Virus record (IMG/VR): IMGVR_UViG_3300005663_000016
Location: 1-43,418 of that record
Reading direction: 5' to 3' (one strand)
Source of the DNA: a virus
Length of the DNA: 43,418 nucleotides
Shown: piece after piece, positions 1-43,418 of the stretch
How positions within the stretch are numbered: position 1 is the first letter of the stretch
Layout: each line of letters begins with the position of its first letter
Notes under the pieces: model-generated
Told to the model about the DNA's origin: nothing
The model's database searches: none
What the model saw: the letters and a program-made list of their open reading frames with translations, nothing else
Translations under genes and position numbers: made by a program

Positions 1-77
1 AATACGAGAACGTGGGACATATCAAACGTACTGGATTGACTCTACAACAAGAAAGATACCACGTTGGAAACCTAATA
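1..77. repeat. Terminal direct repeat, left copy (circular assembly overlap)
   Basis: These 77 bases are identical to the last 77 bases of the window (43342-43418). The reading frame of an HNH gene continues without a break when the two ends are joined. The simplest reading is that the contig is a closed circle, or a circularly permuted linear genome, with a k-mer-sized assembly overlap. A real 77 bp terminal repeat is a less likely alternative. Confidence 0.95.
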
Positions 78-157
78 AGAGGGAGCGAGAGGTGGAAGGA
101 ATTATACAATTAGCACTAGATGGGGCAAAGAAGAAGAGACTGATGATAGAGTTATAG
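2..157 (+). CDS. HNH endonuclease, C-terminal part (gene crosses the contig junction)
   Basis: This is the 3' part of the HNH gene that starts at 43094. After the 77 bp overlap is collapsed, the gene encodes 134 residues and stops with TAG at 155-157. This part holds the basic C-terminal tail (RWKPNKRERE, then GAKKKRLMIEL), which probably contacts DNA; the zinc and catalytic residues are in the other part. The Sak4-like ATPase gene begins 36 bases downstream, so the two are probably co-transcribed. Phage HNH proteins of this size are either homing-type nicking enzymes or helpers of terminase; the sequence does not decide between these. Confidence 0.8.
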   Translation: MRERGTYQTYWIDSTTRKIPRWKPNKREREVEGIIQLALDGAKKKRLMIEL

Positions 158-193
158 GGATGCTATATCAGCCCTATTGAAGGAGGAGGAGTG

Positions 194-988
194 ATGATAA
201 TAGGTTGCTGGGGTGAGGATAAGTCTTGCAAGACTACCTTCGCACTGACATTTCCTAAACCGCTAGTATTCATGGAATTTGATATAGGTGGATTTGACCG
301 AGCCATATACAGATTCCAGGAGGAGTTTGACTCAGGTGCCATAAAGTACGAGGCTTTTCCCATGCCCATGACCTTTGGCAAATTTGACCCGGCCAAGCTG
401 ACTGTTGGTCCAAGCAAAACCATAGTAGGTATGAAGGAGCTATTCTATAAGTGGGCTGGCAGGTACATAGCCAACCTGCAAGACGAAAAGGTAGCCACTG
501 TGGTTATTGATACTGCTACCTTACTTCACAGCATCAATGCTGACTGTTACCTGCAGGAACTACAGGAGAAGCAACTGCCCATCAATCCTGTCACTGGTAA
601 GGGTAGTGACGGCAAGGATTTAAGGAGCCAACTAATCCAGGTTGAATATCGGGAGCCTAACAACAGGATGAGAGGTATCCTTTACAATGCCAAATCAGCT
701 AAAAAGCATTTGGTTCTAGTCCACCATGCCGATGATGAGTATAAGCCAATGCCTCAGAAAGACGGCTCTTTAGCTATGGCACCCACCGGCAAGCGTAAAA
801 GGAAGGGCTTTGCTACCCTTGGTGACAGTGCAGATGTGATAATCCATACCTACTGGGACGACCAGAAGATGAAACCATTTGCTAAGGTGGACCTGGCCGA
901 GGTGAAACAACTGGAAGGCATGGTCTTTGAGACTCCAACATATGATAAAATCAGTAAGGTAATTAAGATGATTAAGGGGATTAGCTAG
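194..988 (+). CDS. Sak4-like RecA-fold ATPase, probable single-strand annealing recombinase
   Basis: A 264-residue P-loop ATPase resembling the phage nucleotide-binding (Sak4/AAA_24) family, which binds ssDNA and acts in recombination. Walker A is near the N-terminus (WGEDKSCKTTFAL). Walker B is VATVVIDTATLL around residue 105, followed by a LVLVHHADDEY strand. The usual second glycine of the P-loop is Cys (SCKT instead of SGKT), but the Lys and Thr are kept. Start choice: AGGAGGAGG lies at 181-189, and ATG 194 is preferred over GTG 191 because it gives better spacing. Its neighbours (HNH, ERCC4 nuclease, polymerase) fit a recombination and replication role. A general AAA ATPase is the main alternative. 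Confidence 0.75.
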   Translation: MIIGCWGEDKSCKTTFALTFPKPLVFMEFDIGGFDRAIYRFQEEFDSGAIKYEAFPMPMTFGKFDPAKLTVGPSKTIVGMKELFYKWAGRYIANLQDEKVATVVIDTATLLHSINADCYLQELQEKQLPINPVTGKGSDGKDLRSQLIQVEYREPNNRMRGILYNAKSAKKHLVLVHHADDEYKPMPQKDGSLAMAPTGKRKRKGFATLGDSADVIIHTYWDDQKMKPFAKVDLAEVKQLEGMVFETPTYDKISKVIKMIKGIS

Positions 989-1244
989 GATTATAATGTG
1001 GTTGCTAATTGCAGGTAAACACTATGCACACGATTGACGTACAGCGTTTTATTTTGAATATGAATACTACAGCATGTGCAAAAATAAGCATAGTGCTGGC
1101 GTGTCGCTGGTGAGCTTACATGAGCTTTGGTTAGCTACGAATTCAGTCATAGGATAGAGCAGTAAAGAAAGGATAGAGGTAATAAAGAAAATAACAAGGG
1201 ATGAGATAGAGCTAAAGGTCCTGAGGTACTACTCACAAAGGCGT

Positions 1245-1550
1245 ATGGATATATTCAGCCACGCACCTGGTCTGACTGAAAAGAACTTTGAGAGGATGGT
1301 ATTCCCACAGCTAGAGGAGTGGGATGCTATGGGGCTCAGACATATTTTTAGATTGGTTGGTACTGACAAACCCATACACACATATCCGAAGGATTGGTGG
1401 AATATGTTTAAGGAGAGATATTTTCCACAATGGTTGGTTCGCCACTTCCCTATAGAGTACAAGGAGGTAGTGGCCAAGCACATGTTCCCATACCTGAAAG
1501 AAACACTTGGTGAGGAAATAGTTAGAGTTTATGTAAAGGATAAAGAATGA
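1245..1550 (+). CDS. Hypothetical protein, 101 residues, start uncertain
   Basis: I do not recognise the family. The protein is rich in aromatic and basic residues (DWWNMFKERYFPQWLVRHFP) and has no Cys cluster or membrane segment. It overlaps the ERCC4 nuclease start by 4 bases (ATGA), so the two are translationally coupled. ATG 1245 has only a weak AAAGG before it. The same frame stays open back to 1158 and looks coding (lysine- and glutamate-rich) but has no ATG, GTG or TTG. A non-standard start or a small frameshift upstream is therefore possible. The stretch 989-1157 holds no convincing gene. Confidence 0.65.
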   Translation: MDIFSHAPGLTEKNFERMVFPQLEEWDAMGLRHIFRLVGTDKPIHTYPKDWWNMFKERYFPQWLVRHFPIEYKEVVAKHMFPYLKETLGEEIVRVYVKDKE

Positions 1551-2278
1551 CCATACTACTGGATGTCTTTGAGCCTGACCAGATTGAGCTACTCATCCGG
1601 CAGTCCACACCGGTGGAGCGTATATCACTCAATGCTAAGGGTATAGCGGACTACTTCTTCTATGCCTGTGATGGTCACCGCATACAGATAGAACGGAAGC
1701 AGACTGATGAGGTGTTGGGTGGTATGGATAAGGTGGAAGAACAACTGAGGAGGGAGTTGGATAATGGTGTGGAGGAAACTATACTGCTGGTAGAAGGTGT
1801 ATGTGAGCCGGTATTCGGGTTGAAAATAGCCACTCAGACATGGAGGAAGGCTAAGGGTAAGAATATTCTGGTTCCTGGCCGTACCTATAATTGCAGCTAT
1901 ACCGGTTATAAGGCTTGGCAGAACCAGCTAGATAAGGCTGGAGTTACCATCGTGGAGACATTTGATTATACTGCTACTGCCATGACCATTGTGGCATTGT
2001 TTCAAAATGCCCAGAAGTCCGAGCATAAGACACTGAGGAGGTATATCAAGGATAGGATTTATATAGAATCCTACAATCCCCATGTACTAACATTGATGGG
2101 CATAAAGAATGGTGGAGTTGGTGAGGAAGCAGGTAAAGCCCTAATAGACAGGTATGGTACAGCACACTATACCTTGATGCAGAGCTTAGATGAATTGGCC
2201 GAAACACTGGTAGGCGAAAAGAAATTCGGAATTAAACGTGCTGGGAAATTACTAAAGGCATTTGGGAGGAACACATAA
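1547..2278 (+). CDS. ERCC4 (XPF/Mus81-type) nuclease with C-terminal helix-hairpin-helix
   Basis: A 243-residue structure-specific endonuclease. The N-terminal ERCC4 fold shows the metal-binding series: D6 in LLDVFEPD, D35 in GIADYFF, and the signature IERKQTD at residues 48-54 (E49, R50, K51, D54). The C-terminal 70 residues match tandem helix-hairpin-helix motifs (GVGEEAGKALIDRYG and FGIKRAGKLLKAF), which bind the DNA backbone. Family members cut flaps, forks or branched DNA. In this phage it probably processes replication or recombination intermediates together with the Sak4-like ATPase and family A polymerase. It is ATGA-coupled to the gene before and TAATG-coupled to the gene after. Confidence 0.88.
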   Translation: MTILLDVFEPDQIELLIRQSTPVERISLNAKGIADYFFYACDGHRIQIERKQTDEVLGGMDKVEEQLRRELDNGVEETILLVEGVCEPVFGLKIATQTWRKAKGKNILVPGRTYNCSYTGYKAWQNQLDKAGVTIVETFDYTATAMTIVALFQNAQKSEHKTLRRYIKDRIYIESYNPHVLTLMGIKNGGVGEEAGKALIDRYGTAHYTLMQSLDELAETLVGEKKFGIKRAGKLLKAFGRNT

Positions 2279-2445
2279 TGCTAGAGTCAGTAAGGAGGCT
2301 GAGCCATAAGATTAAATGCAAACTAGGGTTCCATCATACTGCTGGGGTACAAATGTTATGGAGTAGAGACAACCCTAACTATGGAGGCACCAGACTTAGA
2401 TGTACTTGGTGTGACAAGATAATAAAGGAGGAGATATATGACTGA
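2278..2445 (+). CDS. Small zinc-binding protein, DUF1660-like, 55 residues
   Basis: Begins inside the stop of the nuclease gene (TAATG) and overlaps the next gene by 8 bases. The sequence has KCKLGFHHT near the N-terminus and CTWCDK near the C-terminus, a layout typical of small phage Cys/His proteins of the DUF1660 kind (CK-x-x-G-H...CxxC). It probably binds one zinc ion. No catalytic role is visible. Tight coupling on both sides supports a real gene despite its size. Confidence 0.7.
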   Translation: MLESVRRLSHKIKCKLGFHHTAGVQMLWSRDNPNYGGTRLRCTWCDKIIKEEIYD

Positions 2446-2791
2446 TTTAACCCGCAGCACCAGCAAGGATAACAAGTTCCACCTCGGCCAGTATGAGTTG
2501 GCTGGTATGATTAGACCTGCCATAAGGAGTTATAGGTTCCATAATAACAACCAGAATCCGGAGGCTATTATCATACCGTTTGTAAAGGAGGTGGATGGCA
2601 TCAGGATTGAGTACGGCAAGTCCGACCCATTGCAGGTTGAGATTGCCGCAGAGGCTAAGATGGATGCACAAGACATGGCCAATGAACAGATAATAGAGGA
2701 GCAAGAGGAGGAACCAGCTTGTCCTCCTCACTGGTATAATGATGAAGGATTATGCAAAGTCTGTGGAGCTAGTGCTGAGGATGAAGAATAA
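2438..2791 (+). CDS. Hypothetical protein with C-terminal zinc-knuckle, 117 residues
   Basis: AAAGGAGGAG precedes ATG 2438 with good spacing. The body is unrecognised. A Glu-rich linker (EEQEEEPA) leads to a C-terminal Cys/His unit, CPPHWYNDEGLCKVCG, that looks like a half zinc ribbon. Such tails usually mediate protein or nucleic acid contacts. It sits in the plus-strand small-gene operon between the ERCC4 nuclease and the methyltransferase. Confidence 0.75.
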   Translation: MTDLTRSTSKDNKFHLGQYELAGMIRPAIRSYRFHNNNQNPEAIIIPFVKEVDGIRIEYGKSDPLQVEIAAEAKMDAQDMANEQIIEEQEEEPACPPHWYNDEGLCKVCGASAEDEE

Positions 2792-3017
2792 ACTGGATGA
2801 GGACCAAGTCCAAGTAGTAGCTGATACCGTCAAGACCATAGCTGAACATAGAGGATACATGACCTACCCAAAGGAGGCTGAGGTTAGGATGGTATTAGAG
2901 GCTATTCTGTTAATACACAAGATTAGCAAGGTACTACAATCGCTGGATAAGGGGATGGAACATGGAACGGTGGTCAGACGGAAGTCCGGCACCAAGTCTA
3001 GGACTAGTAAAACTTGA
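2781..3017 (+). CDS. Hypothetical helical protein, 78 residues
   Basis: The frame is open from ATG 2739, but that would overlap the preceding gene by 53 bases. ATG 2781 gives an 11-base overlap typical of this operon, so it is preferred, although its ribosome binding site is weak (GGAG 12 bases upstream). The predicted protein is mostly amphipathic helix (EAEVRMVLEAILLIHKISKVL) and ends in a basic tail (RRKSGTKSRTSK). No family recognised. Confidence 0.55.
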   Translation: MKNKLDEDQVQVVADTVKTIAEHRGYMTYPKEAEVRMVLEAILLIHKISKVLQSLDKGMEHGTVVRRKSGTKSRTSKT

Positions 3018-3222
3018 TAGCCTAAGAGGTCAACCAACAGTCAATGTGGTGATGGTTATTAGAGTTCCTAAGGGAGAGTGTCGTATATTTAATAATCCAA
3101 AGCTAGAATCCAGAGTCAGTAGGCAGATTAAACCAGCACTTAGCTTGGCCGTATTAGAGAGGTTAACCAATAATAGGTGTGAGGCTGTCAGAGCCTTTAT
3201 GGAGGAGCATGGTTATGACTAA
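2962..3222 (+). CDS. Hypothetical protein, 86 residues
   Basis: AAGGGGA upstream of ATG 2962 supports the start. The first 56 bases overlap the previous gene, which is long for this operon, so a later start (GTG 3046 or ATG 3052) is possible. It has a beta-rich middle (PTVNVVMVIRVPKGECRIF) followed by a helix (PALSLAVLERLTNNRCEAVRAFMEE). Function unknown. Confidence 0.55.
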   Translation: MERWSDGSPAPSLGLVKLDSLRGQPTVNVVMVIRVPKGECRIFNNPKLESRVSRQIKPALSLAVLERLTNNRCEAVRAFMEEHGYD

Positions 3223-3367
3223 ACCTAAACAGACACCCAAAGAACTGGCGGAGGAGCATTGGGGTTGGATAGAGTCCTTACTATACCAGCAAAGGCAGAT
3301 GGAGAAGAAGCTGTTTATAGATGCCTTTGTCCATGGTTTCAAACATGGAAGGAAGGACAAGCAATGA
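3215..3367 (+). CDS. Hypothetical small protein, 50 residues
   Basis: GGAGGAG at 3201-3207 is ideally spaced for ATG 3215, so this is preferred over GTG 3179 or ATG 3209 in the same frame. It overlaps the previous stop by 8 bases. The predicted single long helix is rich in Lys, Glu and aromatic residues (HWGWIESLLYQQRQMEKK). No family recognised. Confidence 0.6.
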   Translation: MTKPKQTPKELAEEHWGWIESLLYQQRQMEKKLFIDAFVHGFKHGRKDKQ

Positions 3368-3528
3368 GGCTGACCGGCATATCCTTCAAGGTGGAGACAA
3401 ACTACCCTGCCATAACAATAGGCAAGCACACTTTTGTATTTAGCAGGCATTACTGGTTTAACACCAAACACCCCTGTAGAGGTCAGGAGACTGTTAGGAG
3501 TCTGGATAGTCAAGGAGTTAGACGATGA
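3364..3528 (+). CDS. Hypothetical small protein, 54 residues
   Basis: The start at ATG 3364 overlaps the previous stop (ATGA) and has GGAAGGA upstream. The same frame is open further upstream (ATG 3259), but that would lie entirely inside the previous gene. The product is beta-rich and basic (ISFKVETNYPAITIGKHTFVF). It is ATGA-coupled to the methyltransferase. Function unknown. Confidence 0.6.
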   Translation: MRLTGISFKVETNYPAITIGKHTFVFSRHYWFNTKHPCRGQETVRSLDSQGVRR

Positions 3529-4340
3529 CTAAACCATTTGCACCGGAATTCAAACGGGAGGAGCATGGTTGGATTACCTTCCCACCAGACCAGCAGGATA
3601 GGAAGTCCCTATTCTTCCCCAATGGGGTTATGAAACATCCTGCTAAGATGAACTTCCACCTCCAGCAAGCCATTATTAAGTATGTGGCTGAACCAGGCAA
3701 TGTCCTGTTAGACCCGTTTGGTGGCACCGGCACACTGATGATAGCCGCCCTTCAAGGCTACCGAGTAATTCTGCTAGAAATTGAGGATGGCTACCACCGG
3801 CTACAATTGGAGGCAGCGGCTAACCTTGATATACAGGTACCAGGTGCAGGCCAGCTAGTCACTCTGTTGCATGGTGATAATAGGATGTTGTTGCCAATAC
3901 CATGTAACCATGTCATTACCTCACCACCTTACGCTCAGGCTATGAAGGCTACCAAAGTCAGGAAAAGGCGGGAGGATGCACCTGATAACTGGCTGGTGGA
4001 GCAGGATGAGAGGATGTTAGCTTACAGCAAGTCACCGAGGAATATCAGTAAGATAAATCCATTCCTCTACAATATGGAAATGAGAAAGATTTACCAGCTA
4101 TGTTACCAATCACTACCTGTCGGTGGCACCATGACCACTGTTATTAAGGATAGGATAGTGGATGGTAAGCGGGTGTACCTCAGTAAGTGGGCGGATAAGG
4201 TATGCAAGGCAGCTGGCTTCACACTGGAGCTGTGGGAGAAGTGGAAGGCACTAGGTCATGGGTTCACCAAGATAGCTGCCTCACAAGGTAAGCAGGTGGT
4301 GTGGGACGAGGACATATTGATTTACAGGAGGACGACATGA
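3525..4340 (+). CDS. DNA methyltransferase (N4-cytosine or N6-adenine, DPFGGTGT/TSPPY)
   Basis: A 271-residue amino-methyltransferase. Motif X-like HPAKMN lies near residue 38, the SAM-binding motif I is LLDPFGGTGT (61-70), the acidic strand motif is LLEIED (83-88), and the catalytic motif IV is TSPPY (132-136). SPPY is most often found in N4-cytosine enzymes, though N6-adenine enzymes can carry it. No restriction enzyme is next to it, so it is probably an orphan phage methylase that protects or marks phage DNA, or controls a regulatory step. ATGA overlaps at both ends place it firmly in the operon. Confidence 0.88.
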   Translation: MTKPFAPEFKREEHGWITFPPDQQDRKSLFFPNGVMKHPAKMNFHLQQAIIKYVAEPGNVLLDPFGGTGTLMIAALQGYRVILLEIEDGYHRLQLEAAANLDIQVPGAGQLVTLLHGDNRMLLPIPCNHVITSPPYAQAMKATKVRKRREDAPDNWLVEQDERMLAYSKSPRNISKINPFLYNMEMRKIYQLCYQSLPVGGTMTTVIKDRIVDGKRVYLSKWADKVCKAAGFTLELWEKWKALGHGFTKIAASQGKQVVWDEDILIYRRTT

Positions 4341-4528
4341 CACTGACTGAACTGCTAAGGAGAAACCACTATAGCGAGGATGATATAGTAGATATTAAGT
4401 ATGAACTTAGAAAGTGGCTCAAGGAGATGGGTCTACCTGACTATGACACTATTGGCAAAGGTGGGGCTATATTCTCTGCTACCGACTCACTACGGGAACT
4501 GCTAGTAACTCTAGTGGACGAGCCATAA
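4337..4528 (+). CDS. Hypothetical small protein, 63 residues
   Basis: ATG 4337 overlaps the methyltransferase stop (ATGA) and has a perfect AGGAGG at 4327-4332. An in-frame upstream ATG (4301) lacks this support. The protein is acidic and helical (MTLTELLRRNHYSEDDIVDIKYELRKWL). The polymerase gene follows immediately. Function unknown. Confidence 0.7.
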   Translation: MTLTELLRRNHYSEDDIVDIKYELRKWLKEMGLPDYDTIGKGGAIFSATDSLRELLVTLVDEP

Positions 4529-6232
4529 ATGTACTTCAACCACGACCCTAGCACCAACTCCTACTACTATGGTGAAACAGCACCTTACAAGGGTATGGGT
4601 AAAGACTTGCTGTTTAACCAGTCCCACCAGGTAATCGGTGTTGATGTAGAAACTATCAGCCTCAAGGAGCGTACTGCTGTAGGTGTAGGTATCAGCCTCA
4701 AACCTAACCTCAGCTTCTACTTCCAGCTATTCCCTGAGGTATCACCATCAATACCATGGCACCTACTGACAGACCCCAAAGTGACCAAGGTAATGCACAA
4801 TGGACTCTTTGACCTGCCAGCATTGCGGGAGTATGATGTGGATACCACAGCCATAGTGGATACCATGATAATGGCCAGGTTATTATGCTACCAATTTACA
4901 GGGTTGTTGGACATGTCACCTGTACACAGGATGGAAGTCCATGACATGAAGGAAGTGCTGGAGGAACATGGTGCTAAAACCACACTGGAGTTGCCTCAGG
5001 AGGTGACAGCCCGCAAATGTATGCAGGATAGCTCGGCCACCTTACAACTCTACCACGAATTGTGGGAGGATACCAACAAGGAGTACCTGGCTACTGAAAT
5101 GCAGGTCATACCTATCTGTATTGATATGTCCTACCGTGGTTTGCTGATTGACCAGAACATGAGGCAGATAGTGGAGGACATATTACAGGAACAGTCGGAC
5201 TATTACCTTGGTCTGTGTGAGGAGGAAGGATTCCTGCCGAGTTCAGCACAACAGGTGGCATGGACACTAGGTGACCGTGGAGCCTATAGTGTGTTCAGGC
5301 GGTTGCCTTATACTAATTGGAAAAAGACACAGCTATCCACCTCCAAGGAAACACTAAAGAAGATGGACGACCCACTGGCTGGCATAGTGCTACAGTATAG
5401 GGAATATGCCAAGCTCAATTCTACCTACATCAAACCATGGGCACATGACGAGAGGGCTTACACTAGGTTCCACCTAGATGCTATCACAGGTAGGCCGTCC
5501 AGCACTGACAGGAACATGCAGAACATACCTGGCAAATTCAGGAAGGATGGCAGCAAATATCCGGTGAACTGCCGTGGTGTATTGCTACCAGACAGTGGTA
5601 CTTGGACTGATGTGGATTGGGAGCAGTTAGAACCTAGAGTATTGGCTTACCTGTCTGAGGATAAGGAAATGCAACACATCTTCTCCTTGCCTAAATACAA
5701 CCCAGATGGTAGCAAGAATGAGGATGCAGACATACACCTACAGGTGGCTATGTTTATGGGTGTTGTCCGAAGGCTAGGCAAACTAACAAACCTAGCTATG
5801 ACTTATGGTGCCACTGATGAAACATTGGCAGAACAACTAGGTATTAAGGACATTGGCAGGATTAGACAGCTAAAGGATATGTGGGGGAGAAAATTCCCAC
5901 AGGCTATGGACTGGATAGACTCACGGCAGGAGGATGCTCTGAGGACTGGTATGGCTAGGACTGTGTTTGGCAGGAATATCAGGTTGCCTACTGAGGAGGA
6001 GGAAAGTGCCGATAGTATTAAGAGGAAGGCTATTGATTATCCGTGTCAGGGTAGTGCTGCCGAGATACTGAAGCGTGGTCTAATCAGGATGCAGAAGCTC
6101 AATCTCAGCCTGCAGGTACATGACGAGCTGTTGGTGGATGGGTACGTACCCGATTATACGTTCAAGCCATTGGAGGATATAGCACCATTCAGGACGCCAG
6201 TGGAAGTAAAGTATTTGGAGAGGTGGGAATAA
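4529..6232 (+). CDS. polA: DNA polymerase I family (family A) with 3'-5' exonuclease domain
   Basis: A compact 567-residue family A polymerase, about the size of a Klenow fragment, with no 5' nuclease domain. Exonuclease motifs: D39 and E41 in GVDVET, N91 and D95 in HNGLFD, D167 in CMQDSSATLQLY. Polymerase motifs: QNIP (331-334), motif A DVDWEQLEPRVLAYLS with D363 and E368, motif B RRLGKLTNLAMTYG (R414, K418, Y426), and motif C VHDELL with D532. All catalytic carboxylates are present. The exo III Tyr normally four residues before the Asp is Lys here. It starts directly after the previous stop. It is the replicative polymerase of the phage by inference. Confidence 0.95.
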   Translation: MYFNHDPSTNSYYYGETAPYKGMGKDLLFNQSHQVIGVDVETISLKERTAVGVGISLKPNLSFYFQLFPEVSPSIPWHLLTDPKVTKVMHNGLFDLPALREYDVDTTAIVDTMIMARLLCYQFTGLLDMSPVHRMEVHDMKEVLEEHGAKTTLELPQEVTARKCMQDSSATLQLYHELWEDTNKEYLATEMQVIPICIDMSYRGLLIDQNMRQIVEDILQEQSDYYLGLCEEEGFLPSSAQQVAWTLGDRGAYSVFRRLPYTNWKKTQLSTSKETLKKMDDPLAGIVLQYREYAKLNSTYIKPWAHDERAYTRFHLDAITGRPSSTDRNMQNIPGKFRKDGSKYPVNCRGVLLPDSGTWTDVDWEQLEPRVLAYLSEDKEMQHIFSLPKYNPDGSKNEDADIHLQVAMFMGVVRRLGKLTNLAMTYGATDETLAEQLGIKDIGRIRQLKDMWGRKFPQAMDWIDSRQEDALRTGMARTVFGRNIRLPTEEEESADSIKRKAIDYPCQGSAAEILKRGLIRMQKLNLSLQVHDELLVDGYVPDYTFKPLEDIAPFRTPVEVKYLERWE

Positions 6233-6390
6233 TGACACTAAACGAGCTAATTAGGGATTTGCAACTAGAACAGGATAGGCATGGAGATAATGAGGTAGGC
6301 TACGAGGTTGGTAGTACCTATATGGAGATTCTCATAGGTGACGACCCTGCCACAGGAAGCTCTGTCAACATACCTGACCCTGGCTGGTAG
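6232..6390 (+). CDS. Hypothetical small protein, 52 residues, last gene of the plus operon
   Basis: It begins in the polymerase stop codon (TAATG) and is probably translated by coupling. The protein is acidic (MTLNELIRDLQLEQDRHGDN) and similar in its first residues to the 63-residue protein just before the polymerase (MTLTELL). It ends just before a hairpin that separates the converging operons. Confidence 0.6.
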   Translation: MTLNELIRDLQLEQDRHGDNEVGYEVGSTYMEILIGDDPATGSSVNIPDPGW

Positions 6391-6394
6391 TAAA

Positions 6395-6428
6395 GGACTC
6401 CCTAGTTGTTGCCACTACCAAGGAGTCC
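6395..6428. terminator. Hairpin between converging operons, probable bidirectional terminator
   Basis: GGACTCC at 6395-6401 pairs with GGAGTCC at 6422-6428, and inside it TAGT pairs with ACTA around a 7-base loop. It lies 5 bases after the last plus-strand gene and about 110 bases beyond the end of the minus-strand operon. No long T-run follows on either strand (only CCTTTA on the minus strand), so termination may be weak or factor-assisted. The remaining bases to 6537 hold no gene. Confidence 0.55.
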
Positions 6429-6537
6429 CTGCACTATCCAATATAGTCAGGCAGTACATAGGTGATAAGCAACCACAATACTACCCCAACTATAAGGACT
6501 AATACAACTGCCTCAAATAGAACCTTTAACAAGTACT

Positions 6538-8319
6538 TCATGCGCTACCTAGATGCCTCCCAGTTTCAGTACCAGTGCCAGCCATCTGCCTCAGTGATGC
6601 GGATGAGGTTCGCTTCCGGTATTCAGCCTTATTCCTCAGGATGGAATGGAACTCATTCAACCTGGCCAGCCCTTCAGTACGGAACCTATCAGACAGCACC
6701 AAATCCCCATTGATTGTTTCGGACCATTGCTGTGCCTCGGCTAGGTGGGTCTGAATCTCAGCAACTAGACCGTTACCTTCGGCAATAAAGGTCTGACCCA
6801 TAACAGCCCATCCACCAATTGCCTCCTCAATGTAGCTTCTCAGGTTGCTTAGCCTCAGAGCTGCCTCTTGTGCATAACCTAGAGCAGCATTGGTTCTGAT
6901 AGCACCTATATCACCTCTGGCTCTGGAGTAGTCGGCATAAATCTCTGCCACCCTGGCACCTATATTTTGGGCATCAATCTTATCGTCCCCAGTCTCGGTA
7001 TATGCCTCAGCACCTACAGAGGCTTTGCCTAAATCAGTGGTTTCTACCTCATCCAGGTAGGTATTAGTTGCGTTCAGTGCTGTATCTATGGCTGTCCTGA
7101 GTTTGGTAACATCATCGGTGATGTTGCCTAGCACATCTTTGGCATTGTCTGTGGTATCATTGGTTTCCAGGTAGAGAGCCACCTTGACGAGAGCAGCAGA
7201 CACCTTAGTATGGATGGCTGTAGTTAACCCTAACTCAGTCCTCAATGAGCCGAGGTCGGTAGCCGCCTGCTGTTCGTATTGCTGTGCCTCGGTAAGCAAG
7301 GCATAACCGGCAGCACCTATGGCTATTACCTCATCCAGCACATCAGGGTAGCTACCAGGACTATGCTCACCGGGTGGCATTTGCTTCCTCTCATAATACA
7401 CGGCCATGTGGTCGGGGGAGGTGTTCAACTCCTCCTGTGAGAGGCCAGCCATTTTGCTGGCTATGTATAGGAAGTCACCAAAGACATTAAAGGTGACAAA
7501 CTGCTGAGGTACAAAGTCAACAGGGTATTCTACCCGACTGATTCTGGTTAGCACCGGTATTATGGAGCTGATATCCAGTCCCAACCGACTCTTGGTATAA
7601 TCTACCAGATAGGCCGTACCAGCTGCCATATCACCACCATTGATGAACTTAATGGCTCCATTTATAAAGTCCATGGTATAGTCAGTATCTCGGGTGAAGG
7701 TGGTACCAGCAGGGTCACTAGTAACGGTCTCGGTTTCAGGTCGTAAAGGCTTATTGGCCAGGGATATATAGCTGTCATAGGCATTACCAGTACCAACACT
7801 AATTGTATCACCGACTGCGATTGAACCAGCAACCCTAGTAACTATGACAGCAGTTATCCTGCTAAAATAGCTATTACCCTGGTATGCCGTACCAGAGACC
7901 TTTAGAGTTGGCAAACTCCAAGTTTCCTCAATATAGTGTCCATCCTGGTCAGAACCCTTAACTGTTATGGCCAGTTCGGTTACTGAATAGTTGGCATCAG
8001 TTAAGGTAACTGTCAATCTTCTTGGTGGATTAACCCTGGTGTTGGCTATGGTTAAAGTGGAACCATCACTCTCACCATTCAAGGTCTTAGCATTAACCAC
8101 GTAAGTGGCTGAGGCAGCAGCAGGAGTAGTGATGGATTCATCCGTTACGGTGAAGCTGAGAGTTTCCTCAAACACCTTCTCCAATGGTAGGAACCGGCTA
8201 AGGTCATCTACAGCCCGCTGGACAGACCGGTTCAATTCTGCCTGGGTCATTTCCGTATCCACTGTCACTTTGAGGTCAGTGGCTAACACAGCCCTAAATT
8301 CAGGCATCGTAAGTCCCAT
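6538..8319 (-). CDS. Virion structural protein, 593 residues (adaptor- or tail-like)
   Basis: The last gene of the virion operon. The first 45 residues (MPEFRAVLATDLKVTVDTEMTQ, then SVQRAVDDLSRFLP) resemble the helical start of head-tail adaptor proteins. Residues about 65-240 are Thr/Val/Gly-rich and beta-structured, with repeats of TVTL/SITVG-like strands. From about 330 to 580 the protein is long Ala/Glu-rich helix, probably coiled coil. The start at 8319 has GGAGG at the end of the preceding mini-gene. Its position after the fibre gene suggests a neck, tail or appendage part. The exact role is unknown. Confidence 0.75.
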   Translation of the reverse strand: MGLTMPEFRAVLATDLKVTVDTEMTQAELNRSVQRAVDDLSRFLPLEKVFEETLSFTVTDESITTPAAASATYVVNAKTLNGESDGSTLTIANTRVNPPRRLTVTLTDANYSVTELAITVKGSDQDGHYIEETWSLPTLKVSGTAYQGNSYFSRITAVIVTRVAGSIAVGDTISVGTGNAYDSYISLANKPLRPETETVTSDPAGTTFTRDTDYTMDFINGAIKFINGGDMAAGTAYLVDYTKSRLGLDISSIIPVLTRISRVEYPVDFVPQQFVTFNVFGDFLYIASKMAGLSQEELNTSPDHMAVYYERKQMPPGEHSPGSYPDVLDEVIAIGAAGYALLTEAQQYEQQAATDLGSLRTELGLTTAIHTKVSAALVKVALYLETNDTTDNAKDVLGNITDDVTKLRTAIDTALNATNTYLDEVETTDLGKASVGAEAYTETGDDKIDAQNIGARVAEIYADYSRARGDIGAIRTNAALGYAQEAALRLSNLRSYIEEAIGGWAVMGQTFIAEGNGLVAEIQTHLAEAQQWSETINGDLVLSDRFRTEGLARLNEFHSILRNKAEYRKRTSSASLRQMAGTGTETGRHLGSA

Positions 8320-8322
8320 GGT

Positions 8323-8373
8323 TTACCTCCTCTTACCTTTCTTTGCCTTGCTTCCTTTATGTTTGTGTGGCAT
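8323..8373 (-). CDS. Tiny basic peptide, 16 residues
   Basis: A 17-codon frame encodes MPHKHKGSKAKKGKRR. It has a strong AAGGAGG 5-6 bases before ATG, starts 1 base after the stop of the coiled-coil gene, and ends 3 bases before the next gene. Its own last codons (AGG AGG TAA) serve as the ribosome binding site of the 593-residue protein. Nine of 16 residues are Lys or Arg, and two more are His. It could be a real nucleic-acid-binding peptide, or a leader frame that loads ribosomes for the next gene. Confidence 0.5.
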   Translation of the reverse strand: MPHKHKGSKAKKGKRR

Positions 8374-8374
8374 G

Positions 8375-8578
8375 TTAACCTCCTTCTATTATCTCCTTCT
8401 TGCCATCCAGGCTCTTCAGCAAGTCCAGTGCTCCTTGGTTCTTCAGAGCCTCATTTATCAAAAGCTGCTGCCTCTGCTCTAGTTGGTTTATGCCACTCCG
8501 TACCTGAGCCAGCTCCTGTCCAATCTTCTGAGCATCTGCCTTTAGCTTTGCTTCCTGTTCCTTAATATCAAGTTCCAT
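8375..8578 (-). CDS. Coiled-coil protein, 67 residues
   Basis: The whole protein reads as one heptad-rich helix (EQEAKLKADAQKIGQELAQV, then LEQRQQLLINEAL). It overlaps the fibre gene by 11 bases. Its position directly after the fibre suggests a fibre-associated trimerisation or chaperone protein, a role inferred from context only. Confidence 0.7.
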   Translation of the reverse strand: MELDIKEQEAKLKADAQKIGQELAQVRSGINQLEQRQQLLINEALKNQGALDLLKSLDGKKEIIEGG

Positions 8579-11207
8579 TACTGAGCCTCCTTAACTCAAG
8601 TTGCTTCTTATTTTCTAGCTCGGCTATCTCTTCACCAATCTGGATAACTTGTTTTTCACTTAGTAGTTTTCCCTCGTCCTCGGTTGTTTGTGCTAGTTGC
8701 TTCTCAACTCCTGCCTTACTTTTAAGGAGTTTGCCAATCCTAGTATCAAGGATATCTAACTGTTTGTCCACTCTTTGTTGTAGGGTAGTAACTTCCCACC
8801 CAGCGGGTAAGGGACTATCACAACCTGCGTTGGCTGCTATCTTGGCAGCGTCATGATATTCAAAAGACCTCATCACGAACTGTTTACCATCAGGAAACTC
8901 CTCTACAAATTGAATGAGTCCAGGATGAGGTTTTACCATCTTTCTAATTACCACTGTTCCAGAGGGCTGTACAAGGATGGGGCTATCCAGTGGAGTTGCC
9001 TCAGTAGCAAATGTATCAACTGTACCATCTTGGAAAACCATATTTGCAGTGGTCAGAACACCATTAACATCTGCATACATCCTAGCAGTATTAGCTGCTC
9101 CTGCTCCTGGTGCAGTCATTTCAGTTACCTGAACAAACTCATCAACTAGTACGTTAGTATCTGCCCAGAATTCACCGTCACTCATAAACTTAAAGGCTAC
9201 ATTGGTTGCTCCTGCATCACGAATCCGTATTTCCATTCGCCCAGTTTCAGCGCCATCTGACGCATCTTCAATTATAACATCTATAAGAGCAGCGTGTTCC
9301 CAAGTTTTAGGTGTGCCATCATTTAGGAAGTAACCAGCATAGCTGCCACAGTAATCCTCATCCTCGACTGCTGTATCTGCCCCTCTGGATTTCCTTAAAA
9401 GAAGTGCAGGGGCAGAGGAATTATCGGATTGCCTTGTAAAATATTGGCTGCTACTATTAAACCCTGTCCCAAGAACATCAAGGGCTACTGCTGGGGCTAC
9501 TACTCCAATGCCTATCCTGCCCGAGTTTGTAATTTGAAAAAGGTTGGCATCTATGTTAGCACTAAACCTCATAGCAGGTACAGTCCAAGTACCTGATGCA
9601 GTCCATGTTCCCTTAGCTACGGAACTATCTAGCGTCTTATTGTCTAGCTCCTGTGTGGCAGCCAGCATAGCAAAAGTATCTGTTCCGCCTGGGATAGTAT
9701 GAGCATTGAGAGTTCCTACTGATGTAAGGTTCTGGCTGTTCCATGCGAAGGCAGCACCAGCCTGCCCACTTAAGTCAGCAAGGATAGTAGCTGGTGTTTT
9801 CCACTCAGGGTCATCAGTACCCATAGCCAGTATTGTATTATCATTACCCTTGGCCAACCTAGTATTTACTGTGGCGTTCATGAACATTATATCGCCACGA
9901 GTAGTAAGGGGTGATATAAGGGCCAGTGTCTCTGCCAATGTTTTCTTGACATAAGTACCAGAACCAGAGGCAACTAGAAAGTCATTGGCTGCTGTGGCTA
10001 GGGCATGTTTGACATACTGAGTATGAACATCCCCGGTAGTTAGATTCGCCAGTGAGTTGTGGTCAGTAGCAAAGCTAGATGTAAACACTGTAGTCCAAGG
10101 GTACATAATGATAAGAGTGTCAGTGTCCTTCTGCACAATAATCTTTGCAATAAGGGCACAATACTGAGTGACTATGTTAGGACTTATACTAGGAGGGGTT
10201 GCCTCCTCGGACTCATTTACCTTGTAGTTTCCCTGCCCGTAGAGGACGTGAAAGTGCTCCCCATCAGCCTCCATATAAACCCAGTGTACACCATACCTGT
10301 TAGCGGTCAGGTTTGCCAGCCCAACAGTAATGTTATTGTACTGAGTATTGCTGATAGCGGTAGTACCCCTGACCTCAGTCCAGGTAGAACCACTATCAGT
10401 TGTGTACCAGTAGGTGAATGAGTCTAGGTCATAACTCTCACCACTTATGAATATATTGGCACTAAGGGTAAGTTGAGTACCACTATCACGAGCAGTCACT
10501 TCTGCATAGGTATCATCTGTGGTGTTATGGACTGTTTTACCAACATCTGTAAGGACGAAGCTGGCACCGCTATCAATTAACTTATTTGTTCCAGTACCAT
10601 CAGCAGTTCCAGAGTTGGGAGTAGTGAATGGAGATGTGTCATGCCTACTAATCCCCTCATAAAGCACACCCGCAGTTATATTAAGGTTACGAGTTCCTAC
10701 AGAGGAAGTGACCATACCTTCAACACGGTGAACAGCCTCCTCTTCCCTATGGTGCATGTCCACTCTGCCCATTCGTCCTATCCCCACCGTGTCTACATGG
10801 TGAAAGTGAGAGATAGTGTCATCTCGAAAGGCTGTACCTACAAGAATGTGGTCTTGCTTGAATCCATGTGTTAAAAGACTGGTAGCAACTACCATCTGGG
10901 GAGTTCCATCATTATAATCCAGATAGATGTAATTGGTAGTGAGGTCAGTCAGGGAGACACTGTTATTAGCAGAAAAATCAAAGAACTTACCAATGGCAAT
11001 ATCAGAGTCAGTGACCTTAGCCCATGCAGTACCACTGGCTACAGCAATAGTACCATCGCCATTATCGGTAATAGCACCACCAGTAAGTAGTGTCCTATCC
11101 CCAAAGTATTTGATGTAGTCCTGAACAACAATATCCTCAGTTATCTGTAGTCCACCATCCTGGTTAACTTTCGGATATTCAACTCCAGGTAATAATCTCT
11201 TAGCCAT
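8568..11207 (-). CDS. Tail fibre / receptor-binding protein, 879 residues
   Basis: A large Thr/Ser/Gly-rich virion protein. The N-terminal region (about 1-180) is beta-rich (GGAITDNGDGTIAVASGTAW). The middle has the fibre signature DHNSLANLTTGDVHTQYV near residue 380, of the DHxxLxxLxxDDHxxY kind seen in many phage fibres. LTTRGDIMFMNAT and GTWTASGTWTVPAMRF are typical shaft or spike repeats. The last 90 residues are coiled coil. It is the longest protein in the distal part of the virion operon and the best candidate for host recognition. No peptidase or lyase motif is seen. Confidence 0.85.
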   Translation of the reverse strand: MAKRLLPGVEYPKVNQDGGLQITEDIVVQDYIKYFGDRTLLTGGAITDNGDGTIAVASGTAWAKVTDSDIAIGKFFDFSANNSVSLTDLTTNYIYLDYNDGTPQMVVATSLLTHGFKQDHILVGTAFRDDTISHFHHVDTVGIGRMGRVDMHHREEEAVHRVEGMVTSSVGTRNLNITAGVLYEGISRHDTSPFTTPNSGTADGTGTNKLIDSGASFVLTDVGKTVHNTTDDTYAEVTARDSGTQLTLSANIFISGESYDLDSFTYWYTTDSGSTWTEVRGTTAISNTQYNNITVGLANLTANRYGVHWVYMEADGEHFHVLYGQGNYKVNESEEATPPSISPNIVTQYCALIAKIIVQKDTDTLIIMYPWTTVFTSSFATDHNSLANLTTGDVHTQYVKHALATAANDFLVASGSGTYVKKTLAETLALISPLTTRGDIMFMNATVNTRLAKGNDNTILAMGTDDPEWKTPATILADLSGQAGAAFAWNSQNLTSVGTLNAHTIPGGTDTFAMLAATQELDNKTLDSSVAKGTWTASGTWTVPAMRFSANIDANLFQITNSGRIGIGVVAPAVALDVLGTGFNSSSQYFTRQSDNSSAPALLLRKSRGADTAVEDEDYCGSYAGYFLNDGTPKTWEHAALIDVIIEDASDGAETGRMEIRIRDAGATNVAFKFMSDGEFWADTNVLVDEFVQVTEMTAPGAGAANTARMYADVNGVLTTANMVFQDGTVDTFATEATPLDSPILVQPSGTVVIRKMVKPHPGLIQFVEEFPDGKQFVMRSFEYHDAAKIAANAGCDSPLPAGWEVTTLQQRVDKQLDILDTRIGKLLKSKAGVEKQLAQTTEDEGKLLSEKQVIQIGEEIAELENKKQLELRRLSNGT

Positions 11208-11214
11208 ATCACTC

Positions 11215-11607
11215 CTATATTAAGTATCCATAGACCTCTACTGCCCAAGTCTCGGTAGTAGCGTTACTCCCTGTTTCTATAGATATTGAGAATACATCAC
11301 CTGCTGCCTGAACTACTACAAATGTGCCATCAGTAACCCTGTCAGTAGTGAACACTCCTGAAGCAGCTATGGTATAGGTAACAGTATTCAGGAAGTCATC
11401 ATAAGTGGCAGAGTTACCACCAAAACTGGCTATAGCCTCAACACCCTTACCACCAGAAGTAAAGGATGTAACCCTGATTACTATGTGGTCAGGGATAAAG
11501 GTCTTACTAGTAGGTACAGTATAAAGGGAGGTAACTGCTACAACCTTTGCATCTATACCAGTTACAGTGGCTACTCTAGTTATTGCATTTTCATTCAGCT
11601 CGGACAT
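11215..11607 (-). CDS. Small beta-rich virion protein, 130 residues
   Basis: TAGGAGG precedes the ATG at 11607. The protein is Thr/Val-rich with alternating strands and few charged residues (TYTIAASGVFTTDRVTDGTF), like phage head-tail or fibre-attachment beta-sandwich proteins. It is directly upstream of the fibre gene, so a fibre connector is plausible. No named family recognised. Confidence 0.65.
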   Translation of the reverse strand: MSELNENAITRVATVTGIDAKVVAVTSLYTVPTSKTFIPDHIVIRVTSFTSGGKGVEAIASFGGNSATYDDFLNTVTYTIAASGVFTTDRVTDGTFVVVQAAGDVFSISIETGSNATTETWAVEVYGYLI

Positions 11608-11616
11608 ATTAACCTC

Positions 11617-11805
11617 CTACTTTAGTACCAGCTCACCATTATGGCAAACCACTGTTTCCTCATAACATATAACTATTTGTTCCAGTTTGGCAGCAGTTAT
11701 GTAGGTAATGGTAGTACCCACGGACTGGCCGGTGCTTGTATCCACAGCCTCCCTACTGGCTGGTCTGCCTTGCAGTTCCTCTACAAATTCTGGTATTCTA
11801 GTCAT
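11617..11805 (-). CDS. Hypothetical virion-operon protein, 62 residues
   Basis: The start overlaps the stop of the preceding gene (ATGA). It has a short N-terminal helix (RIPEFVEELQGR), a Thr-rich central strand and a hydrophobic C-terminus with two Cys. Function unknown; retained because it is coupled on the 5' side and fits the operon spacing. Confidence 0.6.
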   Translation of the reverse strand: MTRIPEFVEELQGRPASREAVDTSTGQSVGTTITYITAAKLEQIVICYEETVVCHNGELVLK

Positions 11806-12098
11806 TTGACTCCGGTCCTAGACTTATAATCCCTGATTAACTCTGCCATTCTCTCATCACCAAGGTCTATGATTTCATCCCAGTCATAACCTAACTGGTC
11901 GGCCAGTTCCCTCCACAGCTTAATCATTAGGGCAAAGGATGGTTTGGCATAGGCCAGATAGCTCTTCAAATCAGGACTATCCTCAGGCAGGTTCTCTACA
12001 CGTCCTAAAGCTCTGGCTACATGACCAAAGCTATAGGCCAACCTGGCTATTTTGTTTAATACCGAAGTATCACCAAAAACTACGTCTACATCCATCAT
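11802..12098 (-). CDS. Hypothetical helical protein, 98 residues
   Basis: Mostly alpha-helical and acidic (KPSFALMIKLWRELADQLGYDWDEIIDLGDERM). It overlaps its neighbours by 4 bases on both sides. It follows a structural protein with a long helical tail and precedes the fibre genes. No family recognised; an assembly or connector part is possible. Confidence 0.65.
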   Translation of the reverse strand: MMDVDVVFGDTSVLNKIARLAYSFGHVARALGRVENLPEDSPDLKSYLAYAKPSFALMIKLWRELADQLGYDWDEIIDLGDERMAELIRDYKSRTGVK

Positions 12099-13246
12099 CC
12101 AGCTCCAAATAAATCCCAGAAGCTAAGCCTACTTTTCTCCGCCTCTCTTAACCTCAATTGGGCTTCCGGACTTTCTCTTATAATCCTTCTGGTCCTCTCC
12201 GTTGTCACCACACTACCGGCAGCTACCTGTGTTTCCAGGCGCTGAAATTCTTGTTCCCTTTCCTCAGCTACCCGCAATGTCCTGGCTGTAGGTGCGGCTG
12301 GTTCATCAGCCCTTGTTATTGCCTGTATGTCAAAGAATGTACCGGCAGTTTTCAAAACATCCTTGGCATAGTCAGTTAACCTGGCACGCTGTAATTCACC
12401 AGCTCTTTTAGGAACTGTGGCTGCTCCCATTGTTAACCTTGGCTCTGTTAGGCTGGGAGTAACACTAGTTGGCTCAACAGGAGATATGCTAGGTCGTGGT
12501 TTGGGTTGAGGTTTAACAAATCCCGAATCCTGGGCCGCCTGTACCAATGTCTCTGCAACCCTCTCTTCCTGCCTCTGGACTGAGCTAGGCACCGTGGTCA
12601 TATCAACTCTAGGGATGGAAAAGTCTGAGGTAACTTCACCAAGGCTTGCTTCTAGGATGTATTCTCCTATAGCCCTATTATATCTGTGAACTAGGTTGGT
12701 GACTCTGGTAATGGCATCAATAGGAGAAATACTTCCTCCTTCACCTTGTCCTTCAGGGTCTCCCCACTCCTCAAACATAAAATCATCACCGGACTGGGAA
12801 GCCCAAGTAGAGCCTTGGTCACTGGTAAGTTCCCTTATACCATCATTATACGAGGCACTAGAGGTATCAAAGTGCCAGTATGTAGGTTTGGTATTATCAT
12901 TATTGGAGTTCTTAGTTACTATGGCATACATGGTGCTGGCTTTGACTAAGGCTCCTGTGCTGAATGTTATCTCGTACCAAGCACCAGCAACATTATCCGT
13001 AATGGACGACACAGCCAATGTACCTGAAGCTAGGTTTGTATTGTCTGGATGGCTACTACCATCAACTGCCTGGATGTTTACTGTTATGGTTCCAACAGCA
13101 TTAGTATCCCTAGATAGCCTCAACTTGACACTGGTTACAATATGGTCAATAGAAGGAGTAAAGGTCTGTGCGTTCCAGCTAAGTGTCTGGTAGAAAGCAA
13201 ACCTAGCGTCCTCACCTGAATTATAACTTTCGTATAAAGTTGACAT
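12095..13246 (-). CDS. Virion protein with N-terminal beta-sandwich, 383 residues
   Basis: Residues 1-165 form a probable jelly-roll (QTFTPSIDHIVTSVKLRLSR, WYEITFSTG, MYAIVTKNSNND, YWHFDTSSASYNDG) similar to surface or carbohydrate-binding modules attached to phage tails. A helical stretch and a Pro-rich linker (KPQPKPRPSISPVEP) follow, and the last 130 residues are charged helix. The start lies in the stop of the hub-like gene (TAATG). It is likely an exposed tail or baseplate component; ligand unknown. Confidence 0.7.
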   Translation of the reverse strand: MSTLYESYNSGEDARFAFYQTLSWNAQTFTPSIDHIVTSVKLRLSRDTNAVGTITVNIQAVDGSSHPDNTNLASGTLAVSSITDNVAGAWYEITFSTGALVKASTMYAIVTKNSNNDNTKPTYWHFDTSSASYNDGIRELTSDQGSTWASQSGDDFMFEEWGDPEGQGEGGSISPIDAITRVTNLVHRYNRAIGEYILEASLGEVTSDFSIPRVDMTTVPSSVQRQEERVAETLVQAAQDSGFVKPQPKPRPSISPVEPTSVTPSLTEPRLTMGAATVPKRAGELQRARLTDYAKDVLKTAGTFFDIQAITRADEPAAPTARTLRVAEEREQEFQRLETQVAAGSVVTTERTRRIIRESPEAQLRLREAEKSRLSFWDLFGAG

Positions 13247-14283
13247 TACCCTCCCCTAGTATCCACTACAGAAACCTTGTCGTATAGCTCCATACCACAA
13301 TCATGCGGTACAATCAGTCTACCGGCCAAGGACTCAGAATCTAACCTGGTCTTGATAGCAGCAGCACGGTTACTGGCATCAGCCTGCACGGTAATACTAG
13401 CCACCACGTATGGCTGTAGTACCTCGGTATAATTGCCACTGTAAGCACCTGTATCACCAGTCATTACAGGTTCAGGCCAAGGGTCCAACAATTCTGGGTT
13501 GTTAGCATAGACCACTATCCGGTTAGGCACCACCTCATTATATTTTTCCATGTACTCTAGGAAGTAATGTTCTTGGTCGGAGTAGAAGGTTTGGTTCACA
13601 CTATCGCTAGTTTGTGGATATACTATTGTCCAAACATTATTAGCTCTCAGCCGGAAATAACACTTGGTCATAGTAATCAGCCTGTATAGCAAGGAGGCTG
13701 CACTTTCATAAGGTATCTGGTTAATGTCAAATACTGGTTTGAATGTATCCAATATACCATCATCAGGGCTTGGTTTAGGGTCTAGTGTCCAACCCAATGC
13801 ACCTTCTATAATGTCCTCAATAATATCATATACAGTATCCGTGGTTCCATCATAGGCACCCACAAAGTAGGGTGCCGACCCGTAGGCTCTAATCCGCTGC
13901 TCTCTGGCATACATCCACATCCCCTCACAGTATAGCTGGCAGACTACCTGACCCTCAGCAGATATTGTTTGCTGGTTCTTGACAAAGAGGGCTGCTGGTC
14001 CTGGTTCATTAGTGCCATCACCTACATACTCATTACCAGCACCAGTGGTGAAGCCATAACCTACCTCAAACTCATAGCCTCTGAGGTCAACAGTACCAGG
14101 GTCCAAAGCTCTATCATTATTCCTCAACACTATGATGGCTCTATCACGGTAGGCTTCCTCAATATGCTCAATAAATAGGAGGCGGCCGGTATAGTCCACG
14201 GAGTTAATAAATATGCGGATATAGGGTACTCTGCCAGTGCCTTTCTGGGCTGTAGTTAGTGTACCAGACAGTGACCTGGCCAT
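13246..14283 (-). CDS. Tail hub / baseplate-like protein, 345 residues
   Basis: The layout recalls phage hub proteins: an N-terminal beta domain (RVPYIRIFINSVDYTGRLLF, then ALDPGTVDLRGYEFEVGYGF), a helical insertion with YDIIEDIIEGALGW and ESAASLLYRLITMTKCYFRL, and a C-terminal beta domain ending GMELYDKVSVVDTRGG. Hub proteins normally form the trimeric end of the tail where DNA exits. The similarity is by pattern only, without a diagnostic motif. It is TAATG-coupled at both ends. Confidence 0.6.
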   Translation of the reverse strand: MARSLSGTLTTAQKGTGRVPYIRIFINSVDYTGRLLFIEHIEEAYRDRAIIVLRNNDRALDPGTVDLRGYEFEVGYGFTTGAGNEYVGDGTNEPGPAALFVKNQQTISAEGQVVCQLYCEGMWMYAREQRIRAYGSAPYFVGAYDGTTDTVYDIIEDIIEGALGWTLDPKPSPDDGILDTFKPVFDINQIPYESAASLLYRLITMTKCYFRLRANNVWTIVYPQTSDSVNQTFYSDQEHYFLEYMEKYNEVVPNRIVVYANNPELLDPWPEPVMTGDTGAYSGNYTEVLQPYVVASITVQADASNRAAAIKTRLDSESLAGRLIVPHDCGMELYDKVSVVDTRGG

Positions 14284-14771
14284 TATTCTCCCGCCACAAC
14301 CTCAATCTCATTACTGGCTGATGTTTCGGTACTGACCTTCATATGAGGATAGGGAGTGGAGTATTGCTGGAACTTTTCCGTGTTATTTACATTCACACTG
14401 GCCAGCTTTCTCCAAGTACCATCCCCACCAGTATAACTTACCTCTACTAGGAAGGTAACATTGCCATCACTCTTTAGCCAGACATCCTTGGAAGGTGCTC
14501 CACCCTGACCCTCAACAGATAAACGAACACTCAGAGGATTAGGTGCTGCTGCCTTTTCCTCACAAGTCCAGACAGCACTTCCATCTACCACGGTCCCTCC
14601 TACCTTGGCAATCCAGTTAGGCTCAGTCTCCCCCGAGGTACCAGCAGTGGTACACTTATAACAGAGGCCATTGTCTGTTGTAGGAACACGGTAGCCATTA
14701 AGCTCGTAAGCGGTTTCTGTTGCCCATGCGGTATAACTTTGAACAGATTTCCCATACACTATATCTGGCAT
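14283..14771 (-). CDS. Virion protein with CTTAGTSG-type carbohydrate-binding-like module, 162 residues
   Basis: Residues about 20-75 hold a short module common in phage tail and fibre proteins: YRVPTTDNGLCYKCTTAGTS, then TEPNW, then GSAVWTCEE. It resembles small aromatic-rich binding modules. The rest is beta-rich (SDGNVTFLVEVSYTGGDGTW). GGAGG lies before the start. It is likely a tail-associated protein that contacts the cell surface or packs against the fibre. Confidence 0.65.
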   Translation of the reverse strand: MPDIVYGKSVQSYTAWATETAYELNGYRVPTTDNGLCYKCTTAGTSGETEPNWIAKVGGTVVDGSAVWTCEEKAAAPNPLSVRLSVEGQGGAPSKDVWLKSDGNVTFLVEVSYTGGDGTWRKLASVNVNNTEKFQQYSTPYPHMKVSTETSASNEIEVVAGE

Positions 14772-14780
14772 AACTCCCTC

Positions 14781-15134
14781 CTAGCTTCTGTTAAATCCTC
14801 TGACATAGAAGGTTACATCAGTTGACATATTTGTACCCTCTACACCCACCTTGACAAATTGAGCACCACCTATATTGAAGGTTATAGCACGGGTTGTAGT
14901 AACACTTGAGGTCTGACCGAGGAAATCCCCAGCGGCATCAGCATCCCAATGCCACACTGGGTAAAAGGTTCCTTCACTTGCCATGGCTATCTGAGCCTCA
15001 AGTTTGGAGGACTGACCAAGAGTAGGAATAATCACTGTCAGGAATTCATAGTTTCCCTCTAAATCCACCTCCTCTGTCGCATCAGGGTCAACATCTACAT
15101 CTAGCAAAGCAGGTAACCATTTAGTTGGTAACAT
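14781..15134 (-). CDS. Small beta-rich virion protein, 117 residues
   Basis: A Thr/Val/Asp-rich beta protein (EEVDLEGNYEFLTVIIPTLG, then TRAITFNIGGAQFVKVGVEG) with no Cys and few helices. Start at 15134 after AATAGGAGG. It lies between the small capsid-connector genes and the tail genes. A head-tail joining, tail tube-like or decoration role cannot be separated on sequence. Confidence 0.6.
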   Translation of the reverse strand: MLPTKWLPALLDVDVDPDATEEVDLEGNYEFLTVIIPTLGQSSKLEAQIAMASEGTFYPVWHWDADAAGDFLGQTSSVTTTRAITFNIGGAQFVKVGVEGTNMSTDVTFYVRGFNRS

Positions 15135-15147
15135 TTATTGCCTCCTA

Positions 15148-15327
15148 TTATCTGGTTTTTGGTATTGTTTTGCCCCACTTATCCTCTGCCATTCCAAAGG
15201 CTTGACCGGCAGCTGCTTTGGGGTCTTTACCTTCCTTGTCAATAAGTTGCTGGATGGTCTGGCTTATTAGGTGCCTGACCTTTTCTATGGATGTACTTGG
15301 CGAGATTGAATCAACAGGCAACGGCAT
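15148..15327 (-). CDS. Hypothetical helical protein, 59 residues
   Basis: GAGGAGG followed by 9 bases supports ATG at 15327 rather than the in-frame ATG at 15348. The protein overlaps the FmdB-like gene by 17 bases. Sequence: a Ser/Pro start (PLPVDSISPSTS) and one long helix (EKVRHLISQTIQQLIDKEGK) with a short GQAFGMAEDKWG motif. Function unknown. Confidence 0.65.
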   Translation of the reverse strand: MPLPVDSISPSTSIEKVRHLISQTIQQLIDKEGKDPKAAAGQAFGMAEDKWGKTIPKTR

Positions 15328-15628
15328 TTTTTGAATCCTCCTCCTCATGTGCTACCTGCTCGGCTGTCTTGTAAGGTTGTCCAGGCTTAGGAGAAATCCC
15401 ACTGTCAGCCCTTCTGCCTAGCTCCTGATAGCCCTTATGAGAACCATCTGGATAGTTGCCAAGGTCCTGGAGGAGTATCAAAGGCTCAGCAAACCGGAAG
15501 CTGGAACGAGAAACTCTCACCTTAGCTGACTGGCCACACACAGGACAGGAAACATTATGTCTGTCATCCATCCTATGATACTCCTCAAACCTGTGGCCAG
15601 TTACACATTCATATTCATAGTTCGGCAT
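15311..15628 (-). CDS. FmdB-like zinc ribbon protein, 105 residues
   Basis: MPNYEYECVTGHRFEEYH then SCPVCGQ matches the FmdB-type regulatory zinc ribbon, except that the usual CxxCG knuckle is CVTGH, giving a C-H-C-C site. The rest is a low-complexity linker (DLGNYPDGSHKGYQELGRRA). Such proteins occur next to head-completion genes in several phages; their job there is unknown. A strong hairpin lies just upstream of its start. Confidence 0.75.
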   Translation of the reverse strand: MPNYEYECVTGHRFEEYHRMDDRHNVSCPVCGQSAKVRVSRSSFRFAEPLILLQDLGNYPDGSHKGYQELGRRADSGISPKPGQPYKTAEQVAHEEEDSKNAVAC

Positions 15629-15638
15629 AATTACCTCT

Positions 15639-15669
15639 GAGGGGAGCAGGTAGTTAGCCCACTCCCCTC
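15639..15669 (-). other. RNA hairpin in the leader of the FmdB-like gene
   Basis: GAGGGGAG at 15639-15646 and CTCCCCTC at 15662-15669 form an 8 bp GC-rich stem around a 15-base loop. On the minus strand it lies between the small gene at 15677-15832 and the FmdB-like start, and the ribosome binding site (AGAGG) follows immediately. There is no T-run, so it is more likely an mRNA-stability or translation-tuning element than a terminator. Confidence 0.5.
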
Positions 15670-15676
15670 GGCTGGT

Positions 15677-15832
15677 TTAGTCCTCTGATGGCTTTCCACC
15701 AGACATAAGGTGTTCCAGTAGAGCTTGCCTCATTTCCTCTCCAGTACCCTCAGGCAAGCCGAGTTCGTTACAGAGAACCATAGCCTCTATGGCACCTAGT
15801 TCTTCTATCCTTTTCTTTGTTAGCTTTGCCAT
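15677..15832 (-). CDS. SAP/HeH-like small protein, 51 residues
   Basis: AAGGAGG lies 6 bases before ATG. The sequence MAKLTKKRIEELGAIEAMVL followed by LGLPEGTGEEMRQALLEHL has the helix-extended loop-helix feel of SAP or HeH domains, which bind DNA or RNA and occur as short proteins or tails near phage capsid genes. It lies between the capsid accessory protein and the FmdB-like protein. Confidence 0.65.
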   Translation of the reverse strand: MAKLTKKRIEELGAIEAMVLCNELGLPEGTGEEMRQALLEHLMSGGKPSED

Positions 15833-15841
15833 GATTCCTCC

Positions 15842-16675
15842 TTATCTCTCCAACTGGAGTTTGACCAACCATGTCATCTGGAATGCACTGGCATTAGTGC
15901 CACCACTGATAGCAGGGCCAGCATACTGGCGAAGTATGGCGGTGGTTGCACCCAGGATACTGCCATCACCAGCGAAGAAACCATCTCGGATATAGGAACC
16001 ACTACCCAGAACCTCGTCACTGGGTATGTGTACCGGCCCGAAGGTCTGGACCCACTGGTAGGTGGAAGCTGTTGCGATAATCAGGGTAACACCGACAACA
16101 GACTGAGACTCAACAGCGTGACCCCAATGCTGCCACATCGTGAGAAAGGGGTTCTTGTCCAGGTAGCAGGACGCTTGACTAGCAGTAACCGCAGCCGTAA
16201 GACCATCCTCAATGACTATATCCATCTCACCTGTGACTCGCCCTTCATCATACTTGGTGTTTGAAATGATACGATAGTCACTGTAAGGGTTAGTCCTTGG
16301 CATAAGATAACCACCAGCAAAGATATTGGCAGCAGCCGTAGTCTCAACATCCAGTGTATTGGCTAAAATACCAACTTTGGTATCTCCTAACACACCTGCT
16401 GTAGCACCCCACGTAATGACTTCCTGTCTCCCTGAGTTGAACAGACCTATGTTAGCCTTCGTAGACTCGTCTACGCCACTCACATAGCCATAGATGAAGC
16501 TGCGGTCAAAGTCCACGAACTTGGTATTGACAGGATAGACTGCGGCAGTGTCTCCACCAGGACTGGTAGTGTTGGGTATGGCCAGGTTACCCCAGCCGGA
16601 TTGCCCCAATTTGTGTGGCGGCATTACTATGTACTTACCATTATTTGCCCTTATATCGTGATTGATTACGACCAT
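15842..16675 (-). CDS. Capsid accessory / decoration-like protein, 277 residues
   Basis: It lies 32 bases downstream of the major capsid gene with a GGAGG site. It is rich in Gly, Thr and aromatic residues with alternating strands (KYIVMPPHKLGQSGWGNLAI, FDRSFIYGYVSGVDES, QWVQTFGPVHIPSDEVLGSG) and has no enzyme motif. Position and composition suggest a major head accessory protein, for example a decoration or cement protein. I do not recognise a named family. Confidence 0.6.
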   Translation of the reverse strand: MVVINHDIRANNGKYIVMPPHKLGQSGWGNLAIPNTTSPGGDTAAVYPVNTKFVDFDRSFIYGYVSGVDESTKANIGLFNSGRQEVITWGATAGVLGDTKVGILANTLDVETTAAANIFAGGYLMPRTNPYSDYRIISNTKYDEGRVTGEMDIVIEDGLTAAVTASQASCYLDKNPFLTMWQHWGHAVESQSVVGVTLIIATASTYQWVQTFGPVHIPSDEVLGSGSYIRDGFFAGDGSILGATTAILRQYAGPAISGGTNASAFQMTWLVKLQLER

Positions 16676-16707
16676 TTTCTTTTAACCTCCTTAAGGTTTA
16701 TTATGGT

Positions 16708-17778
16708 TTAGGCTACTATTGCCGCATCGGATATATCTATAATACGGCCAAGGTTTAGGGTAGAACCGAGCAGTACAGTGCCGTAGTTATCCAGTCTCAT
16801 ACCACCGGCATTGTAGCCCTCCAGGCGTTCCCATGTCCACAATTCATACAGGTCACCGGTACCTTCTGTGCCACCAAAGGCATAGGTGACTCCAGCTTCT
16901 CTGGCCATCACATTGCCGTACTTGACACAGAATAAGGAGTAGTTGTCGGTTCCTTTATCCCTCTTATCACTGGTGGCACCGGTGCCGGTTCCATCATCTT
17001 CCTGCACCAGGTAGTCGGTTCTAACCAACGGTATCCCCATGAAGAATAGGATTGGCCTGCCTATTTCGTTGACGCTTTGGGTTAGCATCATGAAGTGGTT
17101 GGTCTCGTTGGAACTGACGGCATAGGTGAAACCACGTTCCTGGTAGGCTGCATCAAACCGGATACCTAACTGTGGCGGGATTAGAATCTCAGATACACCA
17201 TACCTCATTTGGTCAATCTGGGTCCGCAGGTACAGCAGGCTGAGGGCACCATTTCCCATATCCATATTCAGCCTACTCAAGGTGGTGCCGCTACCGGCCC
17301 ATGGAGTACCTCTCTCGGCAGCTAGGGCATGGTATCCGTCAAACTGAGTCGGTAAACCTCCGTAGGTGGTATCCGCATAAATCACACGATCACCAACCTT
17401 GCGGATAAGACCCTTCTCGGACTCCAACAGTACCTGTACCCGGTAGTCGTTATAGGAGCCGTAGATGTTCTGGACGTAGCGGTCCAACTTACGCTGGATG
17501 ACGATGTACCGGAGGGTAGACTCAACCTCGGTGTAGGTTATGTCCTCAGCCCAACTAAGCTGGTCACCAATATCAGCTTCCACTACAGCATCCTCTGTGG
17601 TAGAACTCTCTCTTAGCCACTCTATCTTGAGGCCAGTGCCTGCCGCTTGGGCCACCGGCATCCTCTCTACCGGGTTGTTACGCTTAATGTCCTCCTCAAA
17701 CACACCAGGTATTTTGGTGGATTGAGTTAATTTCTGGGCTTCGGCTAGTGTTGCCCAATGTCCACCTGAACTAGCCAT
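16708..17778 (-). CDS. Major capsid protein (HK97-fold type), 356 residues
   Basis: It follows the scaffold gene by 21 bases with AAAGGAGG upstream. Typical capsid features include an N-terminal helical arm (ATLAEAQKLTQSTKIPGVFEED), an E-loop-like beta region (VEADIGDQLSWAEDITYTEV), the spine-helix stretch VQVLLESEKGLIRKVGDRVIYAD followed by FDGYHALA, and a C-terminal P-domain with GRPILFFMGIPLVRTDYL and YSLFCVKYGNVMAREAGVTY. This pattern is common in HK97-fold capsids of short-tailed and siphophage relatives. No protease gene is seen, so the arm may not be cleaved. Confidence 0.85.
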   Translation of the reverse strand: MASSGGHWATLAEAQKLTQSTKIPGVFEEDIKRNNPVERMPVAQAAGTGLKIEWLRESSTTEDAVVEADIGDQLSWAEDITYTEVESTLRYIVIQRKLDRYVQNIYGSYNDYRVQVLLESEKGLIRKVGDRVIYADTTYGGLPTQFDGYHALAAERGTPWAGSGTTLSRLNMDMGNGALSLLYLRTQIDQMRYGVSEILIPPQLGIRFDAAYQERGFTYAVSSNETNHFMMLTQSVNEIGRPILFFMGIPLVRTDYLVQEDDGTGTGATSDKRDKGTDNYSLFCVKYGNVMAREAGVTYAFGGTEGTGDLYELWTWERLEGYNAGGMRLDNYGTVLLGSTLNLGRIIDISDAAIVA

Positions 17779-17799
17779 CGTATGTTACCTCCTTTAAGG

Positions 17800-18429
17800 T
17801 TATTTTGCTGCTATTCTATGTTTGGTGTTATCATGCTCCTCAAGAATCCGTGTGGCTCTTTCCACAGCGGTCTCAGCAACATTTCCCTCACCTGCGCCAC
17901 CATCCTTGTCGTAGTTGGCTGGTTGCTTTACCTTATTGCCATTACCAAGGATTTTGGCGGCCTCATCAAGATTCCTGAGTTGCTCAAGGGTTTTGTCCTT
18001 CAACGCTTCTTCGGCAGCCCCATTACCAATAAGGTTCTGGGTTATCCGCTTGGTAACCTCTGCTTCCAGTTTACCAATGTTCTCTTTCTGAGAACCAGTC
18101 TCCGTCTCCAACTCAGTAACCCTGCTCTTTGTGGTTTCATGTACACCACGTTCCTTCTCTATCTGCTCGGTAGCAGCACTGGCCTTTAACAGCTCTTGGT
18201 GGGTTTCATCCTTAATCCGGTTGGCTTCGGCAAGGTCAGTATTGAACTTAGTCTCCTTACCAGCCCATGCATCCTTCTCTTTGTCAAAACCCTTACCGGC
18301 TGCCTCAGCACCATCCTTTACCTTCACCATGTCCGTTAGAGGGACTAGCTTGATGGCCTTGCCACCAACCTCAGTTGTAACCGTGCTGTCATCATTGAAG
18401 GTAACGGCTTGAGTTTTCTCCTCCGACAT
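17800..18429 (-). CDS. Capsid scaffolding protein, 209 residues
   Basis: First gene after the 18.5 kb promoter and just before the major capsid gene. It is acidic and coiled coil between about residues 45 and 135 (DLAEANRIKDETHQELLKAS, then TKSRVTELETETGSQKENIG), with a charged C-terminal end (ATRILEEHDNTKHRIAAK) as in scaffolds that bind the capsid floor. Having its own promoter suits the high copy number needed for scaffold and capsid. Confidence 0.8.
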   Translation of the reverse strand: MSEEKTQAVTFNDDSTVTTEVGGKAIKLVPLTDMVKVKDGAEAAGKGFDKEKDAWAGKETKFNTDLAEANRIKDETHQELLKASAATEQIEKERGVHETTKSRVTELETETGSQKENIGKLEAEVTKRITQNLIGNGAAEEALKDKTLEQLRNLDEAAKILGNGNKVKQPANYDKDGGAGEGNVAETAVERATRILEEHDNTKHRIAAK

Positions 18430-18467
18430 TGTATCCTCCTTCTGAATACTTACTATTCATCACCTAT

Positions 18468-18497
18468 AGTTTAACATAATGTGAGCTATCTTGTCAA
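18468..18497 (-). promoter_or_regulatory. Sigma-70 type promoter for scaffold-capsid-tail genes, with an operator-like site
   Basis: On the minus strand the -35 is a perfect TTGACA (18492-18497) and the -10 is TAAACT (18468-18473), with an 18 bp spacer. The 3' part of the spacer and the -10 read ATTATGTTAAACT, a variant of the ATTATGTCAACT operator found at the other promoters. The expected start is near 18461, giving a leader of about 32 bases with AAGGAGGA before the scaffold ATG. The -10 is weaker than in the other phage promoters. Confidence 0.65.
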
Positions 18498-18520
18498 CCA
18501 TATACTTAATTATATTATAA

Positions 18521-18536
18521 ATAGTATTATATTTAT
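18521..18536 (+). repeat. AT-rich shared motif, copy A
   Basis: ATAGTATTATATTTAT occurs here, at 28953-28968 (complement) and at 36594-36609, always in intergenic DNA next to a transcription unit. Here it lies 23 bp upstream of the -35 of the scaffold promoter, a good position for an UP element or an activator/repressor site. AAGTATAT lies between motif and promoter, as at the 29.0 kb promoter. Confidence 0.6.
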
Positions 18537-18562
18537 CACTGTATAGTTTACCTGCATGACTA

Positions 18563-21500
18563 TTATCTGGGTATACCCCATTCATCCCGGTACTGGCCAT
18601 ACAGGATAGCAGCTGCATCGGTCTTGGTGGTGTCGGTTATCTCAAAGAACTGGAGCCAGGCATCTAGCTCAGGGCTTAATGAACGGAGGTTAGTACCTAT
18701 AGTAGCAACTTGGCTTTGGTAGAAGGATACGAGCTTCCTGCCACTGGTATGTTCTACCTCTTGGGCTATATCACGTTCTGCTGGTGTGCCAAATATCCAT
18801 TGCCTGATAACAGCCTGTTCCTCCTCATTGAACTGAGTACCTAATACAGCTTCCTGTCTGCGGTTATAGCCTCTGAAGTATCGCCTACTGACATTCCATC
18901 GGAGCTTCTCCAAGTCAGTCATGTTTTTGGTAATTACTAGGATAAAGTCCTCCCTTTCAACACCATCAAGGGTACTGATAATAGCATCTATTTTGAGGAA
19001 GTAACCATCCCAATCATCTACCCGTTTACCACTGGCTAGGTCTAGCTTCTTCTCCAGCTGGATGCTATAATAGAAGTTGAGTAATTCCTCGGACGGATGC
19101 TGGACTGGAGGTAGCTGTTCACGCTTCTCGGCACGGCTGATAAGTCCTTCACGGATAGTACCATCCTCCCTGACAATATCCTCCAACTCTAGTGCTACAT
19201 CCTTATAACGGTCAGTCTCGGACAGGTCATCAAAGAAGTTGGTGTATCTACTCCTGATGTCGGAGCGGTTTCTGGTCCACTGTCCCATATTGAGTTCACC
19301 ATCACGGACTTGCCGGTCCAGTTCTTCCTGGTCCAGACGGACAGTATCACCATAGTCCCTGATTTCACGGAAGAATTCCCTCCTACGTCTATCCTCCTCC
19401 TGCCAGGCTGTAGGCATGATGGAGCTGAATATACCACTATGGTACTTGACAGCATCCATCTGGGCTATAACATCCTGGTCTAAGGAGTCCAACTGTGCAT
19501 AGTCACCTATCCTGAAGCCGTGCCGACGAATCCATAACTGTTCTTCTGGTCCGTAGCCAGTCTTTTCCTCTATCAGTTTGGAGGAGGCTTCCCAAGCAGC
19601 TAACTGCTCCTCTGTACGGATTCTCAATACCCCAGCCTGCTCCATGATGGCTCCCATCCAACCATGCTGTTGAGTGGCTCTGGTCCAAACTTCCTGTTCT
19701 TCTGGAGTCAGGTCCTCATTCTCCTGCAACTTGTCCCATATCTCCATGCCATTAAATGGTTTCTCTTCCCGCTGACTAATGGCATTGGCTATCAATATGG
19801 TCATGTAGTTGCGGTAAGGTTCTGGCAGTATGGTATTGAGCATGACCTTGGCTGGTGCTGAGTCAGGGAAGGCTGCTATATAGAGGTTGAGTGGAGTCTT
19901 AAACCAGGCTGGTAATAACTCACCAAACTGTGGTTGGCCTTTGGCTGAGGTTCCACCAAACACTTTGAGGTAGTTGAGGTAGAAGGCTGGGTAGAAACCA
20001 AATCGGCTATACCAGTCAAAGAACTCGGAAACAGCAGGGAACTGGTCGTAGTATTCTGGGTAGTCACGCCTGATAAGTCTGAGTAATCCACCCATGAATA
20101 CAGTACCACGCAGCGGGTTGAACTCCAAGCTGGTACCAGGTATGTGGATATAACCATCCTCAGTATAGTTGAGATAGGTGCCCCAAGACTTGAACACACC
20201 CGGTGTGCGGATACTGGACCTAGGCAGCCAGAACAACCTATGTAGTTCGTAGGTCCAGAATGGATAGACAGTCCTCATGGCTGCTGTAGTGGCGTTCTCA
20301 TTGGTGTAGTCAGCCCAGTCCTTAAAGTATTCCTTGGAGGCTTTATCGGCAGCACGTTGTTTGGAGGCAGCAAACTCAGGAGTTACAGCTCCCTTGCTGG
20401 TATAACCTTTAATACCATCCAGCTCAGTAGCCAGGTCATCCACCCATTTGGAGAAGTCATCAGCCATTCCTTTCGGTACAGCCTTAGTCCTATAAATGCT
20501 CCACAGCTCGTCCTGTAGTGCCTTTAACTCCATCAGATGTGGCTCCATGACGCTGGCTGTGGCTGGAGACATCCTCATGTCCCTAAGTATGTAGTCGTAG
20601 ACCTCACCAATGGCATCATCAGTCCAACCCAGAGCCTCACCAGTTTTACCTACCTGCTGTCCCATACGGTCAGCTTGGGTTTTAACACCTAGGATGAATT
20701 CAGCTCTGGACTTGATGGTCATGGTTTCTATCCTCAGCACAGAGGATGGTGTCTGGGCAGGGTTGCTATTAAAGATATTGGCTAGGTCAAACCTGGTTAG
20801 CTGCCGTCCAGAGGCATCTATTACTGGTGGTTCAGGACCAGACACTCCTAGCACTTTGGAGGTAGAGTTCTCCTGTTTGATAGAACTGGACACAAACTTG
20901 GCCTGGTCCATCCTACGCTGGGCATGGGCCTTATCCTGCATGGCTCTGAATCCCAGCCAGAACTCAGAGGTTTCTGCTCTACCCTTAGGCTTGGTGGCTA
21001 TCATATCCAGTTCGGTCTGGCGCTGTTTCTTCCACCACTTGGTGAGGAATCGTTGTTCATCAGACCAGGCAGTGAATAGCTTGGTAACAGAGGCTTGTTC
21101 AGGTATGGTAAAGTGCCTGGCCATATCCTTCTGGAGCTTCTTCATCATCCTATCAAACTGCTTCAGAGCATCATCACCATAGCCAGCCAATCCGTCATAC
21201 ACACCCTTGCTATAGCTACCTCTCCAGTTGTTCCAATCCTGCCACTTCATCCTTTTCTGCATTAAGGTTTCCAGTTCATTCATAGCTCGGATGACATCAT
21301 CAGTGGATTCACCATAAAACTTCTGAAGCTCCTGTAGCTCCTGCATCATGCCGGTGAATTCCTCTTTAGTACGGGCCTCCATACCCAGTATTTCATCCAC
21401 CCTCTCCTTCATCCGAGTACGGTAGAATTCAGGACTATGAGTGATAGAATCATACTTGGTAGCCTTGATGGACTCTATGGCATCGTCTATACCTTTGCCA

Positions 21501-24454
21501 GCCTTAGCCCATAAGCTACCATCACTGGCAGCCTGTAACAGGGTATCGCCAAACGGTTCATCTACCAATGGATACTTACCCAACGATTCGGTGACTCGGC
21601 CACCAGCCACCCTGTCAGCCATAGCTACATCCTTGGTAATACCCTTCTGTGTGGCCAGCCTATCAGATACTATATCATCCAGCAAGCTACGGGTAGTGGC
21701 TGGACCAGTAATAGCTCTCTCCAGCAACTCCTCCTTCAACTCGTAGGTGGACAGGTTCAAGGACCTCAGCCATTCATCAGGTACGGTCTTGACGGTATCA
21801 TCTATGGTTTTGGTCAGTCCTCGCATTACGGCAGTGGCTTCCTCATCACCTAGGAAGGACACAAAGGCTTTGCGGTAATACTCTGAACGCTGGTGGAGGC
21901 CAATCCTCCCAGGCCAGTCAATAAAGAACCTACCTACCGGACCGGCACTAAGTATGGAACGCCAACGCCTCAGGTTCTTACTCATGTGCTGGATGCCCAA
22001 CATACCTGGAGTTTCACCAGCCATTTCAATTCTGGGTACACCTTCAAATATCTCAGGTGGGATGGATAAACCAGAAGTTAGTCGCTGGACTCTGGCTGTA
22101 GGATTTATTACTGAGGTAGGCTTACCACTCTTTAATAGGTTTAGTGGGTTCCACGGTATCTGCCTAGCTAGTAGTGGCTTAATAAAACCTTCCAGTATGT
22201 TGCCTGGTCCATAGGCACTAAAGGCCAGATACATGCGGGCTTGTGGAGTAACTGCCCAACGGTCTATGGTATTCCTCCACACATTCATAGTAGTCCATTC
22301 TATTCTGGACCAAGTGGCTGCTATCCTACCGGACATACTGAGGTTATGGGCTGCCACTGAGGTTACTTCATCCATATAAACATTCTGACTGTGTTTGAAT
22401 ACCTGAGCCAACAGGTCGGCAGTATTCTTGGCCTCAGCCATAATGTTGTCGGAGTTGGAAATACCAGCATTAAATAGGCGTTTAATTTCCTTCCTGGCCA
22501 AGGTCAAGGATGCCTTGGACTCAGCCACTCCCAGCACTCTCAGCAGGAATGGAGCAGAAGCCTTCCTGGTTAGTAGCTGGCCACCTATACTCTGGATTTG
22601 ACCGTTGACCACTGACGAGACATTGAGGACCATTTCCTTAGTGACTTCCAGCTCTGTACCCAGTCTCTTGCCAAGGCCTTTGACCATGGCCTCATCCATT
22701 TGGTTAGTTCTCAGCAAAGCTCTACCGGCATCACCAGCCGGACCTCTTAGAGCAGGGTTCTTTACTGCTGCACCTCTAGCCTTGAGTAACAGTTCCTTTG
22801 CCTGGTCTAGCGGTATGTTCCTATAAAGCCTACCATTAGTGGCTGCATGGAGGAACCTATTAACAGCCTGCATGTCGGCATTGGCAAAACTCTTGGATGC
22901 TTGGACTGGGGTCTTGCCTATAAATTTACCAACATTCTTAATACGGTCAAATATCAGGACGTCCCAAGATTTCAACCATGCCGTATCAAACAGATTGATG
23001 GTTGCACCAATAGGTCTGATAACTCTACCAGTAGCACCGGCTTTTGCAGCAATTCCAATTATCGCCTTACCAACACCCAACCCAAGGTAGGTTATAGGGT
23101 CTACTACCCATTCAAATATGAATCTGTCAGCAAAGCCTAATTCGGCCTCAGCTAATGCTTGTCCACCGGCATGCCACCAATCCTCGGTATTCCTAGCTTC
23201 TCGGTAAATGGCTAGGAAGCTCCTCTCTGACTTGGTCATGTATTGTGGTTTCCATGCTTCCCATGCCTCAGCACGAAGTCGGAATAGGAATCCACCCCAT
23301 GGTGCTATCCATTGGTGGTACAGTTGACCGAATACATCCAAGGCTGTAAGGGCTGGTTGGGATATGGTTTGCAACAGGATAGCAGCTATACCCATCTCGG
23401 GTAACTTGGCTTCCTCCAGTCCTTGAATAACCGCTTCCTGATTGGCTGATATGGCCTCCCAATAACCTTCCAGTTGTCTGGTATATTCCTCTACATCCTC
23501 TAACTCTGCTATCAGTTCCTCAGGTACACCAGCCTCTTGCAGTACAGCAAAGGCTTCCTCTACCGTGGCCAGCCCACTAGGCAGTTGAGGTGGTGGTGCA
23601 GAGGCAGTTAAATCCTTCAGTATACCTTCAATGGTAATCCTGGACAAACCAGCCGGTGGTAGTGGCCTGGGTTTCTTAGCCAACTCGGCCACTATCTCGG
23701 CATAGTTCTTACCTTTAATATCTGTCTCTGGAGGCAGCCCCAATATGGCGGAGGATACCTCATTGAATATCTGTTGGAGGTTAGGGTCGTCCTGTCCTAT
23801 CTCGGTGAAGCGGGTTATTGGTTCACCATCATCATTAGTTAAGGTAAATAAGTCCTCATAGCTGGTAACTTTACCACTCATCATATAGTTGGCTAAACCT
23901 TCATACAACGATTGGTAAGTAATGACAGTGGACTTTTCCTTGGCTATTTCCCTCAGACGTTCCACATCCGCATTGTACAACTCCAATGCCTTCTCGTACA
24001 GCCCTGAGGCCCTATAGTCAGGTACACCAGCAACCTGACCTATTTTGCTGTAGAAGAACTGTGCCAGCTTGGTCAGCACAGTAGGAGCACCAATCTCGGT
24101 CATAAACCTGTCCTTGTTCCTAATGGATTGTTCTAGTACCAACTCCTCCCTGATAAGGACAGCCTCTTGGTCTTTCCAATGTAGATAGTCCTGTGCCTGA
24201 GCCATGGCTGGTTCTGGGATAGTACCTGCCTGTAACGATAGTCGTAGCTCCTCAGCACCGGCTATACGTTGGAACCTAGACACCAGGTCATGTCTGGCTC
24301 GGAGTTTCAGGAAGTCAACATTGGTCTTGAGCCTCTCGGTGGCAGGCATAGCAAGGAACTGCTGTTCTATACGCTGGTTAGCCTTTGCCAGCTCGGCATT
24401 AAACTCGTCCTGCAATTCCTGTGTAGGCGAAACAAACTCTTTACCATTAGGCAT
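18563..24454 (-). CDS. Giant virion-operon protein, 1,963 residues
   Basis: The largest gene (14% of the genome), between portal and scaffold. ATG 24454 is preferred (one base after the portal stop, GGGAG upstream) over the in-frame ATG at 24493. The protein is long, helical and charged, with a more hydrophobic stretch near residues 440-500 (PITYLGLGVGKAIIGIAAKA) and an aromatic region near 1,420-1,530 (YPFWTYELHRLFWLP, YSRFGFYPAFYLNYLKVFGG). I see no lysozyme, protease, polymerase or nuclease motif. Size and place fit an internal (ejected) virion protein or a large MuF-position protein. The hydrophobic and aromatic parts could insert into a membrane during DNA entry; this is inference. Confidence 0.75.
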   Translation of the reverse strand: MPNGKEFVSPTQELQDEFNAELAKANQRIEQQFLAMPATERLKTNVDFLKLRARHDLVSRFQRIAGAEELRLSLQAGTIPEPAMAQAQDYLHWKDQEAVLIREELVLEQSIRNKDRFMTEIGAPTVLTKLAQFFYSKIGQVAGVPDYRASGLYEKALELYNADVERLREIAKEKSTVITYQSLYEGLANYMMSGKVTSYEDLFTLTNDDGEPITRFTEIGQDDPNLQQIFNEVSSAILGLPPETDIKGKNYAEIVAELAKKPRPLPPAGLSRITIEGILKDLTASAPPPQLPSGLATVEEAFAVLQEAGVPEELIAELEDVEEYTRQLEGYWEAISANQEAVIQGLEEAKLPEMGIAAILLQTISQPALTALDVFGQLYHQWIAPWGGFLFRLRAEAWEAWKPQYMTKSERSFLAIYREARNTEDWWHAGGQALAEAELGFADRFIFEWVVDPITYLGLGVGKAIIGIAAKAGATGRVIRPIGATINLFDTAWLKSWDVLIFDRIKNVGKFIGKTPVQASKSFANADMQAVNRFLHAATNGRLYRNIPLDQAKELLLKARGAAVKNPALRGPAGDAGRALLRTNQMDEAMVKGLGKRLGTELEVTKEMVLNVSSVVNGQIQSIGGQLLTRKASAPFLLRVLGVAESKASLTLARKEIKRLFNAGISNSDNIMAEAKNTADLLAQVFKHSQNVYMDEVTSVAAHNLSMSGRIAATWSRIEWTTMNVWRNTIDRWAVTPQARMYLAFSAYGPGNILEGFIKPLLARQIPWNPLNLLKSGKPTSVINPTARVQRLTSGLSIPPEIFEGVPRIEMAGETPGMLGIQHMSKNLRRWRSILSAGPVGRFFIDWPGRIGLHQRSEYYRKAFVSFLGDEEATAVMRGLTKTIDDTVKTVPDEWLRSLNLSTYELKEELLERAITGPATTRSLLDDIVSDRLATQKGITKDVAMADRVAGGRVTESLGKYPLVDEPFGDTLLQAASDGSLWAKAGKGIDDAIESIKATKYDSITHSPEFYRTRMKERVDEILGMEARTKEEFTGMMQELQELQKFYGESTDDVIRAMNELETLMQKRMKWQDWNNWRGSYSKGVYDGLAGYGDDALKQFDRMMKKLQKDMARHFTIPEQASVTKLFTAWSDEQRFLTKWWKKQRQTELDMIATKPKGRAETSEFWLGFRAMQDKAHAQRRMDQAKFVSSSIKQENSTSKVLGVSGPEPPVIDASGRQLTRFDLANIFNSNPAQTPSSVLRIETMTIKSRAEFILGVKTQADRMGQQVGKTGEALGWTDDAIGEVYDYILRDMRMSPATASVMEPHLMELKALQDELWSIYRTKAVPKGMADDFSKWVDDLATELDGIKGYTSKGAVTPEFAASKQRAADKASKEYFKDWADYTNENATTAAMRTVYPFWTYELHRLFWLPRSSIRTPGVFKSWGTYLNYTEDGYIHIPGTSLEFNPLRGTVFMGGLLRLIRRDYPEYYDQFPAVSEFFDWYSRFGFYPAFYLNYLKVFGGTSAKGQPQFGELLPAWFKTPLNLYIAAFPDSAPAKVMLNTILPEPYRNYMTILIANAISQREEKPFNGMEIWDKLQENEDLTPEEQEVWTRATQQHGWMGAIMEQAGVLRIRTEEQLAAWEASSKLIEEKTGYGPEEQLWIRRHGFRIGDYAQLDSLDQDVIAQMDAVKYHSGIFSSIMPTAWQEEDRRRREFFREIRDYGDTVRLDQEELDRQVRDGELNMGQWTRNRSDIRSRYTNFFDDLSETDRYKDVALELEDIVREDGTIREGLISRAEKREQLPPVQHPSEELLNFYYSIQLEKKLDLASGKRVDDWDGYFLKIDAIISTLDGVEREDFILVITKNMTDLEKLRWNVSRRYFRGYNRRQEAVLGTQFNEEEQAVIRQWIFGTPAERDIAQEVEHTSGRKLVSFYQSQVATIGTNLRSLSPELDAWLQFFEITDTTKTDAAAILYGQYRDEWGIPR

Positions 24455-24455
24455 T

Positions 24456-26141
24456 TTATAACTCTCCCAGCCCTGTAGTAGGTTCGGTAGCACCAGTAGG
24501 CTGTACTTCTGGAGGAATAGCAGGAGCAGCTGGTAGTGCTTGTCTACCCTGTACTGGCAACCCTATTTGGGCTTCAATAGAGGCTGCTACCTTGTTCCAA
24601 ATCCTGGCACCCTCTACATCATTGGCGGCTTCCAATACCCTTGCATGTTCCTTATAGGCTATTATCTGGTCAGCCTTAATAGCATCAGGGTGCATCATGG
24701 CATCTTCTGTCCTAACCTCAGCATCTGATTTAATCGGGTCAGCAATTTCTGGAAACATCCTATCAGTTATCCAGCGACTAGGCAACCTGAAATTGGGATT
24801 CAACATCCTAGCAATAGTAGCCCGTTGGACCAAATGACCCGGTATCTGGATTTCAGATTCCACATCAAATTCAAACTCCTCTGGCAGGTTCTCCGGCATG
24901 ATGAAGTTGTGTGGTCGGAAACCATTAGCCTCTATCATGCGGAAGTGGTAGTTATCCAAATCGGACAGCAATCCTTCGTAGCCGTCCTTGTAGGGAGTTA
25001 ATACCTGAAGGGCTGAGGAAGCTACATTGGCCATGGCCAGGAAACTAAGTTGCTGTTGGAGGTTACCATGCAGTACGGCTGGGAATAAGCCACGTTGCCT
25101 CATGTTGGAATACTCAAACATGATAGTCCTTAGCTCTACCGGTATCTGAGGTGAATCCATGACACCTACCTCATCGTTGGGACCTAGCTGGAATATCGGT
25201 CCCCACTGAGCCATCTTCTCCTCGGTAAGTATCTGGTCATCACCACTACTACGCTCAAACCATCTGGGCTGTGCGGCAGTACGGGCTGTTTGCTGGATGA
25301 AACTCAGCATCTTGTTATAGGTATTATCCATCTGTTCGTTGGTGGCTACTATGGCTTCACCAAAGTTTTGCTGCCACCATTTGTTTTTCATGATGGAACC
25401 TTCATCTGGTAGACCGCCTACTGGTGATATAAATACAGGTAGCATAGGTTCTCCTAGCTTCTGTATTAACCTATTGACGGCTACATCCTTCTCCGGCTCC
25501 TTAACATACTCGGTATTGAGGACAATGGCATTGACAGCATCACCATCATTGTCATAACCCCAATAGTTATATAGAGGTACATTATGGGTGAATGGTTGCT
25601 TGACATCCCATCCCATCAACCTGACTTTGCGGTTGGCCTGGATAGGATTCATAGTATATATCCTGACTACCTCTATCAAACCTTCACTACCAAATTCAGG
25701 ATAGACATCTATGGGATTCCATATCTCGGTCCATACTCTGTCCTTATCCACCATACTGAACATGGAGTACCAGCCAGTGGCCAACATGAAACCAATCAGT
25801 TTGGAGGCAAAGCCCTGCTTGCCTATCCTTCTGTGGCGCTTCTCCTCAGCTACCCAACGCTTCTTGGTGTAGCTCTCCAGATAGCTGGTGGCTGTTATTT
25901 CCTCCGGCAGTAGGCCATCATTACTTATCTTGTGGGACACAATGCTGGAAGTCAGTAGGTGTTTGCCAAGGTTGTAGCCAGTCCTAGGGTCATTGGATAC
26001 TACTGACTCCATACCGTCCTGTTTTAGTTTATCCTTCTGATAGATGATTTCATACCAGTCCCTTATTTTGCGGTCACGGACTGACCAGTTGCCTTTAAGT
26101 TTACCGGCTTGGGTTATTAAATCCCTAGCATGTAATGGCAT
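24456..26141 (-). CDS. Portal protein, 561 residues
   Basis: It follows the terminase module, in the usual place for portal. The N-terminal part has RDRKIRDWYEIIYQKDKLKQ and a conserved-looking core (GKQGFASKLIGFMLATGWYS, then WNPIDVYPEFGSEGL), and the wing/stem part has NEQMDNTYNKMLSFIQQTAR. The C-terminus is Ala/Pro-rich (QALPAAPAIPPEVQPTGATE). The order WNP-DVYPEF after a membrane-proximal helix is typical of portals of short-tailed phages. It should form the dodecameric DNA channel of the head. Confidence 0.82.
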   Translation of the reverse strand: MPLHARDLITQAGKLKGNWSVRDRKIRDWYEIIYQKDKLKQDGMESVVSNDPRTGYNLGKHLLTSSIVSHKISNDGLLPEEITATSYLESYTKKRWVAEEKRHRRIGKQGFASKLIGFMLATGWYSMFSMVDKDRVWTEIWNPIDVYPEFGSEGLIEVVRIYTMNPIQANRKVRLMGWDVKQPFTHNVPLYNYWGYDNDGDAVNAIVLNTEYVKEPEKDVAVNRLIQKLGEPMLPVFISPVGGLPDEGSIMKNKWWQQNFGEAIVATNEQMDNTYNKMLSFIQQTARTAAQPRWFERSSGDDQILTEEKMAQWGPIFQLGPNDEVGVMDSPQIPVELRTIMFEYSNMRQRGLFPAVLHGNLQQQLSFLAMANVASSALQVLTPYKDGYEGLLSDLDNYHFRMIEANGFRPHNFIMPENLPEEFEFDVESEIQIPGHLVQRATIARMLNPNFRLPSRWITDRMFPEIADPIKSDAEVRTEDAMMHPDAIKADQIIAYKEHARVLEAANDVEGARIWNKVAASIEAQIGLPVQGRQALPAAPAIPPEVQPTGATEPTTGLGEL

Positions 26142-26144
26142 TGT

Positions 26145-26510
26145 TTACCTCCATGCTGGCAGGCCAAATAACCGAACTGCCAGGTACATGATGTATTTTT
26201 TCCAGTTCTTAACCTTCAGTACGGTCATGGCTTCCAGAAATATATCATCTGCTTGTTTCCTGTCATATATATGGTGGTGCTGGTAAATGCAATCATGGAT
26301 TATAGTTGCCTTGCCATACTTGCCCCATGGTGAGATTAACCACCATAGGAATCTAGGTACTGAGGCAAAGTCAGTGATAAATCCTTCATGTACCCTAATC
26401 TTTGTCCTACTATGCTCCGAACCAATGCGGTAGGTGAATGGCCTACCTATCCGCCACCTTCTACCATCCGGCATCGGACTGACTAATAGTTCGGATGTAA
26501 AACTACTCAT
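26145..26510 (-). CDS. DUF1353-like phage protein, 121 residues
   Basis: The core IRVHEGFITDFASVPRFLWW, then GKYGKATIIHDCIYQHH, then DRKQADDIFLEAM is diagnostic of DUF1353, a small family common in tailed phages and thought to be virion-linked. HDCIY and the later R-x-x-ADxxFxxAM are the family's conserved residues. ATG 26510 begins one base after the terminase stop and is preferred over the in-frame upstream ATG at 26588, which would overlap terminase by 77 bases. Biochemical role unknown. Confidence 0.85.
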   Translation of the reverse strand: MSSFTSELLVSPMPDGRRWRIGRPFTYRIGSEHSRTKIRVHEGFITDFASVPRFLWWLISPWGKYGKATIIHDCIYQHHHIYDRKQADDIFLEAMTVLKVKNWKKYIMYLAVRLFGLPAWR

Positions 26511-26511
26511 A

Positions 26512-28092
26512 TTACCAACGCCAGCCAGTACGGCCGACAAATCCTCTCTTAACCGGCTTCGGGTCCATACAAACCAGCCCAATAGCAAAGGACATGAATA
26601 TATCGTTAGGACCGACTACCTCCACCTTATCTCCTATCAGTCTGTGGTTGCGGCATTGCCGGACAAATTCAATATCGTGACACTCCAAGTCATACAGGTA
26701 CTTGTTGGCAGTTTGGAGCATATAGTCCTTGGTCTTGGGAGTGGTTAGCCAGCCAGGTTCTATGGATTCCTTGCCACTGACTATATCCTTTCTCATATAG
26801 ATAGGGCGACGGTTCTTCAACAGCTCCGTAATAGCCAGCCCATGGCTGTTGGCTTCCCAACCAATCTCGGCACGGTTATAATAATCACTGGCTGCTATTG
26901 CCTTTCTAGCTGTAACCTCCGGAGTGTAAAGACCGGCATCCCTAGCACAATACCGAGGTTTGTAATTACCTAGCTCATCCTGCATGAAGGTCAGCACAGT
27001 AATGGCTGATTGAGTAATCTTTGCCTGGCCAGGGTCAATGGATACAAAGTATTTCCTACCCTTCTCTGGCTGATACCAAATATGTAGATTATCCCTACTA
27101 TCCTTTGCCGGATAACAAGTATTACTGATTCTATCCATGGCTGGTAGGTCAAAGTACATATCACCAGTAACCAGGAAACAGCTAACATCATCCTCAGGGA
27201 ATTCCTGCTTGAATAGGGTTCTGGTCTCGCCTTTTCTCCTAAGGCTGTCCATAACCTTATTCATCCAGCGTCTCCATCTAATCTGGTCAAAGGTCAAACC
27301 ACGGTTAAATACCAATGTTTCTTCTTCACTACCCAAGGAGAACTCAGACCTGTCCGTACCTGGTAGGTCCTTAACCCTGACATCGGTTATGTCTATGGTA
27401 TATTCTGGATGCACGAACCAAGGATAAAAATGAGGAGTGAATAGTGATGTTCCTTGCTTGGCCTCAATGTACCAGTTGTGGAAGTCATTTTCTTCACCAT
27501 TAGGAGTGGAGAAAGTGTCCACCGTACCTTCAGGAGGACGCCTGGCCATTGCCGGTGCTATTATCCTCTCTGTGGCTTCTGGGACGTAAAAGGCATGTTC
27601 GTCCAGCAATAGGTGATGAATAACCTCAGCTCTACCTGCCGTCTTGCTCCTAGCACTGGCTATATAGATGGAGCTAGTCCCAATCATCTTACCTTTGAGG
27701 TAGAACCGGAAAGTCTTTTGGAAGTCGCTGTCGTGGTGGATGACAGGGAAGCCAGGAATATTCAAACTGCTTAGGTGATTATAGGAGAATGTAACCTTGG
27801 ACAATAATCGTTGGGTGATGAAATCCTCATAGGCCACCAGCACAGTGTTAGTGCCTGGATTGGTCAATGTGTCTATGAGGCGGTTGTTAATCCTTTCAGT
27901 GCTAAATCCTACAGAGCTAGGCTTTACCCAGATATCCATCCCAGTCTGAGTGGCATCAGCATCGGCCTGGATAGGATTATACTTGAATGGGACTACCTGC
28001 CGTTGCTTATTTTCTACCACCATTAAGGTTTCAATAAACTTCCGCTTATTGCCAATCAGTTCCTTGAATTTATCCTCTAGCTGGACAGCCAT
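26512..28092 (-). CDS. terL: Terminase large subunit, 526 residues
   Basis: The DNA-packaging motor. The P-loop region is degenerate (DIWVKPSSVGFSTERINN, residues 53-70), the SARSKTAGR segment follows near 146, and Walker B with catalytic Glu is VIHHLLLDEHAF (D164, E165). The RNase H-like nuclease domain begins with KYFVSIDPGQ (D353). It lies downstream of the small subunit and directly before the DUF1353-like protein and portal. This is the best gene for phylogenetic placement and for predicting the packaging mode, which I cannot determine here. Confidence 0.9.
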   Translation of the reverse strand: MAVQLEDKFKELIGNKRKFIETLMVVENKQRQVVPFKYNPIQADADATQTGMDIWVKPSSVGFSTERINNRLIDTLTNPGTNTVLVAYEDFITQRLLSKVTFSYNHLSSLNIPGFPVIHHDSDFQKTFRFYLKGKMIGTSSIYIASARSKTAGRAEVIHHLLLDEHAFYVPEATERIIAPAMARRPPEGTVDTFSTPNGEENDFHNWYIEAKQGTSLFTPHFYPWFVHPEYTIDITDVRVKDLPGTDRSEFSLGSEEETLVFNRGLTFDQIRWRRWMNKVMDSLRRKGETRTLFKQEFPEDDVSCFLVTGDMYFDLPAMDRISNTCYPAKDSRDNLHIWYQPEKGRKYFVSIDPGQAKITQSAITVLTFMQDELGNYKPRYCARDAGLYTPEVTARKAIAASDYYNRAEIGWEANSHGLAITELLKNRRPIYMRKDIVSGKESIEPGWLTTPKTKDYMLQTANKYLYDLECHDIEFVRQCRNHRLIGDKVEVVGPNDIFMSFAIGLVCMDPKPVKRGFVGRTGWRW

Positions 28093-28098
28093 TATTCC

Positions 28099-28227
28099 TC
28101 ATACTCCTCTAGGCTTTCTTGGCTGTGGTCTGGTACCCCTCAGACCAATCCTACTGACCTGAGCCTTGAGGACATTGCGTCTACCGGCTGCTGCCTGTTT
28201 CCTTGTAGCACGGACACCTTTGGCCAT
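28099..28227 (-). CDS. Small basic protein, 42 residues
   Basis: AAGGATA before ATG and a TAATG overlap with the preceding membrane-protein gene support translation. The product, starting MAKGVRATRKQAAAGRRNVL, has 12 Lys/Arg and no acidic residues, like small nucleic-acid-binding peptides. It sits between the terminase subunits with a small membrane protein. It could bind packaged DNA or RNA, or be an internal head peptide; no family recognised. Confidence 0.6.
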   Translation of the reverse strand: MAKGVRATRKQAAAGRRNVLKAQVSRIGLRGTRPQPRKPRGV

Positions 28228-28385
28228 TATCCTTCCTTATGACCGCCTTTATAAAATGGACATTTGAAGTAGCTACCATTTACTTTACCATTTATCCTGC
28301 CCTCTACCTTACCGATGCGGTACCATAGTAAACCGAATTGTACGGCAAGGGCAATGCCTATGCCTGCTACTTGCAATCCTTCCAT
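28227..28385 (-). CDS. Small membrane protein with one N-terminal membrane segment, 52 residues
   Basis: It starts in the stop of the terminase small subunit (TAATG), with GGAGG upstream. Residues 4-21 (LQVAGIGIALAVQFGLLW) form one membrane span, followed by a basic tail (YRIGKVEGRINGKVNG). The size and topology fit a holin- or spanin-like lysis protein, or a membrane anchor; the sequence alone does not decide. No lysis enzyme is adjacent. Confidence 0.65.
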   Translation of the reverse strand: MEGLQVAGIGIALAVQFGLLWYRIGKVEGRINGKVNGSYFKCPFYKGGHKEG

Positions 28386-28891
28386 TACTTACCTCCAGTA
28401 ACAGTTTCTTTGGTTACCTTTATCTCCAACAGTGTTCTGGTGAAGTCAAACCCTTGGTCTTTAGTTTCCAAGTTGCCACTGATAAGCTGCCTGAGCATGA
28501 GGAATTGTTGTGGAGTATAAAACTTCCTTATCTGCATAAGGTAGGCTTGTTCAGTTTCAGTCAACGCTTCCTCACCGGCAGCATCCTTAAACAGCACCTT
28601 AAAGTCTTTGGCCATTACTAGACGAAAGTTGCGGGTAAACTCAATGTCAATTAATTGGTCGGCCAGTTGTCGCCTCAGCTCCGTGGAGGCTTTGCCTTCC
28701 AACTCCACAAACATTGGGTCGTCCTCTTTCCACCTAGTCCGGGTCTTGACATGGATACCAGCCAGTTTGATGGACTCCATTATGGAAAAACCAGCCATAA
28801 TATAACTTAGATAGCTGGCCTTTTTACCGCCCTCAGTATAGTAAGGGAGTAATGATTGTGCTATGCCTTCAGTGGTTGTAAGCTCAGTCAT
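28385..28891 (-). CDS. terS: Terminase small subunit, 168 residues
   Basis: First gene of the minus-strand virion operon, a short leader (about 13 bases with TAGGAG) downstream of the 28.9 kb promoter. It has an HTH-like segment (SYIMAGFSIMESIKLAGIHV) for DNA recognition, then charged helices (ADQLIDIEFTRNFRLVMAKD) for oligomerisation and binding to the large subunit. Position before terL plus domain layout give the call; sequence identity of small subunits is usually low. Confidence 0.75.
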   Translation of the reverse strand: MTELTTTEGIAQSLLPYYTEGGKKASYLSYIMAGFSIMESIKLAGIHVKTRTRWKEDDPMFVELEGKASTELRRQLADQLIDIEFTRNFRLVMAKDFKVLFKDAAGEEALTETEQAYLMQIRKFYTPQQFLMLRQLISGNLETKDQGFDFTRTLLEIKVTKETVTGGK

Positions 28892-28910
28892 AAGCTAATC
28901 TCCTACCTAC

Positions 28911-28940
28911 ATTATAGCACAGTTGACATAATACTGTCAA
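28911..28940 (-). promoter_or_regulatory. Promoter of the virion operon
   Basis: On the minus strand: TTGACA (28935-28940), 18 bp spacer, TATAAT (28911-28916), with TGTGC just before the -10 (extended -10 TGn). The start is expected near 28904, giving a very short leader to terS. An exact operator copy lies in the spacer, so a bound repressor would block RNA polymerase. Confidence 0.85.
28921..28932 (-). promoter_or_regulatory. Operator-like site inside the virion-operon promoter
   Basis: Exact ATTATGTCAACT on the minus strand, between the -35 and -10. Together with the -35 it forms TTGACA-N6-TGTCAA dyad symmetry. The same 12-mer recurs at 32.9-33.1, 34.6 and 39.2 kb, so it is probably the target of a phage regulator; the 54-residue RHH protein at 39267 is the candidate. 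Confidence 0.7.
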
Positions 28941-28952
28941 TAGTATAGTTAT

Positions 28953-28968
28953 ATAAATATAATACTAT
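28953..28968 (-). repeat. AT-rich shared motif, copy C, in the divergent control region
   Basis: Complement of ATAGTATTATATTTAT. The shared stretch with copy B (36594-36609) extends to about 22 bp. It lies between the divergent promoters of the virion operon and the plus-strand operon, 12 bp from one -35 and 30 bp from the other. It could be an UP element serving both, or a protein-binding site. Confidence 0.6.
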
Positions 28969-28998
28969 ATAATAGTTATAAAAGTATATACCGGCCTA

Positions 28999-29027
28999 TT
29001 GACAAAGATGCTACCCTGTGTTATAAT
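28999..29027 (+). promoter_or_regulatory. Strong sigma-70 promoter of the plus-strand early operon
   Basis: Perfect TTGACA (28999-29004), 17 bp spacer, perfect TATAAT (29022-29027), with TGTGT before the -10. The AT-rich copy C and AAGTATATA lie upstream. No operator copy touches it, unlike the divergent virion promoter, so it is likely constitutive and expressed immediately on infection. Expected start near 29034, 25 bases before the first gene. Confidence 0.9.
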
Positions 29028-29058
29028 TATAGTAAGAAGCAATATAGGAGGGTGAGAA

Positions 29059-29217
29059 ATGAGAAAGATAACCATGACAGAAGAGGAAAAGATATCCATA
29101 CTCAAACAAAATGTCCATGCAGCCTGTGACCGCATCATACTTGGAATGGAAAGCATTAAGAAGCTGGATGTGGAAGAGTCTATAAAAAAGGTTAAGATAA
29201 CAGCCTTATTTAAGTAA
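29059..29217 (+). CDS. First early gene: small helical protein, 52 residues
   Basis: AGGAGGGTGAG precedes ATG 29059. The protein is helical and charged (MTEEEKISILKQNVHAACDR, then SIKKLDVEESIKKVKI) without Cys pairs or membrane segments. As the first gene behind a perfect promoter it is probably made early and in quantity, as host-takeover or anti-defence proteins often are; its function is unknown. Confidence 0.7.
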   Translation: MRKITMTEEEKISILKQNVHAACDRIILGMESIKKLDVEESIKKVKITALFK

Positions 29218-29228
29218 AGGAGGTCGAG

Positions 29229-30032
29229 GTGAGTAAGCAGGAAAAGTATAAATGTCCTTATTGCGGAGAGGAGTTTGAAAGTGAATCCTTCATAGAGTCA
29301 ATAAGGGATATACATAAAACCAATTGTAATAATGCTCCATGGAACAAGAAAGCGACTGTTAAGCAGGTAGAGATACGGGAGGGGATGCGGAAGATTGTTT
29401 CTGATAAGGGATGGAGGGGTCTCAACTTCATTGAGGCGGAGGAATTCCTAACGAAGTATCTCCACTCTCAAGGCTGTGTACTGAAGGTAGATTGTTCTGA
29501 GTGTGGGGGCGATGGCAGAACTGATAGACACTTTGACAGGTGCTTTAGTAATCGCTGCTACAAGTGCAATGGTTATGGCTTTAAAGCAGTTGGGCGATTG
29601 ATAGATAAGGGGGGAGAAATGAAAAAGACACTTGAACAACCAACAGACTTAGAACTTATAAAATTCTATGAGGATTGTGGGTTTAGAAGGTCAAAGTGGG
29701 AACACGTTGAGAATGAGGCAGAAGCTTGGCATTGGACAGGGACAAACCGCTCACATCTTTTTATAGGTGGCTTTGTACCCCCCATAGATATAGATATACT
29801 CTTAAGGAAAATATTACCTGAGATTTCTGATAGGTGGGAAAAGCCTCTTGAGAATAACCACCATATAATAAGCCCATCAAAACTTTTTGAGCTTGTGGTT
29901 AGGTGGAATTTAGCAGTACTAAATAAGGAAGATCCTGTCCTCGCTTTATTTAGAGTTATACAGAACGAAGTTAATGATTGGTATGGTGAGAAATATTACG
30001 ATAGTTATGATAGCCAATGGAAGAGGGAGTAG
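29229..30032 (+). CDS. Zinc-finger protein fused to a phage ABA-sandwich-like domain, 267 residues
   Basis: GTG 29229 has AAGGAGG upstream. Residues 8-35 hold a C2HC finger (KCPYCGEEF...HKTNC), residues 89-117 a DnaJ-like zinc module (CSECGGDG...CYKCNGYG). From Met131 the sequence changes to an ABA-sandwich-like domain (DLELIKFYEDCGF ... DPVLALFRVIQNEVNDWYG) that is paralogous to the separate 89-residue protein at 41376-41645. A good ribosome binding site (AAGGGGGGAG) precedes Met131 (ATG 29619), so the C-terminal domain may also be made alone. After the TAG stop the same frame continues for 14 codons (see findings). Confidence 0.75.
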   Translation: MSKQEKYKCPYCGEEFESESFIESIRDIHKTNCNNAPWNKKATVKQVEIREGMRKIVSDKGWRGLNFIEAEEFLTKYLHSQGCVLKVDCSECGGDGRTDRHFDRCFSNRCYKCNGYGFKAVGRLIDKGGEMKKTLEQPTDLELIKFYEDCGFRRSKWEHVENEAEAWHWTGTNRSHLFIGGFVPPIDIDILLRKILPEISDRWEKPLENNHHIISPSKLFELVVRWNLAVLNKEDPVLALFRVIQNEVNDWYGEKYYDSYDSQWKRE

Positions 30033-30077
30033 CCAATAGGCGATAATATCTTTGAGCCATTGGTGGGAGATAAGTAG

Positions 30078-30215
30078 ATGGACTATAGAGGAAAACTGGG
30101 CTGGCCGTTTGAATACGATATGTGTGATGTGTGGTTATTCTTATGTTTAGTTGGCTTTGGTATCCCCATACTAATGATAATAATTTTTGCTATCTTGGGG
30201 CTAGTAGGAGGGTAG
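30078..30215 (+). CDS. Small membrane protein, 45 residues
   Basis: GGGAGATAAG precedes ATG 30078. Residues 18-43 are very hydrophobic (VWLFLCLVGFGIPILMIIIF), giving one long membrane span, and the N-terminus is short and polar (MDYRGKLGWPFEYD). It is immediately followed by the next ATG. It could be a holin-like, exclusion or membrane-signalling peptide of the early operon. Confidence 0.65.
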   Translation: MDYRGKLGWPFEYDMCDVWLFLCLVGFGIPILMIIIFAILGLVGG

Positions 30216-30674
30216 ATGATAAGTAGTCGTAGCAAAAGGTATTGGAGAAGTATGTTTGAAGGTGAGAATGGAGACTTTGTTAAAAATATGCTCACTGATG
30301 GGCAATGGAATCCAAGGGGTGTAGGTGGATGCAAGTATGGTATTGAAGAACCTTATAGACCATTTCAGGATGCTGGTTATGAAGAAGATGGCCCACCTAC
30401 CGAAAAGCAAAATAAGTTATTTAATAAGTATTGCCATACTAAAAACATAAACTACTATGATGGTGAAGATTCTTTGGAGTTACTTTTCAAACACACCATA
30501 CCCAGACTAAAGAAGGGTTTTAGTCTAAGACAATTAGGGCTGATTGATTGCAGTATAGAGGAGTGGAGAAGTTGGCATCCAGACCAGACGGCGAAGTGGT
30601 TATTTAGAGATGTATGGTTTACTCTTAAAATATTCTATGAACCAACATTTTGGGAGCGATTATTTGGATGGTGA
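30216..30674 (+). CDS. Hypothetical protein, 152 residues
   Basis: Starts directly after the previous stop, with GTAGGAGGG upstream. It is rich in aromatic and charged residues (KNMLTDGQWNPRGVGGCKYG, then TAKWLFRDVWFTLKIFYEPT). No known motif. The last residues are followed, in the +1 frame, by a 12-codon element also present at two other gene ends nearby. Confidence 0.65.
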   Translation: MISSRSKRYWRSMFEGENGDFVKNMLTDGQWNPRGVGGCKYGIEEPYRPFQDAGYEEDGPPTEKQNKLFNKYCHTKNINYYDGEDSLELLFKHTIPRLKKGFSLRQLGLIDCSIEEWRSWHPDQTAKWLFRDVWFTLKIFYEPTFWERLFGW

Positions 30675-30714
30675 AGGGGATTGTGTTCTTGAGCCACTAA
30701 TAGGGGGTGAGTGA

Positions 30715-30924
30715 ATGGAATTACTAAGCACAAGAACTACTAGTGAGAGATATAATCCAGACGAGCCTGATGGTTGGATAGATGGTGTCCCATATTACCT
30801 ATTAAATCCAAGGCTTCACAGGGAATCCATAAGAACTGACTACGGGCTTTCTTTTGTTCGATATGATGCTGAACGTGGTTTGGACATGTATAGATTACTT
30901 GAGCCACTTATTAAGGAGAGGTAA
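30715..30924 (+). CDS. Hypothetical protein, 69 residues
   Basis: AGGGGGTGAG lies before ATG 30715. The product is acidic and aromatic (SERYNPDEPDGWIDGVPYYL), and its last 11 residues (YRLLEPLIKER) match the EPL element found after the two preceding genes. Unknown function. Confidence 0.6.
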   Translation: MELLSTRTTSERYNPDEPDGWIDGVPYYLLNPRLHRESIRTDYGLSFVRYDAERGLDMYRLLEPLIKER

Positions 30925-31161
30925 ATGACCACCGGCTGGGGATACTTCACGCAAGGTGCTGACCAACAGATAGAAGTGGATGAGCTAGGTTCCAAGCTAT
31001 CCGAGGTACTAGACTGTGCCGTGCATTATCCGGCATATGGCAAGCATATGTTTGAGTGCCTGTGTGGGGTAATATTCCCTATCTATCTAGTTAAAGGACA
31101 GAACTGGGAGCTAATCAAACGGAAGCACATAGAGGAACAACGCTATGCTATGGAGGTATAA
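30925..31161 (+). CDS. Hypothetical protein, 78 residues
   Basis: ATG follows the previous stop directly, with AAGGAGAGG upstream. It has a Cys pair (FECLCGVIFPIY) near the middle and a basic C-terminal helix (WELIKRKHIEEQRYAMEV). TAATG-coupled to the next gene. No family recognised. Confidence 0.6.
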   Translation: MTTGWGYFTQGADQQIEVDELGSKLSEVLDCAVHYPAYGKHMFECLCGVIFPIYLVKGQNWELIKRKHIEEQRYAMEV

Positions 31162-31313
31162 TGCCTAAACTAAAGGCAGTCCGATGCCATTACTGTAGTA
31201 AACCTATCCAACGCCATGATACCAAGAGGGAAAAGCTACGGATAGCCAGTGGTAGTGGACAAGGTGTTTATAGGTATTACCACCTCAAATGTTATCAGGT
31301 GACAGGACACTAA
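31161..31313 (+). CDS. Zinc-finger-like small protein, 50 residues
   Basis: The start is in the previous stop (TAATG). CHYC at 9-12 and HLKC at 41-44 make one CxxC...HxxC zinc site, with a basic middle (RHDTKREKLRIASG). A nucleic-acid or protein adaptor is plausible. Confidence 0.65.
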   Translation: MPKLKAVRCHYCSKPIQRHDTKREKLRIASGSGQGVYRYYHLKCYQVTGH

Positions 31314-31454
31314 ATGGAGAAGATTGAAATGTGCGTACATTATACTACCACTGGTCACCCACTATTCAAACCCAAATGTCTCAAAGGCAGGAAGGCCACC
31401 CTAAGGTGTCACTCAACCAGCAAATGTCCATTCTATGAGGCTACCAGCAAGTGA
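31314..31454 (+). CDS. Cys-rich small protein, 46 residues
   Basis: ATG is adjacent to the previous stop. Four Cys (7, 22, 32, 38) and two His could bind one metal ion. Basic throughout (FKPKCLKGRKATLRCHSTSK). The ribosome binding site is weak, so translation is probably coupled. Function unknown. Confidence 0.55.
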   Translation: MEKIEMCVHYTTTGHPLFKPKCLKGRKATLRCHSTSKCPFYEATSK

Positions 31455-31882
31455 ATGTGGTAATGCGCTGGTGCTCCCGGAGGGCCAAATGCCGTTGGTG
31501 TCCGGACCACATAGAGAAAGGCCAGCCCATGGTATCAGTGGTTTTCTGGAACAAGGGCGACGAAACCAAGCGCACCTGGAACAGTTACTTTAAGTACCAT
31601 CCCCAATGTTTTGTAGACCAAGGATTGGACTACTTGAAGCGGAATCCTTACTCAGCACCCAAGAGGGGTAGGAGGTCCAAACTATCTGAGACGGATAGGA
31701 GGAGACGGTTCCTGTTAGTGAGGAAGTTCCATGCTTTGGAACAAAGGAAGCACAAGATAGTAGCCAGTTACCCGGACCGAGTGCTGGTGGAGAACAGGTT
31801 GGAAAAGCAGATGATTGATATAATGCTGGATGTGTCTAAGTTGGGAGGTGTGCCTAAGTCATGGTCCACAAAATTTGGTTAG
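31451..31882 (+). CDS. Zinc-binding protein, 143 residues
   Basis: GTG 31451 overlaps the previous stop by 4 bases and is favoured by coupling and ATGAGG upstream; ATG 31463 is an alternative. The N-terminal module, CSRRAKCRWCPDHIEKGQ ... YHPQCF, has a C-C-C-H-H-C pattern like PARP-type or LIM-like zinc folds that read damaged or single-stranded DNA. The rest is strongly basic helix (KRGRRSKLSETDRRRRFLLV). A DNA-binding role is likely; the target is unknown. Confidence 0.65.
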   Translation: MNVVMRWCSRRAKCRWCPDHIEKGQPMVSVVFWNKGDETKRTWNSYFKYHPQCFVDQGLDYLKRNPYSAPKRGRRSKLSETDRRRRFLLVRKFHALEQRKHKIVASYPDRVLVENRLEKQMIDIMLDVSKLGGVPKSWSTKFG

Positions 31883-32154
31883 AACATAGCAGCTACCTGG
31901 AATCAGATGTGTGGAAGTGCCCCGATGCTCCTATCAATCCTGCCATATCGCTACAGGTAAGCAGTGGCACCGGTGCCCACTATTGGAAGGGTCTGAGCCA
32001 ATTCGTGCATATTGTCGGTTATTTCCGCTGCATACATTGCAAGGAGATTAGATGGTATCCATCCAATTACCAGCAAGCTATCAAGATGGCTAAATCAGCC
32101 GACTATAGTGTGGAGGAGATGGAGGAAGAACTAAATAAGATGGAGGCAACATGA
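31861..32154 (+). CDS. Hypothetical protein with zinc knuckle, 97 residues
   Basis: GGGAGG lies 10 bases before ATG 31861; it overlaps the previous gene by 22 bases. It has a Cys early (VWKCPDAP) and a CIHC knuckle in the middle (GYFRCIHCKEIRWYPSNYQQ), with an acidic C-terminal helix. ATGA-coupled to the secreted protein gene. Unknown function. Confidence 0.6.
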   Translation: MVHKIWLEHSSYLESDVWKCPDAPINPAISLQVSSGTGAHYWKGLSQFVHIVGYFRCIHCKEIRWYPSNYQQAIKMAKSADYSVEEMEEELNKMEAT

Positions 32155-32573
32155 AGTACCTACTAGCTATACTGGCTACCATAGCACTGCTGTTATTCAC
32201 AGGAGCAAGTGATGGACTAACGACACAGGTGCTGGACCTGACCAAGCGTGTTGAGGTCCTGGAGTCCTACCTACCACAACAGTTGGTAGTAAGTGGTAAG
32301 TTTACTGGTCAAGGTAATAGCCAAACCAGTACATTCACTGTCAGCCACACACCATGGCTTATTAAGTGGTCCACTCACATACCAATAAAGGCTAGGACTA
32401 CCTTTACTGTCTATATCCACGACCCAGAGAGCCGGAAGGAAGTTGGTGGTTATGGATTCCAGATTGGTGAGGATACTACTACAGGCCAGACCTATTCATA
32501 CCTACCAGCTGGGACTTACTACCTCAAAATTGACACTGGTGGGTATGTTCAGTGGGGAATAGATATTAAATAA
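32151..32573 (+). CDS. Exported protein with signal peptide and beta domain, 140 residues
   Basis: The N-terminus is a classic Sec signal or anchor (MKYLLAILATIALLLFTGAS), then a short coiled coil (TQVLDLTKRVEVLESYL) and a beta-sandwich: GKFTGQGNSQTSTFTVSHTP, IKWSTHIPIKARTTFTVYI, then GTYYLKIDTGGYVQWGIDIK. The last part resembles modules of small bacterial secreted proteins. In an early operon an exported protein is most often a superinfection-exclusion or cell-surface modifier; this is inference. Confidence 0.7.
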   Translation: MKYLLAILATIALLLFTGASDGLTTQVLDLTKRVEVLESYLPQQLVVSGKFTGQGNSQTSTFTVSHTPWLIKWSTHIPIKARTTFTVYIHDPESRKEVGGYGFQIGEDTTTGQTYSYLPAGTYYLKIDTGGYVQWGIDIK

Positions 32574-32584
32574 AGGAGGCCAAT

Positions 32585-32845
32585 ATGATAACAGTATTGG
32601 AAATCCACGAATACATGCCGGAGATGGCAGCCTTCGTGTACTTCAGGTGGCTATTCAATAAATGGGAAATATCTATATACCGAACCCATCACCGTCACCG
32701 TCTATATTTTAGGTTAGACCTACCATTCGTACACCTAAACAACACAGTGGTGGAAAGGCCAGTGAAGGATGACTCTACCGACCTTGGTTGGAAAGTCATG
32801 CCGGTAACCATGGGTAAGGTATTTGGGAAAACTGTAAAATCCTAA
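32585..32845 (+). CDS. Hypothetical protein, 86 residues
   Basis: AAAGGAGG precedes ATG 32585. Aromatic- and His-rich (FRWLFNKWEISIYRTHHRHR) without a clear motif. Last gene before the large noncoding control region at 32.85-33.22 kb, so probably the end of the first early transcription unit; no strong terminator is seen after it. Confidence 0.65.
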   Translation: MITVLEIHEYMPEMAAFVYFRWLFNKWEISIYRTHHRHRLYFRLDLPFVHLNNTVVERPVKDDSTDLGWKVMPVTMGKVFGKTVKS

Positions 32846-32943
32846 CTTTTCAGACTGAGGATAGGAAACATTATATCTATCTGAAAGGGAGTGTACCCGT
32901 ACCCCCACATGCTGTACACCAGTACGGTAGATGACTGGCTGGG

Positions 32944-33117
32944 ATTATGTCAACTAACCCTGAAAACTTTATGTCAAGTAGCACCCGCACTAGCACGGAT
33001 GTTCTACTCCGTGCCATCAGAACATATGTTCTAGTAGTCCGTTATGTCAACCCGCCATCATCAGGTACATTATGTAAAGTCCACACAAACGCAAAAAATA
33101 GCAGGATTATGTCAACT
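32944..33117 (+). promoter_or_regulatory. Array of five operator-like sites in the main control region
   Basis: The 375 bp without a gene (32846-33220) hold five same-strand copies of the motif TTATGT(C/A)AA: 32944-32955 and 33106-33117 (both exact ATTATGTCAACT), 32968-32979 (TTTATGTCAAGT), 33041-33052 (GTTATGTCAACC) and 33069-33080 (ATTATGTAAAGT). The last ends 7 bp before the -35 of the promoter at 33125. There is also a GCACGGA/TCCGTGC hairpin at 32993-33014. The array looks like a multi-site repressor or activator region. Confidence 0.75.
33019..33032. promoter_or_regulatory. LexA-type (SOS box) palindrome
   Basis: AGAACATATGTTCT is a perfect 14 bp palindrome with the GAAC-N4-GTTC core bound by LexA of Gram-positive bacteria (box CGAAC-N4-GTTCG). 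It lies inside the operator array about 95 bp upstream of the -35 at 33125. If the host has a LexA of this specificity, the region could respond to DNA damage. A chance palindrome remains possible. Confidence 0.45.
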
Positions 33118-33124
33118 AAAGGGC

Positions 33125-33153
33125 TTGACAAATAGCTGAACCTGTGCTATACT
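33125..33153 (+). promoter_or_regulatory. Sigma-70 promoter of the inverted-repeat mini-gene region
   Basis: Perfect TTGACA (33125-33130), 17 bp spacer, TATACT (33148-33153), with CTGTGC before the -10. The start is expected near 33160, so the transcript would carry both arms of the 33184/33371 inverted repeat and the genes at 33221, 33574 and 33844, up to the terminator at 34.5 kb. Confidence 0.85.
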
Positions 33154-33183
33154 AAAGTATAATCAAAGTAGATAGCACCTTAA

Positions 33184-33395
33184 CAATTAAGTACCTCTAG
33201 CGCCACAAAGTGAGGGACTTATGCAACGAGTAACTTGTAGACATTGTGGCAAATCAACAGCCCTGGCACATAGACGGACTCACTTACTCAAGGCACACGA
33301 CATCAACACTTTCGTACCGTCAACACAGGCAGAACTAGACAAGCTATTAGCAAGGCATTATAAATAAATGTTGTGGCGCTAGAAGTACTTAATTG
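33184..33395. repeat. 25 bp inverted repeat pair enclosing a mini-gene
   Basis: The arm at 33184-33208 and the arm at 33371-33395 are reverse complements at 24 of 25 positions (core TCTAGCGCCACAA). They lie on both sides of the 48-residue zinc-finger gene at 33221-33367, only 12 bases before its ATG and 3 bases after its stop. In the RNA they can fold into one long stem with the entire gene as its loop. In DNA they could bound an invertible or mobile cassette. Confidence 0.85.
33221..33367 (+). CDS. C2H2-like zinc-finger mini-protein, 48 residues, inside the inverted repeat
   Basis: GAGGG at 33212-33216 precedes ATG 33221. VTCRHCGKSTALAHRRTHLL then KAH has the spacing of a C2H2 finger (C6, C9, then H21 and H26), with a basic recognition-like helix, and a short acidic/helical tail (AELDKLLARHYK). 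A DNA- or RNA-binding regulator is likely. It is the first gene after the operator-controlled promoter at 33125 and is enclosed by the 25 bp inverted repeat. Confidence 0.7.
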   Translation: MQRVTCRHCGKSTALAHRRTHLLKAHDINTFVPSTQAELDKLLARHYK

Positions 33396-33522
33396 CAAGG
33401 TCGCACATGAACACAAACAACCAGCTATAAGCTGGACACAAACAGAGTGAGGCATCTGCCGAGGAGCACGGAGAGTGTATGGCAGGGAATAAGAACCGTA
33501 CTCGAACAACAATAGAATAAAG
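33396..33522 (+). other. Noncoding spacer between the two inverted-repeat modules, possible structured RNA
   Basis: No gene is visible. A short perfect hairpin, CCAGCT-ATA-AGCTGG, lies at 33421-33435, and a similar but imperfect sequence (CCTGCTATAAAGTGG) follows the second module at 33782-33796. I checked for tRNA and found none. The spacer would be part of the 33125 transcript. Confidence 0.4.
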
Positions 33523-33778
33523 GTCTATCACTCCTGGGAGTGCTTAAACTCCAAATAAAAACAGGAGTGTGTAATGCCAAACTGTGAGGGTATCAACCCA
33601 GGTTGCAAAGAATGTATGGAGCTAAATACCAAAGTAAGACAGACCGTCAAGGCTGGTGGGGAACCTTATAAGACAGCATTTAAGGCACTAGCTAATCACA
33701 TCGGATTGAAACTACACAGGATATCCGACAATTACCTAAACTAACCGTGGGGCTCAAGTGCCCCCAGGAGTGATAGAC
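33523..33778. repeat. 16 bp perfect inverted repeat pair enclosing a second mini-gene
   Basis: GTCTATCACTCCTGGG at 33523-33538 is the exact reverse complement of 33763-33778. They enclose the 56-residue gene at 33574-33744. Each arm overlaps a smaller hairpin: CACTCC-TG-GGAGTG at 33529-33542, and GGGGC-TCAAGT-GCCCC at 33749-33764. So the RNA can choose between local hairpins and one long-range stem, as in a switch. Confidence 0.8.
33574..33744 (+). CDS. Cys-rich mini-protein, 56 residues, inside the second inverted repeat
   Basis: CAGGAGTGTGT precedes ATG 33574. The N-terminus has CEGINPGCKECME (three Cys in 11 residues), possibly with a His further on to bind metal. A basic helical part follows (NTKVRQTVKAGGEPYKTAFK) and then HIGLKLHRISDNYLN. 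No family recognised. It shares its leader sequence (GGAGTGTGT) with the next gene at 33844. Confidence 0.65.
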   Translation: MPNCEGINPGCKECMELNTKVRQTVKAGGEPYKTAFKALANHIGLKLHRISDNYLN

Positions 33779-33843
33779 TAACCTGCTATAAAGTGGCAAC
33801 GTTATGGCATACGACCAAATCAATTAAAAAGGAGTGTGTTATA

Positions 33844-34449
33844 ATGGTAGAAAAAACACTGGACACATTAAAGCAGGATATCCAGAAGGCAATCGCTGGC
33901 GGGGATGATGCCGCTTTCAACACCCTGATGAAGGAATACAACTCGTGCAAGGGTGAAATCGCCAAGGCAGAGGCGGAAGGTGCCCGCAAGGAAGCTGAGG
34001 CACTGGCAGGAAAGCGGGAAGCACTTGCCAATTCCATCAAGACCGCTGTCAAGGCACTGAACCTGGATGCCGCCATCGCTGGAGTAAAGGCCAAAGGTTT
34101 CACCTACAGCACCGACCATAGGACGGATGACAAAGGCAGGATTGATGCTAATGGTGCTGTGAAGGTTACTGGTGGAGTCGGACTGTCAGTACCCACCATC
34201 AAAGCCCGTAAGGCAGGTGGTAATGGCGGAGGTGGTGGCAAGTCGAAGGATGAGTACGGGATGAGCCTGTCCGAGATTTGGGACAAGTTCAAGACCTCCG
34301 AGGATGAGGCAAAAATGGTGGAGGCAGAGAAGAAGGATGCTGAAGCCTCGGAAAAGCTGGGCAAGTCCACTAACTCCAATGCCTGGCGGGTTAAGAACGA
34401 GGTTAAAAAACAGGCTATTGCTGATGGAACCTTACCCCCTGCAAAGTAA
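33844..34449 (+). CDS. Abundant-type coiled-coil protein, 201 residues, function unknown
   Basis: AAAAAGGAGTGTGT precedes ATG 33844 (preferred over in-frame GTG 33793). Residues 1-75 are coiled coil (DTLKQDIQKAIAGGDDAAFN, then AKAEAEGARKEAEALAGKRE), a Gly-rich hinge (AGGNGGGGGK) follows near 125, and the C-terminal 60 residues are Lys/Glu-rich with a short SNAWRVKNEVKKQAIADGTL end. Codons are more GC-rich and uniform than in neighbouring genes, and a strong terminator follows, all suggesting high expression. An RNA- or DNA-organising role is possible but unproven. Confidence 0.8.
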   Translation: MVEKTLDTLKQDIQKAIAGGDDAAFNTLMKEYNSCKGEIAKAEAEGARKEAEALAGKREALANSIKTAVKALNLDAAIAGVKAKGFTYSTDHRTDDKGRIDANGAVKVTGGVGLSVPTIKARKAGGNGGGGGKSKDEYGMSLSEIWDKFKTSEDEAKMVEAEKKDAEASEKLGKSTNSNAWRVKNEVKKQAIADGTLPPAK

Positions 34450-34482
34450 AACCACTGGATAATAGCTAAAACCACAAAGATG

Positions 34483-34520
34483 GAGGATAGGAATAGTTGC
34501 CAACCTATCCTCTATTTTTA
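34483..34520 (+). terminator. Intrinsic terminator
   Basis: GAGGATAGG (34483-34491) pairs perfectly with CCTATCCTC (34504-34512) around a 12-base loop, followed by TATTTTTA. It ends the 33125 transcription unit 33 bases after the last stop codon. Confidence 0.9.
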
Positions 34521-34565
34521 TACCTGGTACAAGGTTGGTTGTTGAAGTGGATGACTGGACAGGTA

Positions 34566-34595
34566 GTGGACATTAGGTGGACATTAGGTGGATGT
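34566..34595 (+). repeat. Short tandem repeat, 11 bp unit
   Basis: GTGGACATTAG occurs twice in direct tandem (34566-34576, 34577-34587), followed by a partial third copy (GTGGATGT). It lies between the terminator and the operator pair of the 34.7 kb promoter. It could be a protein-binding iteron. Confidence 0.6.
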
Positions 34596-34604
34596 GAAGG
34601 TTGG

Positions 34605-34664
34605 ACTTTACATAACATTGTAGGTTCCAGTCTCACATTATGTCAAGTAACCGTTATGTAAAGT
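34605..34664. promoter_or_regulatory. Three operator-like sites upstream of the 34.7 kb promoter
   Basis: ATTATGTCAAGT at 34637-34648 and GTTATGTAAAGT at 34653-34664 are direct repeats 16 bp apart, and ACTTTACATAAC at 34605-34616 is the same motif on the other strand. The nearest ends 9 bp before the -35. Confidence 0.7.
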
Positions 34665-34673
34665 AGCCAGCTA

Positions 34674-34702
34674 TTGACAAATGCAACACCTTGTGATATA
34701 AT
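34674..34702 (+). promoter_or_regulatory. Consensus sigma-70 promoter giving a probable leaderless mRNA
   Basis: Perfect TTGACA (34674-34679), 17 bp spacer, perfect TATAAT (34697-34702) with TTGTGA before it. The next gene's ATG is at 34709, 6 bases after the -10, exactly where transcription should begin. Confidence 0.88.
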
Positions 34703-34708
34703 GTAGGT

Positions 34709-34933
34709 ATGAGCAAGTTAGTAAAGGACTACCCAGAGACGCACCAGCAAGGTACAATCAGCATTGAGAATATTCCTACAGAGCTACGCATCCCAGGTTA
34801 TATGCCACATATTATAAACCAGATTGAAGGTGACTTTGGTATACGGATAGCCAAGGATGGTAGGGTATGGGTATGCATCAATGGAATTGCTTTCATTAGG
34901 TTCAAACCAAAGAATCAGTCAATCCAGAGTTAA
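34709..34933 (+). CDS. Hypothetical protein, 74 residues, probably leaderless
   Basis: No ribosome binding site is possible because ATG 34709 coincides with the expected transcription start. The protein is beta-rich (TISIENIPTELRIPGYMPHI, then DFGIRIAKDGRVWVCINGIA) and acidic/neutral. No family recognised. It begins a long run of small genes that leads into the replication module. Confidence 0.75.
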   Translation: MSKLVKDYPETHQQGTISIENIPTELRIPGYMPHIINQIEGDFGIRIAKDGRVWVCINGIAFIRFKPKNQSIQS

Positions 34934-34945
34934 GGAGGTAGCACA

Positions 34946-35239
34946 ATGAATAGGACTGAACATGACCTGTCCTTCAACAGCACCAAGCTAGACTACCAAG
35001 CCTTGATACGTACCTCAATCATTGCCTTTGCTCATACACGCAACAAAATAGAGAGGCTAGTCCAATACACACATACGATAGGTGAAACTAACTTTGCCTC
35101 TACCTCAAGGTTGATAGCAGAGGAGGCAGAGAAACTGGTAGTGGTAGCAGAAACTTGGTATACACTGGAAGAAGGACTAACCAGACAGGAACTAATAATA
35201 GTAAACAAACCAGAGGTGAAGGATGAAACTAATTCATGA
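34946..35239 (+). CDS. Hypothetical helical protein, 97 residues
   Basis: AAGGAGG before ATG 34946. Mostly helix (DYQALIRTSIIAFAHTRNKI, then SRLIAEEAEKLVVVAETWYT) with an acidic C-terminus. No motif recognised. Overlaps the next gene by 17 bases. Confidence 0.65.
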   Translation: MNRTEHDLSFNSTKLDYQALIRTSIIAFAHTRNKIERLVQYTHTIGETNFASTSRLIAEEAEKLVVVAETWYTLEEGLTRQELIIVNKPEVKDETNS

Positions 35240-35366
35240 GCTATCCCTGACCGACCTGATATTCACCGCCACCATCATGCTGTTAGGTGAGGAGGGTACG
35301 GACTATGCCTGCTACGACAGCGACCCTGAATGGTGGCGACTGAGATTGTGGATAAGGATAAATTAA
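35223..35366 (+). CDS. Hypothetical small protein, 47 residues
   Basis: GAGGTGAAGG precedes ATG 35223. It has an N-terminal hydrophobic helix (DLIFTATIMLLG), an acidic middle (EEGTDYACYDSDPEW) and a basic C-terminus (RLRLWIRIN). Unknown; possibly membrane-associated. Confidence 0.5.
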   Translation: MKLIHELSLTDLIFTATIMLLGEEGTDYACYDSDPEWWRLRLWIRIN

Positions 35367-35378
35367 GGAGGTACAACC

Positions 35379-35588
35379 ATGTACAAGCTAATCGTCAAGA
35401 CAGAGGTAGGGGCATTGCCCTATGATGCGGAGAAACACAACCAATTAGTCCTAGACTCCGTACTCAGGCAACATCCAAAGGACAGGGATGATATGGCTGA
35501 TGCCAAGTCCATTGTAGATTGGATGGACCGCTATATACCTGCACTGTTATACTCTGAAATTGCCCGACAGATGCGGGACAGCATATAA
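35379..35588 (+). CDS. Hypothetical protein, 69 residues
   Basis: AAGGAGG before ATG 35379. Acidic and helical after a short strand (MYKLIVKTEVGALPY; DDMADAKSIVDWMDRYIPAL). No family recognised. Confidence 0.6.
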   Translation: MYKLIVKTEVGALPYDAEKHNQLVLDSVLRQHPKDRDDMADAKSIVDWMDRYIPALLYSEIARQMRDSI

Positions 35589-35636
35589 GGACAGTATGAC
35601 CAAGTAGTAGCAAACCTGGAAGGAGATATAGAGATA

Positions 35637-35825
35637 ATGGAAGTAGCTGAACTTATTGAGATATTGAAAACCTTTAAGCCCAAACAAGAGGTTCGTGTTT
35701 ACAAGGACTTCCCATATGGTGTTCGCAGAGCTGTACCAGCAAGTCCTCATAGAGTGACCGATGCCAATACCCTTGACAGAGAGGAAAGAGGACTGCCAAG
35801 GTTTATACTTATTAGTAGCCTATAG
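35637..35825 (+). CDS. Hypothetical protein, 62 residues
   Basis: GGAAGGAG lies about 13 bases before ATG 35637. MEVAELIEILKTFKPKQEVR has the look of small phage proteins that begin with a VAELIxxLxxFxPDxxV motif, where the following part forms a beta strand (VYKDFPYGVRRAVP). Role unknown. Confidence 0.6.
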   Translation: MEVAELIEILKTFKPKQEVRVYKDFPYGVRRAVPASPHRVTDANTLDREERGLPRFILISSL

Positions 35826-35852
35826 TACCATACATAAAGGAGGTGATAACCA

Positions 35853-36050
35853 ATGCCTGAATTCAACCCACAAGCCATGGATGATGCCGCCACCGATGCC
35901 GAGAACGAACTGTCCGAACTGGCAGCCAAACCAGAACTAGAAGCAGGTATCAACACCATTGAGGACTGGACAGCCAAGTGGTTCGGCAAAGCAGGGTATA
36001 AGCGGCTAGGTCGGATACTGGTCGGTAATTCTAAAGAACGAGGAGGATAA
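35853..36050 (+). CDS. Hypothetical acidic protein, 65 residues
   Basis: AAAGGAGGTGAT before ATG 35853 is close to consensus. The first 40 residues are acidic helix (DDAATDAENELSELAAKPEL), the last 25 basic and aromatic (TAKWFGKAGYKRLGRI). Unknown function. Confidence 0.65.
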   Translation: MPEFNPQAMDDAATDAENELSELAAKPELEAGINTIEDWTAKWFGKAGYKRLGRILVGNSKERGG

Positions 36051-36052
36051 CC

Positions 36053-36196
36053 ATGAGGCTGATAGCAAGGAAACCAACCAAGGAGGAGTTGGCTATTGCT
36101 AGTAAAAAGCCAGTGTATAAGGTAGTAAAGGTCATGGTGGACAGACACCAACAGAGGAAACCTATAACACACGGGAATACTATCAAGAACAGATGA
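36053..36196 (+). CDS. Small basic protein, 47 residues
   Basis: AGGAGG before ATG 36053. Strongly basic (ARKPTKEELAIASKKPVYKV) with no Cys. Possibly nucleic-acid binding. No family recognised. Confidence 0.55.
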   Translation: MRLIARKPTKEELAIASKKPVYKVVKVMVDRHQQRKPITHGNTIKNR

Positions 36197-36219
36197 AGGA
36201 ACTTAATAGGAGGTAGAAT

Positions 36220-36405
36220 ATGGTTGAAAGAATAGAAGCTAATTCATCGTGGCAATTACCACCCACACCTAAGCAGGTAAGGGCCATCACCCGCCTGGCC
36301 GTCCAACTCGGCTACCACGAGCCGGTGGAGAATAAGCCTAGAACCAGGAAGGAAGCTAGGGATATGATAGCAGGATTTAGGGAAGAAAGGAAAAGGAGGC
36401 AATAA
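36220..36405 (+). CDS. Hypothetical basic protein, 61 residues
   Basis: TAGGAGGT before ATG 36220. The sequence WQLPPTPKQVRAITRLAVQL followed by RTRKEARDMIAGFREERKRR resembles a short phage helix-turn-helix-like domain with a basic tail. A DNA-binding role is possible. Confidence 0.65.
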   Translation: MVERIEANSSWQLPPTPKQVRAITRLAVQLGYHEPVENKPRTRKEARDMIAGFREERKRRQ

Positions 36406-36406
36406 G

Positions 36407-36568
36407 ATGTTCACAACCCAGCACTACGAATTCCTTGCTAAGTTCCTCAAACAGATTGACTTGTGGAACATGAGTAAGGCAGAGCTAGCCAATGCCCTAG
36501 CAGAGGAACTTGCAAAGGATAACCCTAAGTTTGACAGGGATAAGTTCCTAAGGGCTTGCATAGGTTAA
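36407..36568 (+). CDS. Small phage protein with FDRDKFLRACG-type end, 53 residues
   Basis: It follows AAAGGAGG at the end of the previous gene. The ending NPKFDRDKFLRACIG and start QHYEFLAKFLKQI match a widespread small phage protein type (HYxxIA...NPxFDRxRFLxACG) with unknown function. Confidence 0.7.
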   Translation: MFTTQHYEFLAKFLKQIDLWNMSKAELANALAEELAKDNPKFDRDKFLRACIG

Positions 36569-36593
36569 ACTAATATATATAAATAGTTATTAT

Positions 36594-36609
36594 ATAGTAT
36601 TATATTTAT
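36594..36609 (+). repeat. AT-rich shared motif, copy B
   Basis: ATAGTATTATATTTAT in a 60 bp AT-rich gap, with the identity to copy C extending to about 22 bp. AAGTATATA follows, as at the other copies. No TTGACA promoter is nearby, so this may be a regulator site or, with its TATATAAATAG-like flanks, a weak promoter. Confidence 0.55.
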
Positions 36610-36631
36610 TAAAGTATATATGAGGTGAGGT

Positions 36632-36712
36632 ATGCTATATCTTGGATTAACTCTAGTATGGCTCAGTGGGTTCGTATTGGGATACACCATAGCAATACTA
36701 TTTGTAGGTTAG
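36632..36712 (+). CDS. 26-residue membrane peptide
   Basis: GAGGTGAGG precedes ATG 36632. MLYLGLTLVWLSGFVLGYTI then AILFVG is one membrane span with no charged residue. It could be a small membrane regulator or lysis-timing peptide. Kept because of its good ribosome binding site and clean spacing. Confidence 0.5.
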   Translation: MLYLGLTLVWLSGFVLGYTIAILFVG

Positions 36713-36727
36713 ATATTGAGGTGAACA

Positions 36728-36928
36728 ATGCCTGATTACTACGGTGACTTCGTACAACTAGAACCCTGCCACTACGGTTGCAATGACTGTGGTGCTGAGA
36801 TACAATCCATTGGAGAACCACGCTGGTGTATGGCATGTCAGGGTAATATATGGGATGACGGCATGGAGGAATACAGGAGGTTGAGGTCCGCATTTTATGA
36901 TAGCCACAAATTGGGAACTATGATATAA
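36728..36928 (+). CDS. Zinc-ribbon protein, 66 residues
   Basis: GAGGTGA before ATG 36728. CHYGCNDCG (14-22) and WCMACQG (33-39) make a four-Cys zinc ribbon, followed by an acidic helix (DDGMEEYRRLRSAFYDSH). A nucleic-acid or protein-binding adaptor. Confidence 0.7.
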   Translation: MPDYYGDFVQLEPCHYGCNDCGAEIQSIGEPRWCMACQGNIWDDGMEEYRRLRSAFYDSHKLGTMI

Positions 36929-36942
36929 CAAGGAGGACTATA

Positions 36943-37122
36943 ATGATTATCCGCTGTGCCTGGTGCAAGACGGTCAGTGGCAGTAAGCCACCATTCGGAG
37001 GCAAGTATGACAAGGATATCACTGATGGTATATGTCCTACCTGCCTGGCTAAATATTTCCCTGCCACAGCCAAACTTATCAAGGAGGAACATGAGCAGAA
37101 GGAAAGACCAACAAAGAGCTAA
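36943..37122 (+). CDS. Zinc-ribbon protein, 59 residues
   Basis: AAGGAGGA before ATG 36943. CAWC (5-8) and CPTC (31-34) form a zinc ribbon (IRCAWCKTVSGSKPP, then DGICPTCLAKYFP), with a Lys/Glu tail. The longer overlapping frame at 36956 is only real from 37091 on. Confidence 0.7.
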   Translation: MIIRCAWCKTVSGSKPPFGGKYDKDITDGICPTCLAKYFPATAKLIKEEHEQKERPTKS

Positions 37123-37294
37123 CCAATTCATCTACCGGGATGGTATCAGGGTTCCACGCCAGCAATATGACCAGCACCAAGAGGCAGGCAGGTTGAAAGC
37201 ATTAGGCATGGTAAGAGGCCAAGATAAGATTATAACACCAAAGGAATATGTAAAAGAAAAGTTAGAAGGAGGTAAGGATGGAGCTAATCTATAA
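37091..37294 (+). CDS. Small basic protein, 67 residues
   Basis: AAGGAGG at 37081-37087 supports ATG 37091, although the spacing is short. MSRRKDQQRANQFIYRDGIR followed by YDQHQEAGRLKALGMVRGQD is basic and helical. Overlaps neighbours by 32 and 17 bases. Unknown function. Confidence 0.55.
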   Translation: MSRRKDQQRANQFIYRDGIRVPRQQYDQHQEAGRLKALGMVRGQDKIITPKEYVKEKLEGGKDGANL

Positions 37295-37562
37295 TGAGAC
37301 AGATAACAAACCCGGAAGCCAACATCCTGATAGACCTTGTGTAGCAGTTAAGGTCTACGCACCAACTAGTGGTGAGGACGTGATGATACCAACCATCATT
37401 ATATTAGGCTCCGGTAAGGTAACTGCTGAAGGTAGGAGTGACTATACCTACCGAAAGATTATATTAGCCGAGGATATGGACAGACCAGCAACCATACGCA
37501 AAGCTATAAGGTTGTTTGATGCCTTCAAGAGGAAGGTATACTCGGAGCAAGGAGGTGAGTAG
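37278..37562 (+). CDS. Hypothetical protein, 94 residues
   Basis: AAGGAGGTAAGG before ATG 37278. Beta-rich N-terminal half (CVAVKVYAPTSGEDVMIPTI) and helical C-terminal half (ATIRKAIRLFDAFKRKVYSE). No family recognised. Confidence 0.65.
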   Translation: MELIYNETDNKPGSQHPDRPCVAVKVYAPTSGEDVMIPTIIILGSGKVTAEGRSDYTYRKIILAEDMDRPATIRKAIRLFDAFKRKVYSEQGGE

Positions 37563-37644
37563 ATGGTTGACAGCATTGGCTATTATCTGGTTGCTAATTT
37601 ACCTTATATTCCAGGCCATTAGGTATGGACTGATAGGAGGTTAA
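37555..37644 (+). CDS. 29-residue membrane peptide
   Basis: A GTG start at 37555 overlaps the previous stop; GGAG at 37543-37547 gives 7-base spacing. MSRWLTALAIIWLLIYLIFQ then AIRYGLIGG is a single membrane span with a positive N-terminus. The overlapping frame from ATG 37563 (19 residues) is less likely. Confidence 0.45.
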   Translation: MSRWLTALAIIWLLIYLIFQAIRYGLIGG

Positions 37645-37646
37645 CA

Positions 37647-37808
37647 ATGATAGTCAAGTGTAAGGATTGTAACTGGCAAGGTGACGACTCCGAGCTGGTT
37701 ACCAAATACTATGCTAACCCACATGAGCCACATGATGCTGTACCAGAGGCAGTATGCCCTGTGTGTGGCAATGTGTGGATAGATGAGGTAGAGACAACAA
37801 GTGGCTAA
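37647..37808 (+). CDS. Rubredoxin-like zinc-ribbon protein, 53 residues
   Basis: TAGGAGG before ATG 37647. CKDCNW (5-10) and CPVCGN (37-42) give a CxxC-CxxCG knuckle pair as in zinc ribbons (MIVKCKDCNWQGDDSEL). Acidic body. It overlaps the next gene by 8 bases. Confidence 0.7.
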   Translation: MIVKCKDCNWQGDDSELVTKYYANPHEPHDAVPEAVCPVCGNVWIDEVETTSG

Positions 37809-38223
37809 GCAACTAAGCCCTAAGGAACGGATACTGGCAGAGCGAGGCATAGTACAGACCCGTCCTGCTGCCAGGCGGCATAAGGTCATTGTGCCTAGGG
37901 TTAAGCCTGCTTACTCCGACAAACCAAAGACTGCCTTGATGAAGTACCTTGAACAGAAGTACCATGTACCCATTGAGGAAGTATTGGTCAGTGGTAGCCT
38001 ATCCGTAGTGGCTAAGAAACTAGGTGATGAAGTGGATGTAACCACTCTCAGTAGGTGGATTAAACGGTTCAAACTCCGTTATACCGCCACTAACTTGCCG
38101 GACTGTCAAGGTTGTAAGCAGTATGGGACGGCATGTGAAGGAGGTATATGCTATGTGTTGATGGACTTAGGGTTGTATGAGTTAGTACCTATTAAGAAGG
38201 AGGAGCAAGATGAAGGAGATTAA
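37801..38223 (+). CDS. HTH protein with Cys cluster, possible transcription regulator, 140 residues
   Basis: GTG 37801 overlaps the previous stop. The N-terminus is basic (ARRHKVIVPRVKP). Residues about 64-92 (SGSLSVVAKKLGDEVDVTTL, then SRWIKRFKLRY) form a clear helix-turn-helix of the homeodomain/transposase-like kind. It is followed by a Cys-rich segment (CQGCKQYGTACEGGIC) that could bind zinc or an Fe-S cluster. It is a second candidate, besides the RHH protein, for the phage regulator. Confidence 0.7.
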   Translation: MAKQLSPKERILAERGIVQTRPAARRHKVIVPRVKPAYSDKPKTALMKYLEQKYHVPIEEVLVSGSLSVVAKKLGDEVDVTTLSRWIKRFKLRYTATNLPDCQGCKQYGTACEGGICYVLMDLGLYELVPIKKEEQDEGD

Positions 38224-38410
38224 AATCCTAATACAGCAACTCAGGAATTACCCCAACAACCTGTTCGTCCATCCTGCTGACTACACTAATGATGAACTGG
38301 AGGATGAGGAGTTAGCCGGTAAAATCGGCCTGGATATAGTAGACAAGGATGGTAACTGGCAAGGCTTTATAAGAACCGGCATCAACGATAGAACGGTCAT
38401 TACTGAATGA
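38210..38410 (+). CDS. Hypothetical acidic protein, 66 residues
   Basis: AAGGAGGAG before ATG 38210. The opening IKILIQQLRNYPNNLFVHPA is like small phage proteins starting with a LxxLxxxPxDxxV motif, then an acidic part (DELEDEELAGKIG) and a strand. ATGA-coupled to the ATPase gene. Confidence 0.6.
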   Translation: MKEIKILIQQLRNYPNNLFVHPADYTNDELEDEELAGKIGLDIVDKDGNWQGFIRTGINDRTVITE

Positions 38411-39180
38411 AAGGACTGACACCTGCCGAGCTAATCCAGTGGTCTCCACCTTATCAGTCCTACATCATAGGTAGCAACCTCCTCATCAGCCAAGGAACCA
38501 TGATGGTATACGGTAAGGAGGAGACCTGGAAGTCCATACTGATAGGGCTAGACATGTCCTTCAAGATAGCTACTGGTCAACCTTGGTTTGGTTACAAAAC
38601 CATAGCCACTCCTATCTACAATTTCCAAACTGAGATACCACAAGGCTTTATGAGGGAACGAATGATAAAGTACATGACTGGTAACCAGGCCAACTCCGAA
38701 CAGATTTGGTTTGCCTCAGAACTATACATGAAGCTGGATAAGGGCTGGGGTTCCTCCGAACTAGAAAAGGAAATAGCCAGAACTATGCCAAAAGTCCTGG
38801 TAGTAGACAACCTGTCCAGCACTATGTCAGGCAAGCTCACTGAGGACTATGACTCCGGATTATTCATAGACCGTATGGACATGTTGCGGTCTAAGTATAA
38901 GTTAGCCATAATAATAATACACCACACCCGTATAGCCGAACATAGTGAAGGTGAAACATTCCACTATGGCACAGATGAAATGTTTGGTTCCAGCAGGTGG
39001 CCACGCTGGCTAGACAGCATCATCTATGTGGATAAGATAGAGGACAATGAAGCTACTGGGTTGGTCAACCTTCGACTGGTGTTTGAGAAAACCAGACACT
39101 CTCCGGTGAAGTTGAAACCACTGGATTTGGTTATCAATAGGGAGGACTTTACGTTTAGTAAGGGAGGTATTAACCTCTAA
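38407..39180 (+). CDS. RecA/RepA-like ATPase, probable replicative helicase or loader, 257 residues
   Basis: A P-loop ATPase of the RepA/AAA_25 type. Walker A is MVYGKEETWKSILIGLDMSF (G36, K42, S43; Trp replaces the second Gly), Walker B is KVLVVDNLSS (D134), and the strand IIIIHHTR (168-175) matches the motif 3 histidines of RepA-like hexameric helicases. It is followed by the RHH, SSB-like and nuclease genes, so it is the best helicase candidate of the phage. A recombination ATPase is the alternative. Confidence 0.75.
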   Translation: MKGLTPAELIQWSPPYQSYIIGSNLLISQGTMMVYGKEETWKSILIGLDMSFKIATGQPWFGYKTIATPIYNFQTEIPQGFMRERMIKYMTGNQANSEQIWFASELYMKLDKGWGSSELEKEIARTMPKVLVVDNLSSTMSGKLTEDYDSGLFIDRMDMLRSKYKLAIIIIHHTRIAEHSEGETFHYGTDEMFGSSRWPRWLDSIIYVDKIEDNEATGLVNLRLVFEKTRHSPVKLKPLDLVINREDFTFSKGGINL

Positions 39181-39181
39181 C

Positions 39182-39206
39182 ATTATGTCAACTGATTATG
39201 TCAACT
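39182..39206 (+). promoter_or_regulatory. Tandem operator pair at the RHH gene promoter
   Basis: Two exact ATTATGTCAACT copies in direct repeat, 13 bp apart (39182-39193, 39195-39206). The second overlaps the -35, and TGTCAA-C-TTGACA makes a perfect dyad. RHH proteins typically bind direct repeats with this kind of spacing. This pair directly upstream of the RHH gene suggests autoregulation. Confidence 0.8.
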
Positions 39207-39235
39207 TGACAAGCTACATACCTTTGTGTTATGAT
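39206..39235 (+). promoter_or_regulatory. Sigma-70 promoter of the RHH regulator and replication genes
   Basis: Perfect TTGACA (39206-39211), 18 bp spacer, TATGAT (39230-39235), with TTGTGT before the -10. Expected start near 39242; leader about 25 bases with AAGGAGG. Confidence 0.85.
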
Positions 39236-39266
39236 AGTTATATATGAATAAGAAAGGAGGTTTGTG

Positions 39267-39431
39267 ATGTCTCAACAAGCAGTGGTAGATAGGCATATGA
39301 TAGTACCACTGACAGATGAGGAACTCAAAAACTCTAGGAGATTGGCACTAGAGGCTGACCTAAGTATGAAGGAATGGCTTAGGGTATCTGTACTGGAGAA
39401 ACTGAGTCGTACCAACACAGAGCCAGCATGA
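39267..39431 (+). CDS. Ribbon-helix-helix (CopG/Arc-type) DNA-binding protein, 54 residues
   Basis: AAAGGAGG before ATG 39267. The layout is typical of RHH regulators: a short strand (HMIVPLT), helix 1 (DEELKNSRRLALEADL), a turn with Ser, and helix 2 (MKEWLRVSVLEKL). Such proteins dimerise and insert the strand pair into the major groove, usually at tandem sites. It lies right after a promoter overlapped by two copies of the phage operator motif. It is therefore the leading candidate repressor of the whole operator network; binding is inferred. Confidence 0.82.
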   Translation: MSQQAVVDRHMIVPLTDEELKNSRRLALEADLSMKEWLRVSVLEKLSRTNTEPA

Positions 39432-39489
39432 AATCAAACAGTGGATAAGCCAGGCAATTAGGGAAAAATTAAACAAGGAGGAAAACAAA

Positions 39490-40236
39490 TTGACCGACAT
39501 ACCTTTAACACCTGAACAGGTAAATGAACAGCTAAGAACCAGAGGATTTGAGGCTGGAGGATTTCGCTCACCACTCCGGCATTTCAGGGCCAAGTTGGAC
39601 TCAATCACCGGCAGTATGGTACAACGTGGCAACATGCCACAAGCCAAATTGGAGGTACTCTACAACCACTCACAATTGGAGGTCTATGAGTCCATCGAGC
39701 CTTACCCATCACCAGTAGCCCAGATAAATATCATGCATTCCACCAGAACCAAAAGCAATATGGGAGTGCTTGGTGCCAGCATGGATAAGCTCATCAATGC
39801 CGGGTTGAATGAAAACCTACCGCAGGACCAGGCTAAGAACCAGGACTTCCTGGTCGGTAAGGTACAGGAGTGGAAAATGACTCCTGGCCACATGATGTGG
39901 GATAATGATAAGCAGGCAGAAACGCCTAGGGATGCCTGGGAGGTGGTCTATGTAGAAGGTGTTGGTGGCACTCCACATTCAGGAGTGTCTGCTCCGACTC
40001 CAGCCCCAACAGAGCAACCAGCTCCAGTTACCGGAGTATCCGCTGTCCAACAGGCTATCAACTTGCTGGACGGTAAGACCCAACAGGAGTGGAACAACCT
40101 AGTATTCCAAGACCCGCTGGTTAAGGCTGATACGGAGCTGACCAGCAATATCATCAATGGTACTTTCCTGGCACCATTGGAGGCGGCTGGGACTGTGACT
40201 AAGGATGCCAATGGCATCTATCATAAGGTAGGTTAA
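39490..40236 (+). CDS. Possible single-stranded DNA-binding protein, 248 residues
   Basis: TTG start: AAGGAGG lies 8 bases before TTG 39490 and no ATG fits. The middle (VLYNHSQLEVYESIEPYPSP, then NIMHSTRTKSNMGVLGASMD) could be an OB-like beta fold. A Pro-rich hinge (APTPAPTEQPAPVTG) leads to a C-terminal domain (AVQQAINLLDGKTQQEWNNL). Its position between the helicase-like ATPase and the Cas4-like nuclease is where many phages carry SSB. The fold assignment is weak. Confidence 0.6.
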   Translation: MTDIPLTPEQVNEQLRTRGFEAGGFRSPLRHFRAKLDSITGSMVQRGNMPQAKLEVLYNHSQLEVYESIEPYPSPVAQINIMHSTRTKSNMGVLGASMDKLINAGLNENLPQDQAKNQDFLVGKVQEWKMTPGHMMWDNDKQAETPRDAWEVVYVEGVGGTPHSGVSAPTPAPTEQPAPVTGVSAVQQAINLLDGKTQQEWNNLVFQDPLVKADTELTSNIINGTFLAPLEAAGTVTKDANGIYHKVG

Positions 40237-40321
40237 TAAGCCGAAACTAGCAGGAAAATGGAGCATAATAGCTTACCGTCTTGCTAGTCTCCAGATAATA
40301 ACTGGACTGAGGAGGCTTAAC

Positions 40322-41209
40322 ATGCTTGAGTGGTTCAGTTGTCCCGACAAAGAAGTAACCACGGTCAAGGACTGCCTGGCCAAGTGCCGTATGGATGAAC
40401 GCTGTCTCACTACACCATACCTGAGGCGCATCAGCCAGGAGCGTGAGTGGAATGGAGTAGCATCCACCACACAACTCATCAATGGTACCATGTATGAATT
40501 CCTCAAGCTGACCCAACCATACGTGGCTGACCCTGACAAACGGGCCTTCATGGTACAAGGTAGTCTCCACCATGAGTCCATGGAGGAAATGGCCAAAGAA
40601 CTAGGACTACCCTCAGAGGTAGCACTCTCCTTAGATAGGGACATCTTTGACCTATTAGAGCCGGATGAAGCTGGTGGTTGGACCTTATCCGACTACAAGT
40701 TATGGGGTAGCTACAGGGTAGCCAAAGCTCTAGGTATCGTAGTAACCGGCAAGGTACCCGACCCTACTGGTGCCGTCTATAAGTCTTCCAGCAAATGGGG
40801 TAAGGCTGGTACTCCCAAGATGATACTGACCTTTAAGCAATCACCAAAGGATGCAGACAACTGGGAAACGGACTTACAACTCAACCGCTACCGTGTGATG
40901 CTGGAAGAAAGAGGTATCAAGGTCAATAGGATGCAGGTACAAGTAACGGTTAGGGATGGTGGTCTAGCAATAGCCGTTGGCCGAGGACTAGACAGAAATA
41001 CCTATAAGATAACTATACCGGAGCTGGATAATGAGCTGGTTCTTAGCTACTTCCAGGATAAGGCTGATGCGCTGGAGAAGGCTCTGGCTGATGGTAAGTG
41101 GGATAGACCTTGCAATGAGAAGGAATGTTGGGATGGAGTCAGGTGCAGAGATTATTGTGAATTAGCCCGCAATTGCATCAAAGGACTACTGTATCAGAAG
41201 GAGTCATAA
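40322..41209 (+). CDS. Cas4/RecB-like PD-(D/E)XK nuclease with Cys cluster, 295 residues
   Basis: AGGAGG before ATG 40322. Nuclease motifs: GSLHHE (H83/H84), D110 in DIFDLLEPDEAGG, D124-Y-K126 in WTLSDYKL, and the QxxxY motif QLNRYRVML (Q186, Y190). N-terminal Cys (7, 18, 22, 28) and C-terminal Cys (264, 269, 275, 279, 285) could hold an Fe-S cluster as in Cas4 and AddB. It is probably the recombination exonuclease partner of the Sak4-like ATPase. It is not part of a CRISPR locus: no repeats or Cas genes are present. Confidence 0.8.
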   Translation: MLEWFSCPDKEVTTVKDCLAKCRMDERCLTTPYLRRISQEREWNGVASTTQLINGTMYEFLKLTQPYVADPDKRAFMVQGSLHHESMEEMAKELGLPSEVALSLDRDIFDLLEPDEAGGWTLSDYKLWGSYRVAKALGIVVTGKVPDPTGAVYKSSSKWGKAGTPKMILTFKQSPKDADNWETDLQLNRYRVMLEERGIKVNRMQVQVTVRDGGLAIAVGRGLDRNTYKITIPELDNELVLSYFQDKADALEKALADGKWDRPCNEKECWDGVRCRDYCELARNCIKGLLYQKES

Positions 41210-41379
41210 TGGATACTGACCGCATGTTGAAGGAAATCCAGGAGGAGACCAAGAAGGTCTACCAGAAAAAGTATGGTGGCCGTAACCCTGCCACCCTATC
41301 CAGACATGAGCTAGAGGCTGTCAGCCATGAGGCCAGTATCCGTGTGCAGGAGAGAAGGAAAGGAAGGCTGGTAGAGTGA
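41209..41379 (+). CDS. Hypothetical helical protein, 56 residues
   Basis: Starts in the nuclease stop codon (TAATG). A charged helix (DRMLKEIQEETKKVYQKKYG, then SRHELEAVSHEASIRVQERR). The upstream in-frame ATG at 41173 lies within the nuclease gene and is not needed. Function unknown. Confidence 0.6.
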   Translation: MDTDRMLKEIQEETKKVYQKKYGGRNPATLSRHELEAVSHEASIRVQERRKGRLVE

Positions 41380-41645
41380 CAGAACCAACACAGGAACAGA
41401 TTAAGGAGTTCTGGGAATGGTGTGGGTTTACTGAAAAAGGGACGGCCTTTGTGTGGCCTGACCTGTTCGAGTATGCTGTGCCACTTGTGATAGAGAAGAT
41501 AAGGGAAAAGTATGATAATTGCAGGATTGGTTTTGCTTGGAACTTATTGTTTTCTTGGTGGTTGAGAAATTTAGTAAATGATGGTTTCAAAGACCCTGCC
41601 CTAGCATTATTTTGGGAGCTGTATGAGGTGATGAAGAATGGATAA
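41376..41645 (+). CDS. Phage ABA-sandwich-like protein, 89 residues
   Basis: GTG 41376 overlaps the previous stop. QIKEFWEWCGF, FAWNLLFSWWLRNLV and DPALALFWELYEVM correspond in order to LELIKFYEDCGF, LFELVVRWNLAVL and DPVLALFRVIQNEV in the zinc-finger fusion at 29229-30032, so the two are paralogues. The DPALAL signature occurs in the phage ABA-sandwich family, whose role is unknown. Confidence 0.7.
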   Translation: MTEPTQEQIKEFWEWCGFTEKGTAFVWPDLFEYAVPLVIEKIREKYDNCRIGFAWNLLFSWWLRNLVNDGFKDPALALFWELYEVMKNG

Positions 41646-41898
41646 AAGAGTAGAGCAACTGGTGGAGAAGGTGGCGATACAGTTGTACACACAACAAACA
41701 GGCTGGCAGGATGGCTGGCAACATGCATCTGCGGGAATACAGGTTAGATATAAGCTAAATGCCAAGCAAATCCTCTTTGAAAACAACCTATGGCTACAAA
41801 TTGGAGAAGGTGAAGAAGAATGGGTATGTGATAGTGAGGGAGTAAAGCACCAGGTAAGAATATCAATAACTATCTCCCTAGATAAGGAGGCTGAGTAA
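41638..41898 (+). CDS. Hypothetical protein, 86 residues
   Basis: ATG 41638 lies in the end of the previous gene with GAGGTGA upstream. N-terminal helix (VEQLVEKVAIQLYTQQTGWQ), then beta-rich and acidic (LWLQIGEGEEEWVCDSEGVK). Unknown. Confidence 0.6.
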   Translation: MDKRVEQLVEKVAIQLYTQQTGWQDGWQHASAGIQVRYKLNAKQILFENNLWLQIGEGEEEWVCDSEGVKHQVRISITISLDKEAE

Positions 41899-42347
41899 TG
41901 AAGGACTTGTTGACACCAAAGGAACGTGATGATGCAGTTGGGAAAGCAATAGATGAGGGTTCTATTCTTACCTATCCATCTCAAGAAGATAGAGAAGACA
42001 TTATACTCAAAGCCCAACACGCAAAGGATATGGAGGAACACAGTAGCCCTAAATGCGGAGTGTGCGGCGGTGAGATGTCTAAAAATCCACACCCTAAAGC
42101 TGGCAAGCCACTGCACTATTTAGAGGCGGGCACTGTCCATGTATGTATCCCTTGTACTTTTAAGGGTAGACATAATTGGGCAGAAAGAGCTATGAAAGCA
42201 GAGGGATTGTTGGCAAGGCTGGATAGCAAGAGAGAGAAGATAGATAATATATTCAAACAGGAATTTAAGGTTAAAGAGGGATATTGCCCACACTGCACTG
42301 ACAGATTGCTTGACCAAATCATAGCCCTACTTAAAGGAGACAGCTAA
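41898..42347 (+). CDS. Hypothetical zinc-binding protein, 149 residues
   Basis: TAATG coupling with the previous gene and AAGGAGG upstream. KCGVCGGEM near 53-60 and HVCIPC near 80-85 form a zinc site; a second pair, YCPHC, lies near residue 130 close to the C-terminus. Helices link them. Possibly a nucleic-acid adaptor. Confidence 0.65.
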   Translation: MKDLLTPKERDDAVGKAIDEGSILTYPSQEDREDIILKAQHAKDMEEHSSPKCGVCGGEMSKNPHPKAGKPLHYLEAGTVHVCIPCTFKGRHNWAERAMKAEGLLARLDSKREKIDNIFKQEFKVKEGYCPHCTDRLLDQIIALLKGDS

Positions 42348-42637
42348 TGACAATGGATGAGGTGATTGAGAAGATAGCACAAGAATTTAATGAGTTACAT
42401 GACGAACTCAAGGAAAAGTTAAGCGACATAGGCTGTTCGGGTAGGTACACAGTTGAATATCGCAAGGGCTTAGTAGAAATATTCAAAAAACTCTTTGGTC
42501 GCAAACTCACAGAGGATGGGGAGTGTCCTGAGTGTAAGCGTTGGGAAGGTTGGGTAAAGTATAATTGCCCAACCTGCAAAGGCACAGGCTCTATAACGAT
42601 AACCTTAGAGAAACTTATTGAGGAATGGGAGAAATGA
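42347..42637 (+). CDS. DnaJ-type zinc-finger protein, 96 residues
   Basis: TAATG-coupled start. N-terminal helix (MDEVIEKIAQEFNELHDELK), then CPECKRWEGWVKYNCPTCKG followed by TGSI, a CxxC...CxxCxGxG DnaJ-like zinc centre similar in type to the one in the 29229 gene. Confidence 0.7.
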   Translation: MTMDEVIEKIAQEFNELHDELKEKLSDIGCSGRYTVEYRKGLVEIFKKLFGRKLTEDGECPECKRWEGWVKYNCPTCKGTGSITITLEKLIEEWEK

Positions 42638-42771
42638 AAGTAGAATTAACAATCAAGGCTGGTTGGAGTGAAACAAAAGTAGTAGTGGAAGGAACAAGGT
42701 ATCAAGTGGAGAAAATAATTGAAGCTATCAAAGAAGCCTTCAAGGATGAATTGCATACAGAAATAAGGTAA
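42634..42771 (+). CDS. Hypothetical small protein, 45 residues
   Basis: ATGA-coupled to the previous gene. Beta strand start (MKVELTIKAGWSETKVVVEG) and C-terminal helix (QVEKIIEAIKEAFKDEL). No family recognised. Confidence 0.6.
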   Translation: MKVELTIKAGWSETKVVVEGTRYQVEKIIEAIKEAFKDELHTEIR

Positions 42772-42817
42772 CCAAGACTGTCGGACAACTTGTGGAGGAA
42801 TATAAAGGAGGGATGCG

Positions 42818-43027
42818 ATGAAAGAAGTAAAGGTAGGAAAACTAAACAAGGAACAGTTTGCAGAGTTCGAAAGACTGCAACAGGAAGGGAAGGAACTTGA
42901 CTTAATGTTTGGAACATTTAAGTCTAAGCAACAAGCATTTTGGAATGACTTGAGGGATACTAATAGCTTACCATATGGAAAGGCCTGCTACATCAAGGGA
43001 AATTCCATTTATACACAGGAGATGTGA
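42818..43027 (+). CDS. Hypothetical protein, 69 residues
   Basis: AAAGGAGGGAT before ATG 42818. Charged helix first (LNKEQFAEFERLQQEGKELD), then SKQQAFWNDLRDTN. Small coupled frames follow before the HNH gene. Unknown. Confidence 0.6.
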   Translation: MKEVKVGKLNKEQFAEFERLQQEGKELDLMFGTFKSKQQAFWNDLRDTNSLPYGKACYIKGNSIYTQEM

Positions 43028-43093
43028 CCATAAGGGATGCTATAGAGGGAGTTATTAAGGGATGAAGAAGTATCAGATATATGCTGAGGGATT

Positions 43094-43418
43094 ATGAATT
43101 GCATCAGATGCGGTAGAAATGAGCAAATAGAACGTCATCGCATTGTCCCTGGGATAGAGGGGGGTGAATACACACCTGAAAACGAGGAACCGCTTTGTCT
43201 GCCTTGCCATAAATACGAGCATGTTAAACGCCAGTGTGTTGATACCTTATCCCGTGAACGTACAAGAAGGCAGAATGATGGCAGAGTATCATTCTTAGTG
43301 CATCGCCTTCAGGTGATTGAGAAGTTGAACACACCTGAGTTAATACGAGAACGTGGGACATATCAAACGTACTGGATTGACTCTACAACAAGAAAGATAC
43401 CACGTTGGAAACCTAATA
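43094..43418 (+). CDS. HNH endonuclease, N-terminal part (continues at position 78 of the window)
   Basis: The open frame runs off the right end and continues at the left end to the stop at 155-157, giving 134 residues. Zinc ligands: C3 and C6 (CIRC) and C35, C38 (CLPC). HNH residues: H15 in ERHRIVPG, N30 in TPENEEPL, H39 in PCHKYEH. The start overlaps a tiny upstream frame (ATGA). Phage HNH proteins nick or cut DNA, for example during packaging or intron-like homing. Confidence 0.85.
   Translation, partial: MNCIRCGRNEQIERHRIVPGIEGGEYTPENEEPLCLPCHKYEHVKRQCVDTLSRERTRRQNDGRVSFLVHRLQVIEKLNTPELIRERGTYQTYWIDSTTRKIPRWKPN
43342..43418. repeat. Terminal direct repeat, right copy
   Basis: Identical to positions 1-77 and marks closure of the circle. 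The genome without duplication is 43,341 bp. Confidence 0.95.

Follow-up and report, generated by a model that had tools for sequence, protein, structure and literature searches.

In the family of uncultured phages described here, the leader between a promoter and a conserved gene of ~200 aa is a slot that is either empty or occupied by one or two very small genes; these are unrelated, and each lies between a pair of complementary arms. Long-range pairing of these arms is predicted at the level of RNA, and is very probable. The role that we favor for this pairing, to which we give a rough probability of 45% on the basis of folding models, is a switch in which completion of the copy would open the gene for translation.

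The window (the whole stretch of DNA that was analyzed, 43,418 bases) is the complete IMG/VR virus record IMGVR_UViG_3300005663_000016. Its operon runs from a promoter through element 1, element 2 and the ~200-aa gene to a hairpin with a T-run, and contains the following features:

32944-33118, + strand: four operator-like repeats of the ATTATGTMAASTW type (starts 32944, 32968, 33069 and 33106), 5' of the promoter
33020-33031, + strand: GAACATATGTTC site, one copy, ahead of the promoter
33125-33153, + strand: promoter TTGACA-17-TATACT with an extended -10 TG, from a promoter scan; most relatives have one upstream of the ~200-aa gene
33184-33208, + strand: left (5') arm of element 1, 25 nt
33221-33367, + strand: cargo ORF of element 1, a 48-aa zinc-finger-like orphan (CxxC...H...H)
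33371-33395, + strand: right (3') arm of element 1, beginning 3 nt past the stop codon
33479-33520, + strand: possible 13-codon ORF MAGNKNRTRTTIE with its own GGAGAG, from reading the sequence; stops 2 nt short of element 2
33523-33536, + strand: 5' strand of the element 2 outer stem (P1), GTYTATCACTCCTR, conserved in four phages
33537-33552, + strand: local hairpin P2 of element 2, GGAGT-GCTTAA-ACTCC
33562-33569, + strand: ribosome-binding site of element 2, CAGGAGTG; its complement CACTCCTG lies in the 5' arm, and the first part of the 3' arm has the same sequence as the site
33574-33744, + strand: cargo ORF of element 2, a 56-aa Cys-containing orphan, coding by codon score
33749-33764, + strand: local hairpin P3 of element 2, GGGGC-TCAAGT-GCCCC, directly past the stop codon
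33765-33778, + strand: 3' strand of the element 2 outer stem (P1), CAGGAGTGATAGAC
33785-33808, + strand: conserved leader hairpin with the loop AGTGGYAACR, found in the leaders of all relatives examined
33844-34449, + strand: conserved ~200-aa gene, 3' of the slot; product predicted to be mostly helical
34476-34519, + strand: hairpin followed by a T-run, probable operon terminator, from the repeat list and from reading the sequence

An earlier note on this DNA had described two small genes behind one operator-controlled promoter, the first within arms of 25 bp and the second within perfect arms of 16 bp. The coordinates of both arm pairs were confirmed (24/25 nt are complementary in element 1); a TTGACA-17-TATACT promoter preceded by four operator-like repeats lies ahead of both genes. 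The arms of element 2 (33523-33538 and 33763-33778) match perfectly over 16 nt, and at 81% over 31 nt when extended to 33553 and 33748; they can also be read as a 14-bp outer stem followed immediately by a 5-bp hairpin on either side. The local hairpins had been suggested to compete with the long stem, but they need not do so, because an outer stem with flanking hairpins can be drawn as well. The window as a whole holds 10 copies of ATTATGTMAASTW (0.55 expected), and copies precede several promoters (32944-33118, 34637-34665, 39182-39207, 28920 and 42894). The GAACATATGTTC site at 33020 is similar to Gram-positive LexA boxes. Besides the 13-codon ORF of the window, short leader ORFs follow the promoter in three relatives (L021, L025 and L029). 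AlphaFold modeled the ~200-aa protein with low confidence (pLDDT 67, pTM 0.33), and an Rfam scan of the window returned no family at or above the gathering score.

Relatives of the window were reached by three routes: the terminase yielded close and distant kin, scanning with the second arm pair yielded L009, and the ~200-aa protein yielded L017. The ~200-aa gene was detected in 9 of 13 further records searched (L017's own counted), and 11 leaders with a promoter ahead of this gene were examined, L024 being a repeat of L023. Five leaders contain no element (L005, L020, L021, L025 and L029), and in these the start codon lies 94-189 nt from the promoter. The remaining six (L004, L009, L017, L023, L028 and the window) contain enclosed small genes, and the promoter lies 370-909 nt from the ~200-aa gene (~430 nt in L023, where the promoter pattern was unmatched and the promoter is readable in the sequence). 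The extra length of the long leaders consists of one or two enclosed small genes, with two elements in series in three of the six (the window, L009 and L017); slots with 0, 1 and 2 elements coexist among the relatives. Matches to the arm pattern in L007 and L008 are located within coding DNA and were rejected as chance. Among phage isolates, no similarity was found to the window DNA, no match to the ~200-aa protein, and only remote matches to the terminase. Viral contigs searched directly with the two cargo proteins and the ~200-aa protein alone returned nothing, and bacterial and archaeal genomes returned no prophage or host, with a single weak terminase match in a Leptolyngbya MAG.

Other features recur around the slot. 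The hairpin with the AGTGGYAACR loop, its stem varying, is present in the leaders of the window, L005, L004, L009, L017, L020, L021, L023, L025, L026, L028 and L029; it lies 3' of the enclosed genes in the window, L017 and L028, and 5' of them in L004, L009 and L023, and is possibly a protein-binding site. A second leader hairpin, NNNACTATTGGAGTNNN, occurs on the minus strand of L021 (~14700), L025 (~16050), L028 (~16725) and L029 (~4120), directly before the AGTGGYAACR hairpin or an enclosed gene, with stems that vary among phages and keep their complementarity. The AGTGGCAAC loop is also carried by a hairpin of 14 pairs between convergent genes on the minus strand of the window (~6390-6430), which may terminate transcription in both directions or be a further copy of the leader motif. 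In L004, L005 and L009, the operon following the ~200-aa gene includes a gene that resembles a GIY-YIG nuclease (VYILHFDRPYW...HYVGYTKDLE, judged by eye; for example, L009 4998-5339); the window has none at that place.

The enclosed genes themselves are diverse. The nine elements contain ten ORFs of 43-69 aa (two in L009-2), including zinc-finger-like and charged helical orphans; the ten proteins have no mutual similarity, and neither Pfam nor PHROGs holds a family for any of them. Codon scores, trained on 124 long genes with stop codons excluded, rank frame 0 best in 10/10 cargo ORFs and exceed at least 96% of off-frame windows in 8/10, the 48-aa ORF of the window and L009-2b not being distinguished. 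The earlier note had proposed a search for the arms with other genes between them, and the second arm pair of the window indeed surrounds a different cargo in each of four phages; the frame is therefore kept while the gene is exchanged. That note had also considered that related phages might keep the genes and lose the arms. The reverse was seen, with relatives retaining complementary arms but not the genes.

The arms are as varied as their contents, with at least six unrelated sequences among the nine elements, yet each is complementary to its own partner. The types are those of window element 1; of the family shared by window element 2, L004, L009-2 and L023; and of L009-1, L017-A, L017-B and L028. 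With boundaries and Shine–Dalgarno sequences chosen by eye for each element, the stems that enclose the genes all measure 14-37 nt, with an arm-to-arm distance of about 150-400 nt. In the 43 kb of the window, no other inverted repeat with arms less than 1 kb apart is as long as its two elements. Scored without gaps (+1 per match, -2 per mismatch), they reach 22 for element 1 and 16 for element 2, whereas first-order Markov copies of the window contain 0.05 repeats scoring at least 16 per copy (maximum 16 in 60 copies). The RNA fold of each window element beats 200/200 dinucleotide shuffles (z = -4.5 for element 1 and -3.9 for element 2). Across ~400 kb of these phages (loci partly overlapping), the other inverted repeats scoring at least 15 at such spacing are an AT-rich pair in L017 and one repeat in L050. 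When 630 ORFs with a Shine–Dalgarno motif were compared, these elements accounted for eight of the nine strongest upstream–downstream duplexes; the ninth, at a minus-strand ORF of L017 (7840), was treated as chance. A third inverted repeat in L017 (30 nt, AT-rich, 4458-4803) surrounds a gene for a Cys-containing protein of 70 aa that does not lie in the leader slot; the repeat was set aside as low complexity, and the L028 homologue of the enclosed gene has no such arms. That the arrangement as a whole arises from chance or faulty assembly is extremely unlikely: the contigs are metagenomic, and low-complexity repeats such as L017 4458-4803 do exist, but the Markov null predicts only 0.05 per window, and the elements occupy one locus in six leaders on contigs from several metagenomes.

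Conservation of the pairing is most evident in the arm family of element 2. Its outer stem (GTYTATCACTCCTR/YAGGAGTGATARAC) and post-stop hairpin comprise 19 pairs, none broken and three changed on both sides, and standard pairs fill 76/76 pair cells; the covariation in related phages that the earlier note had proposed to look for is present as these three compensatory changes in the second arm pair. The result was reached by 7/500 shuffles, and was lost when the partner was slid by 1-3 columns (the alignment left out an extra C of L009-2, between P3 and P1'). L023 retains the hairpin before the Shine–Dalgarno sequence as a structure, with a quite different sequence. Hairpins abut the stem inside both arms throughout this family, and most other elements have a hairpin after the stop codon. 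What the computation shows, then, is that the arms exist, that relatives keep them complementary, that cargo has been exchanged and, as described below, that the possible pairings exclude each other.

The element 2 arms are ~90% identical between the window and L004, compared with ~70-76% for the conserved genes, and the enclosed gene is unrelated. Judged from the sequences, this near-identity in four phages, exceeding that of the genes, is more than pairing alone would require. It could reflect a role of the arms in DNA, with phages recombining at shared arm sequence, small genes being swapped, and pairing being secondary. The four phages with one frame and four cargos are consistent with such exchange, as are slots with 0, 1 and 2 elements side by side. 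Exchange requires homology, however, and has no need of inversion between repeats; none of the five remaining arm pairs has a relative, yet all are complementary, and L023 keeps its local hairpins with different sequence. Recombination at the arms accounts for element 2 arms that are better conserved than the surrounding genes, but not for unrelated arms that are always inverted, and we regard it as an unlikely explanation. An element that inverts or transposes by way of terminal inverted repeats shares the layout of a gene between inverted repeats only superficially, and is very unlikely. The orientation of the enclosed gene is identical in 9/9 elements, each record has a single copy of the element 2 arm type, which never lies outside this slot, arms are unlike between elements, and none of the enclosed genes is a recognizable recombinase.

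The roles first proposed for the arms are in part supported. An invertible cassette finds no support, the gene having one orientation in 9/9 elements. The idea of a minimal mobile unit fails in its transposon form, given unrelated arm types and a searched type found once per record in the same slot, but survives as a fixed frame with an exchanged gene. An RNA switch that protects or hides the gene is the best supported, by arm complementarity kept despite sequence change and by the overlap of the arms with alternative pairings of the ribosome-binding site.

This overlap appears when the leading part of each element, 5' arm through start codon, is folded alone: by calculation, the 5' arm occludes the Shine–Dalgarno sequence or the start codon in 8/9 elements. 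The pairings are CACUCCUG/CAGGAGUG in window element 2, CUAUcACUCCU/AGGAGUAUAG in L004, UAUCACUCCU/AGGAGUuGAUA in L009-2, CUCCUAG/CUAGGAG in L023, CCUCUAA/UUUAGAGG in L017-A and UCCUCAAGG/CUUUGAGGA in L017-B; the start codon is occluded in L009-1. In window element 1, the pairing is AAGUACCUC/GAGGGACUU with one mismatch, and sets an arm part (33189-33197, AAGTACCTC) against the ribosome-binding site (33212-33220, GAGGGACTT) as an alternative to the long stem. Calculated energies are -9 to -18 kcal/mol for the 5' hairpins of the eight elements versus -33 to -49 for the arm duplexes; the 3' arm targets the same 5'-arm partner, with a far stronger duplex. In equilibrium calculations on truncated RNA, which ignore ribosomes and kinetics, addition of the 3' arm raises openness from 0.00 to 0.28 in window element 2, 0.18 to 0.59 in L004, 0.00 to 0.65 at the start codon of L009-1, 0.16 to 0.64 in L009-2, 0.06 to 0.53 in L017-A and 0.13 to 0.78 in L017-B. 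The rise is weak in window element 1 (0.33 to 0.52; 0.36 to 0.40 with another flank), and L023 shows almost no change. In L028 the Shine–Dalgarno sequence lies inside the long stem and the site is buried, giving a sign opposite to that of the six elements with a clear rise.

Each cargo may therefore be pictured as a paired-end RNA module, made up of 5' arm, ribosome-binding site, gene, stop codon and 3' arm. Early in transcription, the 5' arm would pair with whichever lies close by, the ribosome-binding site or the start codon, and hold it closed. Once the stop codon has been transcribed, the 3' arm, similar to the binding-site segment, would capture the 5' arm in a longer and stabler stem, and the binding site would be set free. 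Because the 3' arm must be made to free the site, translation of the mini-gene would depend on a complete copy. We infer that this pairing would form in the cell, would switch translation, and would follow this order of events. The specificity of the 5' arm is modest: it matches its own binding site somewhat better than 243 other binding sites (Fisher p ~0.02-0.03), since arms contain generic anti-Shine–Dalgarno motifs. Several ORFs outside the elements show equally large changes in openness, and a comparison of ribosome-binding-site accessibility with 555 small ORFs does not single out all of the elements; the switch is therefore not claimed for all of them. We therefore regard the long-range pairing as having good support, and the direction given here for the switch as the best but unproven reading.

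The opposite direction, repression by the full-length message in the style of hok, AapA or icaR, would silence the gene until its message is cleaved at the 3' end. L028 fits such a scheme, with its Shine–Dalgarno sequence in the long stem, and toxin mRNAs of that kind also have transient Shine–Dalgarno hairpins (PMC6733600). The long stem is predicted to free the site in six elements, however, and a scan for the sigma-70-type consensus found no minus-strand promoter-like site for an antisense RNA within 33150-33800; we consider this scheme quite improbable. Less remote, though still rather doubtful, is a role in RNA processing, in which the arms would form a double-stranded stalk cut by RNase III, as at pre-rRNA ends. 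The mini-gene would then be excised as a separate mRNA capped by P2 and P3, and the message of the downstream gene freed; the 5'/3' UTR duplex of icaR is a known substrate of this kind (PMC3868564). Stems of 14-37 nt surround every gene, and excision from them would give a use to the hairpins directly inside, which adjoin the stem within both arms in the element 2 family and follow the stop codon in most others. However, an outer stem of 14-16 bp would be a short substrate for RNase III if it did not stack on the inner hairpins, and processing alone leaves the pairing of the 5' arm with the binding site unexplained.

If the switch opened by completion is correct, it would be a compact device linking translation to transcript completion, contrary to the usual coupling, and also a frame for gene exchange. 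A more tentative extension, which we would hold to be possible rather than probable, is that self-opening RNA capsules, lined up one after another in a conserved operon's leader, are a general phage format for accessory genes. The arms would form a reusable frame, any inserted gene would be translatable only as a complete unit, and unrelated genes could be swapped without disturbing their neighbors. The arm architecture also offers a way to find small phage genes that have escaped notice.

Among open-licence papers, no description of serial enclosed genes was found. T4-type phages reportedly carry promoter–stem-loop cassettes (Arbiol et al. 2010) that accompany the shuffling of small genes in plastic regions. 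Those cassettes are said to comprise a promoter and one hairpin between genes, whereas paired arms surround each gene here. Unlike the ends of a transposon or MITE, the element 2 arm type is single per record and confined to one slot, and the arms of the other elements are unrelated. The SAS and ESAS of cluster K mycobacteriophages are phage-specific repeats at translation starts, with 17-bp inverted repeats and unknown function (PMC3203893). ESAS arms lie together upstream of the gene, mostly 4-13 bp apart, and follow a common consensus (PMC3203893); the arms described here are about 150-400 nt apart, flank the gene on both sides, and are mostly without a common consensus.

Pairing between the ends of a bacterial message is known from single genes; here it is the usual way in which small genes without relation to each other are packaged in one slot of a phage family, with two elements in series in three phages. 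Pairing of 5' and 3' UTRs is documented for icaR, hbs and RNAIII, and in icaR and hbs the intramolecular pairing has an effect on translation or on cleavage by RNase III or RNase Y (PMC3868564, PMC7821165). The two message ends pair intramolecularly in icaR and hbs, as predicted for our elements, but those two are single chromosomal genes with one short motif, and have no repeated architecture with swapped cargo. In contrast to icaR, the 3' arm of the window elements is predicted to pair with the 5' arm and not with the Shine–Dalgarno sequence, L028 being the exception. In AapA-type toxin messages, the ends pair over long range and short-lived anti-Shine–Dalgarno hairpins close the site during transcription; the long-range pairing also closes it, and 3' trimming opens it (PMC6733600). 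The likeness to type I toxin mRNAs such as AapA (Helicobacter) and hok lies in a small gene whose message ends pair, as predicted in 9/9 elements. The elements differ from these mRNAs in the predicted effect of the long-range pairing, which would open the site in six elements, have no clear effect in window element 1 and L023, and close it only in L028, and in the placement of several such genes serially within one leader.
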